Source of the DNA: Cellulomonas aerilata
Lineage (GTDB): Bacteria > Actinomycetota > Actinomycetes > Actinomycetales > Cellulomonadaceae
Reading direction: 5' to 3'
DNA: 64,000 nt
Assembly: GCF_007991755.1 (NCBI RefSeq)
Contig: NZ_BJYY01000021.1
Coordinates: 1-64,000, forward strand
This document shows, piece after piece, positions 1-64,000 of the stretch. The notes below the pieces were generated by a model. That model searched no databases. It was given only the letters and a program-made list of their open reading frames with translations, and was not told the origin of the DNA. The position numbers were made by a program, and so were the translations under genes. Each line of letters begins with the position of its first letter. Within the stretch, counting starts at the first letter, position 1.

Positions 1-16
1 AGGAGGCAACCGTTCA

Positions 17-45
17 AACTTACCCGACCCGACCCCCACCGTCAA
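17..45 (-). promoter_or_regulatory. Strong minus-strand promoter, probable rrn P2
   Basis: Reading the minus strand, TTGACG (40-45) and TAAGTT (17-22) are separated by exactly 17 nt. The expected transcription start is near position 10, heading out of the window. A near-consensus -35 with a 17-nt spacer is rare in this GC-rich sequence and is typical of rRNA promoters. Confidence 0.75.
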
Positions 46-201
46 CCACCCGGCACCAGGCCCGATCCCACCCCAAGGCGCCATCGCACCCACGAACCCG
101 AAGGGACCGCGGAGAGTCGAACCTGGAGGGAGCCACCCCGGGACCAGCCACCCACTCCGAAGAGCCGATGTCCGTTCCTCCCTGCCGGGCGGCGAACAGG
201 A

Positions 202-230
202 ACACTACGCACGGCCCTAGACAGGGTCAA
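202..230 (-). promoter_or_regulatory. Strong minus-strand promoter, probable rrn P1
   Basis: On the minus strand, TTGACC (225-230) and TAGTGT (202-207) are separated by 17 nt. It lies 185 nt upstream of a second promoter of the same form. Tandem promoters with near-consensus -35 boxes are characteristic of actinobacterial rrn operons. Confidence 0.72.
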
Positions 231-347
231 CCTGGGCTGTCCGTGACGGCGCTCACCGCGCCTGACCTGCACGGATGCGCGTTCGGGCGTGTCCACGGGC
301 TGCCGAGCGGTTCCCGGCGCGCTCGTCGCCCGGATCGCCGGCGTCGG

Positions 348-1616
348 TCAGCCGGCGGCGCCGGCGTCGACCACCGCGAGGGTCCGCTTCCCGCGGCGGA
401 GCAGCGCCCAGCGCCCGTGCAGCAGGTCGTCCGCGTCCAGGACCGCGGCGTCGTCGACCACCTTGACGTTGTTGACCGACGCACCCCCCTCGGCGATCGC
501 CCGGCGAGCGGCCGCCTTGCTCGCCACCACACCGGACGAGGCGAAGAGGTCGACGAGCGGGTCCCCCGGCTTGCCGGCGGTGCTCGGGAGCTCCGCGACG
601 GCCGCCGCGGTCGTCGCGGCGTCCAGGCTGCGCAGGTCGCCTCGCCCGAACAGCGCCTGGCTCGCGGCCACCACGCCGTCGGCGGCCGCGGTCCCGTGCA
701 CGAGCGCCGTCACGTCGTGCGCGAGCGTGCGCTGCGCCTCACGGGCTGCGGGCCGCTCGGCGACCGCCGCCTCGAGCGCCTCGATATCGGACCGGCTGCG
801 GAACGTGAACACCTTGAGGTAGCGCACCACGTCGGCGTCGTCGGCGTTGAGCCAGAACTGGAAGAAGGCGTACGGGCTGGTCAGCTCCGGGTCGAGCCAC
901 ACCGTGCCGGACTCGGTCTTGCCGAACTTGGTGCCGTCGGCCTTGGTGATCAGCGGCGTGGTCAGCGCGTGGACGCCGATCCCCTCGACCTTGCGGATCA
1001 GCTCCACCCCGGACAGCAGGTTGCCCCACTGGTCGCTGCCGCCCGTCTGGAGCGTGACGCCGTGCCGGCGGTGCAGCTCGAGGTAGTCCATCCCCTGGAG
1101 GATCTGGTAGCTGAACTCGGTGAAGCTGATGCCCTGCTCGCTGTGGAGCCGCCGGGCGACGGTGTCCTTGGCGAGCATCGTGCCCAGCCGGTAGTGCTTG
1201 CCGACGTCGCGCAGGAAGTCGATCGCCGACATCGGCGCGGTCCAGTCGAGGTTGTTGACCATCCGGGCAGCGGCCGGACCGTCGAACCGCAGGAGCGGCT
1301 CGATCTGGCGGCGGATGCGCTCGACCCAGCCGGCGACGACGTCGGGCGAGTTGAGCGTCCGCTCGCCCGTCATCTTCGGGTCGCCGATGAGCCCGGTGGC
1401 CCCGCCGACCAGGGCCAGCGGGCGGTGCCCGGCGTCCTGGAGGCGGCGGACGGTGAGGATCTGCACGAGGTTGCCGATGTGCAGGCTCGGCGCGGTGGGG
1501 TCGAAGCCGCAGTACAGCGTGAGGGGCCCGTCGGCGAGCGCGGTGCGCAGGGCGGGCTCGTCGGTGGTCTGGGCGACGAGGCCGCGCCACCGCAGCTCGT
1601 CGAGGATCTCGGTCAC
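348..1616 (-). CDS. tyrS: Tyrosine--tRNA ligase
   Basis: Charges tRNA-Tyr with tyrosine using ATP, in the cytoplasm. The 422-residue product has the bacterial TyrRS layout. A Rossmann catalytic domain carries the HIGH-type motif HIGN (about residues 46-49), and KFGKT (about 230-234) stands in for KMSKS. SDQWGN lies in the tyrosine pocket. An S4 RNA-binding domain fills the last 60 residues or so. The GTG start is chosen because AAGGAG sits 8 nt upstream and because homologues begin at this TEILDEL-like helix; a longer upstream reading is low-complexity. It is the last gene before the probable rRNA promoters. Length is normal for the family. Confidence 0.97.
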   Translation of the reverse strand: MTEILDELRWRGLVAQTTDEPALRTALADGPLTLYCGFDPTAPSLHIGNLVQILTVRRLQDAGHRPLALVGGATGLIGDPKMTGERTLNSPDVVAGWVERIRRQIEPLLRFDGPAAARMVNNLDWTAPMSAIDFLRDVGKHYRLGTMLAKDTVARRLHSEQGISFTEFSYQILQGMDYLELHRRHGVTLQTGGSDQWGNLLSGVELIRKVEGIGVHALTTPLITKADGTKFGKTESGTVWLDPELTSPYAFFQFWLNADDADVVRYLKVFTFRSRSDIEALEAAVAERPAAREAQRTLAHDVTALVHGTAAADGVVAASQALFGRGDLRSLDAATTAAAVAELPSTAGKPGDPLVDLFASSGVVASKAAARRAIAEGGASVNNVKVVDDAAVLDADDLLHGRWALLRRGKRTLAVVDAGAAG

Positions 1617-1743
1617 GGGTGGATCTCCTTGTCGCGGGTCTGCGCACAGTCTGCCGTGCGCGCCGCCGGGCCGGCCGCGGGGTCCGTCCCGCGGGCGCCG
1701 CGCCCCGCTCGTCTCGACCGGCCGGGGGCGGTCGCGCCGTCGG

Positions 1744-2478
1744 TCAGGCCGACGTCCGGTCGGCGCGGGTCGCGCGGCGCCGGGGCGGGGGGCCGGGCCG
1801 GAACACCGAGACCGTGGGCTCCCCCGGCAGCCACATCCGCCACGGGAACGCGTCGGCGTCGGCGCCCGCACCCGAGACGCCCACGCGCGGGCCCGTCACG
1901 TGCGGCAGCGCCGGACCGGACGGCCGGTGCACGACCACGAAGCCGGCAGGGTCGGTCAGGTCCGCCCCGTAGGCGGTCAGGTCGAGGCCGAGGGCGACGG
2001 CCAGACGCGCGGGTCCGCGGGCGAGGTCGACGTCCGAGCGCGTGACGCCGGCGCGCGAGCGGCGGTCCCGGGCCAGCTCGGCGCCCGCGACCACCTCGCC
2101 GGCCCGCAGGAGGACGGCCGACGCGACGCCGTCCGGTCCGGTCACGACGTTGACGCAGTGGTGCAGTCCCAGGTGCCGGTAGACGTACAGCCGTCCCGGC
2201 TCCCCGAACATCGCCGCGTTGCGGGGGGTGGGGCCGCGGTAGGCGTGGGACGCCGGGTCGGCGAGCCCGCGGTACACCTCCACCTCGGTGAGCCGGACGG
2301 TGACGTCGCCGTCGGCGTGACGCGTGGTGACGTGCGAGCCCAGCAGGTCGGCGGCCACCTCGTGGGCGTCCCGGGCGTACCACGGACGGTCGGGGACGTC
2401 GTGCGGGCGGGCCGGGTCCGGGGCGTCCGGATCGAGCCGGGGGGCGTGCGGGCCGAGGCGGGGGGCGGGCGAGGTCAC
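1744..2478 (-). CDS. DNA-3-methyladenine glycosylase (AAG/MPG family)
   Basis: Base-excision repair glycosylase that removes alkylated purines such as 3-methyladenine and hypoxanthine from DNA. The 244-residue protein matches the AAG fold. LTEVEVYRG (about 63-71) contains the probable catalytic Glu67 and the Tyr69 that intercalates in the human enzyme. ASHAYRGPTPRNAAMF follows, with the active-site His78. A later LYVYRHLGLHHCVNVV strand is also conserved. The GTG start overlaps the stop of the preceding P-loop gene as GTGA, implying translational coupling. It sits at the 3' end of the arg operon with no obvious metabolic link to it. Family assignment is firm; exact substrate range is inferred. 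Confidence 0.9.
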   Translation of the reverse strand: MTSPAPRLGPHAPRLDPDAPDPARPHDVPDRPWYARDAHEVAADLLGSHVTTRHADGDVTVRLTEVEVYRGLADPASHAYRGPTPRNAAMFGEPGRLYVYRHLGLHHCVNVVTGPDGVASAVLLRAGEVVAGAELARDRRSRAGVTRSDVDLARGPARLAVALGLDLTAYGADLTDPAGFVVVHRPSGPALPHVTGPRVGVSGAGADADAFPWRMWLPGEPTVSVFRPGPPPRRRATRADRTSA

Positions 2479-3122
2479 GGCTCCATGCTCGCGCATCCGT
2501 CGACGAGCACGTCGGCACGCTCCCGGGTGCCCTCGGCGGCGAAGTGCGCGGCCTCCGCCGCCATCCACGCGAGCCACTCCGAGCGCATGTCCTCCCCGTC
2601 GCGCTCCAGCCCCCGCGCGAGCCGGACGTCGGGCGGCGCCTCGACCCACACGCGCAGGACGGCGACCGCGTCCGCCGCCCGGCGACCCGCGCCGCAGCCC
2701 TCCACGACAAGGGCGCCGGTGAGCGGGACGTCGTGCTCCTCGGCGAACCGGCGCTCCACCCAGTCGTAGCGGCGGTACCGGCCGGGGCGCCCGGCGGCCA
2801 GCGGCGCCAGGACGCCGTCGGCGAGCCGTGACCACCAGCCCTCCAGGTCGCCCCAGCCGGCGAGCAGGTCGTCGCCGTGCAGGACCGGCGCGCCGAGCGC
2901 GGCGCCGAGCCGGCCGGCGAGCGTCGTCTTGCCGGACCCGGCCGGGCCGTCGACGACGACGAGGCGGGTGCCACCCAGCCGCGGCGACGCCGCCCGGACC
3001 CGGTCGGCGAGCGCGGTCACCGACACGGGCACCGGAGCCGGTGTCGGCACCGGTGTCGGTACCGCGGACGTCACCGGCTCGGGCGTCGGGACCGGCACCG
3101 CGGGCCGGGTCGGCGGGCTCAC
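2475..3122 (-). CDS. P-loop kinase-like protein (uridine kinase/AAA-like)
   Basis: Probable small-molecule kinase of unknown substrate. A Pro/Val/Thr-rich N-terminus leads into a classic Walker A motif, GPAGSGKTT. Downstream, LVVEGCGAGRR resembles the acidic and lid elements of uridine kinase-like P-loop proteins, and the Arg-rich segment RLARGLERDGEDMR may be a lid. The start is uncertain. The GTG used here follows the argH stop by 13 nt, while an ATG at 3182 would overlap argH by 47 nt; neither has a convincing Shine-Dalgarno. The gene overlaps the downstream glycosylase by 4 nt. Nucleoside kinase is the nearest guess, but nothing visible fixes the substrate. Confidence 0.7.
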   Translation of the reverse strand: MSPPTRPAVPVPTPEPVTSAVPTPVPTPAPVPVSVTALADRVRAASPRLGGTRLVVVDGPAGSGKTTLAGRLGAALGAPVLHGDDLLAGWGDLEGWWSRLADGVLAPLAAGRPGRYRRYDWVERRFAEEHDVPLTGALVVEGCGAGRRAADAVAVLRVWVEAPPDVRLARGLERDGEDMRSEWLAWMAAEAAHFAAEGTRERADVLVDGCASMEP

Positions 3123-3135
3123 CGGCGGAGCGAGG

Positions 3136-4596
<1,461 letters not shown>

Positions 4597-5903
4597 TCAG
4601 GCCCCCGCGGCGCCGTCGGGCGTGCCGGACGAGGTCGACTCGGCGCCGCCCCCCGACAGCGCACCGGCGCTGGACGACCCGGCGACCGGGCTCAGGTCCA
4701 CGCCGTTGCCGAACTTGACGTCGCGCGCCGCGGACAGCTTGGACGTCAGGCCGTAGATCTCGATGAAGCCCTTGGCCTGGGACTGGTCGAACGTGTCACC
4801 CGTGTCGTAGGTGGCGAGGTTGAAGTCGTAGAGGCTCGCCTCGCTGCGGCGGCCGGTGACCGTCGCCCGACCGCCGTGCAGCACCAGGCGGACGTCGCCG
4901 GAGACGTAGCGCTGGGTGTCGTCGATGAAGGTGTCGAGCGAGCGCTTGAGCGGGGAGAACCACTGGCCGTCGTAGACGAGCTCGGTCCAGCGCTGGTCGA
5001 CGCCGCGCTTGAACCGGGCCTGCTCGCGCTCGACGGTGACGTTCTCGAGCTCCTGGTGAGCGGCGATGAGCGCGATGGCGCCGGGCGCCTCGTAGACCTC
5101 GCGGGACTTGATGCCGACCAGACGGTCCTCGACGATGTCGATCCGGCCGATGCCCTGGGCGCCGGCGCGACGGTTCATCTCCTGGATCGCCTGCAGCGGG
5201 GTGACCCGGATCCCGTCGAGCGCGACGGGGATCCCCTGCTCGAAGGTGACGACGACCTCGTCGGCGACCGGCGGGAAGGTCGGGTCGTCGGTGTAGCTGT
5301 AGACGTCCTTGGTGGGCGCGTTCCAGATGTCCTCGAGGAACCCGGTCTCCACCGCGCGGCCCCACACGTTCTGGTCGATCGAGAACGGGTTGTGCTTCGT
5401 GGTCTCGATCGGCAGCGAGTGCTTGTTCGCGTACTCGATCGCCTTGTCCCGGGTCAGGGCGAGGTCACGCACCGGGGCGATGCACGCCAGGTCCGGCGCG
5501 AGCGAGGTGATGCCGACCTCGAAGCGGACCTGGTCGTTGCCCTTGCCGGTGCAGCCGTGGGCGACCGTGGTGGCGCCGAACTGCCGCGCGGCGCGGACCA
5601 GGTGCTTGACGATCACCGGGCGGGACAGCGCCGAGACGAGCGGGTAGCGGTCGAGGTACAGCGCGTTCGCCCGCAGGGCGGGCATGCAGTACTCGGCCGC
5701 GAACTCGTCCTTGGCGTCCGCCACGTACGCCTCCACGGCACCGCAGTCCAGCGCACGGCGGCGGATGACCTCGAGGTCCTCCCCGCCCTGGCCGACGTCG
5801 ACGGCGACGGCGATGACCTCGGCCCCGGTCGCCTCGGCGATCCAGCCGATGCCCACAGAGGTGTCCAGGCCGCCGGAGTAGGCGAGCACGACGCGATCAG
5901 TCA

Positions 5904-5904
<1 letters not shown>
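4597..5904 (-). CDS. argG: Argininosuccinate synthase
   Basis: Joins citrulline and aspartate with ATP to make argininosuccinate. The N-terminal [11 protein letters not shown]-loop of the ATP pyrophosphatase superfamily is seen within the first 20 residues. Downstream, [14 protein letters not shown] and [10 protein letters not shown] match the citrulline- and aspartate-binding region. The tail after [11 protein letters not shown] is a variable Ser/Gly/Ala-rich extension of about 35 residues. Two starts are possible: this ATG, whose first base is shared with the argR stop as TGATG, and a GTG one codon earlier. A weak GAAAGAG lies upstream. Confidence 0.96.
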
Positions 5905-8840
<2,936 letters not shown>

Positions 8841-8844
<4 letters not shown>

Positions 8845-9854
8845 GCGGGCTCCCTGCGGACGACGACGGGCACGGCACCGGTGAACGGGGACGGGACCGG
8901 CTCGTCGTCCGGCAGCACCATGGTGCCCACGCCCTCGCTGGTGAAGATCTCGACGAGCACGGAGTGCGGGGCCCGGCCGTCGATGACGTGCGCCCGGCCG
9001 ACGCCGCCCTCGACCGCGCGCCAGCACGCCTCCATCTTGGGGCGCATGCCCCGGTCGAGCGTGGGCAGCAGCTCGGCGAGGGCCGAGGCGCGGATCCGGC
9101 GCACGAGGGACGCCCGGTCGGGCCAGGCCGCGTACAGGCCCTCGACGTCGGTCAGCACGATGAGCTTGCGTGCCCCGAGGGCGACCGCGAGCGCGGCCGC
9201 CGCGGTGTCGGCGTTGACGTTGAGCACCTGGGTCGGGTCCTCGATGTCGGGCGCGACCGTGGACACCACCGGGATGCGTCCGGCGTCGAGCAGGTCCAGG
9301 ACCGCCGACGGGTTGACGTGGACGACGTCCCCGACCAGCCCGATGTCGACCGCCTCGCCGTCGACGACGGCGGTGCGCCGGCGGGCCTGGAGCAGACCGC
9401 CGTCCTCGCCGGACAGCCCGACGGCGTACGGCCCGTGCGCGTTGAGCAGGCCGACGAGCTCGCGGGACACCTGCCCGGTGAGCACCATCCGCACGACGTC
9501 CATCGCCTCGGGGGTGGTGACCCGCAGCCCCCCGCGGAACTCGGACTTGATGCCGAGGCGGTCGAGCATGGAGTTGATCTGCGGTCCCCCGCCGTGCACG
9601 ACGACGGGCCGCAGCCCCACCTGCCGCAGGAACACCATGTCCTGCGCGAAGGCGCGCTTGAGGTCGTCGTCGACCATGGCGTTGCCGCCGTACTTGACCA
9701 CGACGAGCGCCCCGGAGAACCGCTGGAGCCAGGGCAGGGCCTCGATGAGGACCTCGGCCTTCTGCTCGGGGAACAGGTCGGTCCGCGGGTCGAAGTGGAA
9801 GTCGTCGGCGGGCTCGCCGGCCGTGCCGCCCGCGCCGGTCGTCGGCTGGCTCAT
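8841..9854 (-). CDS. argB: Acetylglutamate kinase
   Basis: Phosphorylates N-acetylglutamate, the usual feedback-controlled step of the pathway. The amino acid kinase fold is shown by VVKYGGNAM at the N-terminal ATP site, VVHGGGPQI, and [13 protein letters not shown] followed by LTDVEGLY. The 337-residue product has about 20 extra residues at each end compared with the core fold; the C-terminal extension follows TMVLPDDE. The ATG overlaps the argJ stop by 4 nt. Confidence 0.96.
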
Positions 9855-11014
9855 GTCGAGTACGCGCTGTTCTCGTGGACGTAGTCGTGCGTGAGGTCGT
9901 TGGTCCAGACGGTCGCGCGCGCGTCGCCCGCGTGCAGGTCGACGAGCACCTGCACCTCGCGGCCGGCGGCGAGGTCCACGCCGGAGCGGTCCTCGCCGAC
10001 GCCGCCCGCCCGGCACACCTGCACGCCGTTGATGCTGACGTCGATCCGGTCCGCCCTGAAGGCCGCGACCTCGACGGGCACGGTGCCCGCCGCGGCGAGC
10101 ACCCGGCCCCAGTTGGGGTCGTTGCCGAAGACGGCGGCCTTGAACAGGTTGGACCGGGTGACGGCACGGGCGACGGCGACCGCGGCGTCCTCGGTGTGCG
10201 CGCCGACGACCGTCACGGCGATGTCGTGGCTGGCGCCCTCGGCGTCCGCGACCAGAGCACGCGCGAGGTCCGCGCACGCCTGCGTGACGGCGGCGGCGAG
10301 CTCGTCCGGGGAGGGCCGGACGCCCGAGGCGCCGGACGCCAGCAGCGCGACGGTGTCGTTGGTGGACATGCAGCCGTCGGAGTCCACCCGGTCGAAGGTG
10401 ACGCGGGTCGCGGTGCGCAGGGCGGCGTCGGCGTCCTCGGCGCTGCAGTCGGCGTCCGTGGTGAGGACGCAGAGCATCGTGGCGAGGCCGGGGGCGAGCA
10501 TGCCGGCGCCCTTGGCCATCCCGCCGACGGACCACCCCTCGCGCTGCACGACGACGGTCTTGGGCACGGAGTCGGTGGTCATGATCGCCACCGCGGCGCT
10601 GTCGCCGCCGGCCGGGGTGAGCGCCTCCGCAGCCGCGGTGACCCCCGCCAGGAGCGCCGGCATGGGCAGCCGCTCACCGATGAGCCCGGTGGAGCAGACC
10701 AGGACGTCCCCGGCGGACACCCCCAGGGCCGCTGCGGTGTGCTCGGCGGTCGCGTGCGTGTCGCCGAAGCCCTCCGGGCCGGTGCAGGCGTTGGCGCCGC
10801 CGGAGTTGAGGACGACGGCGGTCGCGACACCGTCCGACACGGCCTGGCGCGTCCACAGCACCGGGGCCGCCTGGACGCGGTTGCTCGTGAGGACCGCCGC
10901 GGCGACCTGCAGCGGGCCGTCGTTGACGACGAGGGCGACGTCGGGCCGACCGGACGCCTTGAGGCCGGCGGTCACGCCGGCGGCGCGGAAGCCGCGGGGG
11001 GCGGTGACAGTCAT
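9851..11014 (-). CDS. argJ: Bifunctional glutamate N-acetyltransferase / ornithine acetyltransferase
   Basis: Recycles the acetyl group from N-acetylornithine to glutamate and may also make N-acetylglutamate from acetyl-CoA. It is synthesised as a precursor that cleaves itself before a conserved threonine. Here the site is in [14 protein letters not shown], predicting cleavage before Thr179 to give alpha and beta chains. [10 protein letters not shown] and NDPNWGR are further family motifs. The ATG has a good Shine-Dalgarno (AGGAGG, 5 nt spacing) and lies 16 nt after argC. Whether it is mono- or bifunctional cannot be decided here. Confidence 0.96.
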
Positions 11015-11030
11015 AGGTCCTCCTGGTCGC

Positions 11031-12101
11031 TCACGGGGCCACCCCGGTGGTGGTCAGGCCGGCCGTCTCGGGCAGTCCGAGCGCGAGGTTGAGGCACTGC
11101 AGCGCCCCGCCCGCGGTGCCCTTGACGAGGTTGTCCAGCGCGGTGACGGTCACGACCCGGCCGGCCCGCTCGTCGACCGCGACCTGGACGAGCGCGGTGT
11201 TGGCGCCGCTGGTCGCCGCCGTCGTCGGCCAGCGCAGCGCGCCGCCGGCCCCGGCGGGCAGCAGGTGGACGAACGGCTCGTCGGCGTAGGCGGTCTCCCA
11301 CGCCTCCCGGACGGAGCCGACGTCCACCCCGGGAGCCAGCCGCGCGGTCGCGGTCGCGAGGATCCCGCGGGACATCGGGACCAGGGTCGGGGTGAACGAG
11401 ATCGACACCGACGCGGCACCCGCCACCGTGAGGTTCTGCTCGATCTCCGGGATGTGCCGGTGCGTCCCGCCGACGCCGTACGCCTGCGCGGAGCCCAGCC
11501 CCTTGGCCGCGAGCAGGTGCGGCTTGAGCGCCTTGCCCGCGCCCGAGTACCCGTTCGCCAGCACGGCCACGAGGTCGGTCGGCTCGATCACGCCGGCGGC
11601 GACGCCGGGCTGCAGGCCCAGGGTGACGGCCGTGACGTTGCACCCGGGGACGGCGACCCGGCGGGCGCCGGCCAGGGCGGCACGCTGGGCGGACGCCGAA
11701 GCCTCGCCCGCGTGCAGCAGCTCCGGCAGCCCGTACGGCCACGTCCCGGCGTGCTCGCCGCCGTAGAACGCGGTCCAGGCGCCGGAGTCGCTCAGGCGGT
11801 GGTCCGCCCCGAGGTCCAGGACGAGGCAGTCGTCCCCCAGCTCGGCGGCGATGGCCGCGGAGGCCCCGTGCGGCAGTCCGAGGATCACGACGTCGTGCCC
11901 GGCCAGCACCTCGGCCGTGGTCGGCTGCAGGACGCGGTCGGCGAGCGCGGGCAGGTGCGGGTGGTGCTCCCCCAGCAGGCTGCCGGCGCTGCCGTGCGCG
12001 GTGAGGGCGCCGATGCGGGCGTCGGGATGACCGAGCAGCAGCCGCAGGGCCTCACCCCCGGCGTACCCGCTGGCGCCGGCGACGGCGACGGTGAACGACA
12101 T
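11031..12101 (-). CDS. argC: N-acetyl-gamma-glutamyl-phosphate reductase
   Basis: NADPH-dependent reduction of N-acetylglutamyl phosphate to the semialdehyde; first gene of the arg operon. The Rossmann start [17 protein letters not shown] lies at the N-terminus, and [15 protein letters not shown] contains the catalytic cysteine. HRHIPEIEQ follows in the C-terminal half. Three in-frame ATGs are possible (12113, 12107, 12101). The last is chosen because a TATGTT hexamer lies 7 nt upstream, which would place transcription start at the ATG itself, and because [12 protein letters not shown] matches the usual family start. A candidate ARG operator overlaps this promoter. Confidence 0.96.
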
Positions 12102-12127
12102 GTGCATGAACATACACCCGAATGCAC
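12102..12127 (-). promoter_or_regulatory. Candidate ARG box (ArgR operator) over the argC promoter
   Basis: A 26-bp dyad beginning GTGCAT and ending ATGCAC surrounds the argC -10 hexamer and ends directly before the chosen start codon. The outer six bases of each arm are perfect inverted copies and the interior is AT-rich for this genome. Position and symmetry fit binding of ArgR, encoded in the same operon, but the match to any consensus was judged by eye. Confidence 0.6.
12109..12114 (-). promoter_or_regulatory. argC -10 element (leaderless geometry)
   Basis: TATGTT on the minus strand ends 7 nt before the argC ATG at 12101, with no Shine-Dalgarno between. No convincing -35 is present. The hexamer lies inside the candidate ARG box. 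Confidence 0.55.
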
Positions 12128-12277
12128 GGCGATGCAGGTGCCGGTCGGACGTCCGCGAGAGGTCCGGGCCCACTCTGGCGGTGTCCCGGAGATGGCGCGC
12201 GGCGAGGCGCTCCACTGGCCCGGTCACCTACGGTCCGGCGCGCGAGCGCACGGCCCGGGATGACGCGGGCCCCGGAG

Positions 12278-12283
12278 TATGTT
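12278..12283 (+). promoter_or_regulatory. -10 element of the quinone oxidoreductase operon
   Basis: TATGTT lies 8 nt before the ATG, with no ribosome-binding site in the gap. This predicts a leaderless or near-leaderless message diverging from argC. Confidence 0.5.
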
Positions 12284-12291
12284 GCGCCGAC

Positions 12292-13275
12292 ATGCGAGCC
12301 ATCCGAGCCACCGCCGCGGGCGGACCCGAGGTCCTGAGCCTGGACGACCTGGACGCCCCCGTCGCCGGACCCGGCCAGCTGCTGGTCCAGGTCGCGGCGG
12401 CGGGCGTCAACTTCATCGACACCTACCGCCGCTCCGGCGTCTACCCGGTCCCGTTCCCGCACGTCGTCGGGTCGGAGGGGGCGGGCACCGTCGTGAGCGT
12501 CGGGGACGGCGCCGACGGGTTCGCCCCCGGTGACCGCGTCGCCTGGAGCGCCGCCCCCGGCTCGTACGCCGAGCTCGCCGTGGTGCCCGTGCGCGACGCG
12601 GTGCCCGTGCCCGACGACGTCCCGGACGACGTCGCCGCCGCGCTGCTGCTGCAGGGCATGACCGCGCACTACCTCGTGACGTCCACGTTCCCCGTCTCCC
12701 GCGGCCAGGTCGTGCTCCTGCACGCCGGCGCGGGCGGCGTCGGGCTGCTGCTCACCCAGCTCGCGGTGGCCCGTGGTGCGCGCGTCATCACCACGGTCGG
12801 CAGCGTGGCCAAGGAGCGGCTGTCACGGGCGGCCGGGGCGCACGACGTCATCCGGTACACCGAGCTCGACGACCTCACGCGCGACCTGCCCGAGCAGGTG
12901 CGCGCCCTGACCGACGGCCGCGGCGTCCACACGGTCTTCGACGGCGTCGGCCGGGACACCTTCGACGCGTCGCTGGCCTCGCTGCGGCCGCGCGGCGGCC
13001 TGGCGCTGTTCGGCGCGTCGTCGGGCCCGGTCCCGCCGGTGGACCCGCAGCGGCTGAACGCGGCGGGGTCCCTGTACCTCACCCGTCCGACGCTCGGCCA
13101 CTACGTCGCCACGCGCGAGGAGCTCACCTGGCGGGCCGCCGAGCTGTTCGACGCGGTGCAGACCGGCGCGCTGGACGTGCGCATCGGCGCGACGTTCCGG
13201 CTGGCCGACGCCGCGGACGCCCACCGCGCGCTCGAGGGGCGCGAGACGACCGGAAAGGTTCTCCTGGTCCCGTGA
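12292..13275 (+). CDS. Zinc-independent quinone oxidoreductase (MDR superfamily)
   Basis: Probable NADPH-dependent quinone reductase of the QOR/zeta-crystallin type. An N-terminal GroES-like fold contains GVNFIDTYRRSGVYP, the hallmark of the QOR branch. A Rossmann domain follows with LLHAGAGGVGLLLTQLA as the dinucleotide motif. No zinc-binding Cys cluster is present. The 327-residue length is typical. It opens a three-gene plus-strand operon with a DsbA-like and a GNAT protein, the following gene overlapping it by 4 nt. The operon suggests a redox or detoxification role, but the true substrate is unknown. Confidence 0.88.
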   Translation: MRAIRATAAGGPEVLSLDDLDAPVAGPGQLLVQVAAAGVNFIDTYRRSGVYPVPFPHVVGSEGAGTVVSVGDGADGFAPGDRVAWSAAPGSYAELAVVPVRDAVPVPDDVPDDVAAALLLQGMTAHYLVTSTFPVSRGQVVLLHAGAGGVGLLLTQLAVARGARVITTVGSVAKERLSRAAGAHDVIRYTELDDLTRDLPEQVRALTDGRGVHTVFDGVGRDTFDASLASLRPRGGLALFGASSGPVPPVDPQRLNAAGSLYLTRPTLGHYVATREELTWRAAELFDAVQTGALDVRIGATFRLADAADAHRALEGRETTGKVLLVP

Positions 13276-13979
13276 CGACCACCGATCCCCTGGGCGGCGC
13301 CGCGACGCCGTCCGCCACCACCCGCACGACCCCGCTGCGGGTCGAGATTTGGTCCGACGTCGCGTGCCCGTGGTGCTACATCGGGCGGCGACGGTTCGCG
13401 GCCGCCCTGGCGGACTTCCCGCACCGCGACCGCGTCCACGTCCGCTGGCGCAGCTACCAGCTGTCCCCCGAGGCGCCGGTCGGCTCGCCGCTGTCCGAGG
13501 CGCAGATGCTCGCGGACATGAAGGGCCTGCCGCTGGACGCCGTGCACGACATGTTCGCGCACGTCACCGAGGTCGCCGCGAGCGTCGGGCTCACGTACCG
13601 GTTCGACACGGTCCGGCCGGCGAACACCTTCGACGCGCACCGCCTGATCCACCTCGCCCGCCGCCGCGACCCCGACCTGGCCGACGCCGTCGTCGAGGCG
13701 CTCATGAGCGCGCACTTCGAGCAGGGGCTGGCGGTGGACGACCGCGAGGTCCTGGTCGCCATCGGCGCCGGCGCCGGCCTGGACCCGGGCGACGTGCGCA
13801 GCGCGCTCGCCGGGGACGCCGCCGCCGACGACGTCCTGGCCGACCTGGAGGAGGGGCGCGCCGTCCGGGTGTCCGGGGTGCCGTTCTTCGTGCTGGACCG
13901 GCGGTTCGGGGTGTCCGGCGCGCAGCCGACCGAGCTCTTCGCGCAGGCGCTGCAGCGCGCGTGGGACGCGGGCCGGTGA
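13272..13979 (+). CDS. DsbA-family oxidoreductase (FrnE-like)
   Basis: Thioredoxin-fold protein of the FrnE/2-hydroxychromene-2-carboxylate isomerase-like group. EIWSDVACPWCYIG gives a CPWC redox motif close to the N-terminus. A helical insert follows, and the cis-proline loop lies in VSGVPFFVLDRRFGVSGAQP. No signal peptide is visible, so it should act in the cytoplasm. The GTG overlaps the oxidoreductase stop as GTGA, and the next gene overlaps in turn. A role in disulfide or oxidative stress chemistry is likely; an isomerase activity cannot be excluded. Confidence 0.87.
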   Translation: MTTTDPLGGAATPSATTRTTPLRVEIWSDVACPWCYIGRRRFAAALADFPHRDRVHVRWRSYQLSPEAPVGSPLSEAQMLADMKGLPLDAVHDMFAHVTEVAASVGLTYRFDTVRPANTFDAHRLIHLARRRDPDLADAVVEALMSAHFEQGLAVDDREVLVAIGAGAGLDPGDVRSALAGDAAADDVLADLEEGRAVRVSGVPFFVLDRRFGVSGAQPTELFAQALQRAWDAGR

Positions 13980-14524
13980 CCGTCACCTCCGCCGCGCTCC
14001 CGCGACCCATCGCGCCGGCCGACGTCCCGGCGCTCGCGCACCTCAACGACGCCGCCGTCCCGGCCGTCAACGAGCTCGGCGCCGCCGGCCTGGCCGCGCA
14101 CGTGCCCGGGTGCGACGTGGCTCTCGTCGTGCCCGACGACGACGGCGCGCCGCTGGCCTTCGTGCTCGCCGTCGCGCCCGGCGCCGGCTACGCGAGCGAG
14201 AACTACCGGTGGTTCTCCGAGCACCGGCCGGGGTCGCTGTACGTCGACCGGATCGTCGTCGCGCCGCACGCCCACGGCCGGGGTCTGGGCCGCACGCTCT
14301 ACGCGGCGGTGGCCGGCCGCGCGCACGAGCTGGGCCTGGGAGAGATCACCTGCGAGGTCAACCTCGAGCCGCCGAACTCCCAGTCGCTCGCGTTCCACGC
14401 CCGGCTCGGCTTCCGGCAGGTGGGTGAGCAGGTCACCAAGGGCGGTGCGGTCCGGGTGGCCCTGCTGGCGCGGACGCTCGACGGTGGCCATGCGGGCGAG
14501 CAGGTCCGCGCGCTCACCGCGTGA
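13976..14524 (+). CDS. GNAT-family N-acetyltransferase
   Basis: Acetyl-CoA-dependent acyltransferase with unknown acceptor. The acetyl-CoA-binding motif A is seen in VDRIVVAPHAHGRGLGRTLYAAV (Q/RxxGxG type), and motif B in EVNLEPPNSQSLAFHARLGF. The 182-residue length is normal. The GTG overlaps the stop of the DsbA-like gene. It ends the operon and faces the SDR gene, with 57 nt between their convergent stops. Confidence 0.85.
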   Translation: MTVTSAALPRPIAPADVPALAHLNDAAVPAVNELGAAGLAAHVPGCDVALVVPDDDGAPLAFVLAVAPGAGYASENYRWFSEHRPGSLYVDRIVVAPHAHGRGLGRTLYAAVAGRAHELGLGEITCEVNLEPPNSQSLAFHARLGFRQVGEQVTKGGAVRVALLARTLDGGHAGEQVRALTA

Positions 14525-14581
14525 CCGCCGACCGAGGGGCCGCCGGCGCCTCAGCCGCCCGCGATTGGTACCACCGGCGCC

Positions 14582-15556
14582 TCAGCCGCCGGCGGTCGGC
14601 CCCACCGGCGGCAGGTCGGGGTAGGTGACACCCGTGAGCCGCTCGCTGAGCGACCACAGGCCCCGCGCGGTCACGTCGTCCGTCGCCCGGTCCGAGCGGC
14701 CCACCCGCGTCGGGGCGCCGCGCTGCTCGAAGCGGCCGTCCGGGCCGAAGTACTCCCCGCCGCGCACGTCGGGCATGGTCGCGGCGTAGAGGGAGGGCAG
14801 GGCGCCGTCCGCGTCGGACTGCTCGACGGCGTGCCCGAGCGACGTGTACAGGGCGGCCAGCGGCTTCGGCAGCCCCGCGACGAAGGGCGCGCTGAGGTTC
14901 GAGGAGGCCAGACCGGGATGCGCGGCCACGGCCACGACCGGGTCGCCGTGGGCACGCAGGCGCCGGTCCAGCTCGCGCGCGAACAGCAGGTTCGCGAGCT
15001 TGCTCTGGCCGTACGCGCGCCACGGACGGTACGGGCGGCGCTCCCAGCCGAGGTCCTCCAGGTCGATCCGCCCCATCCGGTGCCCGGCGGAGGACACCAC
15101 GACGACGCGGGCGTCCGGCGACCGGCGCAGCGCCGGCAGGAGCCGGCCGACCAGGGCGAAGTGCCCGAGGTGGTTGGTGCCGATCTGCGTCTCGAAGCCG
15201 TCCCGGGTCGTGCCGCGCGGCACCGCCATGACGCCCGCGTTGCACACGAGCACGTCGAGCGGCGCCTCGCCCCAGTCGTCGGCGAACCGCGCGACGGACG
15301 CCAGGTCGGCGAGGTCGAGCAGCTGCAGCTCGGCGTCCTTCCCGGTCTCCGCGCGCAGCGTCGCCCGTGCCGCCTCCCCGCGGCCGGCGTCGCGGCACGC
15401 CAGCACGACGGAGGCGCCGTGCGCCGCCAGGCCGATCGCGGTCTGCAGCCCGAGGCCGCTGTTCGCGCCGGTGACGACGGCGCGGCGGCCGTCCAGGTCC
15501 GGGATGTCGTCGGCGGACCATCGTGCGGCGGCGGTCGTGGGGGCCCGTGTCGGCAT
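14582..15556 (-). CDS. Short-chain dehydrogenase/reductase (retinol dehydrogenase-like)
   Basis: NAD(P)-dependent oxidoreductase of the classical SDR type. The cofactor motif TGANSGLG is at residues 29-36 and NAGVM marks the central beta strand. The catalytic set is Ser in VVSSAGHRMG with YGQSK. The C-terminal part (ATMPDVRGGEYFGPDG) is typical of the retinol dehydrogenase/WWOX-like subgroup common in actinobacteria. The natural substrate is unknown. It is a single-gene unit whose ATG is preceded by TAGGTT at 6 nt and no ribosome-binding site. Confidence 0.88.
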   Translation of the reverse strand: MPTRAPTTAAARWSADDIPDLDGRRAVVTGANSGLGLQTAIGLAAHGASVVLACRDAGRGEAARATLRAETGKDAELQLLDLADLASVARFADDWGEAPLDVLVCNAGVMAVPRGTTRDGFETQIGTNHLGHFALVGRLLPALRRSPDARVVVVSSAGHRMGRIDLEDLGWERRPYRPWRAYGQSKLANLLFARELDRRLRAHGDPVVAVAAHPGLASSNLSAPFVAGLPKPLAALYTSLGHAVEQSDADGALPSLYAATMPDVRGGEYFGPDGRFEQRGAPTRVGRSDRATDDVTARGLWSLSERLTGVTYPDLPPVGPTAGG

Positions 15557-15562
15557 GCGCCC

Positions 15563-15568
15563 AACCTA
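15563..15568 (-). promoter_or_regulatory. SDR gene -10 element (leaderless geometry)
   Basis: TAGGTT on the minus strand lies 6 nt before the ATG at 15556. No Shine-Dalgarno is present between them. Confidence 0.5.
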
Positions 15569-15650
15569 ACCGGAGCCGGCGCACGCCACCCCGCGTGGTC
15601 GCGCGCCGGCCTCGCGGCTGCTCCCCCGCCGCCGCACCGCACTGCGGGGG

Positions 15651-18259
15651 TCAGGCCCCGCGCAGCACCGCCCCGACCCGCCGTCCGGCCTCGGCGACCG
15701 CGGCCTCCCGGACGGCCGCGGCGTCGGCGGCGGTGAGCGTGCGGTCGGCGGCGCGCAGGCGCAGCGAGAACGCGAGCGACTTCTTGCCCTCGCCGACCTG
15801 CGGGCCGGTGAACACGTCGAAGACCCGCAGCTCCTCCAGCAGGTCCCCGGCACCGTCGCGGACGGCGGCCATGAGGTCCCCGGCGGGCACGTCGGCGTCC
15901 ACCACGAACGCGAGGTCCTCCTTGGCGACCGGGAACGTCGAGACCGGCGTCGCCTGCAGCGGCTCGCCGGGGGCCGCGGCGAGCAGGACGTCGAGGTCCA
16001 GCTCGAACGCCACCGAGCGGGCCGGCAGGTCGAGGCGGGCCAGCACCTCCGGGTGCAGCTCGCCGGCGTGACCGACCAGCGTGCCGTCCGCGAGCTCCAG
16101 CCGGGCGGTCCGGCCCGGGTGCCACGGCGCGTGGCCGCTGTCGGCCCGGGCCTGGACCTCGACCCCCACCGTGGCGGCGACCAGCCGGACGGCGGCGATG
16201 GCGTCGCCGTGGTCGGCGCGCCGCCCCGGTCCCCACCAGCCGGCGCGCTCGCGGGCACCGGCGAGGAAGCCGGCGACCCGCCGCGGCTGGGGCGGCACGG
16301 CGGCGGCCAGGCGCGCGAGGTCCTCGTCGGACGGCCGGACCGCGCCGGGGAGCTGCGGCGCCGGCGGGGCGTCCGGCAGCGGCCGGGTGACCAGGCCGAT
16401 CTCGTACAGCGCCAGGTCGGTCGCCCCACGCCCGACGTTGCGCCGGGCCGTCTCCAGCAGCGTGGTCAGCAGGTTGGTCCGCATCTCCGGCTGGGTGTCC
16501 GCCAGCGGGTTGGCCAGCCGCAGCGCACGGCGCCGGTCGTCGTCCGCGGGCAGGCCGAGCGCGTCGTGCTGCTCGGCGCCGACGAACGGGTAGGACAGCG
16601 TCTGGGTCCAGCCGTCCCCGGCCAGGGCCCGGGCGACCGCGCGGCGGGCCAGCTGGCCTTCGGTCAGCCCGCGTCCCGCCGGTGCGGCCGGCAGGACGGA
16701 GGGGATCGCGTCGTACCCGCGCAGCCGCGCGACCTCCTCGACCAGGTCGACGGGCACCTGCAGGTCCGGACGCCAGCTCGGGACCGTGACCTCGAGCGTC
16801 CCGCCGGAGCCGGCACCGGCACCGGCGCCGTCGGCCCCGTCGCCGGACGCCACCGTGCACCCGATGGTGCGCAGCGTCTCGGCCACCTCGTCCGCGGTGT
16901 ACGGCACGCCGACCAGGCGGGCCGGCAGGTCCACCGGGAGCGTGAGCGTCCGGGCGGGCCCGGTGCGGTCGACGTCGGTGACCGCGTCGTCGACGGTCCC
17001 GCCGCCGTGCTCGACCAGCAGCGCCGCGGCGCGCGCCACCGCGACCCGGGCGAGCTGCGGGTCCACCCCGCGCTCGAACCGCTTGGCGGCCTCGCTGGGC
17101 AGCCGGTGCCGCCGGGCCGTCCGCGCGACGGACACCGGGTCGAAGTGCGCCGCCTCGAGCAGCAGGTCGGTCGTGCCCGCGCTCACCTCGGTCTCGGCGC
17201 CGCCCATGACCCCGGCCAGTCCCAGCACCCGGGCGCCGGCGGCGCCGTGCGGGCTGTCGGTGATGACGAGGTCCTCCGGGTGCAGCGTCCGCGCGACGGC
17301 GTCCAGCGTGGTCAGCGCGTCGTCGGGGCGCGCGCGGCGCACGACGACCGGCTCGGCCAGCTGGGCGAGGTCGTAAGCGTGCAGCGGCTGACCCAGGTCG
17401 AGCATCACGTAGTTGGTCACGTCGACCGCGAGCGAGATCGGGCGCATGCCGGCCTGGGTGAGCCGGCGCTGCATCCACGTCGGGGACGGGCCCGACGCCG
17501 CGACCCCGCGCACGACCTGCGCCACGAACCGGTTGCACCCGGCGGCCCCGTCGACCGGGGCGTCGTCGGCGATCTCCACGGCGACGCCCCCGCCCGCGGG
17601 CCGCGACACGGCGGCGGGATCGGTCACCACGCCCGGCAGGCCGGCGTCGGTGTACGCCGCGCCGGTGGAGTGCCCGTACTCGCGCGCCACGCCGCGCATC
17701 GCGAAGCAGTAGCCGCGGTCCGGGGTCACGTTGATCTCGAGGACCTCCTCGCCGAGCCCGAGCAGCTCGCGGGCGTCGGTCCCCGGCTCGGCGTCCAGGC
17801 CGAGGCGCGAGATGACGATGATGCCGTCGTGGTCCTCGCCGAGGCCCAGCTCGCGGGCGGAGCAGATCATCCCGTCGGACACGTGCCCGTAGGTCTTGCG
17901 GGACGCGATGGGGAACGGTCCGGGCAGCACGGCCCCGGGCAGCGCCACGACGACGCGGTGGCCGACCTCGAAGTTGTGCGCGCCGCACACGATGCCCCGC
18001 GGGGCGAACGTGCCGTCCTCGCGCGGCTCGCCGTAGGTCCCGACGTCGACCCGGCACCAGTTGATCGTCTTGCCGTTCTTCTGCGGCTCCGGGGTCAGCT
18101 CCACGACCTCGCCGATCACCAGCGGGCCGCTGACGGCGGCCGGGTGGATCGCCTCCTCCTCCAGCCCGACGCGCACCAGGTCGGCGGCGACGGACTCGGC
18201 GGTGGCGCCGGCGGGCAGCGCGACGTGCTCGGCGAGCCAGGACAGCGGGATGCGGGGCA

Positions 18260-18260
<1 letters not shown>
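15651..18260 (-). CDS. pheT: Phenylalanine--tRNA ligase beta subunit
   Basis: Partner of PheS in the alpha2-beta2 enzyme that charges tRNA-Phe. The 869-residue product shows the expected order. It begins with an N-terminal EMAP-like tRNA-binding domain (VIGEVVELTPEPQKNGKTINWCRVDVG region, about 40-150). The B3/B4 editing domain follows. Next come the B5 DNA-binding-like fold and the catalytic-like core, with EEVARLRGYDAIP. A C-terminal FDX-ACB anticodon-binding domain starts near STFPVAKEDLAFVVD. The ATG shares one base with the pheS stop (TGATG). Length and domains are complete. Confidence 0.97.
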
Positions 18261-19357
<1,097 letters not shown>

Positions 19358-19536
19358 TCAGGGGCCAGCTCACCGGCCGTTCGAGCGTGCCTGGGCGAGC
19401 GGCCGGTGCGATCCGCCGGTGCGGAGCGGTGCGAGCAGCAGGGTCGAGCGGCCCGCGGCCTGGTGAGTCTAGGGCGCGGCCGCCGTTGGGCCCGCCCACA
19501 TTTCGCCGGGTGGCGGACGACCACCGGCGTCGACCT

Positions 19537-19554
19537 CCCCCCGTCGCAGGGGGG
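19537..19554 (-). terminator. C6/G6 hairpin between thpR and pheS
   Basis: Six C and six G residues flank a 6-nt loop (GTCGCA). No U-run follows, so termination is uncertain. It could equally be a structural element of the pheST leader. Confidence 0.35.
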
Positions 19555-19638
19555 CGTCGGCACGGGCGAGCGGAGGGACGCCGACCCGGACCGGCTGCCG
19601 GTGCCGACAGGGCGACGTGCCCGCGCACTCGGACCGTC

Positions 19639-19673
19639 CGGGCCCGGCCGCCTCCGCCGGCGCCCCGGGCCCG
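19639..19673 (-). terminator. Hairpin just after thpR
   Basis: A perfect 9-bp stem (CGGGCCCGG with CCGGGCCCG) and a 17-nt loop start 9 nt after the thpR stop. The position suits a terminator for the SpoU methylase-thpR unit. There is no U-tract, which is common for actinobacterial hairpin terminators. Confidence 0.5.
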
Positions 19674-19681
19674 CGCACCCC

Positions 19682-20320
19682 TCAGGCGGTCGTGCTCTCA
19701 GTCAGGGGGAACGTCTGGACGGTCGTGTAGGCCGGTCCCCCGCCGCGGCCCTCACCCGGGCGGGACTCGACCAGGGCGAAGTCCTCGACCGTCCACAGCG
19801 GTCCCCCGTAGACGGCCAGGGCGTGCGCGAGGGACGCGACCCGGTCCGGGCCGGAGCCCCCGGCCTCACCGCGGCGCCGGTGCGGACCGGAGCGGCCGCG
19901 TGCCTGGCTGCGGACGCGGGCCACGGTCAGGTGCGCGCGGGACCGGACCCGGCCGTCCTGCCGGCCGGTGACCTCGCCGCCGAGGTCGACGCTCCGCGCG
20001 GTGAGCGCGGCCATCGCCTCGACGTCGCCGCCGACGCCGATCCAGAACACCCGCCGGTCGAACACCCCGGCACCGCGCAGCTGCAGGTCGAAAGGCTCGT
20101 GCCCGGCGGCGACCGCGGCCAGCCCGCCGGCCAGGTCCTGCGCGGCCCCGGCGGGGACCTCGCCGTAGAAGGCGAGCGTCAGGTGACGGTCCTCGGGGGG
20201 CGCCCAGCGCAGGGGGCCCACCGCGCCGGACTCCTCACCGGGCCCCCGGACGGCGGCCAGGGCGTGCTCGACGTGGTCCAGCACGCGCGGGGGCGGCAGC
20301 ACCGCGGCGAACAACCGCAC
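19682..20320 (-). CDS. thpR: RNA 2',3'-cyclic phosphodiesterase (2H family)
   Basis: Member of the 2H phosphoesterase family formerly called 2'-5' RNA ligase. Both catalytic HxT motifs are present: HLTLAF near residue 46 and HLTVARV in the second half. The loop between the second motif and the last strands is enlarged with Arg/Gly-rich sequence (RSQARGRSGPHRRRGEAGG), longer than in typical members. The gene starts with GTG, 28 nt after the stop of the upstream SpoU methylase gene, suggesting a two-gene RNA-processing unit. Confidence 0.85.
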   Translation of the reverse strand: MRLFAAVLPPPRVLDHVEHALAAVRGPGEESGAVGPLRWAPPEDRHLTLAFYGEVPAGAAQDLAGGLAAVAAGHEPFDLQLRGAGVFDRRVFWIGVGGDVEAMAALTARSVDLGGEVTGRQDGRVRSRAHLTVARVRSQARGRSGPHRRRGEAGGSGPDRVASLAHALAVYGGPLWTVEDFALVESRPGEGRGGGPAYTTVQTFPLTESTTA

Positions 20321-20348
20321 CCCGGGCCTCCTCCGCCGCCGGCGGTCC

Positions 20349-21191
20349 TCAGCGCTGGGCGCGCGAGGACGCGTACAGGCACACCGTCGCAGCGGTCGCC
20401 AGGTTCAGCGACTCGGCCCGGCCGCGGATGGGGACGCGCACGACGGCGTCGGCCAGCGCGCGGTCCTCCTCGGGCAGGCCCCACGCCTCGTTGCCGAAGA
20501 CCCACGCCGTGGGTCGGGTCAGGTCCGGCACGCCGGCTCGCGCCGGGCGCCCGACCGCGTCGAGCAGGTCGTCGAGGTCGTGCTCACCGGAGCCGTCCGC
20601 GGCCAGCACCGCCAGTCCCGCGGCACGCAGCGCGGCGGTCACCTCGGCCAGGGGCGCACCGGCGGTGACGGGCAGGTGGAACAGCGACCCGGCCGTGGAC
20701 CGGACGACCTTGGGGTTGTGCACGTCGACGCTCTCGGCGGTCAGGACGACGGCGTCGGCCCCGGCCGCGTCCGCCGCGCGGACGACCGTCCCGGCGTTGC
20801 CGGGGTCACGCACGCGGACGAGCACCGCGACCAGGCGGGGCGACGACGCGATCACCGACGCCAGCCCGACGTCGTGCGTCTCGGCGACGGCGAGCACGCC
20901 CTGCGCGTCCGGGCTCATGGCCGCCACGACCTCGTCGGTCGCGACGTGCACGCGCAGGCGCGCCGCGGCGGCGTCGTGGAGGATCTCGGCGTACCGGTCG
21001 GCACCAAACGGGGTGACGTACACGTCCCGGACCCGGCCCGGCGCCTCCCGGACCACCTCGCGGACCGACTGCGGTCCCTCGACGAGGAACCGCCCGGCCC
21101 GCAGACGCACCGAACGCCCGGACAGGGCCCGGACCGCCTTCACCCGCTCGGAGCGGGGGTTGGTCAGCTCGGGCCCGGCCGGCGACGTCAC
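20349..21191 (-). CDS. SpoU/TrmH-family RNA 2'-O-methyltransferase
   Basis: SAM-dependent ribose methylase of the SPOUT superfamily. An N-terminal RNA-substrate-binding domain (FLVEGPQSVREVV) leads into the trefoil-knot domain. All three SpoU motifs are seen: RVRDPGNAGTVVRAADAAG, WVFGNEAWGL and IPIRGRAESLNLATAA-like VPIRGRAESLNLATAA. It most resembles the actinobacterial TsnR/RlmB-like enzymes acting on rRNA; the target nucleotide is unknown. It lies directly downstream of rplT, as in many actinobacteria. Confidence 0.9.
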   Translation of the reverse strand: MTSPAGPELTNPRSERVKAVRALSGRSVRLRAGRFLVEGPQSVREVVREAPGRVRDVYVTPFGADRYAEILHDAAAARLRVHVATDEVVAAMSPDAQGVLAVAETHDVGLASVIASSPRLVAVLVRVRDPGNAGTVVRAADAAGADAVVLTAESVDVHNPKVVRSTAGSLFHLPVTAGAPLAEVTAALRAAGLAVLAADGSGEHDLDDLLDAVGRPARAGVPDLTRPTAWVFGNEAWGLPEEDRALADAVVRVPIRGRAESLNLATAATVCLYASSRAQR

Positions 21192-21244
21192 AGAGGGTCT
21201 ACCGGTGTCCGGGCGTTCGTGGTCTCGTGCGCGAGCGGGGATGC

Positions 21245-21631
21245 TCAGGCCGCGGCGACGGGCGCGTTGACGTCCTCGGGCAGGGCGTTCTTCGCCACCT
21301 GCACGAGCGTGTTGAACGACGCGATGTCGTTGACGGCCATGTCGGCCAGGACGCGGCGGTCGACCTCCACACCCGCGGCCTTGAGGCCCTGGATGAGGCG
21401 GTTGTACGTCAGGCCCTGCGCGCGCGAGGCCGCGTTGATCCGCTGGATCCAGAGCTTGCGGAAGTCTCCCTTGCGCGCCTTGCGGTCACGGTAGGAGTAG
21501 ACGAGGGAGTGGGTGACCTGCTCCTTCGCCTTGCGGTACAGGCGCGAGCGCTGGCCGCGGTAGCCGCTGGCGCGCTCGAGAACTTCGCGACGCTTCTTGT
21601 GGGCGTTGACCGCCCGCTTCACGCGTGCCAC
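21245..21631 (-). CDS. rplT: Ribosomal protein bL20
   Basis: Early-assembly protein of the 50S subunit, binding 23S rRNA. The basic N-terminal extension ([27 protein letters not shown]) and the globular C-terminal half are intact over 128 residues. The GTG start has AAGGAG 7 nt upstream. It follows infC and rpmI in the universal infC-rpmI-rplT operon. The last 12 residues form a short acidic and alanine-rich tail. Confidence 0.98.
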
Positions 21632-21696
21632 GTGATGCTCCTTACGTTTCGGGTCCGGCTGACGTCAGACGACGGACGCGGGTGCGTCCGGTCGGC

Positions 21697-21891
21697 TCAC
21701 TTGCCGAGCATCTTCTTGATCTTGGGGGCGTCGGCGGGTGCGACCACGAGGTCACCGGCGAGACGACGCGTGCGGCGGCTCGACTTGTGCTCGAACAGGT
21801 GACGGGCGCCCGCCTGCTCGCGCATGACCTTGCCGCTCCCGGTGATCCGGAAGCGCTTCTTGGCACCGGAGTGCGTCTTGTTCTTCGGCAT
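21697..21891 (-). CDS. rpmI: Ribosomal protein bL35
   Basis: Small basic 50S protein of 64 residues starting [14 protein letters not shown], the family signature. An upstream in-frame ATG nine codons earlier is rejected because AGAGGAGAA is correctly spaced for the shorter start and the extra residues are not conserved. Middle gene of infC-rpmI-rplT. Confidence 0.98.
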
Positions 21892-21993
21892 GGCTGCCGT
21901 TCTCTCCTCTGGTCGCATCGCGCGGACTTCACGCGACTGTCGTCGTGCGGCGGCCGGTGGGCCTCCGCGCAGTGCAGGGGTGTGCGGACGGGC

Positions 21994-23127
21994 TCAGTCC
22001 GACGACTCGGCGGACGGCGGACGCGGTGCCGCCGGCTTGGCAGGCCCCGGCCGGGCGGCCGGACGCGGGGTCGGCTTGCCGGCCACCGCGGGGGACGGCC
22101 GGGCCGGCACCGGGGTGGGCCGGGGCGCCGCGGGACGCGCAGCCTGCTCGCCGGGCGTCGCAGCGGGACGGGCCGTCGGTGCCGGACGCGCCGCCGGTGC
22201 CGCGGGGGTGGACGTCGTCGGACGCGGGGCCGGGGACGCCGGACGCGGGGCCGACGAGGCCGGACGCGGCGCGGACGACGCCGGACGGGGGGCCGAGGAC
22301 ACCGGGCGCGGCGCGGACGACGCCGGACGCGGGGCCGACGTCGCCGCCGGACGCGCCGCCGGGGCCGGTGCAGCCGCCGCGGGACGCGGGGCGGCGACCG
22401 GGGCCGTCGGAGCGGAGACCGTCGGGACCGGCACCGCCGGGGCGGACGCAGCCGGAGCCGAGACCGGGGCGGGGGCTGCGGCCGCGGGGGCGGCAGCAGG
22501 CGCGGGCGCCGTGGCGACGGCAGCGGTCGCCCCGGCAGGCACGCTCACGCGCTCCACCGGCTCCGGGGCCGGCTGCGAGTCGCGAGCGGCGCGCCGCAGC
22601 TCCTGCTTCTGCTCGGCCTTCTTCTTGGTCGGGCCGAGCACCATGATCATGTTGCGGCCGTCCTGCTTCGGCGAGCTCTCGATGAAGCCGAGCTCGGCGA
22701 CGTCGTCGGCGAGCCGCTGCAGCAGGCGGATGCCCATCTCCGGGCGCGACTGCTCGCGGCCACGGAACATGATCATGACCTTGACCTTGTCGCCGGCCTT
22801 GAGGAACCGCTCGACGTGGCCCTTCTTGGTGCCGTAGTCGTGCGGGTCGATCTTCAGCCGGAAACGGATCTCCTTGAGGACCGTGTTCGTCTGGTTGCGC
22901 CGGGCCTCGCGCGCCTTCATGTCGGCTTCGTACTTGAACTTGCCGAAGTCCATGAGCTTGCAGACGGGCGGGCGGGCGTCGGGGGCGACCTCGACCAGGT
23001 CGAGGTCCGACTCCTGCGCCAGACGCAGAGCGTCCTCCACGCGGACGATGCCGACCTGCTCCCCGTTGGGGCCGACGAGCCGGACCTCGGGGACGCGGAT
23101 CCGATCGTTGATGCGGGGCTCGCTGAT
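21994..23127 (-). CDS. infC: Translation initiation factor IF-3 with long Ala/Pro-rich C-terminal extension
   Basis: Prevents premature subunit joining and proofreads initiator tRNA on the 30S subunit. The normal IF3 body is complete in residues 1-180: [16 protein letters not shown], the [11 protein letters not shown] linker helix, and a C-domain with [19 protein letters not shown]. About 190 further residues are Ala/Pro/Arg-rich, including several SAPRPAS heptads, giving about 377 in total against a usual 170-210. The start shown is an ATC codon 6 nt after GAGGAG; an in-frame GTG at 23157 is possible but lacks a Shine-Dalgarno. AUU/AUC starts are known for IF3 and allow autoregulation. It heads infC-rpmI-rplT. 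Confidence 0.93.
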
Positions 23128-23403
23128 GTGGTGCTCCTCGTACTCGCAGTGGTCCACCGCGGGACGAGAAAGGCCCTCGTCCGTGGGCACAGGCGAGGGC
23201 CGATGGATCCGACGTCGCAGCGCGCTGGTGCGCAGCCACGACTCGAGTGCACGCCCCGCAGGACGGGACGCGCTCTCTCGGACCGGACCCGGCACCTGTC
23301 GTCCGTCAGGACAGTCGGCAGCGGGTGGGATCAGCTCCACTTGTGCACCGATGAGCCACGCCGCACGCGTGTGCGGGCACGGATCACCAGTTGGTCGGCG
23401 CCA
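23128..23403 (-). other. infC 5' leader
   Basis: About 275 nt without a supported gene lie between a likely promoter (TAGTCT, 23404-23409) and infC. It contains two mutually exclusive hairpins near its 3' end, described separately. An in-frame ATG at 23340 would extend IF3 by 71 residues, but that stretch is not IF3-like. Confidence 0.55.
23162..23201 (-). promoter_or_regulatory. Attenuator-like alternative hairpins in the infC leader
   Basis: Reading the minus strand, GGCCCTCG (23194-23201) pairs perfectly with CGAGGGCC (23172-23179), and the stem is followed at once by TTTCT, a terminator shape. The second strand also overlaps GGACGAG (23176-23182), which pairs with CTCGTCC (23162-23168). 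The two stems cannot form together. This is the usual layout of transcription attenuation, known for infC operons in other bacteria. Confidence 0.55.
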
Positions 23404-23409
23404 AGACTA
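23404..23409 (-). promoter_or_regulatory. Probable infC operon -10 element
   Basis: TAGTCT on the minus strand, placed for a start near 23397. No good -35 is seen. Inferred from the long leader and the divergent gene at 23464. Confidence 0.4.
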
Positions 23410-23463
23410 GCACCCCGGCCCCCCAGGGGAAGGTGACCGTGGTCGCAGTGAGAGGATCGGTGC

Positions 23464-23838
23464 ATGTCCCAGCCCTCCGCAGACTCCCCCTCGACCGACG
23501 CCACCACCGCGACCCGCGACATCGCCGACGTCGCCGCCGTCGAGGTCATCACCACCGCCGCCGTCCACCTCATGAGCGCCGCGGCGGTCAAGTGCGGCCT
23601 GTCCGAGGACACCCCGGACGCGACCGGCGCCGACTACCTCGACCTCGACGAGGCCCGCAAGCTCATCACCGCCCTCGCGGCCCTGGTGACCGCGAGCGCG
23701 GCGGACCTCGGCAACCAGCACGCCCGCTCCCTGCGCGACGGGCTGCGCTCCCTGCAGCTCGCCTTCCGCGAGGCCTCGCCCTTCCCGGACGCCCCGGGCG
23801 AGGGTCCCGGGGAGAAGTTCACCGGCTACGTGAGCTGA
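23464..23838 (+). CDS. DUF1844 domain protein
   Basis: Conserved actinobacterial protein of unknown function, 124 residues. It has a Ser/Thr/Asp-rich N-terminus, then a helical domain with the AAVEVITTAAVHLMSAAAVKCGL segment and DEARKLITALAALV, which match the DUF1844 pattern. No signal peptide or membrane segment is visible. AGAGGA lies 8 nt before the ATG. It is divergent from infC, a common neighbour arrangement in this phylum, which hints at a link to translation without proving one. Confidence 0.82.
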   Translation: MSQPSADSPSTDATTATRDIADVAAVEVITTAAVHLMSAAAVKCGLSEDTPDATGADYLDLDEARKLITALAALVTASAADLGNQHARSLRDGLRSLQLAFREASPFPDAPGEGPGEKFTGYVS

Positions 23839-23895
23839 CCACGGTCCGACCTCCCGGGTGGACGGTCGCCCGGACGGGGGCCGAGCGCCACCCGC

Positions 23896-25221
23896 TCAGC
23901 GGGCGGTGCGCCCGGCCAGCACCTCGCCGCCGGGCACCGGCCCCTCGGGCTCGGCGACGTCGAGGTCCGCGTCCGTCACGACGGCGGCGGCGGCCCGGCG
24001 GTCGCGCACGACGGACAGCACGAGCAGCCCGCCACCGGCGACCACGACGCCGACCCCGCCGGCCACCAGGAACCCGGCGCTCGCCCCCGCCCGGTCGATC
24101 ACCAGCCCGCACAGGGGTGCACCGAGCGCGGACCCGACCGTCATCGCCGAGCCGCTCCACCCCATCACCTCGCCGCGGCGGTGCTCGGGGACCAGCCGGA
24201 CGAGCGCCGCCGTGATGGAGGACAGCGCCGGGGCGCACGGGACCCCGGCGAGCACCACCGCGACCGCGAGCCACAGCGGGTTCCCCGCCAGCGCGGCGGG
24301 CACCGTGAGCACGGCCAGCAGGAGCACGAGCGTGAGCGGCTGCACCGAGCGCCGTCCCGCGCCGTAGACGAGCCCGCCCACGACGGACCCGGCCGCCCAC
24401 AGCGCGATCATCCAGCCCGTGTCCGGGACGCGGTCCCACTCCTCCAGCGAGGCGACGATGCTCACGTCGGTGCCGGTCAGGACGAGCGACGCGGCGCTCG
24501 CCGCCAGCAGGGTGACGAGCAGGGCCGGGGTGATCACCCGGGCGGGCGCCACCGCGGCGCGGGAGCCGGCGTGGCCGGCGACCGCGGCGCCCGCCCGTGC
24601 GACGTCGCCGCCGTCGGCGCCCGTCGCGGCAGGGCGGAGGGCGGTGCGGGTCGGCGGGTCGAACCACATGAGCAGCGCGCCGGCCCCCACGGTCGCGACG
24701 CCGACCACCACCAGCGCCGCCGTCGTCGACCACGTGGTCGCGACCAGCACGCCCAGCACGGGCGCCAGCATGAAGGTGAGCTCGGTGCACACCGAGTCCA
24801 GGGCGAACGCCGTGCGCTGCTCCTCCTCGGGGACCAGCACGGACAGCGACTGACGGATCACCGAGAACACCGGGACCATGAACAGCCCCGCGACGACGCC
24901 GGCCACCAGCAGGCCGCGGTAGTCGAGGAACGGTGCGGCGGACCACACCGCCGCCTCGATCACGACCGACGGCAGCAGCGCCCGCCGCAGACCGAGCCGG
25001 TCCACCCGCCGGCCGCGCCACGGCGCGCCGATCGCCATGCCCACCGTCATCGCCGCCGCAACCACCCCGGCGTGGCCGTAGCCCAGGTCGAGCGTGCCGA
25101 CGACGTGCAGGGTCAGCACGACGCCGACGGCGGCGTGCGGGATGCGCGCCACCAGGGAGACCAGGACGAGGCGCAGCACAGCAGGGCGCCGGAGCAGGCG
25201 CCCGTAGGGGGCGAGGGTCAT
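23896..25221 (-). CDS. MFS transporter
   Basis: Integral membrane protein of 441 residues with about twelve hydrophobic segments, in the major facilitator fold. A MFS motif A-like loop (GRRVDRLGLRRALL) follows the second transmembrane segment. A charged cytoplasmic loop (FDPPTRTALRPAATGADGGDVARAG) separates the halves. The pattern fits drug- or metabolite-exporting MFS proteins; the substrate is unknown. The ATG used precedes APYGRLLRRPAVLRL; an upstream GTG at 25251 would add ten residues. Neither has a clear Shine-Dalgarno. Confidence 0.85.
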   Translation of the reverse strand: MTLAPYGRLLRRPAVLRLVLVSLVARIPHAAVGVVLTLHVVGTLDLGYGHAGVVAAAMTVGMAIGAPWRGRRVDRLGLRRALLPSVVIEAAVWSAAPFLDYRGLLVAGVVAGLFMVPVFSVIRQSLSVLVPEEEQRTAFALDSVCTELTFMLAPVLGVLVATTWSTTAALVVVGVATVGAGALLMWFDPPTRTALRPAATGADGGDVARAGAAVAGHAGSRAAVAPARVITPALLVTLLAASAASLVLTGTDVSIVASLEEWDRVPDTGWMIALWAAGSVVGGLVYGAGRRSVQPLTLVLLLAVLTVPAALAGNPLWLAVAVVLAGVPCAPALSSITAALVRLVPEHRRGEVMGWSGSAMTVGSALGAPLCGLVIDRAGASAGFLVAGGVGVVVAGGGLLVLSVVRDRRAAAAVVTDADLDVAEPEGPVPGGEVLAGRTAR

Positions 25222-25304
25222 GCGGAGGATCGTCCCAGACGCCTCCGACACCCGGCACGGTGATATCCGGCAGCCTCACCCGGTCCCCGCCCGGCCCGCC
25301 GTCC

Positions 25305-25310
25305 TATCCT
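25305..25310 (+). promoter_or_regulatory. -10 element of the membrane/protease operon
   Basis: TATCCT lies 6 nt before the GTG at 25317, with no Shine-Dalgarno between. Fits leaderless transcription. Confidence 0.5.
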
Positions 25311-25316
25311 GCTGCC

Positions 25317-26141
25317 GTGACCGACGAGCCGACCGCCGAGCCTTCCGCGCCCCCGGGGTCGGGGCGGCGCGCGTCGGCGCTGGACCGTCCGGGCACCGCG
25401 GCCACCACCGAGGAGGTGCGCGCGCCGCAGCCGGGGACGGTCGCGCACGCCGGCTCCGAGGCGACCACGGTCCTGCGCACGCTGCCCCCGGCCGCCGCCA
25501 CGCCGGACGCGACCACGGGCCCGGGCGGCACCGCGGACGGCGACCGGGTGTCCTCCGGTCCGCCGCCGGCGGACCCCGGCGGCACGGCGGACCCCGGCGC
25601 CACGGCGGCCCCGCCGGCGGCCGGCGCAGGACGGCGACGTCGCCGGTGGCCGGTCGTCGTGCTGAGCGTCCTGCTCGTCGCGTCGCTCGCGGTCGGCGGC
25701 TACCTGCTCGCCACGGCCCGCGCGTACGCCGAGCGGCTGGACTGGACCGAGCAGCAGGCGCGGGCGATCGGGTCGGACCTCGCGCTGACGCGCAGCGACC
25801 TCGAGGGTGCGCGCTCGGAGATCGAGGGGCTGCAGGTGCAGCTGACCACGGCGCAGGAGCGGATCACCGCACTGGCCGACGAGAAGGCGCAGATCGGGGA
25901 CGACCGGGAGGCGCAGCGTCAGCTGCTGGACTACCAGGCTCGGGTCAGCGAGGCGGCCGGGATCGTCGCCTCGGCGCTCGACCGGTGCGTCCAGGGCCAG
26001 GACCAGCTCATCGCCTACCTCGAGGACGCCGCCTCCTACGACCCGGCCGACCTGGCGAACTACGGGTCCGAGGTGGAGGCGCTGTGCCGGTCCGCGTCGG
26101 ACGCCAACGTCGCGCTGCAGTCCGAGCTGGACCAGCGGTGA
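25317..26141 (+). CDS. Membrane-anchored coiled-coil protein of unknown function
   Basis: Not recognised as a named family. The 274-residue protein has a disordered Pro/Ala/Thr-rich N-terminal half of about 105 residues. A RRRRR stop-transfer cluster comes next, then one transmembrane helix (about 111-132). The outside part has a predicted coiled coil (about 140-200) followed by a region with two cysteines (CVQGQDQ and LCRSAS). Topology is probably N-in, C-out. The downstream lipoprotein protease gene overlaps it by 4 nt, so the two products likely work together at the cell surface. Actinobacterial homologues with this layout are usually annotated hypothetical. Confidence 0.75.
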   Translation: MTDEPTAEPSAPPGSGRRASALDRPGTAATTEEVRAPQPGTVAHAGSEATTVLRTLPPAAATPDATTGPGGTADGDRVSSGPPPADPGGTADPGATAAPPAAGAGRRRRRWPVVVLSVLLVASLAVGGYLLATARAYAERLDWTEQQARAIGSDLALTRSDLEGARSEIEGLQVQLTTAQERITALADEKAQIGDDREAQRQLLDYQARVSEAAGIVASALDRCVQGQDQLIAYLEDAASYDPADLANYGSEVEALCRSASDANVALQSELDQR

Positions 26142-26881
26142 CCCGCATCCGCACCCGGCAGGTCACGGTGCTCGCGCCGGTCCTGGCGGCGGCGCTGCTG
26201 ACCGGGTGCGGCGTCCTGCCCGCGATGCCCGGTCCGACGCCGACCGGCTTCGTGCCGTCCGAGGTGCCCGCCCCGGCCCCGACGGCGACCGGCAACCTCT
26301 CCCCCGACGGCTTCGACGCCGCGCAGCGCATGGCGGTGCGGATCCGCAACGTCGGCTGCGGGTCGGTGTCGACGGGGTCCGGGTTCGCGGTCGACGCGCA
26401 GACCCTGATCACGAACCGCCACGTGGTCGCCGAGTCCGCCGAGCTGCAGCTGAGCACCTACGACGGGCGGGACCTCGCGGCCACCACGGCGAGCACCGCC
26501 GAGCTCGCGGACCTCGCGATCGTCCGCACGACCGACGAGCTGCCCGCCGTCCCCGAGCTGGCCGACGCCGACCCGGCGCCGGGCGACACGGTGTCCGTCG
26601 TGGGCTACCCGCAGGGCGGGCGGCTGACCGTCACCAGCGGCAAGGTGATCGGCGGCACGACCGACCCGCTGAACGAGAACCTCGGCGAGGTGCTGGTCAC
26701 CGACGCCGAGGTGGAGCCCGGCAGCTCGGGCTCCGCCGTCCTGGACGCGCAGGGACGGGTGGTGGGCGTCGTGTACGCCAAGAACTCCGTGAACCAGAGC
26801 TTCATCGTCCCCGTGAGCACACTCAGGACGATGCTCGCCGACACCGGGTCCTTCGTCGACGCACCGTCCTGCGCGGGCTGA
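26138..26881 (+). CDS. Lipoprotein serine protease (trypsin-like, DegP-type catalytic domain)
   Basis: Secreted, lipid-anchored peptidase of 247 residues. The N-terminus is a lipoprotein signal with the lipobox LLTGC, putting the modified cysteine at about residue 24. The S1 protease triad is visible: His95 in TNRHVV, Asp125 in ADLAIVR and Ser197 in EPGSSGSAV. No PDZ domain follows. Cys74 and Cys245 could form a disulfide. The GTG overlaps the stop of the coiled-coil membrane protein as GTGA. A role in envelope protein processing is likely; the substrate is unknown. Confidence 0.88.
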   Translation: MTRIRTRQVTVLAPVLAAALLTGCGVLPAMPGPTPTGFVPSEVPAPAPTATGNLSPDGFDAAQRMAVRIRNVGCGSVSTGSGFAVDAQTLITNRHVVAESAELQLSTYDGRDLAATTASTAELADLAIVRTTDELPAVPELADADPAPGDTVSVVGYPQGGRLTVTSGKVIGGTTDPLNENLGEVLVTDAEVEPGSSGSAVLDAQGRVVGVVYAKNSVNQSFIVPVSTLRTMLADTGSFVDAPSCAG

Positions 26882-26968
26882 CCGCGACCACGCCCGACGG
26901 CTCGCTCGAGGACCCGGACCCGCCGCCCCACCCGCACCCCGTCGCAAGACCCGTCGCAGGAGGACACC

Positions 26969-27361
26969 GTGGACCGCACCGGACGCCGGACGTTCGACCC
27001 CTCGACCCTCGTCTCGTCGGCCGCGGACCTGCTCACGGTCCGGCGCGCCTTCGGCGAGGCCTACGAGCGCGACGGGGTGCGCGTCATCCCCGTCGCCCAG
27101 GTGCACGGCGGCACGGGGCTCGGGTACGGCGGTGGCGACGTGGTCGACCCGGCCGACGGCAAGGACTCCGGCGCGGGCGGCGAGGGCGGCGGTGGGGGCT
27201 TCGGCGTGCGCGTGCGCCCGGTCGGCGTCTACGTGCTGGACGACGCCGGCGTGCACTGGCGCCCCGCGCTCGACCTCAACCGGGTCGTCCTCGGCGGGCA
27301 GCTCGTGGGCATGGTCGTGGTGGTCGCGCTCGCCCGGGCGCTGCGGCGGCGCCGCCGCTGA
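26969..27361 (+). CDS. GerW/YtfJ-family protein
   Basis: Small protein of 130 residues of the family named after the Bacillus spore protein YtfJ. An N-terminal helical part leads into VRVIPVAQVHGGTGLGYGGG, typical of the family. A Gly-rich loop follows, then FGVRVRPVGVYVLDD, and a C-terminal hydrophobic helix ends in RRRRR. Such proteins are common in non-sporulating actinobacteria, so a spore role is not implied. A strong AGGAGG precedes the GTG start by 5 nt. It converges on the sseB-like gene with 5 nt between stops. Confidence 0.8.
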   Translation: MDRTGRRTFDPSTLVSSAADLLTVRRAFGEAYERDGVRVIPVAQVHGGTGLGYGGGDVVDPADGKDSGAGGEGGGGGFGVRVRPVGVYVLDDAGVHWRPALDLNRVVLGGQLVGMVVVVALARALRRRRR

Positions 27362-27366
27362 CGTGC

Positions 27367-28122
27367 TCAGCCCGGCCGGGCCGTGGTGAGCCGCAGCTCG
27401 ATCGAGTCCACCCGCGCGGCGACCACGTCGTCGGCGGCGAGCCGGGTGTTGACCTGCGCGAGCGCCGCGTCCAGGCCGGCCCGGTCGAGCCCCGGCGCCA
27501 GCACCAGCACGACCGCGACCTCGGCGCGCCGGCCGGGCTCCGCCGTCGCGCCCGCCACCGCCGCCACCCCGGAGACGGCAGCGCGGACGGCCGCGACGAC
27601 GTCGTCGTCCACGACGCCGCCGGCGACGGCGGGCCGCCACGCCTCGCCGCGCGCCATCGCCCACACGGCAGGCCGCGGCAGGACGGCGGTGACCGGGCCG
27701 CCGGGGTCCACCACGACGACCTCCCAGCCCTCGCCGACCGCGGACAGCGCCGCACGCGCCGCGTCGGTCGGCACCGGCCGGGCGTCGGGGTGCCAGGCGC
27801 GCATCGCGGCCATCGAGGTGAACACGGGCATCGCGGTGCGCCCGTCCGGGGTGCGGACCGCGACGATCCCGGCCGACGCCTCCTTGTCCACGGTGTGCTC
27901 GCGCCCGTCGTGCTCGACGACCTCGGCGGCCTCCAGCTGCGCGAGCACGGGGACGAGCACCCGGCTCGGGGCCAGGACGGTCACGACGTCCGCGAGCGCC
28001 GTGGAGCCCTCGGCGTAGCGCCGCAGGGCCGAGACGACCGCGGGGTCCGCCGACCCGTCGTCCCCGGCGAACGGCGACGACGGCGGCAGGGCACGGCCGC
28101 CCGCGGGCGTGGCGTCGGTCAT
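27367..28122 (-). CDS. SseB-family protein
   Basis: Protein of 251 residues with an SseB N-terminal domain: LVPVLAQLE and the AVRTPDGRTAMPVFTSMAAMRAW segment are typical. A C-terminal part of the same type follows. Named for E. coli SseB, but in actinobacteria the function is unknown. It sits 7 nt downstream of priA and so closes the histidine operon, a recurrent arrangement in the phylum that suggests co-expression rather than a known role in histidine synthesis. Confidence 0.82.
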   Translation of the reverse strand: MTDATPAGGRALPPSSPFAGDDGSADPAVVSALRRYAEGSTALADVVTVLAPSRVLVPVLAQLEAAEVVEHDGREHTVDKEASAGIVAVRTPDGRTAMPVFTSMAAMRAWHPDARPVPTDAARAALSAVGEGWEVVVVDPGGPVTAVLPRPAVWAMARGEAWRPAVAGGVVDDDVVAAVRAAVSGVAAVAGATAEPGRRAEVAVVLVLAPGLDRAGLDAALAQVNTRLAADDVVAARVDSIELRLTTARPG

Positions 28123-28129
28123 GCCCCGC

Positions 28130-28888
28130 TCAGAACCGGCCGGGGCCGGAGCCGCCGGGGCGACCGGCGACCTCGAGCGCCTCGGGCAGGGTGAACGCGC
28201 CGGCGTAGAGCGCCTTGCCGACGATGGCGCCCTCGACGCCGGCGGGGACGAGGTCGCGCAGCGCCCGCAGGTCGTCCAGGCTCGAGATGCCGCCGGAGGC
28301 GACCACGGGCGCGTCGGTGCGCGAGCACACCTCGCGCAGCAGGTCCAGGTTGGGGCCCCGCAGCGTGCCGTCCTTGGTCACGTCGGTGACGACGTAGCGC
28401 GAGCACCCGGCGGCGTCCAGGCGCGCGAGCACCTCCCACAGGTCCCCGCCCTCCTGCGTCCAGCCACGGGCGGCCAGGGTCGTGCCCCGCACGTCCAGCC
28501 CGACGGCGATCGCGTCACCGTGCTCGGCGATGACCCGGGCGGTCCACTCGGGGTTCTCCAGGGCGGCGGTGCCCAGGTTGACGCGCGCGCACCCGGTCGC
28601 CAGGGCTCGCTCGAGGGACGCGTCGTCACGGATCCCGCCGGACATCTCCACCTGGACGTCCAGCGCCGCGACGACCGAGGCGAGCAGGTCGGCGTTGGAG
28701 CCGCGCCCGAAGGCGGCGTCCAGGTCGACCAGGTGCACCCACTCCGCCCCGCCGGCCTGCCAGTCCAGGGCCGCCGAGAGCGGGTCGCCGTACGACGTCT
28801 CGGAGCCCGCCTCCCCCTGGACGAGTCGGACGGCCTGGCCGGCGGCGACGTCGACGGCGGGCAGCAGCTCGAGCGGGGGTGTGGACAT
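28130..28888 (-). CDS. priA: Bifunctional phosphoribosyl isomerase PriA (HisA/TrpF)
   Basis: (beta/alpha)8-barrel enzyme that isomerises both ProFAR for histidine and PRA for tryptophan in actinobacteria lacking trp[19 protein letters not shown] carries the first catalytic Asp and [14 protein letters not shown] the second. The two phosphate-binding loops MSGGIRDD and ASGGISS are intact. The 252-residue length is typical. Bifunctionality is inferred from lineage and sequence style. The ATG lies 53 nt after hisH, with GAGGAG somewhat far upstream. Confidence 0.94.
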
Positions 28889-28941
28889 GGGTGGGTGGTC
28901 TCCTCGGGCAGACGGTCGGGCGGGCGGGGTCGGGCGGGCGC

Positions 28942-29583
28942 TCAGGAGCGCAGCGACCCGACCCAGTTGGCGAGCAGCTGGGCGCCGGCGTCGCCGGACT
29001 TCTCCGGGTGGAACTGGGTCGCGGACAGCGGGCCGTTCTCGACGGCGGCCACGAACGGCCCGCCGTGGTGGGACCACGTCACCAGCGGGGGCGTGAAGCG
29101 TGCGTCCCCCAGCGGCGGGAAGCTGCGCGCCGCGTAGGAGTGCACGAAGTAGAAGCGCTCGTCCTCCAGGCCGTCGAACAGGACGGTGCCGGCGGGCGCG
29201 TCCACCGTCGACCAGCCCATGTGCGGGACGACGTCGGCCTCCAGGCGGTCGACGACGCCGGGCCACTCACCCAGGCCCTCGGCCTCGACGCCGTGCTCCT
29301 CGCCCCGCTCGAACATGACCTGCATGCCGACGCAGATGCCCAGGACGGGACGCCCACCGGCCAGGCGCCGGTCGATGATCTGGCCACCGCGGACCCCGTC
29401 GAGCCCCTCCATCACGGCGGCGAAGGCACCGACCCCGGGGACCACGAGCCCGTCCGCGTCCCCGGCCGCCCGGGCGTCGGAGGTCAGCTCCACCTGGGCG
29501 CCGACCCGCTCCAGGGCGCGCACGGCGGACCGGACGTTGCCGAACCCGTAGTCGAGGACGACGACGCTCGGTGCGGGATTCAC
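28942..29583 (-). CDS. hisH: Imidazole glycerol phosphate synthase, glutaminase subunit
   Basis: Class I glutamine amidotransferase that feeds ammonia to HisF. The catalytic triad is complete: Cys84 in GICVGMQ, with His192 and Glu194 in QFHPE. The oxyanion strand VPGVGAF is seen at about 48-54. Length is 213 residues. The GTG start has no Shine-Dalgarno but lies 7 nt after TAAACT, so it may be read from its own leaderless message as well as from upstream. hisF is not in the window. Confidence 0.95.
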
Positions 29584-29590
29584 GCGAGCG

Positions 29591-29596
29591 AGTTTA
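29591..29596 (-). promoter_or_regulatory. Possible internal hisH -10 element
   Basis: TAAACT on the minus strand overlaps the TAA stop of the upstream gene and ends 7 nt before the hisH GTG. It matches the TANNNT-plus-7 geometry seen at other genes here, though the overlap with a stop codon makes chance resemblance possible. Confidence 0.4.
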
Positions 29597-30070
29597 CCGG
29601 CGGTTCGCCCGTGCCGACGCGGCCAGCATCCGCAGGGCGCGGAACCGGGACAGCCCGACGCTCGAGACGGCGCCGTCCACCTCCGCCGGGGTGGTCGTCC
29701 CCAGCAGCAGGTCCTCGAGCACCTCGGGGGCGCCGCTGAGGACGAGGCCCGCGGCGAGGTCCTCACCCTGCTCGCCGTCCAGCCAGCGCGAGGCGCTCAC
29801 GTGGCCGCCGGACCGCTCCAGCAGCACGACCGGCACGCCCTTGAGCAGGCGCGAGATCGCGATCGCGGCCTCTCGCGGCGCACCCCCGGTCAGGTCGCGG
29901 CACACCGCGATCGCGCCCACCGTCGAGGGCACGACGTCGACCGCGACCTTGGCCATCGCGCACGTGGCGGCGAGCGGGCCGGGCCCGGCGACCGGGGTCA
30001 CGACGAGGGCGACCTGCGCCGCCGCCGGCCGACCGTCGCCCGAGGGCGGGGTGGGGGCGTCGTCGGCCAC
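29594..30070 (-). CDS. Conserved protein of unknown function in the his operon
   Basis: Not recognised. A 158-residue protein with a Pro-rich start and alternating hydrophobic strands and helices ([28 protein letters not shown]). No signal peptide, membrane helix or catalytic motif stands out. Its GTG start shares a base with the hisB stop, and its TAA sits inside the possible hisH promoter, so it is embedded between two his genes. A link to histidine metabolism is suggested by position only. A TAA stop is uncommon in this window, where TGA dominates. Confidence 0.7.
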
Positions 30071-30762
30071 TAGAGCGCCCCCTTGGTGGACGGGATGCCC
30101 TCGACCCGCGGGTCCGGCGCGACCGCCGCGCGCAGCGCCCGGGCGAGCGCCTTGAACTGCGCCTCGACGATGTGGTGCGGGTCGCGCCCGCCCAGCACCC
30201 GCATGTGGATGCAGATGCCGGCGTGGTGCGCGATCGACTCCAGCACGTGCCGGGTCAGCGACCCGGTGAAGTGCCCGCCGATGAGGTGGTACTCCTGCCC
30301 GGCCGGCTCGCCCGAGTGCACGAGGTAGGGGCGCCCGGAGACGTCGACGACGGCCTGCGCGAGCGCCTCGTCGAGCGGCACGAGCGCGTCGCCGAACCGG
30401 CCGATGCCGGCCTTGTCCCCCAGCGCGATCCGTAGCGCCTCACCGAGGGCGATCGCGACGTCCTCGACGGTGTGGTGGGCGTCGATGTGGGTGTCGCCGG
30501 TCGCCCGGACGGTCAGGTCCAGGAGCGAGTGCTTGCCGAGCGCGGTGAGCATGTGGTCGTAGAACGGCACGCTCGTGGAGATCTCGGTGCGCCCCGTGCC
30601 GTCCAGGTCGAGCTCGACCAGGACGCTGGACTCGGACGTGGTGCGCTCGATGCGCCCGGTCCGGCGCCCGGTCGTGCGCCCGGTCGTCGGGTCGAGCGGG
30701 ACGGTCGTCCCCTCGCGGGGCGGGGTCACCGAGTTCAGGGGCACGGTGGCGTCGTCGCTCAT
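30070..30762 (-). CDS. hisB: Imidazoleglycerol-phosphate dehydratase
   Basis: Manganese-dependent dehydration of imidazole glycerol phosphate. The duplicated metal-binding motifs are present: [17 protein letters not shown] and [17 protein letters not shown]. The active core is monofunctional, with no phosphatase domain. The first 35 residues or so are a Thr/Arg/Pro-rich extension before [10 protein letters not shown], where most homologues begin. The ATG overlaps the hisC stop as ATGA; the stop is TAG. Confidence 0.96.
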
Positions 30763-31850
30763 CGGGTCACCTCCAGCAGGGCGGCGCGGAACGCCGCCAT
30801 CTCCTCCGGGGTCCCCACGGACACCCGCAGCCACCCCGGCGGGCCGACCTCCCGGATCAGCACGCCACGGTCCAGCAGCCCCTGCCAGACCGCGTGCCGG
30901 TCGTCGAACATGCCGAACAGCACGAAGTTGGCGTCCGACTCGGCGACCGTGAACCCGTGCGAGCGCAACCAGTCCACGGTGGAGTCCCGCTCCGCACGCA
31001 GCGACCCGACCTGGGCCATGAGCGCGACGGAGTGCTTCAGCGCGGCCCGGGCGACCGCCTGCGTGACCCCGGACAGGTGGTACGGCAGCCGCACGATGCG
31101 CAGCGCGTCGACCAGGGCGGGGGCGGCGGCGAGGTAGCCGATCCGGGCACCGGCCAGCCCGAACGCCTTGGACATGGTCCGGCTCACGGCGAGGTTGGGG
31201 TGGTCGCCCAGGATCTCCAGCGCCGACGGCGTCCCGGCGCGCCGGAACTCGCCGTAGGCCTCGTCCACGACCACGACGCAGCCTCCGTGCACGTCGCCTG
31301 CCGCGCCCAGCACGGCCTCGATCGTGCCGAGCGGCAGCGCCGTGCCGGTCGGGTTGTTGGGGCTCGCCAGCAGCACGACGCTCGGCCCGAGGTCGGTGAT
31401 GGTCGCGGCGGCGGTGGCCGGGTGCAGCGTGAAGTCCGGCTCGCGCCTGCCCTGCACCCAGCCCGTGCCGGTGTCGCGGGCGTACTCGGGGTACATGGAG
31501 TACGTCGGCGCGAACGACAGGGCGGTGCGTCCCGGCCCGCCGAACGCCTGCATGACGTGCAGCATCACCTCGTTGGACCCGTTCGCGGCCCACACCTGGT
31601 CGGGGGTCAGCGCGACGCCGGACTCCTTGAGCAGGTAGGCGGCGAGGTCCTCGCGCAGGGCGAGGAAGTCGCGGTCCGGGTACCGGTTGAGACCGCGGGC
31701 CGCGGCCGCGACGTCCGCTGCGATGTCCGCGACGACGTCCTCCGCGGGCGGGTACGGGTTCTCGTTGACGTTGAGCAGCACCGGGACGTCCAGCTGGGGG
31801 GCGCCGTAGGGCTGCAGGCCCGCGAGCTCGGGACGCAGGGGAAGGGTCAC
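30759..31850 (-). CDS. hisC: Histidinol-phosphate aminotransferase
   Basis: PLP-dependent class I/II aminotransferase. [10 protein letters not shown] is the family N-terminal motif, NGSNEVM marks the cofactor site, [11 protein letters not shown] the central loop, and [17 protein letters not shown] contains the Schiff-base lysine. 363 residues, complete. The GTG start is preceded by TACACT at 7 nt and no Shine-Dalgarno, and an upstream in-frame reading of 34 codons is not conserved. It is the first gene of hisC-hisB-unknown-hisH-priA; hisD is about 8 kb upstream beyond the ole operon. Confidence 0.96.
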
Positions 31851-31857
31851 GGCCCCG

Positions 31858-31863
31858 AGTGTA
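31858..31863 (-). promoter_or_regulatory. hisC -10 element (leaderless geometry)
   Basis: TACACT on the minus strand ends 7 nt before the hisC GTG. No ribosome-binding site lies between. It probably drives the main his operon. Confidence 0.55.
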
Positions 31864-31992
31864 GGGATGCCCGCCCACGGCCACCCGCGCCGGACCCCCG
31901 GCCGGTCGGTGCCGGCCGGTCCGTGCCGACCGGCGGCCCGGCCACCGTCCACCGCTCGGGCGGCCGGGGACGGCGGTGTCGGAGGCCCTGCC

Positions 31993-31998
31993 TACCAT
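31993..31998 (+). promoter_or_regulatory. recQ-like gene -10 element (leaderless geometry)
   Basis: TACCAT ends 6 nt before the ATG at 32005, with no Shine-Dalgarno. It diverges from the hisC promoter. Confidence 0.5.
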
Positions 31999-32004
31999 CG
32001 ACGG

Positions 32005-34446
32005 ATGAGCCCCTCCCCGACGCCCGCCTCCCCGACGACCGACCTCGGCGGCGCCCCGGGGGACGGTGCGGCGACCGCTGGGCGGGCGGACACCCGCGAC
32101 CTGCGCGCCCGCGCCGAGGCCGCGCTCGTCGCGCTCGTGGGACGGCCGGACGCGCGGCTGCGGGACGACCAGTGGGTCGCCATCGAGGCCCTCGTGGCCG
32201 ACCACCGCCGGGCCCTGGTCGTGCAGCGCACCGGGTGGGGCAAGTCCGCCGTGTACTTCGTGGCGACCGCGCTGCTGCGCCAGGGCGGCGCCGGTCCGAC
32301 CGTCATCGTCTCGCCGCTGCTCGCCCTCATGCGCAACCAGGTCGAGGCCGCCCAGCGGGCCGGGATCCGGGCGGAGACGATCAACTCCGCCAACGTCCAG
32401 GAGTGGGACGGCGTCCACGAGCGCGTCGCGGCCGGGGAGGTCGACGTGCTGCTGGTGTCACCGGAGCGCCTGAACAACCCGGGGTTCCGGGAGGAGGTGC
32501 TGCCGCGGCTGGGCGCGAGCGCCGGGCTGGTCGTGGTCGACGAGGCGCACTGCATCTCGGACTGGGGTCACGACTTCCGCCCCGACTACCGGCGGATCCG
32601 CACGCTGCTCGCCGACCTGCCGGCCGGCATCCCGGTGCTCGCCACCACCGCCACCGCGAACGCCCGGGTGACCGCCGACGTCGCCGAGCAGCTCGCGGTG
32701 ACCTCCGACGAGCCCGCCGGCGGCGGCTCCTCGGCTGGGTCGCCCGGGTCGCCCGGCTCGCCTGCGTCCCCCGGCTCGGCCGGTGCGCCCGGTTCGCCCG
32801 CGTCCCCCGGCTCGCCCGGCTCGCCTGCGTCCCCCGGCTCGCCCGGGTCCCGGACCATCGCGCTCGCGGACGTGCTGGTGCTGCGCGGCTCGCTGGACCG
32901 GGGCAGCCTGCACCTGGCCGTGCGGGAGCTGCCGGGCACGGCGGCCCAGCTCGCCTGGCTGGCCCATCACCTGCCGACCATCGAGGGGTCCGGGATCGTC
33001 TACTGCCTCACCGTGGCCGCCGCCCAGCAGGTGACCGAGTACCTGCGCGAGGCCGGGCTCGCGGTGCGCGCGTACACCGGGCAGACCGACACCGCCGAGC
33101 GCGAGCAGTCCGAGCAGGACCTGCTCGCCAACCGGGTCAAGGCGCTGGTCGCGACGTCCGCGCTGGGGATGGGGTTCGACAAGGGCGACCTCGCGTTCGT
33201 CGTGCACCTGGGGGCTCCGGCCTCCCCGATCGCCTACTACCAGCAGGTCGGCCGCGCGGGCCGTGCCACCGCGCGCGCCGAGGTGGTGCTGCTGCCCGGA
33301 CCGGAGGACCGCGCCATCTGGGACTACTTCGCCTCCATGGCGTTCCCGCCCGAGACCGAGGTTCGGGCTACGGTCGCGGCGCTGGACGACGCCGGGACGC
33401 TGTCGACCGCGGCGCTGGAGACGCGCGTGTCGCTGCGGCGCAACCGGCTCGAGCTCATGCTCAAGGTGCTCGACGTGGACGGCGCGGTGCGGCGGGTCAA
33501 GGGCGGGTGGCAGTCCACCGGCCGACCCTGGGCGTACGACGCCGAGCGCTACGCGCGCGTCACCGAGACCCGGCGTGCCGAGCAGGGCGCGATGCTCGAC
33601 TACGTCCGGACCGACGGGTGCCGGATGGCGTTCCTGCGGCACGCGCTGGACGACCCCGAGCTCGCCGACGGGTGGCGGTGCGGTCGCTGCGACCGGTGCG
33701 GCGGCACGGCGGCCGGGGACGCACCGGACGAGCACGAGGTCGCCGCGGCGCGCGACCGCCTCGCGGTGCCGGGTGTGGAGGTCGAGCCGCGGCGGCAGTG
33801 GCCGTCCGGCATGGCCGGGCTCGGGCTGCGCGTATCCGGGCGGATCGCCGAGGGCGAGCGGCCCGAGACCGGGCGCGCCGTCGCCCGGATGGACGGCATC
33901 GGCTGGGGCGGCCTGCTGCGCGATTTGTTCGCCGCACCGTCCGGCGGGCCCTCCGGCGGGCCGGACGACGCATGGCCGGGCGGTGACCCGGACGACCCGG
34001 GCGACCCGGCCGACCGGTCCGACCGGGTGACGCAGGACCTGCCGGTCGCGCTGCAGCGCGCGGTGCTCGAGGTGCTGGACGCGTGGCACCCGCAGCCGGC
34101 ACCGGCGGGCGTGGTGCTGGTGGAGTCGGCGAGCCGGCCCGAGCTGGTCCGGCAGCTCGCGCACGGGGTGGCCCACCACCTGGGGCTGCCCGTCGTCGGG
34201 TCGGTCCGGCCGGTCGCGGGTGTCCCGGCCGGTCGGCACGACGTCAACTCCGCCCAGCGGCTCTCGTCGGTCGCCGGGCGCCTCGAGCTCGACCTCTCCG
34301 AGCGGGCCGCCGCCGGTCTGCCCGGACGGGCGGTCCTGCTGGTCGACGACCGGACGGACTCGGGGTGGACGCTGACCGTCGCGTCGCGGCTGCTGCGGCA
34401 GGCCGGGGCGTCCGCGGTGCACCCGTTCGTGCTCGGCGTGGGCTGA
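32005..34446 (+). CDS. RecQ-family DNA helicase fused to a phosphoribosyltransferase-like domain
   Basis: ATP-dependent 3'-5' helicase of RecQ type, 813 residues. Helicase domain 1 has Walker A (RTGWGKS, about 75-81) and DEAH (179-182). A Gly/Ser/Pro tract (about 239-283) interrupts the start of domain 2. Domain 2 then shows [13 protein letters not shown] and [10 protein letters not shown]. The RecQ zinc site is present (Cys539, Cys559, Cys562, Cys565). No HRDC domain follows. Instead an acidic linker leads to a C-terminal domain with the PRPP-binding loop [14 protein letters not shown] (about 777-790), the signature of ComF-like phosphoribosyltransferases. The fusion suggests repair linked to nucleotide metabolism, but the activity of the C-terminus is unproven. 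Confidence 0.9.
32722..32853 (+). repeat. Gly-Ser-Pro coding repeat inside the RecQ-like gene
   Basis: Degenerate copies of 9- and 6-bp units encode GSP/ASP tripeptides between the two helicase domains. All units keep the frame. Such a flexible spacer is not part of the RecQ core. Confidence 0.8.
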
Positions 34447-34464
34447 GCGGGGACGGACCCCGGA

Positions 34465-35538
34465 TCAGTCCTCGGCCCCCGGGCCGCGCAGGTGCGCCGC
34501 GAGCCGGGCGAAACCCTCGTCGAGGGTCACGGCCGGCGTCCACCGCAGCGCCTCGTGGGTGCGTCGCTGGTCGAACCAGTGCGCCGTGGACAGCTGCTCG
34601 GCGACGAACCGCGTCATCGGCGGCTCGCCCCAGGCGGGCCGGGCGGCCCAGAGCGCTTCGATCACGCCGCCGGCCCCTCGGGCGACCGCGGCCGGCACCG
34701 ACCACGTCGGCACGGGCACCCCCGCGGCCCGGCACATGCCGGCCAGCAGGTCCCGGACCGGGCGCGGCTCACCGTTCGTGACGACGTACGCGTCGCCCCA
34801 GGCGTCCGGCGGCGCCTCGAGCGCGGCGACCATCGCGTCGGCCGCGTTGTCGACGTACGTGGAGTCGACCAGCGCCGCACCGCCGTCCAGCAGCGGCAGC
34901 CGCCCGCGCCGGGCCCGCGAGAGCACGCCCTCGACGAGCTGCCGGTCACCGGGCCCCCAGACCAGGTGCGGCCGGACCGCGAGCACCCGCATCTCCGGTG
35001 AGTCCTCGGCGAGGGCGAACAGCTCGGCGGCGGCCTTCGTGCGCGCGTACGGGCCGCGGGCGCGCTCGGGGTCCGCCGGACCGGCACCGTCCCCCACGAT
35101 CGACGTGCCCACGTGCGCGACCGACGGCGAGGACACCATGACGAACCGGCGGACCCCGGCGGCCCGGGCGGCGGCGAGCAGCGCGCGGGTGCCGTCCACG
35201 TTCACCGCCCGGTACTCCGACTCCGGTCCGGTGACCCCAACCTTCGCCGCCAGGTGCACGACCGCGGTCCGACCCGCGACGGCGCGCTCGACGGCGCCCG
35301 CGTCGGTCAGCGACCCGCGGACGTCCTCCACACCGGGCACGCCGGCAGGCCCGCGCTGGAAGCTCCGGGTGCCGTGCCCGCGCGCCGCGACCGCCGCCGC
35401 GGTCGCCCGGCCGAGCATGCCGCTCGCCCCGGTGACCAGGACCCGCTCGGCCGTCACGTCGGTGGCCGCCTCCAGGGCCGCGTCGGCCGCTGCCCCGGCA
35501 GGCGCCGCACGCACGTGCCGCCCCGATCCGGAGGTCAC
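34465..35538 (-). CDS. oleD: OleD: NADPH-dependent 2-alkyl-3-ketoalkanoate reductase
   Basis: Reduces the beta-keto acid made by OleA to the beta-hydroxy acid in long-chain olefin synthesis. Extended SDR fold: cofactor motif VTGASGMLG after a 33-residue leader, VVHLAAKVG, VMVSSPSV with the catalytic Ser, and YARTK with the Tyr/Lys pair. The middle (RPHLVWGPGDRQLVEGV) matches the 3-beta-HSD/OleD branch. The GTG overlaps the oleBC stop as GTGA, so it is the last gene of oleA-oleBC-oleD. Without that context it would be called only a sterol dehydrogenase-like epimerase. Confidence 0.85.
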   Translation of the reverse strand: MTSGSGRHVRAAPAGAAADAALEAATDVTAERVLVTGASGMLGRATAAAVAARGHGTRSFQRGPAGVPGVEDVRGSLTDAGAVERAVAGRTAVVHLAAKVGVTGPESEYRAVNVDGTRALLAAARAAGVRRFVMVSSPSVAHVGTSIVGDGAGPADPERARGPYARTKAAAELFALAEDSPEMRVLAVRPHLVWGPGDRQLVEGVLSRARRGRLPLLDGGAALVDSTYVDNAADAMVAALEAPPDAWGDAYVVTNGEPRPVRDLLAGMCRAAGVPVPTWSVPAAVARGAGGVIEALWAARPAWGEPPMTRFVAEQLSTAHWFDQRRTHEALRWTPAVTLDEGFARLAAHLRGPGAED

Positions 35539-38318
35539 GGTCGACCGATCCGGCCGCCGGTGAGCGCGCGTTCCGCCCACCGGGCCAGGCGCGTCCGCTC
35601 GACCTTGGAGTTGTGCCGGACGTCGGTCGGCAGCACGTCGACGACCAGGACGGCGGCGACGGGGACGTCCACCGCGGCCCGCACGCGCTCGGTCAGCTCG
35701 AGGTCCGCGAGGGCGGGCCGGCGCGCCGCGGGCACGGTCTCGACCACGACGACGAGCTGCTGCACGCCGCGCGGCCCGACGCCGACCGCCGCGGCGCGGC
35801 CCACACCCTCGAGCCGCTCGACCCGCCGCTCGACACCCACCGGCGTGAGCACGCCTGCCGGGGTGGTGAGCACGTGCGCGAGGCGACCCTCGACCCACAG
35901 GCGGCCCTCGGCGTCCAGGTGACCCACGTCGCCGGTCCGGTGCCAGCCGGCGTCGCGCCGCGCGGCCCGGTGGGTCAGCCAGAGCCGGTCGTAGCGCTCC
36001 ATCACGTGCGGGGCGCTGACCAGGACCTCTCCGGTGACCCCAGGGGTGCCGGCGGGCGGGCCGGTGGCGGCGCCGTCGTCGTCCAGGGCACTGATCGCCA
36101 GCCGCGCACCGGCGACCGGGAGCCCGACGCAGACCCCCTCGCCCTCGCCGGCCGCACGGATCCCGGCCAGCGAGATGTCGGTGACCGGCAGCACCTCCGT
36201 CATGCCGTAGGGCGTGTGCGGCTCGGCGTTCGGCATGAGCCGCCCGGCCGCCTCGAGCAGCTCCGGTGGGACCGGCGCGCCGGCGGACAGGAACACCCGC
36301 ACCCCGGTCAGCGCCGCGCGGCCGGTGTCGTCCAGGCTGCCGGCGTCCGCCACGACGCTGGTCAGCGCGGCCGGGGAGGCGAACACGACCCCGGCGTCGA
36401 TCGCGGCGACGGCGTCGGCGAGCGCCGTGGCGGTCAGCGTGCGCGGGGACGTCACGTCCATGTCGGGGCTCACGCAGGTCGCGCCGATCGCGGGGCCGAG
36501 CAGCGCGAACGGGGCGAACGCCGCGACCAGGCCCGACCTCGGTCCGAGGTCGTAGGCCGCGCCGACGGCTCGGGCCATCGCGGACATCCGCGCGTGGGTG
36601 TACGCGACGCCCTTGGCGGGGCCGGTCGAGCCCGAGGTGAACAGGATCGCGGCGTCGTCGTCGGGGCCGGGCGTGGGCAGCGGGTCGGGGTCCGTCGCCC
36701 GAGCGGCTCGTCCGCGGGCGGCGAGCTCGACGAGGTCGCACTCGACCCCCAGCGCGGCCCGGGCGGCGGGTGGCAGATGCCCCGCCAGGACGCGCCGCGA
36801 CGACCAGCCCAGGGCTCGCGCCGCCGCGAGCGCGCGCGGGATCCCGACGACGACGTCCGGCCGCGCGCCGCGCACGGCTCGGGACAGGCCCGGCAGCCCC
36901 AGACCGGCGTCGGCCACCACGACGACGGCTCCGAGGCGCAGGCACGCGTACATCGTCGCGGTGAGGTCGGCGCCGGGCGGGACCAGCAGGCTGACCCGGT
37001 CCCCGGGCCGCACGCCGCTCGCGTGCAGCCCGCGGGCCAGCTCGTCGACGCGGCGGGCCAGCAGCGACCAGCTGATCGACCGTGGTCCCCGGCCGGCCGG
37101 GGCCATCTCGACGAGCGCCACGCCGCCGTCGCCCGCGCGCTCCTCCAGCACGCGCCACAGCGGGCGGTACGCGGGCGCGGCCTGGTGGCCGTCACGGTCG
37201 CCGTCACGCGTGCCGTCGCGTGTGCCGTCGCGCGGCTCGCCGACCGCCGCACCGTCGGCGGCGCGGCCGGCGGGGTCGCCGGTCGACCGGTCGTCCGGCC
37301 GCTCGTCCAGCGGGCCGGCCGGCCGGTCGTCCAGCCGCTCGTCCAGCCGGTCATTCAGCCAGGCCACCACGGCCGAGGCGACGTCGGCGTCCTCGGGGAG
37401 CAGGTGCCCGGCCCCCTCGAAGCGGTGGACGTCGGCGTGCGGGAGGCGATCGAGCAGGTCGGCCAGGAACCGCTCGACGAACACCGGGTCGCGCGGCCCC
37501 CACAGCAGCAGCGTGGGCACGCGCAGGCGGCGCACCGACGCGGCGAGGTCCTCCAGCGCCGGACGGCTGGGGTGGGCGGCGTCCACCGGGATGTCGGCGA
37601 CGAAGTCACCGACGGCCACGCGACGCTCCGCCGAGCGGTACGGGGCCCGGAACGCCTCGCGGACGTCCCGGGCGAGCGGCGGGTGCGCGATCGCGAGCGT
37701 CGTCTCCAGGAACGCGGGGGTCGTCACGGTGCTCGCCCCCAGGACGCCCGGCGCCATCGCCAGCCGCAGGGGCGCCGGCGTCCGCGCGTCCAGCGGCTGG
37801 TACACGGCCGTGTTCGTCAGGACGACGCCGGCCAGGAGCTCGGGGTGCGCGACCGCCCACCCGAGCGAGACCGGCCCGCCCCAGTCGTGGCCCACGGTGA
37901 CGACCGCACCGGTGAGCCCGAGCGTGTCGGTCAGCGCGCCGAGGTCGGCGATGCGGTCGGCGAGCCGGTGCACGCGCCCCGTGCGGGCGGAGAACCCCAT
38001 GCCGAGCTGGTCGACCGCGACCACCCGCCACCCCGCGGCGGCGCCGGCGCGCAGCAGGTCGCGCCACAGGTAGGACCACGTCGGGTTCCCGTGGACGCAC
38101 AGCAGCGTGCCGCGCACGGGTCCGGCGACGTCGGCTGCGTTGTCCAGCAGGTGCCAGGTGTCGACGGCGCCGGGGCCGGCGGGCGACGTCCCGTCCCGGT
38201 CCGGGCGGGGCACCTCCACCAGGCGCGACCAGCCCGGGTCGAGGCCCGGCAGGCCGGGCGGGGGCAGCTGTGCCGGCAGCGTCACGGCGTGCGGACCAGG
38301 GGTGGGGCCCGGCGTCAC
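35535..38318 (-). CDS. oleBC: OleBC fusion: beta-lactone decarboxylase and beta-lactone synthetase
   Basis: Two enzymes of olefin synthesis in one 927-residue chain. Residues 1-320 are an alpha/beta hydrolase of the haloalkane dehalogenase-like OleB type: HGNPTWSYLWRDL, nucleophile Asp145 in GHDWGG, and His305 in GAGHLLP. A linker (about 323-382) is rich in Asp/Arg/Gly repeats. Residues 383-927 are an OleC AMP-forming ligase-like domain with the P-loop TSGSTGPAKG (about 561-570), PYGMTEVLP and WHRTGDVGHLD. OleC closes the beta-hydroxy acid to a beta-lactone and OleB releases CO2 to leave a cis-alkene. Natural OleBC fusions are known in actinobacteria. The GTG overlaps the oleA stop. Confidence 0.9.
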   Translation of the reverse strand: MTPGPTPGPHAVTLPAQLPPPGLPGLDPGWSRLVEVPRPDRDGTSPAGPGAVDTWHLLDNAADVAGPVRGTLLCVHGNPTWSYLWRDLLRAGAAAGWRVVAVDQLGMGFSARTGRVHRLADRIADLGALTDTLGLTGAVVTVGHDWGGPVSLGWAVAHPELLAGVVLTNTAVYQPLDARTPAPLRLAMAPGVLGASTVTTPAFLETTLAIAHPPLARDVREAFRAPYRSAERRVAVGDFVADIPVDAAHPSRPALEDLAASVRRLRVPTLLLWGPRDPVFVERFLADLLDRLPHADVHRFEGAGHLLPEDADVASAVVAWLNDRLDERLDDRPAGPLDERPDDRSTGDPAGRAADGAAVGEPRDGTRDGTRDGDRDGHQAAPAYRPLWRVLEERAGDGGVALVEMAPAGRGPRSISWSLLARRVDELARGLHASGVRPGDRVSLLVPPGADLTATMYACLRLGAVVVVADAGLGLPGLSRAVRGARPDVVVGIPRALAAARALGWSSRRVLAGHLPPAARAALGVECDLVELAARGRAARATDPDPLPTPGPDDDAAILFTSGSTGPAKGVAYTHARMSAMARAVGAAYDLGPRSGLVAAFAPFALLGPAIGATCVSPDMDVTSPRTLTATALADAVAAIDAGVVFASPAALTSVVADAGSLDDTGRAALTGVRVFLSAGAPVPPELLEAAGRLMPNAEPHTPYGMTEVLPVTDISLAGIRAAGEGEGVCVGLPVAGARLAISALDDDGAATGPPAGTPGVTGEVLVSAPHVMERYDRLWLTHRAARRDAGWHRTGDVGHLDAEGRLWVEGRLAHVLTTPAGVLTPVGVERRVERLEGVGRAAAVGVGPRGVQQLVVVVETVPAARRPALADLELTERVRAAVDVPVAAVLVVDVLPTDVRHNSKVERTRLARWAERALTGGRIGRP

Positions 38319-39337
38319 CAGACGATCTCGGTCATCGCGGTGTTGAGCCCGGACCCGACCCCCATGCACAGCACGCGGTCGCCGGCCGACAGGTTGTCCG
38401 CCTCCGCCGCCAGCGTGATCGGCACCGACGCCGGACCCACGTTGCCCAGCGTCGGGAACGTCAGCGGCACGGTCCGGCGGTCGATCCCGAGCGCGTCGAC
38501 GATCGCCTTGATGTGCACGGTGGACACCTGGTGCATGACGAACCGGTCGACGCCGGACCAGCCCCACTCCGCCTCGGCCTCGTGCCAGGCCTCCTGGACC
38601 AGCGCGAGCCCGCCCTCCAGCAGCCCCGTGGGGTCGGTGCTCATGCCGTCGATCCCGCCGACGCACAGCGCGTGGTGCTGCGTCGCGGCGCGGGCGACCC
38701 CGCCGAGGATCCGGTGGCCGCCGGGGTGGTCCCGCGCCGGGCCGAGCACGGCGGCCGCCGCACCGGAGCCCAGGGTCAGGGTGGCGAACTCGCGCAGGTA
38801 GTCCTCGCGGGTGGTCCCGGGCCGGTTCAGGCGCGCCAGGGTGGCCTCCTGCGTGGCCTGCGGGTCCTCGCCGTCGACGATGAGCGCGTAGCGGATCTGG
38901 CCGGAGTCGATCATCCCGGCCGCCAGCGTCAGCCCGTTGACGAACCCGAGGCAGGCGTTGGTGACGTCGAAGTTGAGCGCGGACGGCGGCAGGCCGAGCC
39001 CGTCGTGCACCTTGGACGCGACCGACGGCTCGAGGTGCGCGCGCGTCACGGACGTGTTGATCAGCAGCCCGACGTCGGCGGCGTCGACCCCCGACTCCGC
39101 CAGGGCCTTCGCGCCCGCGGCGATCGCCGCGTCGTCGAACGCCGTGCCCGCGTCCCACCAGCGTCGCTCCGTGACGCCGGCGACCCGCTGCAGCAGGCCA
39201 CGCGGGAGCCGCAGCCTCCGCAACGTCCCGGCGAGCTCGTCGTCGAAGTGCGACGACGGGACGACCACCGGGGCTTCGAGCCCCGTGACCGCGAGGAGGG
39301 CGGTGCCGGAGTGGCGGAAGGTGGCGTTGCCGTTCAC
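38315..39337 (-). CDS. oleA: OleA: thiolase-fold acyl-CoA condensing enzyme
   Basis: Performs head-to-head Claisen condensation of two fatty acyl-CoAs to a beta-keto acid, the first step of long-chain olefin synthesis. The thiolase/KAS III fold has active-site Cys129 in NFDVTNACLGF, His269 in MHQVS and Asn299 in GNVGPAS. Glu103 (HLEPSVA) lies 26 residues before the Cys, the same spacing as the base glutamate of Xanthomonas OleA, which separates OleA from FabH. 340 residues. The GTG start has no good Shine-Dalgarno. First gene of oleA-oleBC-oleD. Confidence 0.9.
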   Translation of the reverse strand: MNGNATFRHSGTALLAVTGLEAPVVVPSSHFDDELAGTLRRLRLPRGLLQRVAGVTERRWWDAGTAFDDAAIAAGAKALAESGVDAADVGLLINTSVTRAHLEPSVASKVHDGLGLPPSALNFDVTNACLGFVNGLTLAAGMIDSGQIRYALIVDGEDPQATQEATLARLNRPGTTREDYLREFATLTLGSGAAAAVLGPARDHPGGHRILGGVARAATQHHALCVGGIDGMSTDPTGLLEGGLALVQEAWHEAEAEWGWSGVDRFVMHQVSTVHIKAIVDALGIDRRTVPLTFPTLGNVGPASVPITLAAEADNLSAGDRVLCMGVGSGLNTAMTEIVW

Positions 39338-39581
39338 GTGCTGACCCGGTTTCTGCAGGGAGCTGCGGACACCGGTCCCCGTCGCCGCCCGAAGGGCAGG
39401 GCGGACGTGTCCCGGTACGGCCCTGCACCGCGGGGGCCGGGTCGGAGCCCTAGTTTTGCATCGCCCACCGCATGCGTCGTCCCGAACGACGGTGAGGATG
39501 AGCACGCCGGGGGCACCGCGGCGGACCCCACCGGGCCGTGCGGGCCCGTGCGGAAGGGCGACGCGGGGCCCGGCGGAGCTG

Positions 39582-40904
39582 TCAGAACCGGGCGCGGACG
39601 GCCTCTCCGTGAGCCGGCAGGTCCTCCGCGTCGGCCAGGGCGCCGATGCGGTCGGCGACCGCCTGCAGTGCGGCGAAGTCGTACTCGATGACCTGCACGG
39701 CCTTGACGAAGCTGTGCACGCCGAGCGCGCTTGCGAAGTGCGCGCAGCCCCCGGTGGGCAGGACGTGGTTGGACCCGGCCATGTAGTCGCCGAGGGAGAC
39801 CGGCGAGTACGGGCCGACGAAGACGGCCCCGGCGTTGCGCACCCGGTCCGCGACCGCGGCCGCGTCGGCGGTCTGGATCTCCAGGTGCTCCGCGCCGTAG
39901 GCGTCGACCACCTGCAGACCGTGCTCCAGGTCGTCGACGAGCACGATCGCGCTCTGCCGGCCGGACAGCGCGGTGCGCACGCGCTCCTCGTGCGGGGTGG
40001 CGTCGGCGCGGTCCTCCAGCTCGGACTCGACCGCACCGGCCAGCTCGACGGAGTCCGTGACCAGCACGGCCGCAGCCAGCGGGTCGTGCTCGGCCTGGCT
40101 GATGAGGTCCGCGGCGACGTGGACCGGGTCGGCTCCCCCGTCGGCGAGCACCGCGATCTCGGTCGGCCCCGCCTCGGCGTCGATGCCGACCCGTCCGCGG
40201 ACCAGCCGCTTCGCCGCCGCGACGTAGACGTTGCCGGGGCCGGTGATGACGTCCACCGGCTCGCACAGCCAGTCGCCGTCGACGGGCTCGGACCCGGCGG
40301 CGCCGTAGGCGAACATCGCCACGGCCTGCGCGCCGCCGACGGCGTAGACCTCGTCGACCCCGAGCAGCGCGCACGCGGCCAGCACGGTGGCGTTCGGCAG
40401 CCCCTTCTCGTCCCGCTGCGGCGGGGAGGCCACGGCGAGCGAGCGCACCCCCGCCTCCTGGGCCGCCACGACGTTCATCACGACGGACGACGGGTACACG
40501 GCCAGCCCGCCCGGGGCGTACAGGCCGACCCGGTCCACCGGGACCCACCGCTGGCGCACCTGGGCGCCCGGACCGAGGTCGACGGACAGGGGCGCAGGAA
40601 CCTGGGCGGAGTGCACCGTCCGCACCCGGCGGATCGCCTCCTCCAGCGCGGCCCGCACGAGCGGGTCGAGGTCCTCCAGCGCGGCGGCCAGCGCGTCGGC
40701 CGGCACGCGCAGGTGCTCGGGGCGCACGCCGTCGAACCGCTCGGCGAGGTCGCGCAGCGCCGCGGCGCCGTGCACCCGCACCGCGTCCAGGACGGGCTGG
40801 ACCAGGTGGGTCGCGGCGTCGACGTCCACCTCGGCGCGCGGCAGCACCGCGACGAGCTCTCGGGGGGTGAGCCTGCGCCCGCGCAGGTCGAGACGGGTGA
40901 TCAC
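39582..40904 (-). CDS. hisD: Histidinol dehydrogenase
   Basis: NAD-dependent, zinc-binding enzyme for the last two oxidations of histidine synthesis. Family motifs are intact: [41 protein letters not shown], the zinc ligands in SQAEHD, and [14 protein letters not shown] near the end. 440 residues. The GTG start lies 6 nt after TAGACT with no Shine-Dalgarno. Downstream comes oleA rather than hisC, so the usual hisDCB order is broken here by the ole operon and the RecQ-like gene. Confidence 0.97.
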
Positions 40905-40910
40905 CTCGCC

Positions 40911-40916
40911 AGTCTA
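40911..40916 (-). promoter_or_regulatory. hisD -10 element (leaderless geometry)
   Basis: TAGACT on the minus strand ends 6 nt before the hisD GTG. No Shine-Dalgarno between. Confidence 0.55.
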
Positions 40917-40994
40917 GGCGTGGGCACCGCGCCGGGGCCCGGCCCGCGCCTGCCGGGTCACTGCCCGCACGACGACGCCCGGCATGATGGACGC

Positions 40995-41213
40995 ATGAGC
41001 CAGGTCCCGATCAGCGACGACGTCATCCGCCTCGGCCAGTTCCTCAAGCTCGCCGGCCTGGCCGACTCCGGGGCGCACGCCCGCGAGCTGCTCGAGGACG
41101 GTGCGGTGACCGTGAACGGACAGGACGAGTCCCGCCGCGGTCGCCAGCTGCGCCGGGGCGACGTCGTCGTGGTCGACCACCCCGCCGGGCAGACCACCGC
41201 GACCGTCGGCTGA
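40995..41213 (+). CDS. Small S4-domain RNA-binding protein
   Basis: A 72-residue protein made almost entirely of one S4 domain: IRLGQFLKLAGLADSGAHARELLEDGAVTVNGQ followed by a basic strand and GDVVVV. It resembles YaaA/YbcJ-like stand-alone S4 proteins that bind structured RNA, often linked to ribosome assembly. It starts with ATG, 6 nt after CATGAT, a near-match to the leaderless -10 pattern. It is divergent from hisD and is followed by the palindromic repeat array. Confidence 0.85.
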   Translation: MSQVPISDDVIRLGQFLKLAGLADSGAHARELLEDGAVTVNGQDESRRGRQLRRGDVVVVDHPAGQTTATVG

Positions 41214-41240
41214 CCCCGCCGCCGTCCACCCCACCCCGCC

Positions 41241-41297
41241 CGAGTGCGACGTCGCGGACCCTTCGGCGCGCGGGAACGGTCCGGGACGTCGCACTCG
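41241..41297. repeat. Palindromic element copy 1
   Basis: Arms CGAGTGCGACGTC and GACGTCGCACTCG pair over 13 bp. After one mismatch, CGGACC pairs with GGTCCG, and the top is a GC-rich loop. Confidence 0.85.
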
Positions 41298-41335
41298 ACG
41301 GAGCGGAGCGGGCGGAGGGCGGGAGCGGCCTTGCT

Positions 41336-41392
41336 CGAGTGCGACGTCGCGGACCCGTCGGCGCACGGGAACGGTCCAAAACGTCGCACTCG
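41336..41392. repeat. Palindromic element copy 2
   Basis: Outer 12 bp are perfect. The next three positions do not pair (GTCC is followed by AAA), then GGACC/GGTCC pairs again. The spacer to copy 1 is short (38 bp) and lacks the miniature element. Confidence 0.8.
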
Positions 41393-41476
41393 ACGGAGCA
41401 AGTCGGATCGCGGGAGCGGCCTTGCCCGAGTGCCCCTCGCAGGCGGAGCACGGCGGAGCGCCGGAGCGGACTTGCC

Positions 41477-41533
41477 CGAGTGCGACGACGCGGACCCTTA
41501 GGCGCGCGCGAACGGTCTAGGACGTCGCACTCG
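41477..41533. repeat. Palindromic element copy 3
   Basis: Outer arm has one mismatch at position 12. The inner stem is GGACC with GGTCT, kept by a G-U wobble. Confidence 0.8.
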
Positions 41534-41616
41534 GCGCGGCGGGGTGACCGCGGCAGCGGCCTTGCCCGAGTGCCACTCGCAGGCGGAGCAGGGCGGAGCG
41601 CCGGAGCGGACTTGCC

Positions 41617-41673
41617 CGAGTGCGACGTCGCGGACCCTTCGGCGCGCGGGAACGGTCTAGGACGTCGCACTCG
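41617..41673. repeat. Palindromic element copy 4
   Basis: 13-bp perfect outer stem; the inner stem uses the same GGTCT wobble variant as copy 3. Begins exactly 140 bp after copy 3. Confidence 0.85.
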
Positions 41674-41756
41674 GTGCGGCGGGGTGACCGCGGCAGCGGC
41701 CTTGCCCGAGTGCGACTCGCAGGCGGAGCAGGGCGGAGCGCGGGAGTCGCCTTGCA

Positions 41757-41813
41757 CGAGTGCGACGTTGCGGACCCTCCTGCGCGCGGGAACGGTCCAC
41801 AACGTCGCACTCG
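41757..41813. repeat. Palindromic element copy 5
   Basis: Outer stem extends to 14 bp: the left arm reads GACGTTG and the right arm CAACGTC, a matched change on both sides relative to copies 1 and 4. Begins 140 bp after copy 4. Confidence 0.85.
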
Positions 41814-41887
41814 GCGTGGGCGGAGCGGCGGGAGCGCGGAAGCGGCGCCCGCGGCTGGGGGGCGGCCGGGGGCGGTGGGTAGCAGCG

Positions 41888-42334
41888 CTAGCGGACGGTG
41901 CCCAGCAGCTTCGTGACCTGCAGGTGCAGCACGACCCGGGTCGGCTGCTCGCCGAGCACCCGGTAGCGGTCCGCGTACCGCTCGACCGCCTCGGCGACGT
42001 CGGCCGGGTCGTCGGAGAGGGTGATCGTGCCCTCCAGGGTCAGCCACCGGCGCCCGTCGACCTGGCAGAGCGCCGCCGGCAGCGGCCCGCCGTCCGGCCC
42101 CCCGCGTGCGACCCGGCGGGCCTTGACCGACGTCGACCGGGTGGTGATCCGGGCCCGCCCGCGGGTCGCGTCCCAGGTGAACGCGACGGGCACCAGGTGC
42201 GGGCTGCCGTCGCGCCGGACGGTGCTCAGGGTGGCCAGGTGACGGTCGGTGACGAACGCGAGCTGCGCGTCGGAGAGCGTGACGACCGGCTGCCCCGACC
42301 CCGCCGGCTGCTCCCCCGTCCCGGGGACCGTCAC
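41888..42334 (-). CDS. PPOX-class (pyridoxamine 5'-phosphate oxidase-like) F420/flavin oxidoreductase
   Basis: Split-barrel flavin-binding fold, 148 residues. LSDAQLAFVTDRHLATLSTVRRDGSPHLVPVAFTW is the typical N-terminal strand pair, and RITTRSTSVKARRVARGG holds the cofactor phosphate-binding Lys/Arg. The sequence style matches the actinobacterial F420-dependent PPOX group, but FMN or heme binding cannot be excluded, and the substrate is unknown. The GTG overlaps the dnaE stop as GTGA, so it follows dnaE in one transcript. Stop is TAG. Confidence 0.82.
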   Translation of the reverse strand: MTVPGTGEQPAGSGQPVVTLSDAQLAFVTDRHLATLSTVRRDGSPHLVPVAFTWDATRGRARITTRSTSVKARRVARGGPDGGPLPAALCQVDGRRWLTLEGTITLSDDPADVAEAVERYADRYRVLGEQPTRVVLHLQVTKLLGTVR

Positions 42335-45300
42335 GACGACATGAGGCAGCTGGGCCCCAGCAGCGCCTTGAGGTCGCCGAACAGCGCCGAGGACCGCTCG
42401 ACCCGCAGGCTCTCCTCCAGCCGCATGACCGTGGCGCGGCCGGGGCTGGTGAGCTTGAGGTGCACCTCGGTGCGGCCGGGATGGGTCGAGAGCACCTCGC
42501 GCAGCCGCTCCACGACCGGCGTCGTGCAGCGGGCGACCGGCATCGTGACCAGGACGGGCGCGTCGGCGGCGGCGCTGACGTCCGGCAGGGACACCTCGAT
42601 GGCCTGCAGCTGCATGGCCTCGTCCCGGCGCCGGACCCGGCCACGCACCACGACCACGGTGTCCTCCGCGAGCGCGGTGGAGTACGCCAGGTAGGTCTCG
42701 CCGAAGAACATGACCTCGACGGACCCCTCCATGTCCTCGACGGTGACGGCGGCCCAGGGGTTGCCCTGCTTGGACATCTTGCGCTGCAGCGACGTGATGA
42801 GCCCCGCCACGACGACGGTCGAGCCGTCCGGCCGGGCCTCGTCCGCGAGCAGGGTGGCGATCGACACGTCCGCCGCCTGGGCGAGCACGTGCTCCAGCCC
42901 GGACAGCGGGTGGTCGGACACGTACAGGCCGAGCATCTCCCGCTCGAACGCGAGGCGCTGCTTCTTGTCCCAGTCCGGCAGCTCGGGGACCTCGACGGAG
43001 AACCCGACACCGGAGGGGTCGTCGTCGCCCCCGAAGCCGGCGAACAGGTCGAACTGGCCCTCGGCCTCCTTGCGCTTGACGCCGATGACCGCGTCGACGG
43101 CCTGCTCGTGCACGAGCAGCAGGGCCCGGCGGGTGTGGCCGAGGGAGTCGAAGGCACCGGCCTTGATGAGCGACTCGATGGTCCGCTTGTTGCAGACCAC
43201 GGCCGGGACCTTGTCGAGGAAGTCCGTGAACGACGTGAAGTCGCCCTTCGCCTCCCGGGTCGCCACGACGGCGTCGACCACGTTGGCCCCGACGTTGCGG
43301 ACCGCGGTCAGGCCGAAGCGGATGTCGGTGCCGACGGCGGTGAAGTTCGCCGAGGACGAGTTGACGTCCGGCGGCAGCACCGTGATGCCCATGCGCCGGC
43401 ACTCGTTGAGGTACAGCGCCGACTTGTCCTTGTCGTCGCGCACCGAGGTGAGCAGCGCCGCCATGTACTCGGTCGGGTAGTTCGCCTTGAGGTAGGCGGT
43501 CCAGTACGACACCACGCCGTACGCGGCCGAGTGCGCCTTGTTGAAGGCGTAGTCGGAGAACGGCAGGAGGATGTCCCACAGGGTCTGCACGGCGGCCATG
43601 GAGAAGCCGCGCTCCCGCATGCCGGCGGAGAAGCCCTCGAACTGCTTGTCCAGCTCGGACTTCTTCTTCTTGCCCATCGCGCGGCGCAGCAGGTCGGCCT
43701 GGCCCAGGGAGTACCCGGCGACCTTCTGCGCGATGGCCATCACCTGCTCCTGGTACACGATCAGGCCGTGCGTGGTGCCGAGGATCTCCTCCAGCGGCTG
43801 CTCGAGCTCGGCGTGGATCGGGTCCTTGGGCTGCAGGCCGTTCTTGCGCAGCGCGTAGTTCGTGTGGGAGTTCGCCCCCATGGGACCGGGGCGGTACAGC
43901 GCGCCGACGGCGGAGATGTCCTCGAAGTTGTCCGGGCGCATGAGCTTGAGCAGCGACCGCATGCCGCCGCCGTCGAGCTGGAACACGCCCAGGGTGTCGC
44001 CCCTGCCGAGCAGCTCGTACGTCGCCGGGTCGTCCAGCGGCAGGGACTCGACCTCGATGCGCTCCTTGCCGTTCATGACGATGTTCGCCAGGGCGTCGTC
44101 GAGGATCGTGAGGTTGCGCAGCCCGAGGAAGTCCATCTTGATCAGGCCGAGGCCCTCGCAGGTGGGGTAGTCGAACTGCGTGATGATCGCGCCGTCCTGC
44201 TCGCGGCGCATGATCGGCACGATGTCGATGAGGGGCTCGCTGGACATGATGACGCCGGCGGCGTGCACGCCCCACTGGCGCTTGAGGTTCTCCAGCCCGC
44301 GGGCCGTCTCGACCACGCGCTGGGCGTCGGGGTCGGCGGCGACGACCTGCCGGAACTCCTCGGCCTCGTGGTAGCGCTTGTCGGCCGGGTCGAAGATCCC
44401 CGACAGGCTGATGTCCTTGCCCATGATGGACGGCGGCATCACCTTGGTGAGCTTCTCCCCCATCGCGAACGGGTAGCCGAGCACGCGCGAGGAGTCCTTG
44501 AGGGCCTGCTTGGCCTTGATCGTGCCGTAGGTGACGATCTGGGCGACCCGGTCCTCGCCGTACTTGTCCGTCACGTAGCGGATGACCTCGCCGCGGCGAC
44601 GCTCGTCGAAGTCGACGTCGAAGTCGGGCATGGAGACGCGGTCGGGGTTGAGGAACCGCTCGAAGATCAGCCCGTGCTGCAGCGGGTCGAGGTCGGTGAT
44701 GCGCATGGCGTAGGCAGCCATCGACCCGGCGCCGGACCCACGGCCCGGCCCGACCCGGATGCCGTTGTCCTTGGCCCAGTTGATGAAGTCGGCGACGACG
44801 AGGAAGTACCCCGGGAAGCCCATCTGCGTGATGACGCCGGTCTCGTACTCGGCCTGCTTGCGCACGTCGTCCGGGATGCCGCCGGGGTACCGGACGTGCA
44901 GCCCCTTCTCGACCTCCTTGACGAACCAGGAGGTCTCGTCCTCGCCCTGCGGGGTCGGGTAGCGCGGCATGTAGTTGGCGGCGGTGTTGAACTCCACCTC
45001 GCACTGCTCGGCGATGCGCAGGGTGTTGTCGCAGGCCTCCGGGTGCTCGGCCCAGGTCCGGCGCATCTCCGCCGCGGACTTCAGGTAGAAGTCCTCCGCG
45101 TCGAACTTGAACCGCTTGGGGTCGGCGAGCGTCGACCCGGACTGCACGCACAGCAGCACCTCGTGCGCCTGGTGGTCGTCCTTGGTCGTGTAGTGCAGGT
45201 CGTTCGTGGCCACGAGCGGGGCGTCGATCGCCTCGGCCAGCCGCAGCAGGTCCTTGGTGACCCGGGTCTCGATGTCCAGGCCGTGGTCCATCAGCTCGAC

Positions 45301-45873
45301 GTAGAAGAAGTCCTTGCCGAAGATGTCCTGGTACTCCCCGGCGGCGCGCACGGCCTCGTCGAACTGGCCGAGCCGCAGCCGGGTCTGCACCTCGCCCGAC
45401 GGGCACCCGGTGGTCGCGATGAGCCCCTGCCCGTACGTCTGCAGCAGCTCGCGGTCCATGCGGGGCTTGTAGAAGTGCCCCTCGAGCGAGGCCAGCGACG
45501 CCATCCGGAACAGGTTGTGCATGCCCTGGGTGTTCCGCGCCCACATCGTCATGTGGGTGTACGCCCCACCACCGGAGACGTCGTCGGACGCCTGGTGCGA
45601 CTCGCCCCACTTCACGCGGGTGCGGTCGTGCCGGCTGGTGCCCGGCGTCAGGTAGGCCTCGACGCCGATGATCGGCTTGATGCCGTGGGCCTTGGCCTTG
45701 GACCAGAAGTCGTAGGCGCCGAACACGAACCCGTGGTCGGTCGTGGCCATCGCCGTCTGGCCCAGCCGCTGCGCCTCGCCGAACAGGTCGTTGAGGCGGG
45801 CGGCGCCGTCCAGCATCGAGTACTCGGTGTGCACGTGCAGGTGCACGAAGTCCGTCGACGTGGCTGGGGGCAT
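42331..45873 (-). CDS. dnaE: DNA polymerase III alpha subunit
   Basis: Main replicative polymerase of the C family (DnaE1 type), 1180 residues. The N-terminal PHP domain begins FVHLHVHTEYSMLDG. The catalytic palm contains the metal-binding motif MPDFDVDFDERRR, and GPGRGSGAGS lies just before it. A helix-hairpin-helix region follows, then an OB fold near the C-terminus (PWAAVTVEDMEGSVEVMFF). The ATG used is ten codons inside a longer reading because TAGAAT, a good -10, lies 7 nt upstream of it and the residues before it are not conserved. No Shine-Dalgarno, so probably leaderless. Confidence 0.97.
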   Translation of the reverse strand: MPPATSTDFVHLHVHTEYSMLDGAARLNDLFGEAQRLGQTAMATTDHGFVFGAYDFWSKAKAHGIKPIIGVEAYLTPGTSRHDRTRVKWGESHQASDDVSGGGAYTHMTMWARNTQGMHNLFRMASLASLEGHFYKPRMDRELLQTYGQGLIATTGCPSGEVQTRLRLGQFDEAVRAAGEYQDIFGKDFFYVELMDHGLDIETRVTKDLLRLAEAIDAPLVATNDLHYTTKDDHQAHEVLLCVQSGSTLADPKRFKFDAEDFYLKSAAEMRRTWAEHPEACDNTLRIAEQCEVEFNTAANYMPRYPTPQGEDETSWFVKEVEKGLHVRYPGGIPDDVRKQAEYETGVITQMGFPGYFLVVADFINWAKDNGIRVGPGRGSGAGSMAAYAMRITDLDPLQHGLIFERFLNPDRVSMPDFDVDFDERRRGEVIRYVTDKYGEDRVAQIVTYGTIKAKQALKDSSRVLGYPFAMGEKLTKVMPPSIMGKDISLSGIFDPADKRYHEAEEFRQVVAADPDAQRVVETARGLENLKRQWGVHAAGVIMSSEPLIDIVPIMRREQDGAIITQFDYPTCEGLGLIKMDFLGLRNLTILDDALANIVMNGKERIEVESLPLDDPATYELLGRGDTLGVFQLDGGGMRSLLKLMRPDNFEDISAVGALYRPGPMGANSHTNYALRKNGLQPKDPIHAELEQPLEEILGTTHGLIVYQEQVMAIAQKVAGYSLGQADLLRRAMGKKKKSELDKQFEGFSAGMRERGFSMAAVQTLWDILLPFSDYAFNKAHSAAYGVVSYWTAYLKANYPTEYMAALLTSVRDDKDKSALYLNECRRMGITVLPPDVNSSSANFTAVGTDIRFGLTAVRNVGANVVDAVVATREAKGDFTSFTDFLDKVPAVVCNKRTIESLIKAGAFDSLGHTRRALLLVHEQAVDAVIGVKRKEAEGQFDLFAGFGGDDDPSGVGFSVEVPELPDWDKKQRLAFEREMLGLYVSDHPLSGLEHVLAQAADVSIATLLADEARPDGSTVVVAGLITSLQRKMSKQGNPWAAVTVEDMEGSVEVMFFGETYLAYSTALAEDTVVVVRGRVRRRDEAMQLQAIEVSLPDVSAAADAPVLVTMPVARCTTPVVERLREVLSTHPGRTEVHLKLTSPGRATVMRLEESLRVERSSALFGDLKALLGPSCLMSS

Positions 45874-45880
45874 GGCGCCG

Positions 45881-45886
45881 ATTCTA
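45881..45886 (-). promoter_or_regulatory. dnaE -10 element (leaderless geometry)
   Basis: TAGAAT on the minus strand ends 7 nt before the dnaE ATG. It is the closest match to a consensus -10 among the leaderless candidates. Confidence 0.6.
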
Positions 45887-45967
45887 GGCGGCGGGACCGA
45901 CACGTCCGGGCCACCGGAGGGCGTGCCGCGACGTCCCGTGCGTGTGCCGTGCGACTCGTCGGACGGG

Positions 45968-46906
45968 TCAGCGGTAGCCGTCGCGGAGCACCTCGAGCGC
46001 CGCCGCGAGGTCGGCCGGGTACTCGCTGGTGACCTCCAGCCACCGCCCGGTGCCCGGGTGCTCGAACCCGAGCCGGACGGCGTGCAGCCACTGCCGCTCC
46101 AACCGCGTGCGGGCGGCCAGCGACGGGTCCGCCCCGTAGGTCAGGTCCCCGACGCACGGATGGCGCAGCGCGGCGAAGTGCACCCGGATCTGGTGGGTCC
46201 GCCCGGTCTCCAGGTGCACCTCGACCAGCGACGCGGCGGGCAGCATCTCGAGGACCTCGTAGTGCGTCACCGACGGCTTGCCGTCGGCGACGACCGCGAA
46301 CCGGTAGTCCGCGCTCGGGTGCCGCCCGATCGGCGCGTCGATCGTGCCGGTGGTCGGCTCGGGGTGGCCCTGGACGAGCGCGTGGTAGACCTTCTCGACC
46401 GTGCGCTCCTTGAAGGCGCGCTTGAGCACCGTGTAGGCGTGCTCGCTCTTGGCCACGACCATGAGCCCGGACGTGCCGACGTCGAGCCGGTGGACGACGC
46501 CCTGGCGCTCGGCCGCGCCCGACGTCGAGATCCGGTAGCCCGCCGCCGTCAGCGCCCCGACCACGGTCGGTCCGGTCCAGCCGGGCGAGGGGTGCGCGGC
46601 CACGCCGACCGGCTTGTCGACGACGACGACGTCCTCGTCGTCGTGCACGATCCGCATCCCGGGGACAGGCTCCGGGGCGACCTCCGCCGCCACGGACGAC
46701 GGAGCCTCGGGCAGCTCCACCTCCAGCCACGCGCCGGGCAGCAGCCGGTCGGACTTGCCGACCGTCCTGCCGTCCAGCCGGACGCCGCCGGCCGCGGCCA
46801 GCTCGGCCGCCCGGGTGCGGGACAGCCCCAGCAGCCGCGAGATCGCCGCGTCGACGCGCTCACCGGCGAGCCCGTCCGGCACGGGCATCGCGCGGGTCTC
46901 AGCCAC
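45968..46906 (-). CDS. rluD: RluA-family 23S rRNA pseudouridine synthase
   Basis: Isomerises uridines in RNA. An N-terminal S4 domain ([31 protein letters not shown]) precedes the catalytic domain with [15 protein letters not shown], whose Asp is the nucleophile, and [11 protein letters not shown]. The 312-residue layout is that of RluD, which modifies helix 69 of 23S rRNA; the target is inferred. The GTG start overlaps the lspA stop by 8 nt. lspA followed by rluD is a conserved pair in actinobacteria. Confidence 0.93.
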
Positions 46907-47765
46907 GCGCGTCGTCCCGGGCGCCGCCGTGCGTGGGGTCGTGCGCGGCCTCGTCACGGGCGCCGGGCTGCGAGGCACTGCCCGCGACGTCGTCCCCGGC
47001 GCCGGCGTGCGCGGGGTCGTGCGGCTCGTCGCGCAGCACGGGCCCGGCGGTGTCGTCCGGGTCGGCCGAGGCGTCGCGGCGGGAGTCGGCCTCGCGGGAC
47101 CCGTCCAGCCCGATGCCGCGGGCCGCGAGCACCACGATGAGCCCCGCGGCGCCGACGATCGCGATGTCCGCCACGTTGCCCACGAACAGCTGCCCGTAGG
47201 CGATGAAGTCGACCACGTGCCCGCGCGCCGGCCCCGGCTCGCGGAAGAAGCGGTCCACGAGGTTGCCGATGGCCCCGCCCAGCAGCAGGCCGAGCGCGAC
47301 CGCCCACCCCCGCGAGCCGATGCGGCGCGACGCGCGCACGACCACGGCGACGACGACGACCGCGATGACGGTCAGCACCCACGTCATGCCGGTGGCGATC
47401 GACAGCGCGGCACCCGGGTTGTAGATCAGGCTCAGGCCGAGCAGGTCGCCGACGACCGCGGTGCGCCGGCCGGGCTCGAGGGCCGACACGGCCCACGCCT
47501 TGGTGACCTGGTCCACCGCGAGCACGCCGAGGGTCAGCGCCGTCAGGACGGTCAGCAGCCGGCGCCGCCGGGCCGGGGACACGGTGCGCGCCACCGAGGG
47601 GGCGGTGCCTGCGGGCAGGCCGCCCAGCGGTGCCGGGTGGCTCTGCGGTGCCGGGTGGCCGTGCGGTGCCGGGTGGCCGTGCGGTGCCGGGTCGCTGTGC
47701 GGTGCCGGGTCGCGGAGCTCGGGCTCGGCGGCGTGCGCGGGGACGGAGTCAGGCGTGGTGGACAT
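46899..47765 (-). CDS. lspA: Prolipoprotein signal peptidase with extended N- and C-termini
   Basis: Aspartyl membrane protease that removes signal peptides from lipid-modified prolipoproteins. Four membrane helices lie between residues 70 and 218. Motifs are intact: [24 protein letters not shown] with Asp171 and NVADIAI with Asp200 as the catalytic pair. Two oddities stand out. The N-terminus carries about 65 extra residues with four PAPHGH-like hexapeptide repeats. About 70 hydrophilic Asp/Ala/Arg/Gly-rich residues follow the last helix. The core family is only about 160-180 residues. The start is the ATG at MSTTPDS; a GTG nine codons earlier is possible. Confidence 0.93.
47628..47708 (-). 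repeat. 18-bp tandem repeat in the lspA 5' region
   Basis: Four and a half in-frame copies encode PAP(H/Q)(G/S)(H/D) hexapeptides in the cytoplasmic N-terminus of LspA. Confidence 0.85.
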
Positions 47766-47795
47766 CGCGGACGAGTGTCCCACGCGGGACACCGG

Positions 47796-48254
47796 TCAGC
47801 GACGCTCCTCCCGCTGCTTGCAGACCACGCACAGGGTCGCGCGGGGGAACGCCTGCAGGCGGGCCTTGCCGATGGCGTTCCCGCACGACTCGCAGGTCCC
47901 GAAGGTGCCGCGACCGATCCGGGCCAGGGCGTGCGTCGTCTGGGTGAGCAGGTCGCGGGTGTTGTTCACCAGGGTCAGCTCGTGCTCGCGCTCCAGCGCG
48001 CTGGACCCGGAGTCCGCCTGGTCGTCCCCGGCGCCGTCACCGGAGTCGCGCAGCAGGTCCGAGAGCGTCTCGTCGGCGGCGGCGAGCTCGGCGCGGAGCC
48101 GCTGGATCTCGCCGGTGAGCTCCTCGGCGATCTCGAGGACCTCGGACTCGGTCCACGGATCCTCGGAGTCGCGGACGGGGAAGCGGCCGACCTTGTCGGC
48201 CAGGTCCGGGATGTCGGTCAGCGTCGTCGAGCCGATCGCTTCGTGAGCAGACAC
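47796..48254 (-). CDS. TraR/DksA-family zinc finger protein
   Basis: Probable RNA polymerase-associated regulator of 152 residues. The N-terminal two thirds are helical and acidic with coiled-coil character (VLEIAEELTGEIQRLRAELAAADETL). The C-terminus is the DksA-type zinc finger CESCGNAIGKARLQAFPRATLCVVC. It lacks the strict DxxDxA tip motif of E. coli DksA, so ppGpp synergy is not assured. The GTG is chosen because AGGGGG lies 5 nt upstream; a promoter TAGTCT would give a leader of about 22 nt. Position between divIVA and lspA is usual in actinobacteria. Confidence 0.85.
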   Translation of the reverse strand: MSAHEAIGSTTLTDIPDLADKVGRFPVRDSEDPWTESEVLEIAEELTGEIQRLRAELAAADETLSDLLRDSGDGAGDDQADSGSSALEREHELTLVNNTRDLLTQTTHALARIGRGTFGTCESCGNAIGKARLQAFPRATLCVVCKQREERR

Positions 48255-48283
48255 GAGCGCCCCCTGGAGGTCGAAGTCAGCAG

Positions 48284-48289
48284 AGACTA
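48284..48289 (-). promoter_or_regulatory. -10 element for the TraR/DksA-like gene
   Basis: TAGTCT on the minus strand, just downstream of a terminator hairpin. The predicted start is about 23 nt before the GTG, leaving room for the AGGGGG ribosome-binding site. Confidence 0.5.
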
Positions 48290-48311
48290 GACGCCCGCCT
48301 GCCGACGCACA

Positions 48312-48345
48312 ACACACCACGCCGGATCGGGCCGGCGTGGTGTGT
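48312..48345 (-). terminator. Intrinsic terminator after divIVA
   Basis: A perfect 14-bp stem (ACACACCACGCCGG with its complement) and 6-nt loop lie about 56 nt past the divIVA stop. On the minus strand the stem is followed by TGTGCG, only weakly U-rich. A hairpin of this quality between two transcription units is best read as a terminator. Confidence 0.75.
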
Positions 48346-48400
48346 CGGGTGCTGCGGTGCGGGCGCTGACCTGCGGGTCAGCGCCCGGCGGGCGCGGCGG

Positions 48401-49051
48401 TCACAGGGCGCTCGGCGCCCCGCCCGCCGCCTGGTTCGCCCGGGGCGGCAGCGCGCTGCCGCGGCTGTCGAGGTCTCCGAGCAGGTTCTCGAGGTAGCTC
48501 TTCAGGCGCGTGCGGTAGTCGCGCTCGAAGACCCTCAGCTCGTCGATCTTGCGCTCCAGCAGGCTGCGCTCCTGCTCGAGCTGGGCCAGCGTGCGGTGGG
48601 ACGTCTCCTCCGCCTCGCGGACGATGCGCGTGCCCTGCTGCTTGGCCTCGTTGATGAGACGCTCGCCCTCCTCCTGGCCGCTGCGCACGTAGTCGTCGTG
48701 CAGCTTCTGGGCGAGGAGCAGCATGCCGGTGGCGGACTCCGGCTCGCTGGCGCGCGACGGCGCGGGGGCCGGGGCGGCGGCGACCGGGGCGGGAGCCGGC
48801 ACGGGCTCCGGCGCAGCCTCGGGGGCTGCGGCGGCGGCGGGCGCCTGTGCACCCGCGCGGCTGAGCTCGGCGACCCGACGCTCCGCGGCGGCGAGCTTGT
48901 TCTGCAGCTCGTCCCGCTCCGACTGGACCGCGCGAAGGGTGTTCACCACCTCGTCCAGGAAGTCGTCGACCTCGTCCTGGTCGTACCCCTCCCGGAACTT
49001 CGTCGCCTGGAACTTCTTGTTCAGGACGTCGTCTGCGGTCAGCAGTGCCAT
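48401..49051 (-). CDS. divIVA: Cell division/polar growth protein DivIVA (Wag31)
   Basis: Coiled-coil protein that marks curved membranes at poles and septa and directs wall growth in actinobacteria. The N-terminal lipid-binding domain LTADDVLNKKFQATKFREGYDQDEVDDFLDEVV is complete. A first coiled coil is followed by an Ala/Pro-rich linker (about 78-105), then a long C-terminal coiled coil (LLAQKLHDDYVRSGQ onward). 216 residues. The ATG has GAGGTGA 7-8 nt upstream. It stands downstream of yggT with its own likely promoter. Confidence 0.95.
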   Translation of the reverse strand: MALLTADDVLNKKFQATKFREGYDQDEVDDFLDEVVNTLRAVQSERDELQNKLAAAERRVAELSRAGAQAPAAAAAPEAAPEPVPAPAPVAAAPAPAPSRASEPESATGMLLLAQKLHDDYVRSGQEEGERLINEAKQQGTRIVREAEETSHRTLAQLEQERSLLERKIDELRVFERDYRTRLKSYLENLLGDLDSRGSALPPRANQAAGGAPSAL

Positions 49052-49127
49052 CGGTGTCACCTCTGCAAGTTCGATGCGCTCGTGGTCCGAGCTGGTCAGG
49101 CCGGCAGTCCGGCGACCACCAGCGTTC

Positions 49128-49156
49128 ACCGTAGCGGACATTGCCGGGGTGGTCGC
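49128..49156 (-). promoter_or_regulatory. Possible divIVA promoter
   Basis: On the minus strand GCGACC and TACGGT are 17 nt apart, placing transcription start near 49121 and giving a leader of about 70 nt. The remainder of the yggT-divIVA interval shows nothing else notable. Confidence 0.4.
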
Positions 49157-49260
49157 GCCACCCCCTGCGTGCACGCCGACGCCCGCCACCGCGGGGGCGG
49201 GGCGGGCGGAGTGGACGGCTCGGGGACGGGCGGCGACGGCCCCGGGTGCCGGGCCGGGCG

Positions 49261-49545
49261 CTACAGGCTGTTGAGGACCGACTGCAGGATGACGCAGAGG
49301 ATGACCAGCACGAGGAATGCCATGTCCAGGCGGAACGCACCCAGGGACAACGGCGGGATGATCTGGCGCAGGGCGCGCAGCGGCGGGTCGGTCACCGTGT
49401 AGACGGCCTCCGCGACCACCAGCGCGATGCCGCGTGGGCGCCAGTCGCGGGCGAACACCTGGATCCAGTCGAACACGACCCGCACGAACAGCAGCAGCAG
49501 GAAGAGTCCGACGAGGAAGGCCAGGACGTCGCCGATGAGACTCAC
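49261..49545 (-). CDS. YggT-family membrane protein
   Basis: Small integral membrane protein, 94 residues, with two hydrophobic helices (about 8-27 and 70-92) joined by a loop containing VTDPPLRALRQIIPPL, the YggT signature. It belongs to the ylmG position of the division cluster between sepF and divIVA and is implicated in envelope organisation; its molecular role is unknown. GTG start 3 nt after the sepF stop. Confidence 0.9.
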   Translation of the reverse strand: MSLIGDVLAFLVGLFLLLLFVRVVFDWIQVFARDWRPRGIALVVAEAVYTVTDPPLRALRQIIPPLSLGAFRLDMAFLVLVILCVILQSVLNSL

Positions 49546-49548
49546 GGA

Positions 49549-50034
49549 TCAGCTCTGGTTGTAGAACCCGGCGCGCATCTCGCCGGGCACAGCCTGCTCC
49601 TCGGCCGTCACCTCGACGTGCGCCGGGGAGAGCAGGAAGACCTTGTTGGTGACGCGCTCGATCGCGCCGTGCAGCCCGAAGATCAGGCCCGCCGAGAAGT
49701 CGACCAGACGCTTGGCGTCCGAGTCGTCCATGTCCGAGAGGTTCATGATCACCGGGGTGCCCTCGCGGAACGCCTCGCCGATCTTGCGGGCGTCGTTGTA
49801 CGACCGCGGGTGGACTGTGGTGATCCGGCGCAGCTCGGGGTCCGGCGCCGGCGTCGGCGCCGGGACCAGCGCGTGGCTGCCGTTCGCACGGATGGGGGTC
49901 ACCTGGGCCTCGTACTCGTGCGGCACGGCCGTCTCCAGCTCCTGGTACTCGTCGGTGTAGTCGTCGGTCCCGTGATCCCCGCGCTCGTCGGCGAGACCGA
50001 GGTACAGCATCGTCTTGCGCAGTGCTCCGGCCAT
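49549..50034 (-). CDS. sepF: Cell division protein SepF
   Basis: Membrane-tethering partner of FtsZ, important where FtsA is absent, as in actinobacteria. The N-terminal amphipathic helix ([14 protein letters not shown]) would bind membrane. A variable acidic linker leads to the conserved core with [33 protein letters not shown] and [15 protein letters not shown]. 161 residues from this ATG, which has AGAGGACG upstream; an extended upstream reading is not conserved. Immediately precedes yggT. Confidence 0.95.
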
Positions 50035-50118
50035 CGCCTCGTCCTCTCGTGCCCACCCTGTGTCCTGCGCTGCGACGCTAGCAAGGGCCGCGTCCACCAC
50101 CCCGGCGCGACACGCGCA

Positions 50119-50967
50119 TCACGGGGCGGCGATCCGGACGACCGCGGCGAACCGTCCCTCCGGCTCCCCGGTGGCGCCCGAGCGACGGTGGGAGAAGTAC
50201 CGGTCGTCGGTGTACGTGCACAGTCGCGTCTCCTGCACGTGCTCCACACCGAGCCCGCGCAGCACCGCGACCACGCCGGCGGGGAGGTCCAGAGCCGGCG
50301 TGCCCCACGACGTGCGGCTCGCGACCCAGGGCACGACGGCGGCGACCTCGTCACGCAACGCGGCCGGGACCTCGTAGCAGGCGCCGCAGATCGCTGGTCC
50401 GACCGCGGCCCGCACCCGGCTCACCCGGGCCCCGTGGCGCCCCATGGCGTGCACGGCCGCCTGCACGACGCCGTCGGCCAGGCCCCGGCGCCCGGCGTGC
50501 ACGGCGGCGGCGACCCCGGCGACCGGGTCGGCGAGGAGCACGGGCACGCAGTCCGCGACGACGACAGCCGCGCCGGCACCTCCCCCGACGGCGACCAGCG
50601 CGTCCGCCTCGGCGACGGGGCCCACGCCGTCGTGGCCGACGGCGGGGTGGCTCGCGGCCGCGTCGGGCCGTGCGGACGCGAGCGCCACCGCGGTGCCGTG
50701 GACCTGCGTGGTCCAGGAGACCGCGCCGCCCGCCCAGGCCGCGAGGTCGCGACGGCGTCGCCGGACCTCGCCCGGGTCGTCCCCGACGCCGAGGCCGAGG
50801 TTCCCGCCGACGCCCGGTCGACCCGTGGTGGCGTCGGGCGGGACCGCCCTCCGGCCGGTGAACGCGGCCCGGACGCCGGGGCCCAGGTCCACGACGAGCA
50901 GCCCGGACGGTCCCGCGCGCGCGGGACCGTCCGGGCTGCCGACCTGACCCGTGGCGGGGTCGGTCAC
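50119..50967 (-). CDS. pgeF: Purine nucleoside phosphorylase-like laccase-domain protein (YfiH/YlmD)
   Basis: Member of the DUF152/YfiH family, which acts on purine nucleosides and edits peptidoglycan precursors in some bacteria. Conserved sites are seen: QVHGT, VVADCVPVLL with the zinc-ligand Cys, and AVHAGRRGLADGV with the ligand His. GPAICGACYEV follows. The start is uncertain. The GTG used lies 10 nt after the ftsZ stop, but the first 25 codons run through a perfect 42-bp palindrome; a GTG at 50892 just past it would give 257 residues, closer to the family norm. A yggS/ylmE gene, often found next, is missing. Confidence 0.85.
   Translation of the reverse strand: MTDPATGQVGSPDGPARAGPSGLLVVDLGPGVRAAFTGRRAVPPDATTGRPGVGGNLGLGVGDDPGEVRRRRRDLAAWAGGAVSWTTQVHGTAVALASARPDAAASHPAVGHDGVGPVAEADALVAVGGGAGAAVVVADCVPVLLADPVAGVAAAVHAGRRGLADGVVQAAVHAMGRHGARVSRVRAAVGPAICGACYEVPAALRDEVAAVVPWVASRTSWGTPALDLPAGVVAVLRGLGVEHVQETRLCTYTDDRYFSHRRSGATGEPEGRFAAVVRIAAP
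50898..50939. terminator. Perfect 42-bp palindrome after ftsZ
   Basis: Every one of the 21 base pairs is matched, centred on CGCGCGCG with no unpaired loop required. It begins 38 nt past the ftsZ stop. As RNA it would fold into a very stable hairpin, so an ftsZ terminator or processing site is likely, although it lies within the longest reading of pgeF. Confidence 0.6.
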
Positions 50968-50977
50968 GACGAGCGGG

Positions 50978-52249
50978 CTACTTGAGGAAGTCCGGGACGT
51001 CCAGGTCCTCGTCGCGCCGGCGGCGCTGCTCCTCCTCGAAGATCCGCGGGACCTCGAGCTGGCCCGTGGTGGAGACCGCGTGCGGGTCCGAGGACAGGAA
51101 GGCCGGGACCGGCGTGCCGTTCGGGCCCGTCGGGGCGGCCTGCTGCGGCGCGGCGTGGCCGTTGAGCGGCGCGCCCGCCAGGTGCTGCGGGACCGGCACC
51201 GGGGCCGGGGAGGCGGCCGGCACCGTGACCGGCGACGGGGTCGGCACGGGGCGCGACGCCCCGACCTGGCCGACGCCGCGAGCCCCGCGGTGGGTCTCCG
51301 GACCGCCGTTGTCGAACCCGGCCGCGATGACCGTGACGCGGACCTCGTCGCCCAGGGCGTCGTCGATGACGGCACCGAAGATGATGTTCGCCTCGGGGTG
51401 CGCGGCCTCCTGGACGAGCCGGGCGGCCTCGTTGATCTCGAAGAGGCCGAGGTCGCTGCCACCCTGGATCGAGAGCAGCACGCCGTGCGCGCCGTCGATG
51501 CTCGCCTCGAGCAGCGGCGAGGAGATCGCCAGCTCGGCAGCCTGCACCGCACGGTCCTCGCCCCGGGCGGAGCCGATGCCCATCAAGGCGCTTCCTGCCG
51601 CCTGCATGACGGACTTCACGTCGGCGAAGTCGAGGTTGATCAGGCCCGGGGTGGTGATGAGGTCGGTGATGCCCTGCACACCGGACAGCAGCACCTGGTC
51701 GGCGGAGTGGAACGCGTCCAGCACCGACACCGAGCGGTCCGAGATGGACAGCAGGCGGTCGTTGGGGATGACGATGAGGGTGTCGACCTCGGCGCGCAGC
51801 GCGTCGATGCCCGTCTCGGCCTGGACCGAGCGGCGGCGGCCCTCGAACGTGAACGGGCGGGTGACCACGCCGATCGTCAGGGCACCCAGCGACCGCGCGA
51901 TCCGTGCGACGACGGGCGCGCCGCCGGTGCCGGTGCCGCCGCCCTCGCCGGCGGTCACGAACACCATGTCCGCGCCGCGCAGGACGTCCTCGATCTCGTC
52001 GGCGTGGTCCTCGGCCGCCTTCTTGCCGACCTCGGGGTCGGCGCCCGCTCCCAGACCACGCGTCAGCTCGCGGCCGACGTCGAGCTTGACGTCCGCGTCG
52101 GACATCAGCAGGGCCTGCGCGTCGGTGTTGATCGCGATGAACTCGACCCCCTTGAGGCCGACCTCGATCATGCGGTTGACGGCGTTGACGCCACCGCCTC
52201 CGATGCCCACCACCTTGATGACCGCCAGGTAGTTCTGCGGAGCTGCCAC
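50978..52249 (-). CDS. ftsZ: Cell division protein FtsZ
   Basis: Tubulin-like GTPase that forms the Z ring. The GTP-binding signature [30 protein letters not shown] near the N-terminus and the T7 loop [13 protein letters not shown] are all intact. A Pro/Ala-rich spacer of about 80 residues leads to the C-terminal peptide DLDVPDFLK, which binds SepF. 423 residues. The GTG start is used because AGAGG lies 8 nt upstream and homologues begin at [14 protein letters not shown]. Stop is TAG. A TTGACA-like box with a large inverted repeat lies about 60-90 nt upstream. Confidence 0.97.
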
Positions 52250-52589
52250 GTCGTTGCCTCTCGTTCTGCCATGGGTAGAGCTGCGTGCGTTCGGGTGCCG
52301 GTGCAAACCCTCACCCTCAACTAGAGGGTTAGAGTTATGTCAAGTAGATCCAGTGGCGAGGACGGTAGGCGGGCCACCGAGGCGGATCAACGACCGACGC
52401 GCGCGTGTCGCGTCCGGATCGTCGGGTCTGTCCGGGTCGGCGCGACCGGCCGGATCGGGCGCGCAGCCCGGACGGCCGCCGGGCGGGCCGGGGCCCCGCG
52501 GACCGGGTGCCGGACGCCCCGGGGCCTGTCCGGACGGGCCGCCGTCCGATCCAGGGTCGTCCGGGAGGTCGGGACCGCCGGGTCCGGGC
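52250..52589 (-). other. Intergenic region upstream of ftsZ
   Basis: No gene is supported between ftsQ and ftsZ. The half nearest ftsQ is extremely GC-rich with many partial GGCCCCGG-type inverted repeats but no U-tract. The half nearest ftsZ is less GC-rich and holds the promoter and operator-like element described separately. Confidence 0.6.
52306..52343 (-). promoter_or_regulatory. ftsZ control region: TTGACA box and 13-bp inverted repeat
   Basis: On the minus strand TTGACA (52338-52343) is followed after one base by AACTCTAACCCTC, a 5-nt gap, and GAGGGTGAGGGTT. The two arms match at 11 of 13 positions. No clear -10 is seen at 17 nt, so either the dyad hides an atypical -10 or it is an operator or RNA hairpin. 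AT-richness here stands out against the neighbourhood. Confidence 0.5.
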
Positions 52590-53696
52590 TCAGCGCGTGA
52601 TGGGCAGCGTCGGGGCCGAGACGTCGTACTCGCCGGCGTCGGGCGCCGCGCCGCGCAGCGTCTGCAGCACCCGGATCTTCAGCGCCGCGTCCCCCGCGCT
52701 CCCCCACACGACGGACCTGCCGTCGCGCAGCCCCATCCGCACGGTGTCCTGGGTCGCGGCCTCGATGGACGAGACCTCGGCCGCCAGCTCCGGTGGCAGC
52801 GCCTGCAGGATCGTGAGGACCGCCGTCAACGTGCGCTCGCTGCCCTCCCCCACGGGCACGGACACGACCGGCAGCCCCTCCGGCGCCTGCGCCGTCCAGC
52901 CCACGCCGAAGCCCTCGGTGTCGAGCAGCGTGAACCCCCCGCGTGGCAGGTCGCGCAGGTCGGCACCGGGCGCCGGCGTCGCCGGGGGCGCCTCCTCGGG
53001 GACCGCGGCCACGGGCTCGCGCGACACCAGCGCGACGACGAGCCCGTGCGGCCAGATCCGGGACACCTTCGCCTGGCGGACGCCGGGGACCTCGAGCACC
53101 CGGTCACGCAGCCCGATGGTGTCCAGCCGCGGCAGCGGGGTGCCGTCGACCTCGTCGACGACCGCCTGGACGTCCGCGACGTCGACCACCGTCCCGGCGC
53201 CGGTGACCTGCACCCGGGACGCCTCCAGCGCCAGGACCGGGGACAGCAGGAGCAGCCAGGCGAGGGCGCCGAGCAGCACGACGACGGCGCCGGCGACGTA
53301 GGCCTTGTGCCGGGCGATCCGGCGTCGCATCGCCACCCGCTCGGCGAACCGTGCGGCCGACGCACCGGAGACGACGACGGGGCGGACCGGCAGCCCGAGC
53401 GCGCGCCGTCCGGCGGTGTAGGTGGTGACCGCGTCCGACGTCGCCGACACCGTGGGCCCTGCCGCCGGCGGTGGCGTCCCGGGGGCTGCCGGCGACCCGG
53501 CAGGGCCGGTGTCGGAGGTGGACCCGGGGAACGCGTCCGGCCTCGTGCGGTCGGCCGGCTCCGTCCCGCCCGCCGGGGTGGGCGGGACGGGGGGTCGCGG
53601 ACCGGGGGCACGCCCGGGGCGGGGCTGGGCGGGGCGGGGCTGGGCGGGTCGTGCCCCGCGCGGCACCGGCGTCCCGGGGCGGGCGGGCGGCGTCAC
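52590..53696 (-). CDS. ftsQ: Cell division protein FtsQ
   Basis: Bitopic membrane protein linking early and late divisome assembly. About 130 residues of Pro-rich and basic cytoplasmic sequence precede one transmembrane helix (about 133-155). A POTRA domain follows (ASRVQVTGAGTVVDVADVQAVV) and then the FtsQ/DivIB domain with VSRIWPHGLVVALVSREPVA. 368 residues, long because of the N-terminal tail. The GTG overlaps the murC stop by 4 nt. ftsQ precedes ftsZ as in other actinobacteria, with no ftsA. Confidence 0.94.
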   Translation of the reverse strand: MTPPARPGTPVPRGARPAQPRPAQPRPGRAPGPRPPVPPTPAGGTEPADRTRPDAFPGSTSDTGPAGSPAAPGTPPPAAGPTVSATSDAVTTYTAGRRALGLPVRPVVVSGASAARFAERVAMRRRIARHKAYVAGAVVVLLGALAWLLLLSPVLALEASRVQVTGAGTVVDVADVQAVVDEVDGTPLPRLDTIGLRDRVLEVPGVRQAKVSRIWPHGLVVALVSREPVAAVPEEAPPATPAPGADLRDLPRGGFTLLDTEGFGVGWTAQAPEGLPVVSVPVGEGSERTLTAVLTILQALPPELAAEVSSIEAATQDTVRMGLRDGRSVVWGSAGDAALKIRVLQTLRGAAPDAGEYDVSAPTLPITR

Positions 53697-55333
53697 GAGG
53701 CGGACCGACCCGCGGCTCCGTCGGCAGGTCGCTCGTCGGACGCTGCGGCCGAGCCGTCGGCGGACGGCTCGGCAGAGCGGTCGACGGACGGCCGGGCCGT
53801 CCCGTGCACGTCGTCCGCGCCGTCGGCGAGCCGGGTGAGGTGGCTGAGCACGACGTCGGCGAGCTCGGTGACGTCCCCGGCGCCCACCGTCAGGAGCAGA
53901 TCTCCCGGCGCGGCGAGCTCGGCGACGCGCCGGGCGGCGGCGAGCCGGTCCGCGACGAACTCCCCGTGCGCACCGTCGGACATGCGGTCGGTGATCGTCG
54001 CGCCGCTGACGTCCGGGTCGGGGTCCTCGCGCGCGCCGTAGACGTCGGTCACCACGACGGCGTCGGCCAGGGCGAGAGCGTCGGCGAACTCCGTCGCGAA
54101 GATCCGCGTGCGCGAGTACAGGTGCGGCTGGAACAGCACGACGACGCGCCCGCCCGCGGCGACCGGGCGGGCACCACGCAGCAGGGCGGCGACCTCCGTC
54201 GGGTGGTGGTCGTAGTTGTCGACGACCCGGACGCCCCCGGCCGTGCCGCGGTGCTCGAACCGGCGCCCGGTGCCGCGGAACGCGTCCAGCCCGCGGCGCA
54301 GGTCGGCCGGGTCGGCCCCGAGCAGCCGGGCCGCCGTCCAGGCCGCGGCCGCGTTGAGGGCGTTGTGGATCCCGGGGACCGCCAGCGTCAGCTCGGTCCG
54401 GAGCACCTCGCCGGCAGCCGCGAGGTCCGGGTGCGACGTGGTCAGCGTGAACGTGGAGCCGGCGCCGGGCCCCACGCGGAAGTCGCCGACCACGACGTCC
54501 GCCGCGGCGTCCTGGCCGTAGCCGACGGTCCGGGCGCCGCGGGCGCGCAGGGGGCGGGCGGCGGCGGCGAGCAGGGCGCGCGAGCCGGCGTCGTCGGCGC
54601 AGGCCACCAGGGCGCCGCCGTCGACCACGCGCTCGGCGAAGTCCCGGAAGGCCTGCTCGAACGCCTCGCGGGTGCCGTAGTGGTCGAGGTGGTCGGGCTC
54701 GACGTTGGTGACCACGGCGACCGTCGGACGGTAGGCGAGGAAGGAGGCGTCGGACTCGTCAGCCTCCGCGACGAACACCTCGCCGGCGCCGTGCCGGGCG
54801 CCGGCCAGCGGTCCGCTGGACGGCGCCCCGAGCGTCGCGCCGTCGGGGAGGTCGGCCAGCACGGTGCCGCCGATCGCGTACGACGGGTCCGCACCGGCGG
54901 CCAGCAGCGCGACCGACACCATCGCCGACGTCGTGGTCTTGCCGTGCGCCCCGGCGACGGCCACGGCGCGACGGTCCGCCATGAGCGCGGCGAGAGCCGC
55001 GGAGCGGTGCAGCACCCGCGCGCCGCGCGCGCGGGCCGTGGCCAGCTCGGGGTTGGTCTCCCGGACGGCGCTGGAGACGACCACCGTGTCGACGTCGTCG
55101 ACGTGCGCGGCGTCGTGCCCCACGTGCACGTCGACCCCGGCCGCACGCAGGGCGGCCACCACGGCGCTGTCCCGGGCGTCGGAGCCGCTGACCGCCAGGC
55201 CGCGGGCGACCAGCAGCGCGGCGATCGCCGACATGCCGGCGCCGCCCACCCCGATCAGGTGCACGCGGCCGAGGTCCGCGACCGGCGTCCCGCCGCTGCG
55301 GTCCCCGGCGGTCACGCGGTCCCCGGCGGTCAT
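53693..55333 (-). CDS. murC: UDP-N-acetylmuramate--L-alanine ligase
   Basis: Adds the first amino acid to UDP-MurNAc. The N-terminal Rossmann domain begins VHLIGVGGAGMS. The ATP loop VAGAHGKTTT lies at about 126-135. The central domain has NVEPDHLDHYG and NYDHHPTEV follows in the C-terminal domain. 546 residues, longer than the usual 460-490 because of a Ser/Ala/Asp-rich C-terminal tail of about 45 residues. The ATG overlaps the murG stop (ATGA). Confidence 0.96.
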   Translation of the reverse strand: MTAGDRVTAGDRSGGTPVADLGRVHLIGVGGAGMSAIAALLVARGLAVSGSDARDSAVVAALRAAGVDVHVGHDAAHVDDVDTVVVSSAVRETNPELATARARGARVLHRSAALAALMADRRAVAVAGAHGKTTTSAMVSVALLAAGADPSYAIGGTVLADLPDGATLGAPSSGPLAGARHGAGEVFVAEADESDASFLAYRPTVAVVTNVEPDHLDHYGTREAFEQAFRDFAERVVDGGALVACADDAGSRALLAAAARPLRARGARTVGYGQDAAADVVVGDFRVGPGAGSTFTLTTSHPDLAAAGEVLRTELTLAVPGIHNALNAAAAWTAARLLGADPADLRRGLDAFRGTGRRFEHRGTAGGVRVVDNYDHHPTEVAALLRGARPVAAGGRVVVLFQPHLYSRTRIFATEFADALALADAVVVTDVYGAREDPDPDVSGATITDRMSDGAHGEFVADRLAAARRVAELAAPGDLLLTVGAGDVTELADVVLSHLTRLADGADDVHGTARPSVDRSAEPSADGSAAASDERPADGAAGRSAS

Positions 55334-56487
55334 GCCGGCCCCCCCTGGCGGGCGCGGAGTGCGGCCCGCTCGACGAGGTCGGCCACGCGCCCGGCGCCCT
55401 CGACGGTCCCGGCCCCGGCGGCCGCCCGGCCCATGGCCGCGAGCCGGTCGGCGTCGGCGAGCAGGGGCAGGACGTGCGAGCGGACCCACGCGGTCGTCAG
55501 GTCGGCGTCGGCCACGATGAGCCCGCCGCCCGCGTCCACCACCGGCGCCGCGTTGAGTCGCTGCTCGCCGTTGCCGATCGGCAGCGGCACGTACACCGCC
55601 GGCAGTCCCAGGGCCGCGAGCTCGCTCACCGTGGCCGCACCGGAACGGCAGACCACCAGGGAGGCGACGGCGTAGGCCTGCTCCATCTCGGAGAGGTACT
55701 CGCGCACGTGGTAGTGCGAGCGGACGTCGGGTTCGTCGGCGAGCGCGTCGCGTACGGCGTCGGACTTGCCCGTGCCGGTCAGGTGCAGGACCTGCACCCC
55801 GGCGGCGACGAGCTGCACGGCGGCGCCCGCCACGGCGGCGTTGAGCCGCGCCGCACCGAGGCTGCCGCCGGTGACCAGGACGGTGGGCCGCGACGGGTCC
55901 AGCCCGAGCGCGTCCGCGGCCGCCCGGCGGGCGCCGGCGGGGTCGTCCCCCCGACGTCGGGCCAGGTCGGCGACGGCGGTCCGCAGCGGCATGCCGACGA
56001 CCTGCGCGCGGGGCAGCGGCGTGCCGGGGGACGTCACGGCGACCTCGGCGGCCCAGCGGGCGCCGAGCCGGTTCGCCAGCCCGGGGCGGGCGTTGGCCTC
56101 GTGCACCACCACCGGGATGCCACGGCGGCGCGCCGCGAGGTACGCCGGCGTCGCGACGTAGCCGCCGAAGCCGACGACGACCTGGGCACCGGTGCGCTCG
56201 ATGGTGTCCCCGGCGGCTGCCACGGCGGCGCCCAGGCGTCCGGGCAGGCGCAGCCACTCGGCGGTCGGACGCCGGGGGAGCGGGACGCGCGGCACGAGGG
56301 CGAGCGGCAGCCCGCGCTCGGGCACCAGGCGTGCCTCCAGCCCGGTCGCGGTCCCCAGGACCGTGACCTCCAGGTCCGGGTGCCGTCGGCGCAGCTCCTC
56401 GGCGACGGCGAGCAGCGGGTTGACGTGGCCGGCGGTGCCGCCGCCGGCGAGCAGGACCGAGCGCAGCGCGGGGGTCGGGTCGCTCAT
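55330..56487 (-). CDS. murG: UDP-GlcNAc:lipid I N-acetylglucosaminyltransferase
   Basis: Converts lipid I to lipid II at the inner face of the membrane. GT-B fold: glycine-rich LLAGGGTAGHVNPLLA at the N-terminus, VVGFGGYVATPAYLAA, HEANARPGLANR, then the donor site VTGGSLGAARLN, CRSGAATVSE and PIGNGEQRLNA. 385 residues. ATG start overlapping the ftsW stop by 4 nt. Confidence 0.97.
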   Translation of the reverse strand: MSDPTPALRSVLLAGGGTAGHVNPLLAVAEELRRRHPDLEVTVLGTATGLEARLVPERGLPLALVPRVPLPRRPTAEWLRLPGRLGAAVAAAGDTIERTGAQVVVGFGGYVATPAYLAARRRGIPVVVHEANARPGLANRLGARWAAEVAVTSPGTPLPRAQVVGMPLRTAVADLARRRGDDPAGARRAAADALGLDPSRPTVLVTGGSLGAARLNAAVAGAAVQLVAAGVQVLHLTGTGKSDAVRDALADEPDVRSHYHVREYLSEMEQAYAVASLVVCRSGAATVSELAALGLPAVYVPLPIGNGEQRLNAAPVVDAGGGLIVADADLTTAWVRSHVLPLLADADRLAAMGRAAAGAGTVEGAGRVADLVERAALRARQGGPA

Positions 56488-57824
56488 CGCCGCGCCCCCT
56501 CACCGTGGGCCCGGCCCAGCACGGCCAGGGACCGGCGGACCACGCCCGGGCGGGCCGCGAGCGCCTCGGCGGCACCGGGCTCCTGCCGGGCGAACGCGAT
56601 GAGGACCCCGATCGCCGCCATCGTCATGATCAGCGCGGACCCACCCGCGGAGACCAGGGGCAGCGGCACGCCGATGACCGGGGCGAGGCCGATGACCACG
56701 CCGATGTTGACCAGCGCCTGGCCGATGATCCACACGCTGATGGCGCCGGTGGTGATCACCACGAACGGGTCCGGGTGGCGGCGGATGATGCGGCTCATCG
56801 CCAGCCCGAGCGCCCCGAACAGGGCCAGCACCAGCAGCGTCCCGACCAGGCCGAGCTCCTCGCCGATGATCGCGAAGATGAAGTCGTTGTGCGCCTCGGG
56901 CAGGTAGGACCACTTCTCCCGGCTCGCGCCCAGCCCGATGCCCCACCAGCCCCCGGTGGCCAGGCCCCACTGGCCGTGCAGGGTCTGGTAGCACTCGGCG
57001 GTGACGTCGCAGGAGTCGCTGAACAGCGAGAAGATCCGCCTGACCCGGTTCGGGCTGGACACCACCAGGGCCACCACGGCCGCGGCCGCCCCGACCGCGG
57101 CGACGGCGAAGACCCGCAGCGGCGCCCCGGCCAGGAACATCCCGCCGCCCACCAGGAGCATGAGGATCATCGCGGTGCCCAGGTCGTTGCCGAGCAGGAC
57201 GAGGCCGATCATCAGGGCGCCGACCGGCAGCACGGGGACGATCGCGTGGCGCCAGTCGTGCAGCAGCGCCTGCTTGCGGGCCAGCACGACCCCGATCCAC
57301 AGGGCCAGCGCGAGCTTGACGATCTCGGACGGCTGCATCGTGATGGGGCCGACGCCGATCCAGTTCTGGTTGCCGCCCTCGCCGAGCCCGAGCGGCGTGA
57401 AGACGAGCAGCTGGAGCACCGCGGCGCCGACGAGCATGGGCCACGCGAGCCGCTTGAGCGCGGCGACCGGCAGCCGGCTCATCACCCACAGCACCGGGAG
57501 CCCGATGATCGCGAACTGCGCCTGCTTGAGGAACTCCGCGTACGGCGAGCGGTCGTCGGCCAGCGACTCCACGCTCGAGCTGGACAGGACCATCACGAGC
57601 CCGAGGACGACGAGCATCGTCGTGGCGCCGGTCAGCAGGTAGTAGCTCGTGACGGCGCTGTTCCAGTGGCCCAGCACCGCCGCGAGGTCGCGGCGGCGGC
57701 CGTGCAGCGCGGCGCCCGTCGAGGCCGTCGCGGCACCGGCGGGTCGGCGGGGGTCGTGGTCGCGCGCCGAGGCGGCCGGGCGGTACCCGGCGGTCTGCGT
57801 CATGCCGCGTCCCTCGCCGCTCAC
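56484..57824 (-). CDS. ftsW: Peptidoglycan glycosyltransferase FtsW
   Basis: SEDS-family polymerase for septal peptidoglycan. About ten membrane helices follow a 55-residue cytoplasmic N-terminus. Family motifs include QPSEIVKLALALW, GNDLGTAMILM, EAHNDFIFAIIGEELG (with the catalytic-loop Asp and Glu) and GVPLPLVSAGGSALI. 446 residues from the GTG that overlaps the murD stop; an ATG seven codons in, preceded by GAGGGA, is an equally possible start. Confidence 0.95.
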   Translation of the reverse strand: MSGEGRGMTQTAGYRPAASARDHDPRRPAGAATASTGAALHGRRRDLAAVLGHWNSAVTSYYLLTGATTMLVVLGLVMVLSSSSVESLADDRSPYAEFLKQAQFAIIGLPVLWVMSRLPVAALKRLAWPMLVGAAVLQLLVFTPLGLGEGGNQNWIGVGPITMQPSEIVKLALALWIGVVLARKQALLHDWRHAIVPVLPVGALMIGLVLLGNDLGTAMILMLLVGGGMFLAGAPLRVFAVAAVGAAAAVVALVVSSPNRVRRIFSLFSDSCDVTAECYQTLHGQWGLATGGWWGIGLGASREKWSYLPEAHNDFIFAIIGEELGLVGTLLVLALFGALGLAMSRIIRRHPDPFVVITTGAISVWIIGQALVNIGVVIGLAPVIGVPLPLVSAGGSALIMTMAAIGVLIAFARQEPGAAEALAARPGVVRRSLAVLGRAHGEGARR

Positions 57825-59323
57825 CGGTCGCCGAGCGCCCGGGCGGCCGCGGCGAACGCGTCACCCCGCTCGGCGTAGGACGTGAACTGGTCCATCGAGG
57901 CGCAGGCCGGTGCGAGCAGCACGGTGTCGCCCGGCCGGGCGAGCCGGCGGGCCTGGTCGACGGCGCGGGTCATCACCGTCCCAGTGTCGTCGGGATCCAC
58001 CCCGACGACGGGAACCTCGGGAGCGTGTCGGGCCAGCGCACCGGCCAGCGGCTCCTGGTCGACGCCGATCAGCACGACGGCGTGCAGCCGGTCCCGGCGG
58101 GCGCGGACCAGCTCGTCGAACGACGCCCCCTTGGCCAGCCCCCCGGCGACCCAGACGACGCCGCCGCGCGGCAGGGCGGCCAGCGAGGCCGCCGCCGCGT
58201 GCGCGTTGGTCGCCTTGGAGTCGTCGACGTAGCGGACGCCGTCGACGGTGGCGACGGTCTGGATCCGGTGCGCGCCGGGCGCGTACGCGCGCAGCCCGTC
58301 GCGCACCGCGGCCGGCGGGACGCCGTGCGCGAGCGCGAGCGCGGCGGCCGCGAGCGCGTCCGCGACCACGTGGGACGGGACCGCGCCGGTGCGCGGGTCG
58401 GTCCCCTCGCCGCCGCCCGGCGCGAGGTGCTCGAGGTCCGCCAGCGTGCCCAGCTCGGCGGCGTGCGTGTGCCGCAGCACGGCGAATCCGCGGTCGACGA
58501 GCACGTCCTCGACGAGGCCGACCTGCCCGACGCTCGGAATGCCGAGCGTGAACCCGACCGCGACCGCGCCGTCCACGACGTCGGCGTCCCGGACGAGCTG
58601 CTCGGTCAGCGGGTCGGCGGAGTTGTAGATGCAGGCCACCTGGGCGCGCTCGAAGATCCGGCCCTTGGCCGCGGCGTAGTCCTCGAAGGTGCCGTGCCAG
58701 TCCAGGTGGTCGGGGGCGACGTTGAGCACGGCCGCCGCCTGCGCGGACATGGACCGCGTGTGGTGCAGCTGGAAGCTGGACAGCTCCACGGCCAGGACGT
58801 CGAGGTCGGGGTCGGTGGCCGCCAGGATCGCCGGCGTCCCGACGTTGCCGACCGCCAGGGTGCGGCGTCCCGCCGCGGTGAGGATCGCCTCGAGCATCCC
58901 GACGGTCGTGGTCTTGCCGTTCGTCCCGGTGACCGCGAGCCACGGCGCCGGGCCGCGCGGGGTGCCGTCCGCGTCGGGGGTCCGGTCCGCGCGCAGCCGC
59001 CAGGCCAGCTCGACCTCGCTCCACACCGGGATGCCGCGACGCTCCGCCTCGGCGAGCACGGGCGTGGTGGGACGCCACCCGGGCGACGCGACGACGAGGT
59101 CGACGTCGTCCAGGGCGGAGCCCACGGCGAACCCGTCGACGTCCGCGACGTCGGCGTCCGGGTCGCGCGCGTCGAGCGTCGTGACGCGGGCGCCGCGGGC
59201 GGTGAGCACCTCGGCGACCGCGCGGCCGGTGACGCCGTAGCCGGCGACGACGACGCGCCGGCCGGACAGGTCCGGGGTGCCCGGGCGCGCACCCGGGACG
59301 TCGGGGAGCGGCAGGTCCGGCAC
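57821..59323 (-). CDS. murD: UDP-N-acetylmuramoyl-L-alanine--D-glutamate ligase
   Basis: Adds D-glutamate to the precursor. The N-terminal Rossmann domain has VVVAGYGVTGRAVAE, the ATP loop is AVTGTNGKTTT, and ELSSFQLHHT and NVAPDHLDWHG lie in the central domain. The C-terminal domain shows VDDSKATNAHAA. 500 residues, full length. The GTG start shares its first base with the mraY TAG stop. Confidence 0.96.
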   Translation of the reverse strand: MPDLPLPDVPGARPGTPDLSGRRVVVAGYGVTGRAVAEVLTARGARVTTLDARDPDADVADVDGFAVGSALDDVDLVVASPGWRPTTPVLAEAERRGIPVWSEVELAWRLRADRTPDADGTPRGPAPWLAVTGTNGKTTTVGMLEAILTAAGRRTLAVGNVGTPAILAATDPDLDVLAVELSSFQLHHTRSMSAQAAAVLNVAPDHLDWHGTFEDYAAAKGRIFERAQVACIYNSADPLTEQLVRDADVVDGAVAVGFTLGIPSVGQVGLVEDVLVDRGFAVLRHTHAAELGTLADLEHLAPGGGEGTDPRTGAVPSHVVADALAAAALALAHGVPPAAVRDGLRAYAPGAHRIQTVATVDGVRYVDDSKATNAHAAAASLAALPRGGVVWVAGGLAKGASFDELVRARRDRLHAVVLIGVDQEPLAGALARHAPEVPVVGVDPDDTGTVMTRAVDQARRLARPGDTVLLAPACASMDQFTSYAERGDAFAAAARALGDR

Positions 59324-60405
59324 TAGCCCGCGACCCACTCGGCGTAGTACACGCCGATCCCCGCGGCGACGAACAGCCCCGCGATGATCCAGAACCGGAT
59401 GACGATGGTGACCTCGCCCCACCCGGACAGCTCGAAGTGGTGGTGCAGCGGCGCCATCTTGAAGACCCGCTTGCCGGTCATCTTGAAGAAGCCGATCTGG
59501 ATGACGTCGGAGAGCACGACGAGCACGAACAGGCCGCCGATGATCGCGGCGAGGACCTCCGTGCGGGACAGGATCGACAGCCCGGCCAGGGCGCCGCCCA
59601 GGGCCAGGGACCCCGTGTCGCCCATGAAGATCTTCGCCGGGCTCGCGTTCCACCACAGGAACCCGAAGCAGGCGCCGGTGATGGCCGCGGCCACCACCGC
59701 CAGGTCCAGCGGGTCGCGCGTCTCGTAGCAGCGCGGGCCCACGGTGAGGATCGACTGGCAGGTCTGGTTGGACTGCCAGACGCAGACGATGACGTAGGCG
59801 CCGAACACGATGAGGGACACACCGGTCGCCAGGCCGTCGAGCCCGTCGGTGAGGTTCACGGCGTTCGACCAGGCCGTGATGAGGAAGTTCGCCCAGATGA
59901 CGAACAGGATCAGGCCCACGGTCGCGCCGGCGAACGCCAGGTCCAGCCCGGTGTCGCGGATGAACGAGATCTGGGTGGACGCCGGCGTGCGGAAGTTCTG
60001 GTTCGGGAACTGCAGGGCGGCCACCGCGAAGCCGATCCCGACGAGCCCCTGCCCGATGATCTTCCAGCGGGCGCGCAGGCCCAGGCTGCGCTGCCGGGAG
60101 ATCTTGATGAAGTCGTCGAGGAACCCCACCACCCCCAGCCCGGTCATGAGGAACAGCACCAGGACGGCGGACGCGCTGGGCAGGTTCCCCGTGACCAGGC
60201 TCGCGCCGGCCCACCCCAGCAGCGTGGCCAGGATGATGACGACGCCGCCCATGGTCGGCGTCCCGCGCTTGGTGAAGTGCGCGGTCGGACCGTCCTGGCG
60301 GATGAACTGCCCGTACTGCTTGCGGACGAGGTAGCGGATGAACAGCGGGGTTCCCAGCAGCGACAGGACCAGCGCGAGCCCGCCGGAGATGAGGACCGCC
60401 CTCAC
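59323..60405 (-). CDS. mraY: Phospho-N-acetylmuramoyl-pentapeptide transferase
   Basis: Integral membrane enzyme that makes lipid I from UDP-MurNAc-pentapeptide and undecaprenyl phosphate. About ten helices. [22 protein letters not shown] (metal-binding acidic pair), [27 protein letters not shown] and the HHHFE loop are all present. 360 residues from the GTG overlapping the murF stop. Confidence 0.97.
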
Positions 60406-61901
60406 GGGGCGACCACCGCCTCGTCCCCGCCCGTGGCCTCGTCGGCCGGGCCGGCGGCGCCGGTCGCGCCGGCACCGTCGGCGGTGAGGAGGTCCCCGAG
60501 CCGCCACAGGCCCGCCCCGAAGGACGACTTGACCAGGACGACGTCGCCCGCGCGGAGCTCGTCGGCGAGGAAGGCGGCCGCGGCGTCGACGTCGTCGACC
60601 ATGGCGACCTCGTCGCCCCACGAGCCCTCACGCAGCGCACCGTCGGCGATCGGCTGGGCGCCGGACCCGACGACGACGGTGAGGCCGACGTTCAGCCGCA
60701 CCACCATGAGCCCCAGGGCCTCGTGCGCGGTCCGGTGGTCCTCGCCGAGCTCGAGCATCTCCCCCAGCACCGCGACGGAGCGGCGGTCGCGGCCGGCGAC
60801 GACGGCGAGCGTCTTGAGCGCGGCCCGCATGGAGTCCGGGTTGGCGTTGTAGGAGTCGTCGATGACCGTCACGCCGTCGGCGCGCTCGACGACGTTCATG
60901 CGGTGCGGGCTGAGCGTGCCGGCCGACGACAGCCGCTCGGCGACGTCCGCCAGACCCAGCCCGAGCCGCAGGGACACCGCGGCGGCGGCGAGCGCGTTGT
61001 GGACGTGGTGCTCCCCCACCAGCCGGAGCGTGACGGTCGCGCTGTCACCGCCCGCGGTCAGGGCGAACGTGGCGCGGCCGGCGCGGTCCACGCGCACGTC
61101 GGTGGCGCGCACGTCGGCGCCCTCGGAGCTACCGAACGTCACCACGTCACCGGGCGCGGCGTCCGCCATCGCGGCCACGCGCATGTCGTCGGCGTTGAGG
61201 ACCGCCACACCGCCGGGCGCCAGGCCCGCCACGATCTCGGCCTTGGCGCGCGCCACGGCCTCGATCCCGCCGAACTCCCCCAGGTGCGCGCTGCCGACCA
61301 CCAGGACGGCGGCGACGTCGGGCGGCGCGATGCCGGTCAGGTAGGTCAGGTGGCCCAGCCCGCTGGCCCCCATCTCCAGGACGAGGAACCGGGTCTGCTC
61401 GTCGGCGCGCAGGACGGTCAGCGGAAGGCCGATCTCGTTGTTGAACGACTTCACCGGTGCGACGGTCGGGCCCGACGGCGTCAGCAGCTGGGCGAGCAGG
61501 TCCTTCGTCGTGGTCTTGCCGACCGACCCGGTGACGCCGACGACGGTGAGCCGGGTCGCGCCCGCCTCGTCGTCGGTCCGCAGCCGCAGCAGCACCTCGC
61601 GCGCGAGGTCGCCCAGCGCGCGCTCGACGTCGTCGACCAGGACGCTCGGCAGCTCGCGGCCGTCGTCGCCGACCGTCGCGCGCGACGCGAGCACGAGGGC
61701 CGCGCCGCGGTCCACGGCCGCGGCGGCGTAGTCGTGCCCGTCCACGTGCTCGCCGGGCAGCGCGACGAACAGCGACCCGGTGTCGACCTGGCGCGAGTCC
61801 ACCACCACCGGCCCGTGCACCATCAGTGCCGGGTCGAGGGTCTGCGGGTGCAGCCGTCCGCCCGTGGCGGCCGCCACCTCGGCGGCCGTCAGGGCGATCA
61901 C
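60402..61901 (-). CDS. murF: UDP-N-acetylmuramoyl-tripeptide--D-alanyl-D-alanine ligase
   Basis: Adds D-Ala-D-Ala to finish the stem peptide. The UDP-binding N-terminus has [16 protein letters not shown], the ATP loop is [12 protein letters not shown], and [12 protein letters not shown] follows. [12 protein letters not shown] and [11 protein letters not shown] are later motifs. 499 residues with a short Ala/Gly/Asp-rich tail. GTG start overlapping the murE stop. Confidence 0.96.
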
Positions 61902-63466
61902 TCGCCGGCCCCGCGAGCGGGCGTGCCGACGGCGGCGAGCAGGACGTCGCGGTCGTTGTACCGGTGGAAGACCCCGGCGATCTCCTGGGTGGGCTCGTGC
62001 CCCTTGCCGGTGATGATGATCGTGTCCTTGTCGTCGGCGAGCGCGAGGGCCGCCCGGATGGCGTCCGCGCGCGACGTCGCCTCATGGATGTCGGTGCCGT
62101 CGGGACGCTCGGCGCGTGCCCCGGCGAGGATCTGGGCCCGGATCGCGGCCGGGTCCTCCGACCGCGGGTTCTCGTCGGTCACGACCAGCACGTCGGCCAG
62201 CCGCGCCGCGATCTGCCCCATGATCGGGCGCTTGCCCTGGTCCCGGTCGCCGTCGGACCCGAAGACCAGGACGAGCCGGCCGGGCGTGATCGGCCGGACC
62301 GCCTCCAGGGCCAGCACGAGCGCGTCCGGGGTGTGGGCGTAGTCGACCAGGGCCAGCGGCAGGCCGCCGCCGCGCTCGACCACGCGCTCCATCCGGCCGG
62401 GGATGGCGTGCGCGGTGCCCACGGCGGCGATCGCGGCGTCGAGCGGCACCCCGGCGCGGTGCGCGAGCACGATCGCCAGCGCGGCGTTGGAGACGTTCAC
62501 GAGCCCGGGCAGCGGGCTCGCGGCGGCGTGCTCCACGCCGTCCGGGCCGCGCAGCGTGAAGGTCGACCCGACGCCGTCCAGGCCGATGGTCGCCGCGGTG
62601 ACGGCCCAGTCGGCACCGGCGGCCTGCGGCGAGCCGACGTGGGTGGAGACCGACTCCACCGGCACGGGGGACTGCGCGACGAGCCGGCGTCCCCACTCGT
62701 CGTCGACGACGACGACCCCGCGGCGGGCCTGCGCGGGCGCGAACAGGCGCGCCTTGTCCGCGAAGTAGCCCTCCATGTCGCCGTGGAAGTCCAGGTGGTC
62801 GCGCTGGAGGTTGGTGAACCCCACGACGTCGAAGGTCAGGCCGTGCACCCGGCCGAGCGCGAGGGCGTGGCTGGAGACCTCCATGGTCACCGCGCCGGCG
62901 TCCCGCTCACGGGCCAGGCGCAGCAGCGCGTGCAGGGCGGGCGCCTCCACCGTGGTGCGGGGGCTCTCGATCGCCTCCTCGCCGATGCGCAGCTCGACCG
63001 TGCCCAGGACGGCGGTCGTCGCGTGCACGGCGCGCAGCGCGGCGTCGACGAAGTAGCTGGTGGTCGTCTTGCCGTTGGTGCCGGTGATGCCGACGGTGAC
63101 GAGCTCGGTGGCCGGGTGCCCGTGCACCCAGGCGGCGAGGTCGCCCAGCAGCGCCCGGGGGTCGTCGGCGACGAGCACCGGGACGTCGAGGTCGCCGCAC
63201 CGGTCCGCGCCCTGCGCGTCGGTGAGCACCGCCACGGCACCGGCGGCCACCGCGGCGGGTGCGTAGGCGGCGCCGTGCACCCGGAACCCGTCCAGGCCGA
63301 CGAACAGGTCGCCCGGCTCCACCTCGGAGCTGGCGTGCGTGACGCCGGTGACGACGACGTCGGGCTGCTCGGGTCCCGCCCAGCGCAGCGCGAAGGTGCG
63401 TGCGAGGTCGACGACCCCGTGGACCGTGGGATGCGCAGGGCGCATCCGGCCGTACGGGGACGTCAT
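61898..63466 (-). CDS. murE: UDP-N-acetylmuramoyl-L-alanyl-D-glutamate--third-residue ligase
   Basis: Adds the diamino acid at position 3 of the stem peptide. ATP loop GITGTNGKTTT (about 126-136), EVSSHAL, NLQRDHLDFHGDMEGYF with the probable carbamylated Lys238, and VDYAHTPDAL are present. The substrate-selecting motif reads DENPRSEDP at about 431-439: the usual DNPR of diaminopimelate enzymes has Glu432 in place of Asp. This would suit ornithine or lysine at position 3, as in Cellulomonas-type walls, but is an inference. 522 residues. ATG start; 67 nt separate it from the upstream transpeptidase. Confidence 0.95.
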   Translation of the reverse strand: MTSPYGRMRPAHPTVHGVVDLARTFALRWAGPEQPDVVVTGVTHASSEVEPGDLFVGLDGFRVHGAAYAPAAVAAGAVAVLTDAQGADRCGDLDVPVLVADDPRALLGDLAAWVHGHPATELVTVGITGTNGKTTTSYFVDAALRAVHATTAVLGTVELRIGEEAIESPRTTVEAPALHALLRLARERDAGAVTMEVSSHALALGRVHGLTFDVVGFTNLQRDHLDFHGDMEGYFADKARLFAPAQARRGVVVVDDEWGRRLVAQSPVPVESVSTHVGSPQAAGADWAVTAATIGLDGVGSTFTLRGPDGVEHAAASPLPGLVNVSNAALAIVLAHRAGVPLDAAIAAVGTAHAIPGRMERVVERGGGLPLALVDYAHTPDALVLALEAVRPITPGRLVLVFGSDGDRDQGKRPIMGQIAARLADVLVVTDENPRSEDPAAIRAQILAGARAERPDGTDIHEATSRADAIRAALALADDKDTIIITGKGHEPTQEIAGVFHRYNDRDVLLAAVGTPARGAGE

Positions 63467-63533
63467 GGGACGAATCTACCGCGGGCCGTCGGGCCGGGCC
63501 GGAGGGCGAGCGGCCGCGCGGGCATGGTCTGCC

Positions 63534-64000
63534 TCACTCGTAGGTCGTCGGGAAGAGGGCGGCCGGCGCACCGGTGGGCGGCACCTTGAGCAGCTGCAGG
63601 GCGAAGCCGCCGACCTCGCTGAAGACCGGCGCCGCGACCGTGCCGCCCCACTCGGACGTGCGCGGGTTGTGCATGATCACGGCGATCGCGATCCGCGGGT
63701 CGTCGGCCGGTGCGACGCCGATGAACGACGCCGTGATGCCGACCTGCCCGTCGGCGCCCCACGCCTGCGCCGTGCCGGTCTTGCCCGCCACCCGGTAGCC
63801 CGGGATCGCGGCGTCGGCGCCGGTGCCGCCCTCGCTCGTCACGACGCTCTCCAGCATCGTCATCACCGTGTTCGCGGTCTCCTCGGAGACCACCCGGACG
63901 CCCTCACCGGGTGTGGTGGCGGGCTGCACGGTGCCGTCGGGGAGCGTGTAGCCCTTGATGAGGTGCGCCGGCATCCGTACGCCGCCGTTGGCGATGGTGG
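63534..64000 (-). CDS. ftsI: Penicillin-binding protein 2/FtsI transpeptidase, C-terminal part
   Basis: Septal peptidoglycan transpeptidase, cut by the window edge so only the last 155 residues or so are seen. The frame is open to the edge and begins with TIANGGVRMPAHLI, typical of the transpeptidase domain after the SxN motif. The third catalytic motif is VAGKTGTAQ, and FIGVAPADDPRIAIAVIMHNP follows. The stop is a TGA. Position just upstream of murE makes this the ftsI of the dcw cluster. The N-terminal helix and the SxxK and SxN motifs lie outside the window. Confidence 0.92.
   Translation of the reverse strand, partial: TIANGGVRMPAHLIKGYTLPDGTVQPATTPGEGVRVVSEETANTVMTMLESVVTSEGGTGADAAIPGYRVAGKTGTAQAWGADGQVGITASFIGVAPADDPRIAIAVIMHNPRTSEWGGTVAAPVFSEVGGFALQLLKVPPTGAPAALFPTTYE

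Follow-up and report, generated by a model that had tools for sequence, protein, structure and literature searches.

The window analyzed in this study is a stretch of 64,000 nucleotides of contig NZ_BJYY01000021.1 from Cellulomonas aerilata. Two convergent genes of this window, encoding an S4-domain protein (Pfam S4_2/S4; 40995..41213, plus strand) and a PNPOx-like protein (Pfam PNPOx_N; 41888..42334, minus strand), are separated by an array of near-palindromes at positions 41241-41813; both genes lie outside the element. The array reported in the first-pass annotation was confirmed. It includes five 57-bp palindromes, none having an assigned strand: copy 1 (41241..41297), copy 2 (41336..41392), copy 3 (41477..41533), copy 4 (41617..41673), and copy 5 (41757..41813). 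The start-to-start distances are 95, 141, 140, and 140 bp, in agreement with the 140-bp spacing described for copies 3, 4, and 5. The 13-bp miniatures, likewise unstranded, occupy the three spacers of 83-84 bp between copies 2 and 5, with a single miniature per spacer: CGAGTGCCCCTCG, which retains only the ends (41427..41439), CGAGTGCCACTCG (41567..41579), and CGAGTGCGACTCG (41707..41719). The arm variants were also recovered, namely GTTG with CAAC in copy 5 and GGTCT in copies 3 and 4. The 11-mer GAGTGCGACGT, with at most one mismatch, has 15 occurrences in the window; the expected number is 4.5, and none of 100 shuffles gave more than 12.

Confinement of this element to the window would have counted against the first-pass annotation; the element is dispersed in its own genome and present in relatives. 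A half-site search revealed many more places in the C. aerilata genome besides the window array. With spaced 11-base arms, at most three mismatches, and the length preset to 57 bp, 31 copies were counted in the C. aerilata genome, and 65, 9, 6, and 1 copies in four other genomes of the same genus (G004, G003, G001, and G002, respectively). The reversed-pattern control, with the same spaced arms and mismatch limit, gave 0 matches in each of these five genomes. A length of 57 bp was preset in all searches across lineages except one, in which the arm spacing was left free (24-120 bp). In the window and 17 other regions of the C. aerilata genome, this search found 32 elements of 57 bp and one of 58 bp; other lengths were found once or twice each, mostly as cross-copy pairs or chance matches. 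As regards a possible assembly artefact, independent assemblies contain the same 57-bp-long element. Of 221 genomes of the family, four have its exact 9+9 form, and all of these belong to the genus. The exact 10+10 form was found in 90 stretches in a scan of the contig collection, coming from Blastococcus, Geodermatophilus, Frankiaceae or Frankiales MAGs, Cellulomonas sp. 2-216, Cellulomonas fimi SB, and UASB270.

The element consists of two inverted half-sites of about 20-24 bp (CGAGTGCGACGTYNYGGACC plus a little more), with the outer spacing fixed at 57 bp. The half consensus starts with CGAGTGCGACG, and the two ends are alike. What stays constant across lineages is the outer arms and the length of 57 bp; the inner part differs. 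The half-sites are CGAGTGCGACGTYNYGGACC in the Cellulomonas-like group, CGAGTGCGACGAACTCGTGG in Geodermatophilaceae, and TGAGTGCGACGAACCTCGTC in Frankiaceae. In three Blastococcus orthologues (L210, L211, and L212) the outer arms are altered and the inner part is similar, the reverse of the Cellulomonas case; the outer arms of L210 and L211 depart from CGAGTGCGACG. Additionally, single elements (11 in C. aerilata and 14 in G004) have a C-rich left flank and a G-rich right flank of at least 15 bp.

Concerted changes in the two arms had been taken earlier as a sign of selection on a folded RNA or cruciform. This argument did not hold at the variable inner stem in the C. aerilata genome. Among the 32 copies of this genome, stem positions 13-15 pair in 47, 38, and 31% of cases, compared with 49, 38, and 41% for shuffled partners, and base-pair covariation at the inner variable positions was rejected for lack of an excess over shuffled partners. 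Pairing above shuffles was found in this genome at position 1 (z 3.2) and position 7 (z 5.0). Some excess was also found at positions 16 and 8 in Geodermatophilaceae and at positions 16-19 and 4 in Frankiaceae, where it may reflect shared ancestry. Since positions 13-15 of the C. aerilata copies pair no more than shuffles, the symmetry of these copies arises mainly because one half-site is present twice, and a protein dimer on DNA would account for it better than a base-paired stem. At a locus shared by C. aerilata (L044:3979-4035) and G004 (L329:3371-3427), the two arms are altered symmetrically (GTGAGACG/CGTCTCAC).

The palindromes are associated with a gene for a nuclease. In the C. aerilata genome this gene (G000:C14:4318-5208, minus strand) has palindromes on both sides. 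In this genome and in G004, the sole close homologue of the nuclease sits between palindrome clusters, and in the named contigs a homologous gene lies between two palindromes spaced by about 1 kb. The first-pass annotation had proposed REP/BIME-like elements and a search for a linked REP-associated transposase. The likeness stands insofar as the palindromes are dispersed, extragenic, located behind genes, and associated with an enzyme gene; the enzyme is not a RAYT. The Y1 (HUH) transposase domain (PF01797) was found in none of the five genus genomes, while the control search matched 5 of 14 named control genomes, and a RAYT partner was rejected for the five genus genomes. The flanked gene instead encodes a nuclease of the AbiEi-Vsr/EDxHD type.

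Homologues of the nuclease were found in 19 of 20 genomes reached through palindrome loci (E 1e-10), a count that covers 20 of the 22 loci. The exception is UASB270, presumably a member of another phylum, for which no homologue was found at this threshold. Its four loci with 57-bp GGAGTGCGACG palindromes (L120, L159, L171, and L194) lie inside a repeat with partly common flanks; they may be a coincidence and are not counted as support. Nine Geodermatophilaceae loci (L203-L211) have matching palindromes on both flanks.

For a sample of the whole phylum, a profile was built from seven palindrome-flanked nucleases. Matches were found in 66 of 396 genomes (E 1e-25, with at most six candidates scored per genome); given the origin of the profile, the sample represents relatives of these seven proteins and not all DUF559 proteins. 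The sample provided 29 loci apart from the C. aerilata gene, none chosen for palindromes, and 28 after L243 was left out. In total, three loci were dropped: L243 (1 base of right flank at a contig end), L214 (73 bases of left flank), and L200 (a duplicate of L233). At 22 of the 28 loci, the upstream and downstream flanks match each other above the 99th percentile of a between-family null, and the counts are the same with exact gene ends. With an unfiltered null, formed by the 756 cross pairs in the sample, the 99th percentile is 34 and 21 of 28 loci exceed it. In wider sets, the between-family percentile is exceeded at 46 of 61 loci overall and at 13 of 20 paralogue loci; thus, the threshold was failed by 6 of the 28 phylum-sample loci and 7 of the 20 paralogue loci. 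The maximum of the between-family null was exceeded at 16 of 28 loci, a number not used as evidence because pairs scoring 50 or more were assigned to one family and the null therefore cannot rise above 49. An earlier null, which was contaminated because it included loci that share a palindrome family, gave 0 of 63 loci above its 99th percentile. A clear palindrome in at least one flank was found at 14 of the 22 matching loci and was missing at 8, the limit for this, a score of at least 10, having been set afterwards. The automatic palindrome extents range from about 31 to 79 bp, several being near 57 bp.

The similarity of the palindromes tracks that of the nucleases (Mantel r 0.80 for 46 loci, reached in 0 of 2000 permutations). 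Among nuclease pairs with more than 60% identity, palindromes are shared in 98%; below 60%, they are shared in at most 3% per bin. An exception is formed by the nucleases of C. aerilata, Geodermatophilaceae, and Frankiaceae, which are only about 33% identical and yet have the same outer arm, something that simple co-divergence does not explain. Two further cases were observed in the genus. In G003, a 57-bp palindrome with arms CGAACTGGGAGTAGTGG (L202:1092-1148) lies beside a weak nuclease homologue (E 1.9e-5) whose flanks do not match each other. In G002, CGAGTGCGGGCGA-type palindrome-like repeats were seen by eye upstream of a 35% identical homologue (L201, at about 1320-1490 and 2550-2610); the flank score of this locus, 30, is under the threshold.

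A second family of palindromes, with independent arms, was found beside other members of the nuclease family. Palindromes of 57 bp with CGAGTGGCCA arms were found in six of 12 genomes searched (G314, 13; G565, 12; G278, 3; G601, 2; G390, 1; G465, 1) and in none of the other six. Reversed controls gave 0-4 matches per genome (4 in G314 and 1 in G565), so single CGAGTGGCCA matches are not evidence. The family is dispersed in G314 and G565. Nuclease ORFs adjoin CGAGTGGCCA palindromes in G278, G601, and G314, and in G565 two such palindromes are located, by coordinates, on either side of the nuclease homologue. We regard it as well supported that the window array is a member of a palindrome family linked to a nuclease of the AbiEi-Vsr type.

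The structure of the C. aerilata nuclease was modeled from a 60-row alignment with a mean pLDDT of 95.7; a seven-row model (pLDDT 57.9) was set aside. In this model, residues 193-296 superpose on the homing endonuclease I-Bth0305I (3r3p; Z 13.9, rmsd 2.7, 96 aligned) and on Vsr (1cw0; Z 10.8, rmsd 2.8, 100 aligned), and a match to 3hrl was also found (Z 12.1). A profile search with the nuclease part likewise yielded 3hrl (E 4e-8) and 3r3p (E 4e-6). Residues 4-188 match AbiEi (6y8q; Z 12.6, rmsd 6.2, 177 aligned, 12% identity), and residues 52-191 match MenT1, a nucleotidyltransferase-type toxin (8an5; Z 12.1, rmsd 3.0, 137 aligned). The two matches are tied, so the fold alone does not settle DNA binding by the N-terminal half. 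By Foldseek alone, 1zel (Rv2827c) came first with E 3e-5, the sole match below E 0.001, and I-Bth0305I followed with E 0.0047. The Pfam family AbiEi_1 (PF09407) was above the cut-off in the C. aerilata and G004 proteins and was not reported for the Blastococcus protein; DUF559 was above the cut-off in the G004 and Blastococcus proteins and just below it in that of C. aerilata. Residues E196, D229, E240, H246, and D255, which we tentatively take to be the positions of the EDxHD motif, are present in 59, 60, 58, 46, and 58 of the 60 rows, respectively. As modeled, the protein is a fusion of an AbiEi-like half with a Vsr/EDxHD domain resembling that of homing endonucleases. AbiEi is described as binding two 23-bp inverted repeats located 3 bp apart, the repeats of Rv2827c being 13 bp apart (PMC7319586), and I-Bth0305I as forming a dimer on a target almost 60 bp long (PMC3943268). 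By analogy, a 57-bp site with half-sites of about 23 bp would fit both sets of data.

The history of the palindromes was followed in the same genus. At the orthologous S4-PNPOx junction of G001-G004, the gaps are short and the array is absent from all four. Thus, among the five genomes, the window array occurs in the C. aerilata lineage only, and it was most simply gained there. At 12 other places in the C. aerilata genome, G004 has a matching copy at the same locus; much of the present palindrome set is therefore old, and its copies may be kept in place instead of moving. Tandem arrays in G004 have a fixed unit: 24 of 26 neighbor spacings below 200 bp, in 20 regions, are exactly 72 bp (57 + 15). 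The exact 72-bp period was found at loci L265, L267, L268, L270, L274, L275, L276, and L282, and the 15-bp spacer sequence is particular to each array. In C. aerilata neighbor spacings are variable, with 72 bp found once among 14; the spacer of locus L033 repeats the 15 bp on its left at 14 of 15 positions. A fixed 72-bp unit would fit cutting at a fixed distance.

We consider it fairly probable that the palindromes, as non-autonomous repeats, have as their partner a nuclease whose gene lies elsewhere in the genome, in a REPtron-like arrangement where the nuclease binds the half-sites and probably spreads or maintains them. The nuclease would dimerize on the two inverted half-sites through its AbiEi-like part, and its Vsr/EDxHD domain would nick or cut the DNA. 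Cutting followed by repair might then copy the palindrome to new intergenic sites and might also multiply it in tandem, giving arrays like that of the window. Several results count against this reading: the comparisons made resolved no empty site with exact limits and no target-site duplication of 3-11 bp, many copies are old, some loci fall short of the flank threshold, H246 is present in 46 of 60 rows only, UASB270 has look-alike palindromes and no nuclease homologue at the threshold used, and nucleases about 33% identical have the same outer arms. More tentatively, such systems may be widespread in Actinobacteria as selfish or domesticated elements, each with an AbiEi-Vsr/EDxHD nuclease copying its own target of about 57 bp and two half-sites around the chromosome. 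They would represent a REP-like origin independent of RAYTs, with a new palindrome arising when the nuclease diverges and more than one system present in some genomes.

Alternatively, the palindromes could be operator-like sites by which the fusion protein regulates its own gene, the dispersed copies being regulatory, decoy, or chromosome-organizing and having no role in spreading. AbiEi-family proteins are described as autoregulating through paired 23-bp inverted repeats (PMC7319586), and at the Geodermatophilaceae loci L203-L210 a distance of 54-58 bp separates the end of the upstream palindrome from the start of the nuclease profile match. The 12 loci common to C. aerilata and G004 also agree with maintained binding sites. 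Their half-site blocks are 91-94% identical (271/288 at positions 1-12 and 109/120 at positions 16-20), compared with 43/72 at positions 13-15 and 101/204, or 50%, in the center, all these values being somewhat generous, since the best G004 copy was picked per locus. This pattern suggests either constraint on the half-sites or their repeated overwriting from other copies. However, regulation of this kind leaves unexplained the second copy behind the nuclease gene, the acquisition of an array of five copies at a single locus, the tandem expansion by a fixed 72-bp unit, and the patchy occurrence in distant families. We regard it as unlikely, though worth keeping in view.

It is improbable that the palindromes are MITE-like miniature transposons moved by an ordinary transposase, with the nuclease gene as cargo or a chance neighbor. 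Inverted ends, dispersal, and the array gain would agree with such elements, as would a 2-bp flank duplication found in 7 of 11 C. aerilata elements against 5.05 expected (p 0.058). But target-site duplications of 3-11 bp were found in none of the 11 C. aerilata and 14 G004 single elements and, among 57 Geodermatophilaceae elements, were not found above chance. In the five genus genomes, no Y1 transposase was found. Moreover, the matching flanks at 21-22 of 28 loci, together with the co-divergence, make a chance neighborhood unlikely.

A role as transcription terminators or RNA hairpins for the preceding genes (e.g., RNase III or stability elements) is also of low probability. It would agree with strong hairpins and with location behind genes. 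On the plus strand, the folds of copy 4 and of the remaining copies beat 199/200 and 200/200 shuffles, respectively. As for the 3' intergenic position, which the first-pass annotation had proposed to test, C. aerilata copies are intergenic and mostly located behind genes. Divergent gaps, as classified by a simple gene caller trained on the window, make up 1 of 18 element-bearing gaps compared with 18 of 70 other gaps in C. aerilata (Fisher p 0.11), 0 of 22 compared with 59 of 174 in G004 (p 0.0003), and 4 of 55 compared with 50 of 141 in Geodermatophilaceae (p 0.00003); the depletion is significant in the latter two and not in C. aerilata alone. Elements outside the called gaps number 0/32, 9/50, and 3/59, respectively, and in Geodermatophilaceae 34 of 51 elements lie at most 30 bp from the 3' end of a gene. 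The pairing excess at C. aerilata positions 1 and 7 and at Frankiaceae positions 16-19 would also agree with an RNA. On the other side, positions 13-15 of the C. aerilata copies lack covariation, and no Rfam covariance model matched positions 40900-42200 up to E 1. The suggestion of a terminator cluster was not upheld, as no T-run was found in the 15 bases on either side of any of the five window copies. Behind rplA, moreover, a separate hairpin is present in C. aerilata, G004, and G002; the C. aerilata palindrome lies beyond it as an extra, and the other two have no palindrome there. Terminators require neither a conserved sequence nor a length of 57 bp, which counts against this reading. Termination was rejected as the main role on account of the missing T-run and the separate rplA hairpin.

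Finally, it is very improbable that the palindromes mark self DNA or are the target of a defense nuclease: PADLOC AbiEi models match the C. aerilata (best E 1.3e-6) and Blastococcus (6e-12) proteins, but this match is limited to the N-terminal half, and no AbiEii toxin domain was recognized in the two ORFs flanking the C. aerilata nuclease gene.

Among titles and abstract beginnings, from sources that mostly exclude subscription papers and preprints, no relevant literature was found on DUF559, Vsr, AbiEi, or actinobacterial palindromes with nucleases or RAYTs. If the pairing of palindrome and nuclease holds, DUF559-type actinobacterial proteins gain a testable target, and recognition of AbiEi-type inverted repeats would be linked to a homing-type nuclease. 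Many natural pairs of nuclease and site would also become available for reading the recognition code.

Several known systems share parts of this architecture. AbiEi antitoxins and Rv2827c resemble the N-terminal half of the protein by fold (Z 12.6, tied with MenT1) and by profile (PF09407), and their paired inverted repeats of about 23 bp (PMC7319586) resemble the half-sites. They differ in the nuclease fusion and the genome-wide dispersal of sites found here, and in the AbiEii toxin, not recognized in the two ORFs. The EDxHD homing endonuclease I-Bth0305I shares the fold of the catalytic domain (Z 13.9), and its dimer target is given as nearly 60 bp (PMC3943268); here, in contrast, an AbiEi-like half is added and the presumed target brackets the gene. 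Unlike homing endonuclease genes, the C. aerilata gene lies between palindromes and was not seen inside another gene. TIRtrons, described as RAYT-like genes flanked by TIRs (PMC3733652), are similar in that the gene lies between inverted repeats from which dispersed families can form, but the enzyme found here is no tyrosine transposase. The closest likeness in architecture is to REPs or REPINs with their RAYT (the REPtron), which are also short extragenic palindromes located behind genes in many copies and flanking the gene of their enzyme. By homology the system is not a REPtron: the enzyme is an AbiEi-Vsr/EDxHD-type nuclease, a Y1/HUH RAYT was not found in the five genus genomes, and the palindromes end in CGAG...CTCG and not in the described GTAG or CGTC tags (PMC3733652). 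According to the same source, GTAG REPs are tied to a single enzyme family, the RAYTs, and CGTC repeats apparently have no dedicated transposase. A nuclease of an unrelated superfamily would stand to the palindromes described here as the RAYT stands to GTAG REPs.
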